Program-made: the position numbers and the translations under genes
Source: a virus
Virus record (IMG/VR): IMGVR_UViG_3300035698_003132
Span: 1-21,581 of that record
Strand: one strand, 5' to 3'
DNA length: 21,581 bases
The notes under the pieces: generated by a model
The model's database searches: none
What the model was told of the DNA's origin: nothing
The model's input: only the letters and a program-made list of their open reading frames with translations
In this document: piece by piece, positions 1-21,581 of the stretch
How positions within the stretch are numbered: the stretch's first letter is position 1
Layout: each line of letters begins with the position of its first letter

Positions 1-2
1 AG

Positions 3-308
3 GAAAAGGCTTTCTTTGGAGCATATCCAACAGAGGTTGCTCCATTACAGATGATTACACCTCCAGCTCTTAGAATGATGCCACCAATGATTAAAGCTCT
101 GATTAGAAATGATGCTAGTGTTATTAGCGATTATCATATCTGGACTATGTTTCCATTCGGAAGGATAGGGAGAGATATATTTGGTAAAGGTAATGTTATG
201 GAGAACCCATATCAGATAATAGAGAAGACAACTGGTATTCCTTATAGAGAGATAAGTAGAAGTATGGTTGAAACTAGGGGTACTAAACCATTTGTAGGAG
301 GGTATTAG
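3..308 (+). CDS. C-terminal end of a large phage protein (LPD38-like tail), partial
   Basis: An open frame runs in from the left edge without a stop, so this is the 3' end of a longer gene; the ATG at 51 is probably internal. The visible 101 residues contain PPALRMMPPMIKALIRND, then FPFGRIGRDIFG and ENPYQIIEKTTGIPYREI. The pattern of an FGR-RD segment followed by NP and a Leu/Thr-Gly-Ile-Pro motif resembles the C-terminal LPD38-type region of very large phage internal-virion or polyvalent proteins. That family call is from memory of the motif, not a search. It is convergent with the next gene and ends just before a terminator, consistent with the end of the late structural operon. Confidence 0.6.
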   Translation, partial: EKAFFGAYPTEVAPLQMITPPALRMMPPMIKALIRNDASVISDYHIWTMFPFGRIGRDIFGKGNVMENPYQIIEKTTGIPYREISRSMVETRGTKPFVGGY

Positions 309-341
309 ATTTCAGCACTAGATTCGGCGATTATTTTTCGG

Positions 342-374
342 GGGTACCTACTAAGCTCAATAGGTACCCTTTTT
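342..374 (+). terminator. Rho-independent terminator ending the plus-strand gene
   Basis: A perfect 9-bp stem (GGGTACCTA at 342-350, TAGGTACCC at 361-369) with a 10-base loop is followed directly by a T run at 370-374. The T run lies on the plus-strand side only; the base run to the left does not give a U tract for minus-strand transcripts. It therefore terminates the gene ending at 308. The right arm and loop overlap the last codons and stop of the convergent phosphoesterase gene. Confidence 0.85.
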
Positions 375-923
375 GTTTTCCCTTTGCGCTAATATAATCA
401 TTTCTTCCAGTTTCCTCGGCATAAACTTCTGTACGTCAACTCCTACGTTTATCAGTGGTACTTCTGGGTAGTTCTTATTTCTGTTTGCAATCCATGCTTC
501 ATGTACATGTCCACATAGTACAATATCAACATTGTTTAGCATGTGTTCCGTGTCATACACTGGATTTACTGGTTTATTCATTGGAGGTATGTGTGTTAGT
601 AATATTATTTTCTTACTCTGGTGTATTACTCCGTATGATAACATACCTCTTATTCCATTGTTCCTATCATGGTTACCTTTTATAAATACTATTTTACCAT
701 TAAGCTGGTTTATCCAGTGTTGGGCTTTCTTGCCGTATCCTTCTTTCCCAGTATAGAAACAGAAATCTCCTAGGTGATACACTAGGTCATCTTTTTTCAC
801 TCTGTTATTCCAATTCCTTATTAGTGTCTCATTCATTTTTTCTATGTTATCAAATGGTCTTTTACAGTATTTTATTATATTAGCATGTCCGAAATGCATA
901 TCTGCTGTTACGAATATATCCAT
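357..923 (-). CDS. Calcineurin-like metallophosphoesterase
   Basis: A 188-residue protein with the full metallophosphoesterase motif series: D8-M-H10 in TADMHFGH, G52-D53 in HLGDF, the GNHD box at 83-86, H111 in LLTHIPP and GHVH at 138-141. These residues bind the two-metal centre in this family. The length is typical of the small phage and bacterial phosphoesterases that begin with an (S/A)D-x-HFGH motif; in vivo substrates of phage members are unclear (nucleotide or nucleic-acid phosphoesters are possible). It is the last gene of the minus-strand arm, and its start lies one base after the stop of the small Cys-rich gene, which suggests translational coupling. Confidence 0.9.
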   Translation of the reverse strand: MDIFVTADMHFGHANIIKYCKRPFDNIEKMNETLIRNWNNRVKKDDLVYHLGDFCFYTGKEGYGKKAQHWINQLNGKIVFIKGNHDRNNGIRGMLSYGVIHQSKKIILLTHIPPMNKPVNPVYDTEHMLNNVDIVLCGHVHEAWIANRNKNYPEVPLINVGVDVQKFMPRKLEEMIILAQRENKKGTY

Positions 924-924
924 A

Positions 925-1062
925 TTATACCTTCTTTTCTATTCTTGCTTCCCATATTGGACAATATATTATCTTTTGACCAGATTTCCTCTTGTTATAT
1001 ATTTTGCATTTCTTCTGGTGTGTGCATGTAGCGCATGATCTTTTAATCTTTTTCTTTTTCAT
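925..1062 (-). CDS. Small Lys-rich Cys protein (zinc-knuckle-like), 45 aa
   Basis: A short frame, MKKKKIKRSCATCTHQ onward, with Cys at 10, 13, 19 and 34, a possible zinc site, in a very basic protein. It begins inside the end of the upstream gene (20-base overlap) and stops one base before the phosphoesterase start, so it fills an otherwise empty 120-base gap exactly. The ribosome binding site is weak, so translation probably depends on coupling. Function unknown; the call rests on its fit in the operon and the Cys pattern. Confidence 0.55.
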   Translation of the reverse strand: MKKKKIKRSCATCTHQKKCKIYNKRKSGQKIIYCPIWEARIEKKV

Positions 1063-1480
1063 AAGTATACACTTTTGTATCGAATTTTTCCATTATCTCT
1101 ATGAATTCACTTAGCATAGTCCCAGCAAATACTGCTGTTTTGTCAACAGAGAACATATTAGTTATTAACCATGGTGTCATTAACGAGTTAATCATTTCTA
1201 CTGAATATGGAGAGTTTGAGAAGTGATACTTTGGTTCTATAAAATAGTTATCATCAATAGCTACTTTTATTATTTCCCATTTAGGTGTGCCATCTTCATT
1301 CCAATCTTTTGGGAATCTCGTAGCTCTATCTTCTAAGTCTGGTCTAGCTGGTGCATATGGTTCTCCTGCGTTATGTTCATAAGGAGCATCATCCCAATCA
1401 TCTCCCCATTGTTTATCAATATCTTGAGTAGTAAAGTATATCCATGGTAAGTCTACGTAACATAGTCTATATTCTTTCAT
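1043..1480 (-). CDS. Conserved phage hypothetical protein, 145 aa
   Basis: The protein contains YFTTQDIDKQWGDDWDDAPY followed by EHNAGEPY, and KDWNEDGTPKWEIIKVAID near the middle. This acidic, Trp-rich pattern is one I associate with small proteins in early regions of Gram-positive phages, with no known function. A strong AGGAGG sits at normal spacing before the ATG. There is no signal peptide, membrane segment or catalytic motif. It lies in the run of small minus-strand genes downstream of the replication block. Confidence 0.75.
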   Translation of the reverse strand: MKEYRLCYVDLPWIYFTTQDIDKQWGDDWDDAPYEHNAGEPYAPARPDLEDRATRFPKDWNEDGTPKWEIIKVAIDDNYFIEPKYHFSNSPYSVEMINSLMTPWLITNMFSVDKTAVFAGTMLSEFIEIMEKFDTKVYTYEKEKD

Positions 1481-1509
1481 GTTACCTCCTAGTTTTTAAT
1501 TAAGTTAGC

Positions 1510-1734
1510 TTAATTGATATAACATTTTATTATATCATCGTCTCGTAAATCTTCTATTACTTCTATCCCGTTGTATTCATAAATATTATCTGCTAACATC
1601 ATTCCAATTACATCTTTCATTTCTTCTCTTAGTTTAATCAAATATTTTTTGCTTAACCTAATTAATGTTGGTGGTCTGCCATATCTTTGCCATACATCAT
1701 TAATTTCTTCTTGGATTTTCTCATGTAAATCCAT
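1510..1734 (-). CDS. Phage hypothetical protein, 74 aa
   Basis: The start is placed at the ATG at 1734 because the AAGGAGG leaves about five bases to that ATG but almost none to the GTG just upstream at 1737. The protein has YGRPPTLIRLSKKYLIKLRE and then EYNGIEVIE, a pattern seen in small phage proteins whose end reads roughly -Y-G-I-x-V/I. Function unknown. It sits six bases or so downstream of the next upstream gene and shares the same operon. Confidence 0.7.
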   Translation of the reverse strand: MDLHEKIQEEINDVWQRYGRPPTLIRLSKKYLIKLREEMKDVIGMMLADNIYEYNGIEVIEDLRDDDIIKCYIN

Positions 1735-1743
1735 CACTCCTCC

Positions 1744-1935
1744 TTAATCTATACAATGTATTATTTCTGGTATTTCTTCTTTGATTTTTTCTATTAGTTC
1801 TTCCTTGGTAAGCTCATCCTTATTTCTTTCTCTTCTTATTATACCACCTATATTAAATAGAGCAGAAAAGAAGTCAAAGGCACAGGCTCTTATTAATACA
1901 CCGCTTTTATCTTCTTCATCAAATATTATTTTCAT
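1744..1935 (-). CDS. Hypothetical protein, 63 aa
   Basis: A short acidic protein with a moderately hydrophobic stretch around residues 13-33 (a likely amphipathic helix or buried core, not a clear membrane span) and a charged helical tail rich in Glu and Lys. AGGGGAAGTGA precedes the ATG. Its start abuts the stop of the upstream gene at 1936 with no gap, indicating cotranslation. I do not recognise the family. Confidence 0.6.
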   Translation of the reverse strand: MKIIFDEEDKSGVLIRACAFDFFSALFNIGGIIRRERNKDELTKEELIEKIKEEIPEIIHCID

Positions 1936-2172
1936 TCACTTCCCCTCTGGTGGTTCTGGTTTATCATTCATTTCTTCTACATATTCTAATACATCTTGGA
2001 AATTATCTTCCGTCAAGTCTCCAAGATACTTGTCTACTAAATAAAATAGATTTTTATGGTCTTCCAGTTCGGATAGGAGTTCTGACATTTCTTCAGGTAT
2101 TATTTCTATTGTTATCATATCACTAAGTGAATCTTTAAGTGATTCTATAAATTTATCTATCATCGTTTTCAT
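1936..2172 (-). CDS. Acidic hypothetical protein, 78 aa
   Basis: A helical, Glu/Asp-rich protein (SELLSELEDHKNLFYLVDKY) ending in a Pro-rich tail, EPPEGK. A GAGAGGA site lies upstream of the ATG. Its ATGA start overlaps the stop of the possible small gene at 2169-2276, a typical coupled arrangement. High acidity in a small early phage protein can indicate a DNA-mimic or inhibitor role, but nothing here shows that. Confidence 0.6.
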   Translation of the reverse strand: MKTMIDKFIESLKDSLSDMITIEIIPEEMSELLSELEDHKNLFYLVDKYLGDLTEDNFQDVLEYVEEMNDKPEPPEGK

Positions 2173-2276
2173 TTTTTAGTCCTCTCTTGGTAGTTTTTTA
2201 CCTTTTGCTTTAGTTCTAGCCACTCTTTTCTTACTTTAGCAAGTTCTTCAGTTCTGTCTTTCTTCTTACTATTAAT
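2169..2276 (-). CDS. Possible small coiled-coil protein with a non-ATG start, 35 aa
   Basis: The frame between 2359 and 2169 is open and coding-like: NSKKKDRTEELAKVRKEW then LELKQKVKNYQERTKK, a highly charged helix. It ends in an ATGA overlap with the next gene. No ATG or GTG exists in the frame. The best start is an ATT at 2274-2276, six bases after AAAGGAG; a TTG at 2298-2300 is an alternative. ATT starts are rare, so the gene is uncertain. The frame is open further upstream, through the hairpin at 2300-2340, up to a TAA inside the preceding gene. Confidence 0.35.
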   Translation of the reverse strand: MNSKKKDRTEELAKVRKEWLELKQKVKNYQERTKK

Positions 2277-2299
2277 GTTATTCTCCTTTAATGTGAGCA

Positions 2300-2340
2300 A
2301 TACCCCCTCAGAGCTCCATATCTCAACTCTAAGGGGATAT
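2300..2340 (-). promoter_or_regulatory. Strong RNA hairpin in the minus-strand transcript
   Basis: Arms 2300-2313 and 2327-2340 pair over 14 positions with a 13-base loop. On the plus strand two positions are C/A mismatches, but on the minus-strand RNA the same positions become G-U pairs, so all 14 pair. That asymmetry supports function as RNA on the transcribed strand. No U tract follows, so it is not a simple terminator. It sits between the 126-aa gene and the possible 35-aa gene; RNA processing or translation control are options. Confidence 0.6.
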
Positions 2341-2358
2341 CTTTCATTGTTAGTGTTA

Positions 2359-2739
2359 CTAGACCAACTTAACCTTTATTGCTTCGCATTTACTCATTTT
2401 ATGTACATCTTTACCATCTGGTTCTAGTTTTTGTTCTGCTTCTGTTTTTAGCTTATAAGTATGGTGTCTGATTTCTTGTACCATATCCCAGACTACTCTA
2501 GCATCATTATTAAGCTTCTTACTACGTAAGCTAATCCTGTTAGGATTTTCATACATATGTAATATCAGAGTGTGTATAGCTCTATATTCTTTCTTGAATA
2601 TCTCTAGTCCTTCACCATAAGGAAATACATTTCTAAATGCAAAGTTCCATTGTCCTATTTGTAGTTTTAACAGAACATCTAATGCCATAAATAAAAGATT
2701 AAGTTGTTTATCATTTTGTAACTCTATAGTATGTTTCAT
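2359..2739 (-). CDS. Hypothetical protein, 126 aa
   Basis: A mainly helical protein. The N-terminal half has hydrophobic helices (LNLLFMALDVLLKLQIG), then FKKEYRAIHTLILHMYEN, then a basic C-terminus. TGAGGT lies before the ATG, and its ATG shares one base with the stop of the upstream membrane-protein gene (TAATG). No known motif. It lies downstream of the replication block in the same operon. Confidence 0.65.
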   Translation of the reverse strand: MKHTIELQNDKQLNLLFMALDVLLKLQIGQWNFAFRNVFPYGEGLEIFKKEYRAIHTLILHMYENPNRISLRSKKLNNDARVVWDMVQEIRHHTYKLKTEAEQKLEPDGKDVHKMSKCEAIKVKLV

Positions 2740-2936
2740 TATAACCTCAATATTTTCTTATAAAATGCTATATTAAAATTTAATATTAGTTTTACAGTAA
2801 ATCCAAATATATGTATAAATAGATCTAATTGTATTTTCTCTGTTATCGAAAACCCTATACAAAATATTCCACTGAGTACCTGAATAGCATACCCAGCTTT
2901 GCCTTCTTCGCTCAGATCATATAGATTAATAAACAC
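2739..2936 (-). CDS. Small membrane protein, 65 aa
   Basis: The protein starts with GTG, overlapping by one base the TAG stop of the Gp157-like gene. Two hydrophobic stretches at about residues 15-31 and 38-58 predict a two-span membrane protein, with a basic end (KKILRL). There is no other in-frame start before the first span. No ribosome site stands out, so translation is probably coupled to the upstream gene. Function unknown; small membrane proteins in phage early operons may alter the host envelope. Confidence 0.55.
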   Translation of the reverse strand: MFINLYDLSEEGKAGYAIQVLSGIFCIGFSITEKIQLDLFIHIFGFTVKLILNFNIAFYKKILRL

Positions 2937-3475
2937 TAAGATCTTCTTATTCTATCTAATTGTGGTACTAAGGCTCCCGTTATTTGTTCTCCCTGCTTTT
3001 GAGCAGCTATAGCATCTTTCTTTAGAGCATCTGTATCTACCATGTTTACCATGTCTACATATTTATACTTATCATGTATCTTTTCCTTGTCATAGACTAA
3101 TGATCCCCATCCAGTATACAATGTATACCGTGCTGACGATGTCTGTATCTTACCATCTTTACCAAGAGTCTTTATGATACTTGGTATTAGTACACCATTA
3201 AGATGCTTTTTCAACTTTTCTCTTGAGTTAACCTTTGTACTTATTCTCATGACTTCTTTTCGGTAAACATCTTTGATTGCTCTATATTTAGCTATTTCTG
3301 TGTCAATATGCATTCTGAAAGCATCTATGTTATCTACTTTCTCCATCATACTATTAAGTAATTCCTGTTGTTTTATTCCTAGCTCTTTAATCTTTTCAGC
3401 ATCATCCTCATCTACCATCTTCATGTCATCTTCTATATTTAGCCATTCATTAATTAGTTTCTGTGTTGTCTTCAT
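2936..3475 (-). CDS. Siphovirus Gp157-like protein
   Basis: A 179-residue protein with an N-terminal coiled coil followed by EIAKYRAIKDVYRKEVMRI, a central helix, then KIQTSSARYTLYTGWGSLVY and a C-terminal segment ending with GEQITGALVPQ. This order (helical N-terminus, a K-I-x-T-x-x-x-x-x-Y/F strand, a final G-x-x-I-x-G-A) matches the Gp157 family found in phage replication/recombination regions, where it is thought to act in DNA metabolism. The biochemical role of the family is not settled. It overlaps the upstream 84-aa gene by 26 bases. Confidence 0.7.
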   Translation of the reverse strand: MKTTQKLINEWLNIEDDMKMVDEDDAEKIKELGIKQQELLNSMMEKVDNIDAFRMHIDTEIAKYRAIKDVYRKEVMRISTKVNSREKLKKHLNGVLIPSIIKTLGKDGKIQTSSARYTLYTGWGSLVYDKEKIHDKYKYVDMVNMVDTDALKKDAIAAQKQGEQITGALVPQLDRIRRS

Positions 3476-3704
3476 ATTTCACTCCTATATCGTCTTCTTT
3501 TATTTGACATGCTTTTACATTTATTAATTCTTCTAGTGCCTGACTTGACACCAATTCTATATTTTCTTGCATTTCTTCATTCCATTCTTTAACAGAGCTT
3601 ATAGCCTCTGCTTCGGTATATGCTCTAAGTGTTGTTTGCCACTTCTGAGAAACATTCTCATTCCACGTTACTTGCCATAGTGGTTTCTTATTTTTATTAC
3701 TCAT
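3450..3704 (-). CDS. Hypothetical protein, 84 aa
   Basis: The start is set at the ATG at 3704 (MSNKNKKPLWQ), four bases after AAAGGAGA and overlapping the helicase stop as TAATG; a longer frame to 3740 lies inside the helicase gene and lacks its own site. The protein contains LWQVTWNENVSQKWQTT and TEAEAISSVKEWNEE, which looks like a small alpha/beta phage protein. No function can be assigned. Confidence 0.65.
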   Translation of the reverse strand: MSNKNKKPLWQVTWNENVSQKWQTTLRAYTEAEAISSVKEWNEEMQENIELVSSQALEELINVKACQIKEDDIGVKYEDNTETN

Positions 3705-5476
3705 TAGTTCTCCTTTAATAGTCTCCAACTTGGTGTCCATTTACATTTGAAATCAAATAGATCTCCATCAGAATTCTTAAACATTTCTACTACTCTGTCT
3801 GATGAATCTGCTTTACCCTTAATTCCAATTACCTTACGACTTGCATTTTCTATTGCGCCACTTCCTAATCCAGCATATAGGTCTAGTATTTCATTGCGAC
3901 TATATTGACGTGATACTTGAGAAATTTGTATAATAATAATATCCAGATTTACAGCTAAACTACTGAATTGATGAGATATGTTTCTAATTTGTGTATACTG
4001 ATCTTTAGCTCCCATGTCAACTAAATCTATATAGTCTACAACTACACAAGATGGATTAAGTTCTTTAATCTTATCTTTAATCTGTTGCATAGTTGGTGAT
4101 ATAGTTTGCATAGTTATATGACCAAGTTTATCTTTATTATTCTTATATATTTCTTTATACTGTTCTGATACTGTGTCTTTATCTACATCAGCAGCAATTT
4201 GAAGATTTCTCCTATGCATTACCCATCCACTTAATTCTAATGATAAGTAAAGTGTTGGTATTTGCCAATTCTTATGAATTCTACTAGTGCCCATATTGAG
4301 TCCCATAATAATATTTTGTGCTAGTGCGGTTTTATTACTGCCCGTATAACCAAATATTGTTACAAGTTCACCTGGATATATAGTGGCATCTATTGATGAG
4401 GGTAAATCAAATATCTTTTGTAGTTCTATTACTCTACCATCCCAACTTGTACTCATTCTTTCCTCCAATGCTTTTTGTAAGTCATCTGCATTATATGTGT
4501 CTATCAGATAGTCCTTACGTTTAAAGTGCATACAACGTGGATTACAATACCTTTTTAATAACCAATCATTACATCCGTATTTGTAATTTGAATTATATAC
4601 ATATTCAACTTTTTCAAGTACTAACGACTCGTCTAATGAATTATCATTCCAATGTAATAAAGCTGCTTTTGTTGCATCAGACGGAATACCACTGCGTCTA
4701 AAGTGAGAAGCTAGTCTTAATATAGCATTATTTCTAGTCCCTTCCTTGGCTCCATTATTATATAATGTTTGTACACATGGTACTATCGTTTTAGGTTCAA
4801 TTACATCTTGAAAGTTTCGTACAGTTGGCACTTCTTTAATTATTAAATGTTCTAACTCACCATCACCAAATTTCTCAGTAAATACAAAATCTAATCTTTG
4901 TCTTGTAGCTAGTTGTCTGATATCTGCTGGCTTTAAAGTATTAACTTCATGTAGAGATATCGGTATTTTATACAACCCACTCTTTTCACTTTTAGTATGA
5001 ATACACCTATATAAAGCTCCCCTTTTATATATTGCAAGGTCTAAATTAGAAGATAATTTCTTCATTGTCTCCTTTAAGATATATGGTAAGTCCTTTGAAT
5101 CACCAAATCCGAAACAGGCTCTATGTATATCTACATGGTAACCTGTTCCACTAAAATATATTTGGCAGTTATCTTCACTAATACCCTCGTCTTGCAATGT
5201 ATATAATACTGCATGAAGTTTCTTTAGTGTATAATCGTCTGAATTATCTCCTTTATCAATATCTATTGGTATAAAAGATAATCCTTGTGATCCAGCATAA
5301 CCTTTTATTGATTTAAACTTCTCTATGTGTACATTAAGGTCTTCTGGATAAGTGTAAACAGATCTAAAGACAGCGGTAGTTTGTCCATGTTGTTGAATAT
5401 ACTTAGGAAGTTCCTCTTCTTGAATAAATTTACCTCTTTGAGTAGGACTACCTATGGCTATCTCTAAATATTTCAT
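3704..5476 (-). CDS. Fused AEP primase and DnaB-type replicative helicase
   Basis: 590 residues with two enzymatic halves. The N-terminal half resembles archaeo-eukaryotic-type primase: IPIDIDKG with D72-x-D74 metal ligands, and FSGTGYHVDI (109-118) with the S-G-x-G-x-H nucleotide-binding motif. Next come a helical primase C-terminal-like part and a Cys cluster (C302, C311, C315), possibly a metal site. The C-terminal half is a RecA-fold DnaB-like helicase: Walker A GYTGSNKT (376-383), E414 in LSLEL, Walker B VVVDYID (478-484), and IIIQISQVSRQY after it. It would prime and unwind at the phage fork. It follows the SSB-like gene by two bases. Confidence 0.9.
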   Translation of the reverse strand: MKYLEIAIGSPTQRGKFIQEEELPKYIQQHGQTTAVFRSVYTYPEDLNVHIEKFKSIKGYAGSQGLSFIPIDIDKGDNSDDYTLKKLHAVLYTLQDEGISEDNCQIYFSGTGYHVDIHRACFGFGDSKDLPYILKETMKKLSSNLDLAIYKRGALYRCIHTKSEKSGLYKIPISLHEVNTLKPADIRQLATRQRLDFVFTEKFGDGELEHLIIKEVPTVRNFQDVIEPKTIVPCVQTLYNNGAKEGTRNNAILRLASHFRRSGIPSDATKAALLHWNDNSLDESLVLEKVEYVYNSNYKYGCNDWLLKRYCNPRCMHFKRKDYLIDTYNADDLQKALEERMSTSWDGRVIELQKIFDLPSSIDATIYPGELVTIFGYTGSNKTALAQNIIMGLNMGTSRIHKNWQIPTLYLSLELSGWVMHRRNLQIAADVDKDTVSEQYKEIYKNNKDKLGHITMQTISPTMQQIKDKIKELNPSCVVVDYIDLVDMGAKDQYTQIRNISHQFSSLAVNLDIIIIQISQVSRQYSRNEILDLYAGLGSGAIENASRKVIGIKGKADSSDRVVEMFKNSDGDLFDFKCKWTPSWRLLKEN

Positions 5477-5478
5477 AA

Positions 5479-6066
5479 CTAAAATCCTGCGTTATATGTT
5501 TTATCGTTAGTTACGATTCCACTATCTACAATTATCTTTTGATCATCATCGTTTTCATTGTATTCTACAAGATATTTATTTCTCTGCATAAATTTAATAT
5601 ATCCAGTAATATCCTGCATACCTTGAGATGTATTAGGTACAAGCATTGGATAAGCATTAGAATATACCTTACCATCTTTCTTACTCTTTTGTTTATAAAT
5701 ATAAGTTATATATGGAAATTTAGTTATATCTATATATTTACCAAGATATTGTTCTATATCTTCTACAAGCTTATCGTTCTTATCTACCCACATACCCTTA
5801 ATATTGACTCCTCCTTGTTCTCCAATACCATCAAATACACGATAGATTCTTTTTAAGAAAGAATTCTCTTTAATGTTACCATTTTCATCCCAATCAAATG
5901 ATCCAAATATAGAGCATTTCTTAGGGTATTCTGATCCTTCTACCTTTAATATTAAATCTAATGCTATATCAACAGCGTCTACGTTCTTGTTTTGAACATC
6001 CTGAATTGCTACAGCCTTAAATCCCGTGAAACTACCTCCACTACTTTTTGGTGGTCTTACTGGCAT
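5479..6066 (-). CDS. Possible single-strand DNA-binding protein
   Basis: A 195-residue protein between the Sak4-like ATPase and the primase-helicase, with zero gap to the former and two bases to the latter. It has a disordered Gly/Ser/Pro N-terminus, a strand-rich middle (ALDLILKVEG, KKCSIFGSFDWDENGN) and an acidic segment near the end (YNENDDDQ). Position and composition fit the SSB or DUF669-like partner usually found next to Sak4 ATPases. I do not see a diagnostic OB-fold motif, so this is inference from context. The ATG has GGAGGCG upstream within the previous gene's end. Confidence 0.5.
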   Translation of the reverse strand: MPVRPPKSSGGSFTGFKAVAIQDVQNKNVDAVDIALDLILKVEGSEYPKKCSIFGSFDWDENGNIKENSFLKRIYRVFDGIGEQGGVNIKGMWVDKNDKLVEDIEQYLGKYIDITKFPYITYIYKQKSKKDGKVYSNAYPMLVPNTSQGMQDITGYIKFMQRNKYLVEYNENDDDQKIIVDSGIVTNDKTYNAGF

Positions 6067-6945
6067 TTACGCCTCCTTTTTCTTATATGTTTTTAATTCT
6101 TCTACAACTGCATTATAATCAAATGGTAATCTCTTTTGTCGCAATGGTTCAAGTCTACTTCCTACCGCTCTTTCATCATAAGATAAAAATGATACATAAT
6201 ATTTACCATCAGTTTTAGATGCAGTTGTATAACCAATAACATCAGCTTTACCAGTTAACAATCCTGCTAATCCCTTTGGTAAATCTGGTGCAAGTTGAAC
6301 TTTGCCATCTTGTACTGAAGAAGGTTTGCTATGAGATGTCATTATTAAGTCTGATCCCGCTTTTCTTAATACATCTTGTAATGCTTCTACTCCTCTAGCT
6401 ACTCTATTCTTAGCTTTATTCCATCCAGCTCCCCACTCTGCATCTGCGATATTATCAATTTTTAATTCTTTTACTACACTAGCTTCTACCCATTCATTTA
6501 CCTTGTCAATAGTATCAATAGCTACTGCATCATAAGGTAATGTATTCCACTCATTTCTGAGCCATGATAGCACTTCATAAAATGCGAATACAGGCATTGG
6601 TTTACCTTTGTCTTTACCAGACCGATAGTAATAACCTCTTTCTTCTGGTGGTATTGGTTCAAATACTTGTTGTTTCTTACCTTCTTCTGTTACAAATACA
6701 GGCTTACCATTCTCAAGCATTTCTCTTGTTGGTTGTTCTAAACAGACTACTGGTATAATATTAGCTCCATCTACAAAGTCTGCTCCAAGATCAGTATCTA
6801 TTAAAATAACCTTCTTAGAACCTTCTTTATGCCACTTAGAAGCTTGTGTAGTTTTACCAGTCTTAGGTGAACCAATAAAGTACCATGTTAATCCACCTGG
6901 CATTTGAGTCCAATCGTTTTTAATCTTTCTTACTAGTATATTCAA
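6067..6945 (-). CDS. Sak4-like RecA-fold ATPase
   Basis: 292 residues with Walker A GSPKTGKT (25-32), an aspartate strand VILIDTD (46-52) and Walker B YDAVAIDTIDKV with D144. DLIMTSHSKP forms a sensor-like strand. This is the AAA_24/Sak4 pattern of phage recombination mediators, which support single-strand annealing or replication with an SSB partner. The start codon is TTG, with GGAGG five bases upstream; there is no in-frame ATG close by. It leads the replication block and has its own promoter-like sequence at 6967-6994. Confidence 0.85.
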   Translation of the reverse strand: MNILVRKIKNDWTQMPGGLTWYFIGSPKTGKTTQASKWHKEGSKKVILIDTDLGADFVDGANIIPVVCLEQPTREMLENGKPVFVTEEGKKQQVFEPIPPEERGYYYRSGKDKGKPMPVFAFYEVLSWLRNEWNTLPYDAVAIDTIDKVNEWVEASVVKELKIDNIADAEWGAGWNKAKNRVARGVEALQDVLRKAGSDLIMTSHSKPSSVQDGKVQLAPDLPKGLAGLLTGKADVIGYTTASKTDGKYYVSFLSYDERAVGSRLEPLRQKRLPFDYNAVVEELKTYKKKEA

Positions 6946-6966
6946 ATATACCTCCCTTTTTCTTAT

Positions 6967-6994
6967 AATCTAACTAACTTTACTGTATATGCAA
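6967..6994 (-). promoter_or_regulatory. Promoter upstream of the Sak4-like gene
   Basis: On the minus strand TTGCAT (6994-6989) lies 16 bases before TAGATT (6972-6967), followed by ATAA. The -10 part belongs to the repeated GTTA(T/G)ATTATA(A/G) family found elsewhere in the window. The predicted start lies about 15 bases before the TTG codon, leaving room only for the ribosome binding site. Confidence 0.55.
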
Positions 6995-7016
6995 ATTATT
7001 TTTCCATATTCTACTC

Positions 7017-7331
7017 CTATCTGTTATCGTGGAGATCTTGTAATGCCACACCTTCCATTTCGTTCATCTTTTTATCTTCGAATGTTTGCTCCCTTGGTGG
7101 TTTTAGTAATGGTTGCAACGCCTTATTGATTGCACGTTTTATTTCAGACCATTTGAATCTTTGGTTATCACTATTTGAAGCAAGTATTTCTAATGCTGTT
7201 TGTTCTATCCATTGAGTCGCTTCCTGTTCTGAGAGAAGTTGCTTAACCTGTTCTTTTAATTTGATATTCTCTTTAAGCAGAGCGTTAGAATATCTGTCCA
7301 TGCTATCTCGTTCAGCCTTACTCTGTTCCAT
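7017..7331 (-). CDS. Coiled-coil hypothetical protein, 104 aa
   Basis: AAGGAGCTGAA precedes the ATG. The N-terminal 40 residues are a charged coiled coil (SNALLKENIKLKEQVKQLL), followed by an amphipathic helical segment (WSEIKRAINKALQPLLK) and an acidic tail. The pattern suggests a small oligomeric protein. Family unknown. It lies directly upstream of the promoter of the replication block. Confidence 0.6.
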   Translation of the reverse strand: MEQSKAERDSMDRYSNALLKENIKLKEQVKQLLSEQEATQWIEQTALEILASNSDNQRFKWSEIKRAINKALQPLLKPPREQTFEDKKMNEMEGVALQDLHDNR

Positions 7332-7340
7332 TTCAGCTCC

Positions 7341-7544
7341 TTAGTTTATTGAAATATGCTTATAATATCTACTACTAATCAATACTGAATATTTATTAGA
7401 TCTCGTAGTAATCCACTTTTTTACAAATATCCATACATTACTATTTTTTCTTAGAAATGCTTTTACTTGTCTCATTGTTCCATAGTGAGCTATAGGTAAT
7501 TCATATCCTGGTGGGAATATTACATAGTCTGTTCTCTTTTTCAT
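7341..7544 (-). CDS. Basic hypothetical protein, 67 aa
   Basis: The start is placed at the ATG at 7544, because AAGGAG lies six bases before it but overlaps too closely with the GTG at 7550. The product is basic, MKKRTDYVIFPPGYELP onward, with aromatic strands (NVWIFVKKWITTRSNKY) that suggest a small beta-rich fold. No known family. It follows the 26-aa membrane peptide gene. Confidence 0.55.
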   Translation of the reverse strand: MKKRTDYVIFPPGYELPIAHYGTMRQVKAFLRKNSNVWIFVKKWITTRSNKYSVLISSRYYKHISIN

Positions 7545-7553
7545 ATTCACTCC

Positions 7554-7634
7554 TTATTCATAATTATTCTTACCTAGAATAGAATCTATTATATCACCAA
7601 TCGTGAATATTATTAAATAAATGATTTGGTTCAT
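7554..7634 (-). CDS. Membrane micropeptide, 26 aa
   Basis: ATG at 7634 is preceded by AAGGGAT at a suitable distance. The product begins MNQIIYLIIFTIGDIID and is hydrophobic over residues 3-20, enough for one membrane span. Its stop lies next to the ribosome site of the following gene, so it fits the operon. Too short for family assignment. Confidence 0.45.
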   Translation of the reverse strand: MNQIIYLIIFTIGDIIDSILGKNNYE

Positions 7635-7648
7635 ATTTATCCCTTATA

Positions 7649-7682
7649 AACAATGGGTCATACATTATATATGACCCATGTT
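7649..7682 (-). terminator. Hairpin at the end of the Ubl cassette, weak terminator
   Basis: Perfect 9-bp arms ATGGGTCAT (7653-7661) and ATGACCCAT (7671-7679), extended by three more pairs across a one-base bulge. On the minus strand it is followed by a mixed TTGTTTAT run. It lies just after the stop of the 93-aa gene, so it may partly terminate the conjugation operon or protect its 3' end. Confidence 0.5.
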
Positions 7683-7690
7683 ATTACCTA

Positions 7691-7972
7691 TTAGTTTTTC
7701 ATTGCAATATCAAGGTAATATACCAGAAAACTTCTTAGTTTTATACGTTTAGTCTTTAACATTTTTTCTGCCACTTCAATTTTTCTTGAAGGTTGCATTT
7801 TAGTATTGAGTATTAATCCTATATCTTTGAGTATTTGTGATACATCTTCTTTGGCTATTCCACAAGATGCAAAAGGATCTTTATTAGAGTGGTCAAATTT
7901 TAACTGTGCTGCGTTTTCTTTTGTTGGCACTATACTTCTCTTTGCTGAACGTTTTGGTGTATTAGGCTTCAT
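7691..7972 (-). CDS. Unknown protein at the end of the Ubl cassette, 93 aa
   Basis: The gene overlaps the E1-like gene by 11 bases and has AAGGAG before its ATG, so it is translated with the cassette. The N-terminus is basic and probably disordered (KPNTPKRSAKRS), followed by a helical segment, GIAKEDVSQILKDIGLILN, and a basic helix, KTKRIKLRSFLVYYLDIA. I do not recognise it. It might be an adaptor, a target or an unrelated early protein; there is no RING-like Cys/His pattern. Confidence 0.65.
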   Translation of the reverse strand: MKPNTPKRSAKRSIVPTKENAAQLKFDHSNKDPFASCGIAKEDVSQILKDIGLILNTKMQPSRKIEVAEKMLKTKRIKLRSFLVYYLDIAMKN

Positions 7973-8702
7973 TATTCTTCTCCTTAATTGGTGGAATTAT
8001 ATATTCTTTAGTTTCTGAACTTGTGGGATTGAAACAATGCCATTCATATAAAAAATATGGATGTCCCATTAATACCAAGAATAGTTGTTTTACTACATGA
8101 CCAGCTGCTAATGCAGAACAGAATATAGTATGTTTCATTGTACATACTGCATCTTCTATTGAGCTACTTGATATCCAATAGTTCATATAATTATCATCAT
8201 ATTTGGTAGTTGTTATTAATTGGGTAGTGAGACTATCCATTCTAACATCTATAAGTAACTCTTTATTTGGTAATCTGCTCCATTCATTGTATACTGTTTT
8301 TCTGCTTCCCATATCATCTGTGCATACTATTGTTATTGGTGTTAGTTCACAGCCTTCTATAAACCTTTCTGGATGTTGTACTCTTCTTACATTAGAATTA
8401 TATCTATGTATTTGATTAGCTGCTGCCGTTACCTTTTGGTTTCCAAGCTCTTCCTCTGGATATTTTGTACTACTTAAATTATGAAGTTCAAGTTTATCGT
8501 TATCCCATAAATGTATCTCTTCAAAACCCATTATAGTTAATTGTGCTATTATTTCACTACCTATAGCACCCAATCCTATTACAGTTATTCTTTTTAATCT
8601 ACTCTGATCTATCAAGTCTTTATTGCGATGAAATCTCTCAGAAAGTATTCTTTCACTTCCACCTGTTGTTCTCATTGTTTCAACTAAATCATTATGTCTC
8701 AT
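7962..8702 (-). CDS. ThiF/E1-like ubiquitin-activating enzyme
   Basis: 246 residues with the E1/ThiF Rossmann signature: VIGLGAIGSE (G43-x-G45-x2-G48), acidic strand LWDND (D67, D69), N75 in LHNL, and K90 in QKVTAA, then IVCTDD and LLIDVRMD. It would adenylate the C-terminus of the Ubl at 11032-11268. Cys187 and Cys195 (DAVCTMK, TIFCSALAAGH) are candidates for the thioester cysteine. The usual N-L-x-R-Q box reads N-L-S-S-T, so the Arg and Gln are missing. The single-domain length is that of bacterial ThiF-type E1s rather than eukaryotic E1s. Stop and start are 11 bases from the JAB gene. Confidence 0.9.
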   Translation of the reverse strand: MRHNDLVETMRTTGGSERILSERFHRNKDLIDQSRLKRITVIGLGAIGSEIIAQLTIMGFEEIHLWDNDKLELHNLSSTKYPEEELGNQKVTAAANQIHRYNSNVRRVQHPERFIEGCELTPITIVCTDDMGSRKTVYNEWSRLPNKELLIDVRMDSLTTQLITTTKYDDNYMNYWISSSSIEDAVCTMKHTIFCSALAAGHVVKQLFLVLMGHPYFLYEWHCFNPTSSETKEYIIPPIKEKNNEA

Positions 8703-8713
8703 TTTGTTTCTCC

Positions 8714-9664
8714 CTAAAAATATAAGAATTCATTTTGATTAATATCATTTTCAAGACAAAATTCACGAAGTTCATCCCAATTTACAAATCCATCTTCGAT
8801 ATTTTCCTTTATTACTAATATTTTACGTTTTATGATATTAGTATATTCTGTACCACCTATGCCATCAAAGAAAAACATTTTATTAGAATTCTTATCTAAT
8901 TCTATATGATTATAAAAAATTTTATCGAGATCTCTAATAAAGTAATTTCCATTTGTATGATGATAAAAATATGATTTGTATGTTGTTATCAATGATTTAT
9001 CATCTTTATCCTCTTCATCTGGTTTATAATTATATCCATATCCATAATTATAATCATAACCGTCTGATCCATAACTATAATCATAACCATCTGAAAACAT
9101 ATCTTTAGCAGTTTTCTTTTTAGCGCTTTCTGCTATCTCTCTTACTTTCATAACTTCAATTTCTTCTAACCAATCGTTAGGTACATCTTCATCTACTTTA
9201 TCTTCCAGTATATCTTTTACATCATATTTACCAACGAAACCATACTGATCCTTATAACTTATAGCAAAACTTCTGTTAGAACCGCTATTACTACTTACTA
9301 TCAGGCTAAAGAAGAATCCTTTATCTGGTGCATGTTCTTTCAGTGTATTATTATCTTCAGCAGAGAAGAAACATGACATCGTATTATGACTATGAATAAG
9401 ACCTTGTGAACATGCTTTAAAGTCTATATCCTTTCTATCAAAGAACTTCATTTGTGCTTTAGCTAAGTCTTTTGCAAACCACTCTGTTTCAGTATGTGAG
9501 CCTACATCTAATACATTAAAATAGCTAAGCTCTACATCTTCTGGGAATCCTAACTCATCTGTTTTTAGAATAGTATAGTAAGCTACACCAGACCATTCTT
9601 TATCACATCTATGTAACCACCACTCTATCTTCTTAGAGTAATCTTTCGGAATTAATAATTTCAT
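8714..9664 (-). CDS. JAB/JAMM-type deubiquitinase-like metalloprotease
   Basis: 316 residues. The N-terminal domain (about 1-150) carries the complete JAMM zinc site: E23 in KEWSGVA, H91-S-H93 in GLIHSHNT, S101 and D104 in SAED, giving H-S-H-x7-S-x2-D. FFFSLIVSS follows, as in other JAB proteases. The family removes Ubl proteins from targets or matures Ubl precursors. Residues 191-213 are a Tyr/Gly/Asp-rich repeat, and 224-316 form an extra domain I do not recognise (YFYHHTNGNYFIRDLDKIF onward). It overlaps the E2-like gene by 32 bases, which implies coupled translation. Confidence 0.92.
   Translation of the reverse strand: MKLLIPKDYSKKIEWWLHRCDKEWSGVAYYTILKTDELGFPEDVELSYFNVLDVGSHTETEWFAKDLAKAQMKFFDRKDIDFKACSQGLIHSHNTMSCFFSAEDNNTLKEHAPDKGFFFSLIVSSNSGSNRSFAISYKDQYGFVGKYDVKDILEDKVDEDVPNDWLEEIEVMKVREIAESAKKKTAKDMFSDGYDYSYGSDGYDYNYGYGYNYKPDEEDKDDKSLITTYKSYFYHHTNGNYFIRDLDKIFYNHIELDKNSNKMFFFDGIGGTEYTNIIKRKILVIKENIEDGFVNWDELREFCLENDINQNEFLYF
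9041..9094. repeat. 27-bp tandem repeat inside the JAB gene
   Basis: Two adjacent 27-base units (9041-9067 and 9068-9094) differ at only two positions. They encode SDGYDYSYG and SDGYDYNYG, part of a Tyr/Gly-rich linker that continues as YGYNY. The repeat length is a multiple of three, so copy number can change without breaking the frame. Confidence 0.85.
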
Positions 9665-10976
9665 TTTTCTTTCCCTTCATTCTTCTTATTTTGTTTAAAA
9701 ATTCATTTAAAATAAAGTTCTGAGCAAGTTGTTCAAATTTAACAAGTATATCTGCTGTTTCACGAAATGTAAACAATGATTTCATTTGATTAACTATTCC
9801 ATTGAAAAAATCTTTAAGTGTTAAAATTAACAAGTCTATTTTTTCATGATCATATACTACTGTTGTTTCATTATTGAAATTAAGTTCATCCTGATTAAAG
9901 TTAAATGAACCATAAGATGTTCTTTTATAGTTAAGATATACGAAATCCTCTGGCTTTAACAAATATGTTAATACATATAAAAGTTCATTAAAATTAATTT
10001 TACCATTTAATCTTAACTTTTCATAATAATTAAACATTTCATTATCCATAAAATTTTCATACCTAAGAATATATTGTTCTATAAAGTCTTGTTTCTTTTT
10101 GTTTAAACTAAATATTTGTTCATACCTAGTATAATCATATATAAAAGCTTTTATACATTTAGCCATCTGTTCAAATCTTATTTGATTAATGACTTCTTTA
10201 GAGAAGTAATCTCTATATAAACGACCTCTAAATGCTGTTAATGCATTCTCTTGAACCATGAAATATCTAATCTCACTAAACTCAATATCTTTTAAGGTTA
10301 AAGCTTTTATTTGTGGTGTAAAACTATACTTGTTTATAAATTCAAGTCTTCTAGTTTTAACTTTTTCTATATTCCAATATACATCATCTTCAGTATAATT
10401 AAATAAAAACTCTCTAGTTTGATTAAGCATTAACAGATAATTCTTATTAAGCATATGATTAGTTATTCTACCAATGAAATCACCTAAGCATGGCCTTCCT
10501 TCGAGTGAAACATGAGGATGAAGATAATGAGTTAAATCAAGATTATTATAAATTAAATTTTCCTCAATTTCACTACTCTCATCTTCATCTTCGTCTTGAT
10601 TAAACATAGTTTCATCCATAGATATTAATGCTTCTGGAAAATTTATACCTTCTAAGCTAACTCCATCTACTATATAAATACAATAACCATCTTTAAGGGT
10701 TATTATAGCTATCTCTCTAAGTATATCTATGGCTTCATTTCTATTTATTTCAAACCAACCTATAACAGACTTAATAATCTTTGTATACCTCATATCATCT
10801 AGTAATGTTTGATTTATAGTTGGGAACATCTTTCTAAATGCATCATGTAGATTTATCATCTCTTCTGCATCCAGCTGTTCATCTATATTTATAAAGCTAT
10901 AGTATTTATTAAGAGCTTTCTTCTCTGTAACACTCAGGATATACCTTGCTTTTTTCCTTAGTAATCTTGGTATCAT
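9633..10976 (-). CDS. E2-like ubiquitin-conjugating protein with large extensions
   Basis: 447 residues. The segment 150-166 reads THYLHPHVSLEGRPCLGD: H153-P154-H155 then G160 and C163-L164. Canonical E2 enzymes have H-P-N-x4-G-x2-C-L with the catalytic Cys ten residues after the His; here the spacing is identical and only Asn is replaced by His. The preceding strand (YCIYIVDGV) and the following helix (LLMLNQTREFLFNYTEDD) fit the E2 fold. An acidic run at about 127-139 interrupts the domain. Residues 210-447 are long and helical, with no recognised domain. TAAGGAGGT precedes the ATG. Neighbours Ubl, JAB and E1 make an Ubl-transfer role likely. Confidence 0.8.
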   Translation of the reverse strand: MIPRLLRKKARYILSVTEKKALNKYYSFINIDEQLDAEEMINLHDAFRKMFPTINQTLLDDMRYTKIIKSVIGWFEINRNEAIDILREIAIITLKDGYCIYIVDGVSLEGINFPEALISMDETMFNQDEDEDESSEIEENLIYNNLDLTHYLHPHVSLEGRPCLGDFIGRITNHMLNKNYLLMLNQTREFLFNYTEDDVYWNIEKVKTRRLEFINKYSFTPQIKALTLKDIEFSEIRYFMVQENALTAFRGRLYRDYFSKEVINQIRFEQMAKCIKAFIYDYTRYEQIFSLNKKKQDFIEQYILRYENFMDNEMFNYYEKLRLNGKINFNELLYVLTYLLKPEDFVYLNYKRTSYGSFNFNQDELNFNNETTVVYDHEKIDLLILTLKDFFNGIVNQMKSLFTFRETADILVKFEQLAQNFILNEFLNKIRRMKGKKNEIINSERLL

Positions 10977-10991
10977 TATACCTCCTTATAT

Positions 10992-11025
10992 AAAAAAGGG
11001 AGAGGCAATTATTATCACCCCTCCC
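10992..11025 (-). terminator. Intrinsic terminator between the Ubl and E2 genes
   Basis: In the minus-strand RNA, GGGAGGGG (11025-11018) pairs with CCTCTCCC (11005-10998), eight pairs including one G-U, around a 12-base loop, followed directly by six U (10997-10992). The G-U pair works only on the minus strand. It would end most transcripts after the Ubl gene, with E2, JAB and E1 made by read-through. Confidence 0.85.
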
Positions 11026-11031
11026 ACAGGA

Positions 11032-11268
11032 TTATGCTCTTCCAGATTTTGAATTAATCTTTGCTACAGTGATCAGATCACGATCTTTTACTTTATCAGT
11101 AAGTTCACAAGGTTCTCCATTAAGAAATACCTTTTGATTGTCTAATGCTACACCTTGTTCCTGTAATACATCTGCTATGTCTGGAGCATTGGCTTCACAA
11201 AACTTTGCTAATACTAATGCACCACCATTACTAGCTACTGACAACCTTACTGTTAAATTTTTACTCAT
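11032..11268 (-). CDS. Ubiquitin-like beta-grasp modifier
   Basis: 78 residues, close to ubiquitin's 76. The layout fits a beta-grasp fold: strands near 4-11, a helix at about 28-39 (APDIADVLQEQG), then QKVFLNGEPCELTDKV and RDLITVAKI, recalling ThiS/MoaD and small bacterial Ubls (a V-x-L-N-G-E strand, an acidic turn D-x-D-L-I-T-V). It ends G76-R77-A78 rather than in a Gly-Gly; removal of two residues would expose Gly76. AGGGAGGACGT lies before the ATG. Directly followed by a terminator and the E2, JAB and E1 genes. Fold recognised by pattern, not by search. Confidence 0.75.
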   Translation of the reverse strand: MSKNLTVRLSVASNGGALVLAKFCEANAPDIADVLQEQGVALDNQKVFLNGEPCELTDKVKDRDLITVAKINSKSGRA

Positions 11269-11284
11269 ACGTCCTCCCTAGGGT

Positions 11285-11557
11285 TTAATTTGAGGTATTA
11301 ACCTCTGTTATAGTATCAATGCAACTCATTGAAATAACACGACTTCCAAAGGTGCAATATCCAATCTGTTTCTTGTCACTATATGTCACTATGGTATCTT
11401 GCAACGTTATAACTTCTTTAGTACCATCATGATACTGAATTGCATAGATGTGTAACCCATCATTATTATTACTATACTCATATATGATAGCATATAAGAT
11501 TATACATAGTACCATTACTACCAAACAACCTCTAATTACCTTATTGATTATAGGCAT
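11285..11557 (-). CDS. Single-span membrane protein, 90 aa
   Basis: An N-terminal hydrophobic segment (about 8-27, CLVVMVLCIILYAIIY) after a basic residue suggests a signal anchor with the remaining 60 residues outside. The outer part is strand-rich with two Cys. It starts as TAATG overlapping the upstream gene, with GGGGGAATA before it. Function unknown. Confidence 0.6.
   Translation of the reverse strand: MPIINKVIRGCLVVMVLCIILYAIIYEYSNNNDGLHIYAIQYHDGTKEVITLQDTIVTYSDKKQIGYCTFGSRVISMSCIDTITEVNTSN
11297..11324 (-). promoter_or_regulatory. Possible promoter for the Ubl gene
   Basis: On the minus strand TTGCAT (11324-11319) lies 16-17 bases before GTTAAT/TTAATA (near 11302-11296). The -35 box is identical to that of the Sak4-gene promoter, but the -10 box is poor. 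The region also holds a 5-bp hairpin, GAGGT/ACCTC. It lies inside the end of the upstream membrane-protein gene, about 30 bases before the Ubl start. Confidence 0.28.
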
Positions 11558-11955
11558 TATTCCCCCAGTATTTCTACCTTAGAATTACTAGCATTAAGAT
11601 CAAATGTAATTTTAACTCTAATATTCTTAATGACTGTGATCATGTTGTTATTACTAGGTTCAAGTTTATATACAACTTCTTGAATAGGTTCAATTGTAGA
11701 CATTGCCTTCAATTCTTGTTTCTTTTGGTAAAGACAATTCATTAGAGCCTTGCCTAATTTGGGAAACTTTATCAAAATACGTTTTCTAATCTTCATTTCC
11801 GGTATTGATCTATTTCGCAGCATCCTTCCTAAGTAGCCCTCTGATAATCCTGCCCTAATATGAAATTCATACTGAAATAACTTTTCTTTCTTCAGAAAAT
11901 TAACAATGATACGATACATCTTCTTGGATAATTCTATCTTTGATTCTTTATTCAC
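11557..11955 (-). CDS. Possible HTH DNA-binding protein, 132 aa
   Basis: GTG start with AAGGAG upstream. Residues about 28-62 (FQYEFHIRAGLSEGYLGRML, then RNRSIPEMKIRKRI) resemble a helix-turn-helix of the XRE type: a helix, a Gly/Leu-Ser turn, a recognition helix ending in R-N-R, then a framework helix. The basic N-terminus and strand-rich C-terminus could be DNA-binding and dimerisation parts. It may regulate the arm, but that is inference. It is the second gene downstream of the structured leader region. Confidence 0.5.
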   Translation of the reverse strand: MNKESKIELSKKMYRIIVNFLKKEKLFQYEFHIRAGLSEGYLGRMLRNRSIPEMKIRKRILIKFPKLGKALMNCLYQKKQELKAMSTIEPIQEVVYKLEPSNNNMITVIKNIRVKITFDLNASNSKVEILGE

Positions 11956-11967
11956 ATTTTCTCCTTT

Positions 11968-12321
11968 TCATTTGGTTTTAACTAACTTGGTTTTGTTTTT
12001 GTTTACATTATGTTTAGCTTGTTTCCAATTGGATTTGAGCCATCTAGGCATTGCTATAAATATACCGTATATCAACAATGTACCAAAGAATAATACATAG
12101 AAAATTAACATTCCAACAACTGTATAACCAAAGAAGATTGAATCACCATCATTTATAATTGACTGTGGTAATGTATTTATTAGTAAACTAACAAGATAAC
12201 CTAATCCAGTAAGTATTAATAGACCAACTGCAATACATAATGCAACAATTACTATATAACATAATAATTTACCTATCTCCATTATTTTTAACCTGAAAAA
12301 CTCAATCCATATTTTACTCAT
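11968..12321 (-). CDS. Membrane protein with two hydrophobic regions, 117 aa
   Basis: Hydrophobic stretches at about 18-49 and 62-90 predict two to three membrane spans, with a very basic, Lys-rich C-terminal tail (KHNVNKNKTKLVKTK). AAGGAGAAAAC lies before the ATG. Its mRNA carries a long, inverted-repeat-rich leader (12322-12693). No signature of a known holin or transporter family. Confidence 0.6.
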   Translation of the reverse strand: MSKIWIEFFRLKIMEIGKLLCYIVIVALCIAVGLLILTGLGYLVSLLINTLPQSIINDGDSIFFGYTVVGMLIFYVLFFGTLLIYGIFIAMPRWLKSNWKQAKHNVNKNKTKLVKTK

Positions 12322-12362
12322 GTTTTCTCCTTCTTTTTTTTATTGTTCCTCTTATAAATTGT

Positions 12363-12512
12363 GGTAGTAAGAACTTAGACTCACATAAGGATAAGCTTCA
12401 TCGAACACTGATAATTTCTCCAGCCTTATATCTCTACCTATCCTTAAAACATCTATTAATATCAGACATAAGGACGCTATCCCTACCTGTACATAATAGT
12501 ATTCTTACTACC
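12363..12512 (-). promoter_or_regulatory. Structured leader before the membrane-protein gene
   Basis: An 11-bp perfect inverted repeat, GGTAGTAAGAA (12363-12373) and TTCTTACTACC (12502-12512), encloses 128 bases that contain a second 8-bp pair (TAAGGATA/TATCCTTA). No ATG-started gene lies inside on either strand. One minus-strand frame is open through this segment and ends near 12357, but the only usable start would be a GTG giving 18 residues. I read it mainly as a 5' leader or small RNA. Confidence 0.4.
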
Positions 12513-12531
12513 TGTTATAAAATGTGCCCCG

Positions 12532-12690
12532 CATACTGATTCCGCAGTATGGTTAACGGTCGGTACACAACCGAGCTATTTGTCTCCCAGAGTTAGTTTA
12601 CTACTCCTAAGTAAACACATATCATAAGGATTTGAACCTTACTCCCTTCACACCAATCCTCAGCTACCGAGCAAGGAATTGAACCTCGCC
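12532..12690 (-). ncRNA. tRNA-like structured RNA (two T-arm-like hairpins), possibly decayed tRNA genes
   Basis: The minus strand holds two hairpins built like tRNA T-arms: CGAGG-TTCAATT-CCTTG (within 12670-12690) and TAAGG-TTCAAAT-CCTTA (within 12622-12640), each 5 bp with a 7-base TTCAA loop. Between them TAGCTGAGGATTGGT looks like a D-arm, but no anticodon arm or matching acceptor strand is present. Downstream are a 7-bp hairpin with a 7-base loop (12596-12616) and another 7-bp hairpin (12532-12551). A promoter-like sequence ends four bases upstream, so the RNA would begin with the first T-arm. Either tRNA remnants or a tRNA-mimicking RNA. Confidence 0.38.
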
Positions 12691-12693
12691 TTC

Positions 12694-12705
12694 TTATAAT
12701 ATAAC
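12694..12705 (-). promoter_or_regulatory. Promoter-like sequence before the tRNA-like RNA
   Basis: An exact copy of GTTATATTATAA, the same 12 bases found before the genes at 13037 (minus) and 19676 (plus). It follows the stop of the 109-aa gene and directly precedes the structured RNA. No clear -35 box is seen. Confidence 0.4.
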
Positions 12706-12707
12706 CA

Positions 12708-13037
12708 CTATTCATCTTTTCTATAAACTTTAGATTTACCACTAAGACTATTCTCTAATAAAGCTATTTTAGCTGTTGATACATCTGTTAGTTCTTTAGG
12801 TAGTTCATCTTTAAACATCTCTATCCACTTAGCATGACCTGCCTTGGCTTCTTCCTTTGTATTATACATCTCAACTATTACCCACTTGTTATCATGATAA
12901 GATGGGTGCATAACAGCTGTTTCAAAGCCTTGTAATGAATCATTTACCTTAACAGTATCTACCTCTGCTCCATTGATCTTAGTGTTTTCTACTAGTCTTT
13001 CCTTGTAGTTAGTTGCCATACTTAAAAAGTTAAACAT
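12708..13037 (-). CDS. Conserved phage hypothetical protein, 109 aa
   Basis: Contains FETAVMHPSYHDNKWVIVEM then YNTKEEAKAGHAKWIEMF. The pattern of a strand pair ending in V-E-x-Y-x-T-K-E-E-A-x-x-G-H-x-x-W is widespread in small Gram-positive phage proteins of unknown function. AGGGAGGAAGTA precedes the ATG at 13037; a second ATG seven codons in is less well placed. It has its own promoter-like sequence and a 15-bp inverted-repeat leader. Confidence 0.75.
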   Translation of the reverse strand: MFNFLSMATNYKERLVENTKINGAEVDTVKVNDSLQGFETAVMHPSYHDNKWVIVEMYNTKEEAKAGHAKWIEMFKDELPKELTDVSTAKIALLENSLSGKSKVYRKDE

Positions 13038-13049
13038 TACTTCCTCCCT

Positions 13050-13081
13050 TTATAATATAACTACTATAACTACATAACAAT
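13050..13081 (-). promoter_or_regulatory. Promoter before the 109-aa gene
   Basis: GTTATATTATAA (13061-13050) is followed by AGGGAGG and the start codon. A TTGTTA box lies 15 bases upstream of TATATT (13080-13075). The spacer and -35 region coincide with one arm of the 15-bp inverted repeat at 13065-13079, so a protein bound there could block the promoter. Confidence 0.45.
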
Positions 13082-13179
13082 AGAGCCTACAGTTCTCAGC
13101 AGACAGCTCAACGCTCTTAACAAATATTATTAACGAGGAAGCAAAACCCCGACTGAGATTAGCGGTTATGTAGTTATAG
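13065..13179 (-). promoter_or_regulatory. 15-bp inverted repeat enclosing a folded leader
   Basis: CTATAACTACATAAC (13065-13079) and GTTATGTAGTTATAG (13165-13179) are perfect complements separated by 85 bases. Inside, TCTCAG pairs with CTGAGA, and a central hairpin TTAA/TTAA flanked by CTC/GAG gives a nested structure. The arm decamer GTAGTTATAG occurs again at 14402-14411. It could be a structured 5' leader of the 109-aa gene, or a pair of operators that loop DNA. Confidence 0.5.
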
Positions 13180-13213
13180 CAGTGTTAAACTAAAGTACTA
13201 ATAGTATGGACAC

Positions 13214-13324
13214 CTAACCCATACAGCCTGAACCAAATAGGATTGAATACGTCACATTAGCGAGAATCCCTACCAATTCTCTCTTCTTATTACCTTCACT
13301 GATTACTCTCAATTCTTTCTTCAT
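13214..13324 (-). CDS. Small protein, 36 aa
   Basis: ATG at 13324 has GGGAGGTACTA directly upstream, one of the strongest sites in the region. The product is MKKELRVISEGNKKREL followed by VGILANVTYSILFGSGCMG, a basic head and a short hydrophobic tail that might touch a membrane. The initiation region shares the block TCTAGTGCT with that of the neighbouring 69-aa gene. Function unknown. Confidence 0.6.
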   Translation of the reverse strand: MKKELRVISEGNKKRELVGILANVTYSILFGSGCMG

Positions 13325-13353
13325 TAGTACCTCCCAGCACTAGATTATCCTAT

Positions 13354-13563
13354 TTAGTTATCATCTTTTAATAATTGATGAAGTACAAGAAGTTCCCCCT
13401 CTGTTAATGTTTCTAACTTGTATTTATCCCAAGACCACTCCTCAACAAAACCACCTGTCCATGATCCAGTATCTTCCACCATTGGGTTATCCATTAATCT
13501 ATAACTTGGAGATTTACCCATTACTAATGCAATAAAATCCTCTTTATCTAAATCCCATATCAT
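13354..13563 (-). CDS. Conserved phage hypothetical protein, 69 aa
   Basis: The start is the ATG at 13563, five bases after AAGGGAGG; a GTG further upstream at 13581 is before that site and is not used. The sequence KSPSYRLMDNPMVEDTGSW, then TGGFVEEWSWD and LTEGELLVLHQLLK matches a common small phage protein type (P-S-Y-x-L-M-D-N, G-G-F-x-x-x-W-x-W, L-x-E-x-E-L). Function unknown. Confidence 0.75.
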   Translation of the reverse strand: MIWDLDKEDFIALVMGKSPSYRLMDNPMVEDTGSWTGGFVEEWSWDKYKLETLTEGELLVLHQLLKDDN

Positions 13564-13604
13564 TAATGCCTCCCTTAGCACTAGACTATAGTTCCTGTTT
13601 CTAT

Positions 13605-13685
13605 GACTCTTATAATAATAAAGAGCCTTGTTCCGAGCCTTATTGTATAGCCAGTACCATGCTATGTGAACACAGTACTGACTAT
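13605..13685 (-). promoter_or_regulatory. Structured leader before the 69-aa gene
   Basis: In the minus-strand RNA, an 11-pair stem (13685-13675 with 13657-13647, one G-U) holds a small inner hairpin TGTG-TTCA-CATA. A second hairpin (13627-13605) pairs GGCTCTT with AAGAGTC, again with one G-U. On the plus strand both G-U positions become mismatches, which supports function in the minus-strand RNA. No small gene fits here. Confidence 0.5.
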
Positions 13686-13692
13686 GGTATGA

Positions 13693-13953
13693 TTATGCTA
13701 ACTCAGTGGTAGGTCTAACATATCCTTTGGCACCAATGAATGTGCGAAGGTTACCGACTGCTGTAGTTTTGAACGCACGTACGACTTCAAGATCCAGTGG
13801 GGCTAACAGTGCATCTACCTTAGCTAAGAAAGATTCTGTGTTCTCAGCTGTTTCTATGAAGAGTGTGTCTCCTTGCTTGCTATCACTAACCTTGAGTATG
13901 TTTTCGTTAGCAATAATCACGTTCTTTACTCTAATCGCTCTTACTATATTCAT
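13693..13953 (-). CDS. Hypothetical protein, 86 aa
   Basis: The first minus-strand gene beside the divergent region. Sequence features are strand-rich: VRAIRVKNVIIANENILKV, then GDTLFIETAENTESFLAKVD and VVRAFKTTAVGNLRTFIGAKG. This looks like a small alpha/beta protein; no motif identifies it. GAAGGATAAG precedes the ATG. The G+C content of this gene seems higher than that of its neighbours. Position suggests an early protein. Confidence 0.6.
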   Translation of the reverse strand: MNIVRAIRVKNVIIANENILKVSDSKQGDTLFIETAENTESFLAKVDALLAPLDLEVVRAFKTTAVGNLRTFIGAKGYVRPTTELA

Positions 13954-13982
13954 CTTATCCTTCCTCTAATCCTATTGTATGG

Positions 13983-13994
13983 CTATAATCTAAC
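13983..13994 (-). promoter_or_regulatory. Candidate promoter of the minus-strand arm
   Basis: GTTAGATTATAG on the minus strand matches the recurring promoter-like family (compare GTTAGATTATAA at 6963-6974), about 30 bases before the first minus-strand ATG. No TTGC-type -35 box is seen at 15-17 bases, so the assignment rests on the -10 match and position. Confidence 0.35.
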
Positions 13995-14388
13995 CACCAT
14001 GTATAGCGGGGATACTAACAGAGCCCAGCCCCCGTCCACCAGACAATCACTCAGTCATCAATCAAGAAAGTCGTCAACGTAAATGGAAAGGTGGAAGACC
14101 AAAGTAGGGGGGGTGGGGTTTGTTTATATACCTCACCACTCTACTCACACACCATTTTTAACCTCTTAGCACAACATTTTACCGCTATAGCGCACTTATT
14201 ACCTATTATCCTACTAAATACGTAGTAATCAGTCCTTTTTTACTGCTTACACGATATACTATGTAACGTCACCAGACTTTAACAGCATATAGCTTGTGAC
14301 TGACATATCATCGAAGATGATATTCTGGTAGAGAGATTTTTAATCTCTCGTACTACCAGCGGTTTTAAGCTCTCCCTCGCGTGCGGGC

Positions 14389-14430
14389 GTTATAATAGGA
14401 GGTAGTTATAGAGTTATAATAAGAGTTATA
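14389..14430 (+). repeat. GTTATA short repeats (iteron-like)
   Basis: GTTATA occurs at 14389, 14405, 14413 and 14425, mostly preceded by A or AG and partly extended to GTTATAAT. One copy is within the decamer GTAGTTATAG shared with the inverted repeat at 13065-13179. They could be protein-binding iterons or operators. Confidence 0.4.
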
Positions 14431-14455
14431 CTAGGAGCTATTAGCTATTAGTACC

Positions 14456-14568
14456 GAACATACCGCTGGTATGTTCTTATATATGGTTATATATATATTA
14501 ACACCCTCTATTCGCTTAAAGGCTCATAGAGGGTTATAGGAGTTATCGTATAGTCCACTGGACTATAC
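14456..14568 (+). repeat. Two perfect 9-bp hairpins with 3-base loops
   Basis: GAACATACC-GCT-GGTATGTTC (14456-14476) and GTATAGTCC-ACT-GGACTATAC (14548-14568), with an 8-bp stem ACCCTCTA/TAGAGGGT between them. Neither 9-bp hairpin is followed by a run of T, so they are not typical terminators. They stand about 90 to 200 bases upstream of the first plus-strand gene. Confidence 0.6.
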
Positions 14569-14610
14569 TCTATTAGAGTTAATAAAAATATAAAAATATT
14601 AAAATATAAT

Positions 14611-14638
14611 TTGCTTTATACTAAATAAGCATTATATT
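14611..14638 (+). promoter_or_regulatory. Promoter for the plus-strand arm
   Basis: TTGCTT (14611-14616), a 16-base spacer and TATATT (14633-14638) lie 21 bases before the first plus-strand ATG. The same two hexamers at the same 16-base spacing occur before the portal gene (19629-19656). An AT-rich stretch lies upstream, as in strong promoters. Confidence 0.6.
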
Positions 14639-14658
14639 GTGTGGTATAGGAGGAAGTT

Positions 14659-14910
14659 ATGGGAACAAGTTATTATTGTAATGATGGTATTTTTGATGGG
14701 TATAGGGTAGTTATTGATGATGATACTATCTGTTGTTCTTCTACAGTTACAACAAATAAGAGAATGGAGGTAGATCTAGAGAGTTTACATAGGAGAGTTA
14801 GTGAGTTAGAGGAGAAGTTAAAGGTATACAGTGGGTTTTCTAGTGGAATGATAGTAGGGATATTATTAGGAGCAGTAATATCAACAGGTATAATAGCGGT
14901 GTTATTATGA
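14659..14910 (+). CDS. C-terminally anchored membrane protein, 83 aa
   Basis: The N-terminal half is polar and Cys-containing, followed by a heptad-like helix (VDLESLHRRVSELEEKLK, 38-55) and a single hydrophobic segment to the end (GMIVGILLGAVISTGIIAVL). This suggests a tail-anchored or type II protein with a coiled-coil head inside the cell. AGGAGGAAGTT precedes the ATG. It overlaps the next gene as ATGA. The neighbour is an M15-like peptidase, so a holin-like or membrane-scaffold role is possible but not shown. Confidence 0.6.
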   Translation: MGTSYYCNDGIFDGYRVVIDDDTICCSSTVTTNKRMEVDLESLHRRVSELEEKLKVYSGFSSGMIVGILLGAVISTGIIAVLL

Positions 14911-15272
14911 TATTAGTTAAGATAGAAGCAGTAGGTGGGATTAAAGATATTCACCCTAAGCTTTGGAAATACATCGGTAGAATAGCAGACCGAATAGAAA
15001 GAAGACACGGACTTGATATGCTAATTCACTCTGTTAATGGTGATAAGCATATGAGTGGAAGTTTTCACTACATTAATAGAGCGGTTGATTTCTCTGTTGT
15101 ACACAGAAATGGGTTAATCAGTAATGAAACCAGAATAAAAATAGAAGTTGGCATTAGGGATATGGTAAATGCTTATGAAAAATTACTCAGCATGGAAGGT
15201 GATATTGATTTAATCTGGTACAAAGAGAGGAGATTTTATCACATAGAGTATGACCCAAAGGGGAAGAAATGA
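14907..15272 (+). CDS. M15-like D,D-peptidase-fold protein, possible lysis enzyme
   Basis: 121 residues. KHMSGSFHYINRAVDFSVV places S52-x-H54 and D61 in the S-x-H-x4-A-x-D pattern of zinc-dependent D-Ala-D-Ala peptidases (M15/Hedgehog-DD fold), and YHIEYDPKG near the end supplies the third ligand H112, with acidic residues nearby. Such phage proteins often cut the peptidoglycan stem. There is no signal peptide, so export would need a holin, perhaps the overlapping upstream membrane protein. Its length is short for a full endolysin. Confidence 0.6.
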   Translation: MILVKIEAVGGIKDIHPKLWKYIGRIADRIERRHGLDMLIHSVNGDKHMSGSFHYINRAVDFSVVHRNGLISNETRIKIEVGIRDMVNAYEKLLSMEGDIDLIWYKERRFYHIEYDPKGKK

Positions 15273-15631
15273 GTAATGGTACAATGCCCTTCTGGTTTTT
15301 AAGACCAATAGTAGATGTGTTTTATTCTTTAAAAGACTTACATGAGCGTAGGTGTATAACACATGAGACCAAACGAGAACAAATGATGAGGCGTAGCGAA
15401 GAGGTATGGGATTCTGATACCAGGTATCTCTACATAAAAGAAGGGGGGGGGTTATATTATACTGCTGAACTAGGACAGTTTGGTTCATGGGGAGATGTAG
15501 CACATAAGTATCTTGCTATGATAACTGAAGCTGGTACCAGATATGATGGAAGTGTAAAGAAGAAAACTGTTAATTACATTACCAGGGAGAACTTTGATAA
15601 GATATGGAAGCTGACTAAGGATAGAGTATGA
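15269..15631 (+). CDS. Hypothetical protein with a G9 tract, 120 aa
   Basis: AAAGGGGAAGA precedes the ATG, which overlaps the upstream stop by four bases. The sequence has an N-terminal aromatic stretch (PFWFLRPIVDVFYSL) and later GTRYDGSVKKKTVNYITREN. A run of nine G (15443-15451) encodes Gly-Gly-Gly in the middle; slippage by one base either way soon meets a stop, giving about 65-70 residues. No family recognised. Confidence 0.6.
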   Translation: MSNGTMPFWFLRPIVDVFYSLKDLHERRCITHETKREQMMRRSEEVWDSDTRYLYIKEGGGLYYTAELGQFGSWGDVAHKYLAMITEAGTRYDGSVKKKTVNYITRENFDKIWKLTKDRV

Positions 15632-15900
15632 AAGTGTTGATTAAAGACTCTGATGGTAAGCTGATAGCAGCTCTCTTTGATACCGTGTCTGATGTGTTTA
15701 AGACTAAAGGTATAGAAGCTTTTATAGCAGAGGATGGCACTAGATATAATATTAATAAAAGAACATTTGAACCGCTATGGATGTCACCAGAGGTGTTTGA
15801 ACAAACATGGAGCGATAAGGCGGAGAAGTCTGTTGCTAGCCGTATAGACCCTGTGTTTAAAAATGAAATGAAAATAGAAACAGTAAAGGGAGAGTTTTAA
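15628..15900 (+). CDS. Hypothetical protein, 90 aa
   Basis: A strand-helix start, KVLIKDSDGKLIAALFDTVS, then GIEAFIAEDGTRYNINKRTF. It starts in an ATGA overlap with the preceding gene and ends as TAATG with the next, marking it as part of a coupled series. AGGATAGAGT is the probable ribosome site. No known motif. Confidence 0.65.
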   Translation: MKVLIKDSDGKLIAALFDTVSDVFKTKGIEAFIAEDGTRYNINKRTFEPLWMSPEVFEQTWSDKAEKSVASRIDPVFKNEMKIETVKGEF

Positions 15901-16262
15901 TGAGTAAAAAAGAAATACTTAGTAGGAAGCAGATACCCAATGCGGAAGCATTTGAGAGTGATCAGTTTGCTATTAACGTTGCTAATCAGTATCTTCCAAG
16001 CATTATGAGACTTAGATTGGAAGAAGGTGAGATACGGTTGTATCTCTATGTAAATACTCTGGTCAAAGATAAAGATGGTAAAGATATCAATGACTGGAAG
16101 AACATCTATACCGTTTATGATGGTGATCACAAGAGAGATGTACTGTTAGGATTTGTAGTAGGTATAGAATCACTGGCTAATTATGAGAGACTATTAACGG
16201 TACAAGCGAATACCAACAAATTTGAAGAAGAGATTGCTACAGATGTCAAAGAAGCGGACTAA
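15900..16262 (+). CDS. Hypothetical protein, 120 aa
   Basis: The N-terminus has SRKQIPNAEAFESDQFAINV followed by strands (IRLYLYVNTLVKDKDGKDI) and YTVYDGDHKRDVLLGFVVGI. AAAGGGAGAG lies before the ATG. The fold is probably alpha/beta; I do not recognise the family. It overlaps the next gene's likely start by 20 bases. Confidence 0.65.
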   Translation: MSKKEILSRKQIPNAEAFESDQFAINVANQYLPSIMRLRLEEGEIRLYLYVNTLVKDKDGKDINDWKNIYTVYDGDHKRDVLLGFVVGIESLANYERLLTVQANTNKFEEEIATDVKEAD

Positions 16263-16482
16263 TTGCATAAATCATAAATGCAAGATGTTCCATGGGTGTG
16301 ACTGGCAGGTTCCAATGCCTACAGGGAATCCTCATCTATGGGATTACTGTCTGATAGAAAGAGATATGTGTATATGGTATGTGCCAAAAAGGAGGGATTT
16401 AAAGAATGGCAGAGCTGGAGAGGGAAAGATTTTACTTTTGGGACAGGACACCAAGAAAGAAGTGCAAGCAGAGGCATTCTAG
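16243..16482 (+). CDS. Cys-rich small protein, possible zinc-binding, 79 aa
   Basis: The start is taken at the ATG at 16243 (MSKKRTNCINHKCKMF) rather than at 16222, because the region between is read in the preceding gene's frame and lacks a site. Cys at 8, 13, 19, 36 and 43, with nearby His, suggest a zinc ribbon-like module. The last 26 codons overlap the following gene in another frame. Function unknown. Confidence 0.6.
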   Translation: MSKKRTNCINHKCKMFHGCDWQVPMPTGNPHLWDYCLIERDMCIWYVPKRRDLKNGRAGEGKILLLGQDTKKEVQAEAF

Positions 16483-16615
16483 GTATGGCTATTCTGTGGG
16501 ATCTGGTAGATCCTGGTGGATCACCGTGAATGGTAAAATGATTGAAAAGATAAATGGTCTTGGTAAAACAATGGCAAGACTAGAGGAGTTAAGGGAAAGT
16601 GAAAAAGAAGTATAA
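16406..16615 (+). CDS. Basic hypothetical protein, 69 aa
   Basis: AGGAGG lies ten bases before the ATG. The protein is basic and aromatic (FYFWDRTPRKKCKQRHSRYG, then SWWITVNGKMIEKINGLGKT), typical of small phage proteins with a beta hairpin carrying V-N-G-K. It overlaps the end of the Cys-rich gene by 77 bases and the HNH start by 17. Such a long overlap is unusual, and the C-terminus of the upstream gene or this gene might be misassigned, but both frames look coding. Confidence 0.55.
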   Translation: MAELERERFYFWDRTPRKKCKQRHSRYGYSVGSGRSWWITVNGKMIEKINGLGKTMARLEELRESEKEV

Positions 16616-17057
16616 CAAGGCAGAATTCATGGAAAAGATGTATCCATTCCACAAAAACTTCACTGCCAAACAATATAAGAAACTGTCTGGCAAGTTAGGC
16701 AATCTTCGATCTTCGCTAAAGAAGAGGGCTTTAGATGCTGGATTAAGGTTTGATGTAACTACAGAACAGTTACGCAAGCTATTCTATGATAGCTATGGTA
16801 AGAAGTGTAAGTACTGTGGAGAAACAGTATTAAAGTTTAATAAGACTAATCAAATTACTTGTGATCATATCCTTCCGCTACAGAAGGGTGGTCATAGTAC
16901 CATAAGTAACCTACAGTTGATTTGTGCGGCATGCAATAGGAGAAAGAGTTATCTTTATGAAAATGACTTCTTAACTATTATCTTGTGGGTAAGGAAACAG
17001 AATGATGAGATTAAGCATTATCTGCTTAGACAGATGGCTAAGGGGGGTGATTTCTAA
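16599..17057 (+). CDS. HNH endonuclease
   Basis: 152 residues. A zinc pair C70-x2-C73 and C109-x2-C112 flanks the HNH core: D89-H90 in TCDHILPLQKGGH, N104 in ISNLQLIC, and N113 in CNRRK. This is the classic phage HNH arrangement with two CxxC zinc ligands. Starts with GTG after AGTTAAGGGAAA. Lying just upstream of the terminase genes, as many phage HNH proteins do, it may help packaging (cos or headful cleavage) or be a homing-type nuclease; a basic helical N-terminus (about 1-60) probably binds DNA. Confidence 0.88.
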   Translation: MKKKYNKAEFMEKMYPFHKNFTAKQYKKLSGKLGNLRSSLKKRALDAGLRFDVTTEQLRKLFYDSYGKKCKYCGETVLKFNKTNQITCDHILPLQKGGHSTISNLQLICAACNRRKSYLYENDFLTIILWVRKQNDEIKHYLLRQMAKGGDF

Positions 17058-17881
17058 TGGAGAAAAGAACAATCAAGCATAAAGATGAAAGAGGCGTAAC
17101 AGAATATATAATATATACCAAAGAAGAAGCTGATGAAGCTGGCATAGAGTATCTATACTGGCATGATGCGGAGAAGGGTAAGTATTGCATATCTGATGAC
17201 GGCTATGTTGCCATGTGTATAGACGCTAGGTGGCATCAGGAGCATGCTATCAGACCTCATTCACCTATGAATAAGTGGGTAAGGACTCCCTATGGTGGAG
17301 CTTATGCTAAGCCAGGTCGGAATACAGCTCCGTTAATTGTAGCTGAAAGAGAAAAGAAGAATGGTATAAACGGAAAGAAATACTTAACTGGAGCAAGACA
17401 GAGAAGAGGAGTACAAATAGCACGATTATACGCTAGAACCCATGATCTTGAATACTCAATACAGGAGCTTGAATCAAAGAATCCTGATTGGGGATACATG
17501 AACTGGAAAGCATGGTGTAAATCAGAGGAGTTTAAAGGCATGGTTGGAGATGAATTGACAAAAATACTAACAGAAAAAGGATTTGACAGAGCGCAGACAC
17601 TAGACTTGTTAAAAAGGACACTTGGCATAGCAGAGAGAAAACAGAATGTAGGGGCTCTATTGAAAGCATTTGAGCTATTAGCTAAGATGCATGGTATGGA
17701 TAGACCTTCACAGACTAAAACTACAAATATACTTGAGGCTAGAAAGGTAGACGGATACCTTAGTGATGCAAACAAAGAAGAAGAGATGGTTGAATATAGA
17801 GCAACAAAGAAAGAGGTTATTATTGATAGCTCTGAACCAAAAATAAATAAAGGGGAGATAAGTTTTGAGCAAGATGACTAA
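17057..17881 (+). CDS. Probable terminase small subunit
   Basis: A 274-residue protein two genes upstream of the large terminase. The N-terminal part contains KYCISDDGYVAMCIDARWHQ and WVRTPYGGAYAKPGRNTAP; the central part is helical and basic; and GIAERKQNVGALLKAFELLA ends KMHGMDRPSQ, a pattern (A-x-x-x-N-x-x-A-L-K-A-x-E-x-x-A-K-x-H-G-M) typical of small terminases. The C-terminus is acidic. The start overlaps the HNH stop as TAATG. Recognition is by pattern and position; the N-terminal region is larger than usual. Confidence 0.6.
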   Translation: MEKRTIKHKDERGVTEYIIYTKEEADEAGIEYLYWHDAEKGKYCISDDGYVAMCIDARWHQEHAIRPHSPMNKWVRTPYGGAYAKPGRNTAPLIVAEREKKNGINGKKYLTGARQRRGVQIARLYARTHDLEYSIQELESKNPDWGYMNWKAWCKSEEFKGMVGDELTKILTEKGFDRAQTLDLLKRTLGIAERKQNVGALLKAFELLAKMHGMDRPSQTKTTNILEARKVDGYLSDANKEEEMVEYRATKKEVIIDSSEPKINKGEISFEQDD

Positions 17882-18131
17882 ACTTACATGGGAAGAAGCT
17901 GAAGACTTCCTTGGATTCTTAGTTAGAAGTGGCTATGCTATTGATATAAACATGGATAGAACACCAGATAACGTAGAATACATAATGGCTATACATGATC
18001 TAGACGGTGGCATACTTGCGTCTGCTAATGTTGAATATGATATTGATATATCAACTCTGGTAATAAGATGTTTAGATGACTATTTAACTACACAAGATGG
18101 TAAAACAATGGAACTTATATGGCAACAATAG
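17865..18131 (+). CDS. Hypothetical protein between the terminase genes, 88 aa
   Basis: Starts with TTG, seven bases after GGGGAG, overlapping the previous gene's end; an ATG nine bases later is too far from the site to be preferred. The sequence reads WEEAEDFLGFLVRSGYAIDI, then MAIHDLDGGILASANVEY, a small alpha/beta fold. It overlaps the terminase start by 13 bases. Family unknown. Confidence 0.6.
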   Translation: MSKMTKLTWEEAEDFLGFLVRSGYAIDINMDRTPDNVEYIMAIHDLDGGILASANVEYDIDISTLVIRCLDDYLTTQDGKTMELIWQQ

Positions 18132-19618
18132 ACCAGAAAGCTGTTCTAAGATCAAAGCTTAAATCTAATATGGGTGTATTTGGTAAGGTATGCTTACCAA
18201 CAGCATATAAGAAAGATACACCACCGTTCCATAATGAAATATACAAGAAGATAGGCGATGAATCAGAGAAGAGAGTATTGATAGCAGCTCCTCGCGGAAC
18301 AGCTAAGAGTACCATTGTAAGTCTGATTCTGCCTATGTATCAGATTATGAATAAGAAGCCTAGTGAAGATTTGTTCATTGTCATCATATCAGAATCACGT
18401 CCTCAGAGTATTAACTTCTTATCTAGGATAAAAGACCATTTGGAAGATTCAGAACCTATACGAGATATATATGGGGACTTTGGTGAGAGAACTGCACATA
18501 AGTGGAGAGAGGATGACATAGTTCTGAAGAATGGAGCAAGAGTAGTTGCTATTGGTACTGGCTCTAGAATTCGTGGATATATCACAAAGGATACTAGACC
18601 CACTCTGATAATCATGGACGACATAGAGTCTGAAACTAATGCTCTGACCAGAGAAGCTAGGGCTAAGAATAAGAAGTGGGTTACCCAGGCAGTTCTTCCT
18701 TCGCTGTCTGATGACGGCAGAGCAATAATGATTGGTACAGTTATATCTGAAGACTGTTTTTTATACTGGGCTAAGAATAGCACGGTGTGGACTGTGTTGT
18801 GGTTCAGTATTCTTGATGAAGAAGGTAATACAATTTGGGAAAGTAAGTTTCCAATGGAGAGGATCAAGCGAATAAAGCGTGACTTCGAGGAGGTTGGAGA
18901 CATAAATGGGTTCTTCCAGGAGTATATGAATGAGGCTCAATCACCTGACAGTGCTCCTTTTAGACCAGAGTTCATACACTTACATCACTATGATTTGCTG
19001 AAAGATGCAGAAGGAGAATGGTATCTCAGTTCTAGTGTAGTTGGAAGAGAAGATGGTGAGATAACAAAGATACCAGTAGACTTGTATCAGGGAGTAGATC
19101 CTGCGTCATCTCTTGCAACTACTGCTGATTACTTTGTGGTAATAACTTTAGCAGTTGATGCTGAAGAGAATATTTATATTGTCGATGCAGTACATAGGAA
19201 GATACAACCATCATTACAACCAAGGCTTCTAATAGACAAGTTTAAACAGTTCAGACCTAAAAAGATGAAGATAGAGACGGTTGCTTACCAGGAGGCTCTT
19301 AGGGACAGCACTAGGGCTATTATGAGGGAAGAGAAGCTATACATACCAGGACTAGAGAAGGGTGTGAAGCCAAGAAACTCTAAGAGCGAGAGGTTATTGA
19401 GTCTGGTGCCTAGATTAGCTAGGAAGAAGTTTTTCTTTAGAAGTGAGGACATAGATATTCAAAGAGAATTCTTATCATACCCAAAAGGTAAGAACGATGA
19501 CTACATGGATGCAATCTGGACTGCTATGCAGGGCATGATACCATGTAGAAGAAAGGAAGTTAATTCTTTTGAGAAGAAGAAGATCATAAAAAAAATGTAC
19601 GATTGGATGACATTATGA
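18119..19618 (+). CDS. Terminase large subunit
   Basis: 499 residues with an N-terminal ATPase and C-terminal nuclease. Walker A is APRGTAKS (57-64), Walker B LIIMDDIE (163-170), and IGTVIS (205-210) resembles the coupling motif. The nuclease has D327 in QGVDPASS, E386 in KIETVAY and D461/D464 in KNDDYMDA, the typical RNase H-like metal residues. It packages DNA into the procapsid at the portal. The start overlaps the upstream gene by 13 bases and has only a weak ribosome site. The portal gene follows after 57 bases that contain a promoter. Confidence 0.93.
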   Translation: MATIDQKAVLRSKLKSNMGVFGKVCLPTAYKKDTPPFHNEIYKKIGDESEKRVLIAAPRGTAKSTIVSLILPMYQIMNKKPSEDLFIVIISESRPQSINFLSRIKDHLEDSEPIRDIYGDFGERTAHKWREDDIVLKNGARVVAIGTGSRIRGYITKDTRPTLIIMDDIESETNALTREARAKNKKWVTQAVLPSLSDDGRAIMIGTVISEDCFLYWAKNSTVWTVLWFSILDEEGNTIWESKFPMERIKRIKRDFEEVGDINGFFQEYMNEAQSPDSAPFRPEFIHLHHYDLLKDAEGEWYLSSSVVGREDGEITKIPVDLYQGVDPASSLATTADYFVVITLAVDAEENIYIVDAVHRKIQPSLQPRLLIDKFKQFRPKKMKIETVAYQEALRDSTRAIMREEKLYIPGLEKGVKPRNSKSERLLSLVPRLARKKFFFRSEDIDIQREFLSYPKGKNDDYMDAIWTAMQGMIPCRRKEVNSFEKKKIIKKMYDWMTL

Positions 19619-19628
19619 GAAATAAAAC

Positions 19629-19656
19629 TTGCTTTTTGGCAAAAAAAGGTTATATT
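19629..19656 (+). promoter_or_regulatory. Promoter for the portal gene
   Basis: TTGCTT (19629-19634), a 16-base spacer and TATATT (19651-19656) extended to TATATTATAAAG. Both hexamers and spacer are the same as in the promoter at 14611-14638, and the extended block matches the minus-strand copy at 13050-13061. The ATG lies 20 bases downstream, preceded by AGAGGT. Confidence 0.6.
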
Positions 19657-19675
19657 ATAAAGACAGAGGTATCCT

Positions 19676-21581
19676 ATGGATCAAAATGAAGTAATGGAAC
19701 TGGTAAAAGAGACTCAAGAGCTGTTTGATGATTATAAGGATAACAGTGGTAGAAGTACATGGGAAGGTCATGTACAAGAAGATAGTGAGTTCCGTTATGG
19801 CAAACAATGGACTGATGAACAAGAGACAGAGTTACAGCGTAGAGGGCAGTCAGCTATTGTTGTTAATAGGATTCACCCAGCAGTAGAGACAGCTAAGGCT
19901 ATGCTTACAAGTAGGAAGCCAGGCTTTAAGTCATCCGCTAGAGAAGACAGTGATAACAAGGTTGCGAAGGTTATGGATTCTCTGTTTGAATATATATGGG
20001 ACATCTCTGATGGCAATACACAGTTTAGGCAGATAGTAGACGATTACTACGTTAAGAGCTTAGGATGGTCTTTAGTATTCCAGGATTCTCTTGCTGATAA
20101 CGGTAAGGGAGAAGTTAAATGGATTTCACTAGATCCCCTAGATGTTTATGTTGATCCTAGCAGCAGAAATAGATTCTTTGATGATGCAGAGAATATAATA
20201 TACTCTAGGCTTTATACTAGAGACCAAGCTAGAAAATACAAACCACTTTATGAAGATGTACTTAAAAACGCTACTGGTGAATCATGGACTGAAAGACCTG
20301 TTACAAATAGAGTTGATAGTGGAGACGTACAATTCCCAGAGAGTCTTGATATTATGGATCAGACTGGTGATGAATACATTAGAGGCTATGAAAGATATCA
20401 GATGGTGTTTAAGTCGCTATACAGAGTATTTGATCAGAGCAGTGCTAAAGAAGAGTTACTTACACAAGAAGAGTTTATTGAGTTCCTTAAAATACCAGCA
20501 TGGATAGTAGCTGGACAAATATATCGTGATCAGAAGATGGTCATGCAAGTAGTCCAAATGTTTATGCAGAAGACTGGTCAGCCTCCACAGGTACAGGAAG
20601 TTAGCAATCAGTTCTTGGTACAACAGGGAATAATCAAAGTAGTAAATATAAAGAGTAAAAATGTTAGAGTTATATCCGTCATGGGAGATAGTTTGCTATA
20701 TGTAAGGGATTTGCCAAAAAACCTCCATACGTATCCAATCATACCATTCCCAAACTTGTATACTGGGACACCATTCCCAACCTCTGATGTAAGGATGGCA
20801 AAAGGGTTACAGCAATACATAAACAAACTCAGATCGCTAATCATTGCTCATGCTGCAACCTCTACAAACGTTAAGGTTCTCCTTCCTAAAGGAAGTGTAG
20901 ACATAGAAGAATTTGAACGTAACTGGGCTAGACCTGGTGTTGGTATTGAGGTAGATTATGACCTAGGGGAACCAAAACCAGTCGCTCCCACACCTTTGCC
21001 AAATGAATTATATCATAACGAGCAGACAGCTAAGAATGACATTAACCATCAATTTGGTATCTATGAAATGATGATGGGCGACACAGCCAATGCTCCTGAC
21101 ACTTACAAGGCAACTATCTCTCTTGATGAATATGGACAAAGAAAGATTAGAAGTAAGCTCGCAGACTTAGAAGCAAGTCTCAAAAGAATGGCTGAGGTAA
21201 TGATCCCGTTTATACAGCAGCTTTATACACAAGAAAAGATTATCAGACTAGTACAACCTAATAACAATGTAAATGAATACACCGTTAATAAGAGACTTGT
21301 TGATGATAAGACTAATGAAATAAAAGTAATGAATGATATTACTGTTGGGAATTACGATGTTAAGGTGGTGACTGGTTCTACGTTACCTAGCAATAGATAT
21401 GCAGAACTTGAATTACATATGGCAGCGTATGAGAAAGGATTGATTGATAGACAGGAAGTCCTGAAGAAAACCGACATTTATGATATTGAGGGTGTTTTAC
21501 AGAGAACTGATTATATTGCGCAGCTTGAACAACAACTACAAGGTGCTGGCGAGAAGATCAAACAACTTGAAGGCGATTTAC
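19676..21581 (+). CDS. P22-like portal protein, truncated at the window end
   Basis: The frame is open from ATG 19676 to the end (635 codons) with no stop. PFPNLYTGTPFPTSDVRMAK, and KGLQQYINKLRSLIIAHAAT with the preceding YVRDLPKNLHTYPI, are typical of P22-type portals, and ISLDPLDVYVDPSSRN near residue 156-171 matches the conserved W-x-x-x-x-P-x-x-V-x-x-D-P block. The C-terminal part becomes a coiled coil (AQLEQQLQGAGEKIKQL). The portal is the ring through which DNA is packaged by the terminase encoded just upstream. AGAGGTATCCT lies before the ATG. Confidence 0.88.
   Translation, partial: MDQNEVMELVKETQELFDDYKDNSGRSTWEGHVQEDSEFRYGKQWTDEQETELQRRGQSAIVVNRIHPAVETAKAMLTSRKPGFKSSAREDSDNKVAKVMDSLFEYIWDISDGNTQFRQIVDDYYVKSLGWSLVFQDSLADNGKGEVKWISLDPLDVYVDPSSRNRFFDDAENIIYSRLYTRDQARKYKPLYEDVLKNATGESWTERPVTNRVDSGDVQFPESLDIMDQTGDEYIRGYERYQMVFKSLYRVFDQSSAKEELLTQEEFIEFLKIPAWIVAGQIYRDQKMVMQVVQMFMQKTGQPPQVQEVSNQFLVQQGIIKVVNIKSKNVRVISVMGDSLLYVRDLPKNLHTYPIIPFPNLYTGTPFPTSDVRMAKGLQQYINKLRSLIIAHAATSTNVKVLLPKGSVDIEEFERNWARPGVGIEVDYDLGEPKPVAPTPLPNELYHNEQTAKNDINHQFGIYEMMMGDTANAPDTYKATISLDEYGQRKIRSKLADLEASLKRMAEVMIPFIQQLYTQEKIIRLVQPNNNVNEYTVNKRLVDDKTNEIKVMNDITVGNYDVKVVTGSTLPSNRYAELELHMAAYEKGLIDRQEVLKKTDIYDIEGVLQRTDYIAQLEQQLQGAGEKIKQLEGDL

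Follow-up and report, generated by a model that had tools for sequence, protein, structure and literature searches.

The window analysed here spans an entire virus record (IMG/VR record IMGVR_UViG_3300035698_003132, 21,581 bases), which comes with no host genome. Its minus strand encodes, together and in this order, a ubiquitin-like (Ubl) modifier, an E2-like protein, a JAB-type peptidase and a ThiF-like E1. The features of this cassette and of the adjacent genes are as follows.

11032-11268, minus strand: ubiquitin-like modifier, 78 aa, ending SKSG-RA (Gly76 and a two-residue tail); ORF, alignment and profile matches
9633-10976, minus strand: E2-like protein, 447 aa; ORF, family HMM built without the window protein (E=3.4e-18) and homologue model (pLDDT 87)
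10488-10520, minus strand: E2-like active-site segment HPHVSLEGRPC (His153, Pro154, His155, Cys163); translation and alignment
8714-9664, minus strand: JAB/JAMM-type peptidase, 316 aa; Prok-JAB match at 0.0011, short of Pfam's cut-off
9353-9394, minus strand: JAMM motif H-S-H-x7-S-x2-D (His91-Asp104) of the JAB protein; sequence and alignment A9
7962-8702, minus strand: ThiF/E1-like activating enzyme, 246 aa, with Cys187 in CTMKHT; Pfam ThiF match at 1.1e-16
3704-6945, minus strand: replication/recombination block beside the cassette; PHROG/Pfam matches
6945-6067, minus strand: Sak4-like gene; PHROG/Pfam
6066-5479, minus strand: unannotated 195-aa ORF
5476-3704, minus strand: primase-helicase; PHROG/Pfam

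Translation of 10976-9633 on the minus strand places the active-site segment in the context ...THY-LHPHVSLEGRPCLGDF..., with His153 encoded by 10520-10518 and Cys163 by 10490-10488. Leu and Gly follow directly after the cysteine. The E2-like ORF thus contains the pattern H-P-H-V-x3-G-x2-C-L with Cys163 ten residues past His153, as the first-pass annotation of this DNA had described. The same annotation put the protein at about three times the size of an ordinary E2, which is correct (447 aa compared with approximately 150 aa). The predicted layout is an N-terminal E2-like domain (roughly residues 1-220) followed by a helical C-terminal extension. In a protein of the same composition, approximately 2e-6 occurrences of HPx5Gx2CL would be expected by chance. 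The E2-like and JAB genes share 32 bp (9633-9664), and overlapping starts are also found in several related loci; the overlap may reflect translational coupling.

As a direct query, the E2-like protein retrieved no homologue from phage, plasmid or IMG/VR collections. The neighbouring ThiF-like E1, when used as the query, has hundreds of IMG/VR relatives (214 in one search, 385 in another), and E2-like homologues were collected beside these by iterative HMM searches. We aligned 66 deduplicated, non-truncated IMG/VR representatives. Loss of the His and Cys in homologues had been named beforehand as grounds for abandoning an E2 assignment; instead, His153, His155 and Cys163 are conserved in 100% of the representatives, as is Gly165, with Pro154 conserved in 98%. 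HPH is present in the window protein and in 65 of the 66 representatives, the single exception reading HSH (locus L024), and none of the 66 has HPN. Eight sequences lack the motif, all of them fragments that begin at a contig end. The invariance of the motif in 66 non-truncated homologues argues that it is not a chance occurrence. Given that candidates were gathered via the E1 gene and with an HMM that contains the motif, members lacking it could in principle have been missed. The ten-residue spacing, correct for the window protein, does not extend to a family rule: the distance from His to Cys is mostly 10 or 9 residues and once 11. Further columns with more than 60% conservation among the 66 representatives lie mostly after the Cys, in the region of F190, L191, W194, W201 and N204.

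An HMM made without the window protein and its nearest relative, L002, recovered the window protein with E=3.4e-18. With the motif masked, the same HMM still gave E=1.8e-5, the best of 200 shuffles being 1 or worse. Among loci with sufficient upstream sequence, an E2 match was absent only from L073 and from the three crAss-like loci then at hand. No Pfam, NCBIfam, PHROG or PADLOC family identifies the window protein as an E2; UQ_con and Prok-E2 matched neither the window protein nor any of 39 homologues, and an hmmsearch of PDB sequences with the E2-like family profile gave no E2 match. One scan of genome contigs that used the E1 alignment as a profile returned no relative, and we therefore claim no prophage or bacterial copy.

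Wherever it was found, the E2-like gene is accompanied by genes for the Ubl, JAB and E1 proteins. A small ORF ending in SG lies upstream of all 82 distinct E2 genes whose upstream sequence extends for 320 nt or more (82/82), most of the tails being 0-3 residues long. The modifier encoded in the window is a single domain. Ser75 and Gly76 are >90% conserved in the Ubl alignment (A8), and a PDB search with the profile of the Ubl family retrieved ThiS (3.6e-5) and SAMP2 (1.2e-4). In the JAB family, Glu23, His91, His93, Ser101 and Asp104 are invariant in 20 homologues. Past its peptidase domain, the JAB protein (8714-9664) contains a low-complexity stretch rich in Tyr, Gly and Asp, GYDYSYGSDGYDYNYGYGYNY. 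Cys187 is invariant across the E1 family and is probably the catalytic cysteine; C[TS]M[KR][HQ]T or CSYKQT is present in 107 of 115 distinct E1s. The E1 family profile retrieves NEDD8 E1 first (5.7e-9), and SUMO and ubiquitin E1s rank above MoeB and ThiF.

Given that the Ubl profile is nearest to ThiS and SAMP2 and that the E1 is ThiF-like, the cassette might be a sulfur-carrier or small-molecule pathway in the style of ThiS/MoaD or CysO/Mec+, in which the E2-like protein would be an accessory and no protein would be conjugated. We consider this quite improbable. The Ubl ends in SG and a tail for JAB trimming, not in a bare GG; NEDD8, SUMO and ubiquitin E1s precede ThiF and MoeB in the E1 profile search; and metabolic genes are absent from the cluster. 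To our knowledge, the known systems of this type require no E2-like Cys protein. No E3 was identified, which we count against a conjugation cassette.

We used hhalign to compare the phage family (alignment A6) with six eukaryotic E2s (A7, whose UBE2W row was checked as identical to PDB 2mt6). The alignment has a probability of 71.5 and a P value of 3.6e-5; it places HPH opposite HPN, brings the cysteines into register and also matches the Trp at Cys+8. Its score of 38.8 compares with a maximum of 21.7 among 200 column shuffles. When HPN, Cys and Leu were masked, the score fell from 38.8 to 15.6. The sequence link to E2s thus rests on the active-site segment, and the sequence evidence for E2 kinship beyond the motif is weak. 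In comparisons with single E2s, UBE2W scored highest (38.5), but this lead vanished once its third motif residue was set to Asn (30.9, level with 29.9 for UBE2A and 29.7 for UBE2D2). A special kinship with UBE2W is therefore unsupported beyond the HPH residue.

AlphaFold2 modelled the full window protein, using 39 poorly aligned homologues, with a mean pLDDT of only 49.5. For the first 301 residues of homologue L118, with a better alignment, it gave a model with a pLDDT of 87.1 and a pTM of 0.84. This model has helices at residues 2-18 and 25-36 and strands at 41-51, 54-66, 81-86 and 94-97, followed by a helical insert, HPH at 140-142, Cys150 and helices from residue 152. The order alpha1, beta1-4, HPH loop, Cys, helix is the order of elements in E2s, whose UBC fold consists of alpha1, a four-stranded beta meander, the active-site loop and alpha2. 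With the L118 model as query, Foldseek ranked the TSG101 UEV domain first (E=0.34), and no E-value was below 0.001. In BFVD, the Foldseek matches were all to viral proteins without a name, at E-values near 1e-3. VIA-align, applied to the 1000 best Foldseek candidates for the L118 model, gave its best Z, 5.5, to UBE2W (2mt6), with TSG101 UEV at up to 5.4 and UbcA1 (3we5, which also has HPH) at 5.1; values below 8 are weak by the tool's own note, and the argument rests on the uniformity of the list, whose top 50 rows are mostly E2, UEV, RWD or UFC1. The poor model of the window protein yielded only helical matches and no E2, which indicates that a list filled with E2s is not the default output of the procedure. 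From this roughly 20% identical homologue, we infer an E2-like fold for the window protein.

UEV and RWD domains have no catalytic Cys. The first rank of TSG101 UEV in Foldseek and its large share of the VIA-align list are what a catalytically inactive, UEV-like Ubl-binding scaffold might produce, but Cys163 and both His residues are invariant over very divergent homologues, and we regard an inactive scaffold as highly improbable.

A different interpretation is that the HxH...C cluster binds metal or forms some other enzyme site, in a protein that is not an E2, the resemblance being a short convergent motif. The profile similarity to E2s does stem from the motif, and the structural scores are modest. 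The motif tolerates loss of the Pro (proteins of L024 and of crAss-like and Flavobacterium phages read HSH), both His residues and the Cys being kept, a pattern that metal sites also show. Nevertheless, such a site seems unlikely to us: the E2-like element order and the VIA-align matches of the L118 model span the whole N-terminal domain, the gene never occurs apart from its Ubl, JAB and E1 neighbours, and HPH is a functional E2 motif in UBE2W (PMC3778709).

The cassette, with its motifs intact and conserved, is co-located with replication genes. In 89 of 93 loci, a primase-helicase gene is found no more than 4 kb downstream of the E1 gene; a Sak4-like gene follows a short way downstream in 73 of 109. 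Directly past the E1 gene of the window, a 93-aa ORF (7691-7972, minus strand) has no match in Pfam, NCBIfam, PHROGs or PADLOC, and L002 has a close copy of it after its own E1 gene (5731-6012). On the plus strand, the window encodes a terminase large subunit (PHROG 38) at 18119-19618, whose relatives in known phages are all <60% identical. After the terminase, a 635-aa ORF without annotation (19676-21580, plus strand) runs off the end of the window.

Taken together, we consider it likely, with a probability of roughly 0.77, that the 447-aa protein serves as the E2-like transferase in an apparently complete Ubl conjugation cassette, encoded by the phage and comprising Ubl, E2, JAB and E1. The E2-like identity proposed in the first-pass annotation is largely supported, given the E2-like fold predicted for a homologue, the conserved His and Cys, and the presence of Ubl, JAB and E1. 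What has to be given up is its claim that HPH is a novel natural variant of the E2 active site, because this motif already characterises UBE2W and its family (PMC4630614, PMC3778709; PDB 2mt6).

We infer that conjugation would begin with the JAB peptidase trimming the Ubl tail, exposing Gly76. The ThiF-like E1 would then adenylate the Ubl and load it on a cysteine, probably Cys187, from which it would move to Cys163 of the E2. His155, at the position of the E2 Asn, may stabilise the transition state in the way suggested for UBE2W, and an amine of the target would finally accept the Ubl. JAB may also reverse the modification. UBE2W ubiquitylates protein N-termini. Because of the conserved position of the cassette beside the Sak4 and primase-helicase genes, it is conceivable, although in our view doubtful, that in an uncultivated group of phages Ubl conjugation with UBE2W-like HPH chemistry, possibly favouring N-termini, is directed at host proteins or at the phage's own replication/recombination proteins while DNA is being replicated. 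The arrangement suggests that Ubl conjugation may be a standard part of the replication gene blocks of some phages, beyond its place in bacterial defence.

We found no published description of the phage cassette in the open-access papers searched; papers elsewhere are possible. The bacterial Bil system (BilA Ubl, BilB E2, BilC JAB, BilD E1) shares the four kinds of component with the phage cassette, and there, too, JAB trims the Ubl tail (PMC11354881). Bil serves bacterial defence, whereas the phage cassette is carried by phages, and BilA has two Ubl domains where the phage modifier has one. In BilB, the histidines come after the Cys, in a CEHH motif (PMC11354881), in contrast to the His-Pro-His before the Cys in the phage protein. 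The alignment of 66 representatives contains no conserved Glu or His after Cys163, and we rejected a BilB-type E2 for this reason.

Operon type 6d of Iyer et al. 2006 we take to be PRTRC / Prok-E2_D; this assignment was rejected for the phage protein, as PF14460 had no match at E<=1 in the window genome or in 39 aligned family members. The gene set of operon type 6d (Ubl, E2-like, JAB and E1) is the same as that of the phage cassette, but its E2 has no upstream His and one downstream (PMC1779556), whereas the phage protein has the upstream His. Bacterial E2-like domains that agree with eukaryotic E2s in their His and Cys were also described by Iyer et al. (PMC1779556), so that a prokaryotic E2 with an upstream His is not a novelty in itself.

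ThiF loci of crAss-like (Steigviridae) and Flavobacterium phages, for example crAss001 gp76-gp79, encode relatives of the E1 (E approximately 1e-14) with an adjoining JAB protein. Proteins at the E2 position in these loci read HSH[VIL]...C.G, with a longer HxH-to-Cys spacing than in the phage family described here. They are annotated only as hypothetical, never as E2, and the family HMM does not match them; their kinship is thus only a lead. The three crAss-like loci additionally have a Ubl-like protein with a KSG or similar start. Across the loci L015 (crAss001, 2244-5500), L016, L017 and L200, the crAss-like phages have the HSH protein, JAB, E1 and a Ubl-like protein, and Flavobacterium phage Fpv1 has the first three of these. 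In crAss001 gp79, a Ubl-like part ending in KIKSG is followed by an extension.

HPH in E2s is already known, including in one human enzyme, UBE2W, where it replaces HPN as the signature of the family (PMC4630614). UBE2W in PDB 2mt6 reads HPHVYSNGHICL, with HPH, and has the same H-P-H-V-x3-G-x2-C-L segment with ten-residue spacing as the phage protein; UbcA1 also has HPH and the Cys at this spacing (PMC4630614). Both stand at or near the head of the catalytic E2s that the structural comparison of the L118 model lists. The UBE2W His has been proposed to act as an oxyanion stabiliser when protonated, and the enzyme is largely inactive above pH 8 (PMC3778709; see also PMC11649903). UBE2W and UbcA1 are ubiquitin-specific proteins of approximately 150 aa, compared with 447 aa for the phage protein, and, unlike them, the phage protein has a helical C-terminal extension and its homologues a long insert ahead of HPH. 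We rejected membership of the UBE2W family: the phage protein has HPH, but beyond that residue it is no closer to UBE2W than to UBE2A or UBE2D2. In our best reading, the phage E2 has an active site of the UBE2W type, either retained or reached by convergence. Among bacterial E2s of such a kind, BilB is the best described, and its catalytic histidines are placed unlike those of eukaryotic E2s. The large phage family has the eukaryote-style His-Pro-x...Cys layout, and its UBE2W-type second His is fixed in all members found, making this family a natural test of what that His does.
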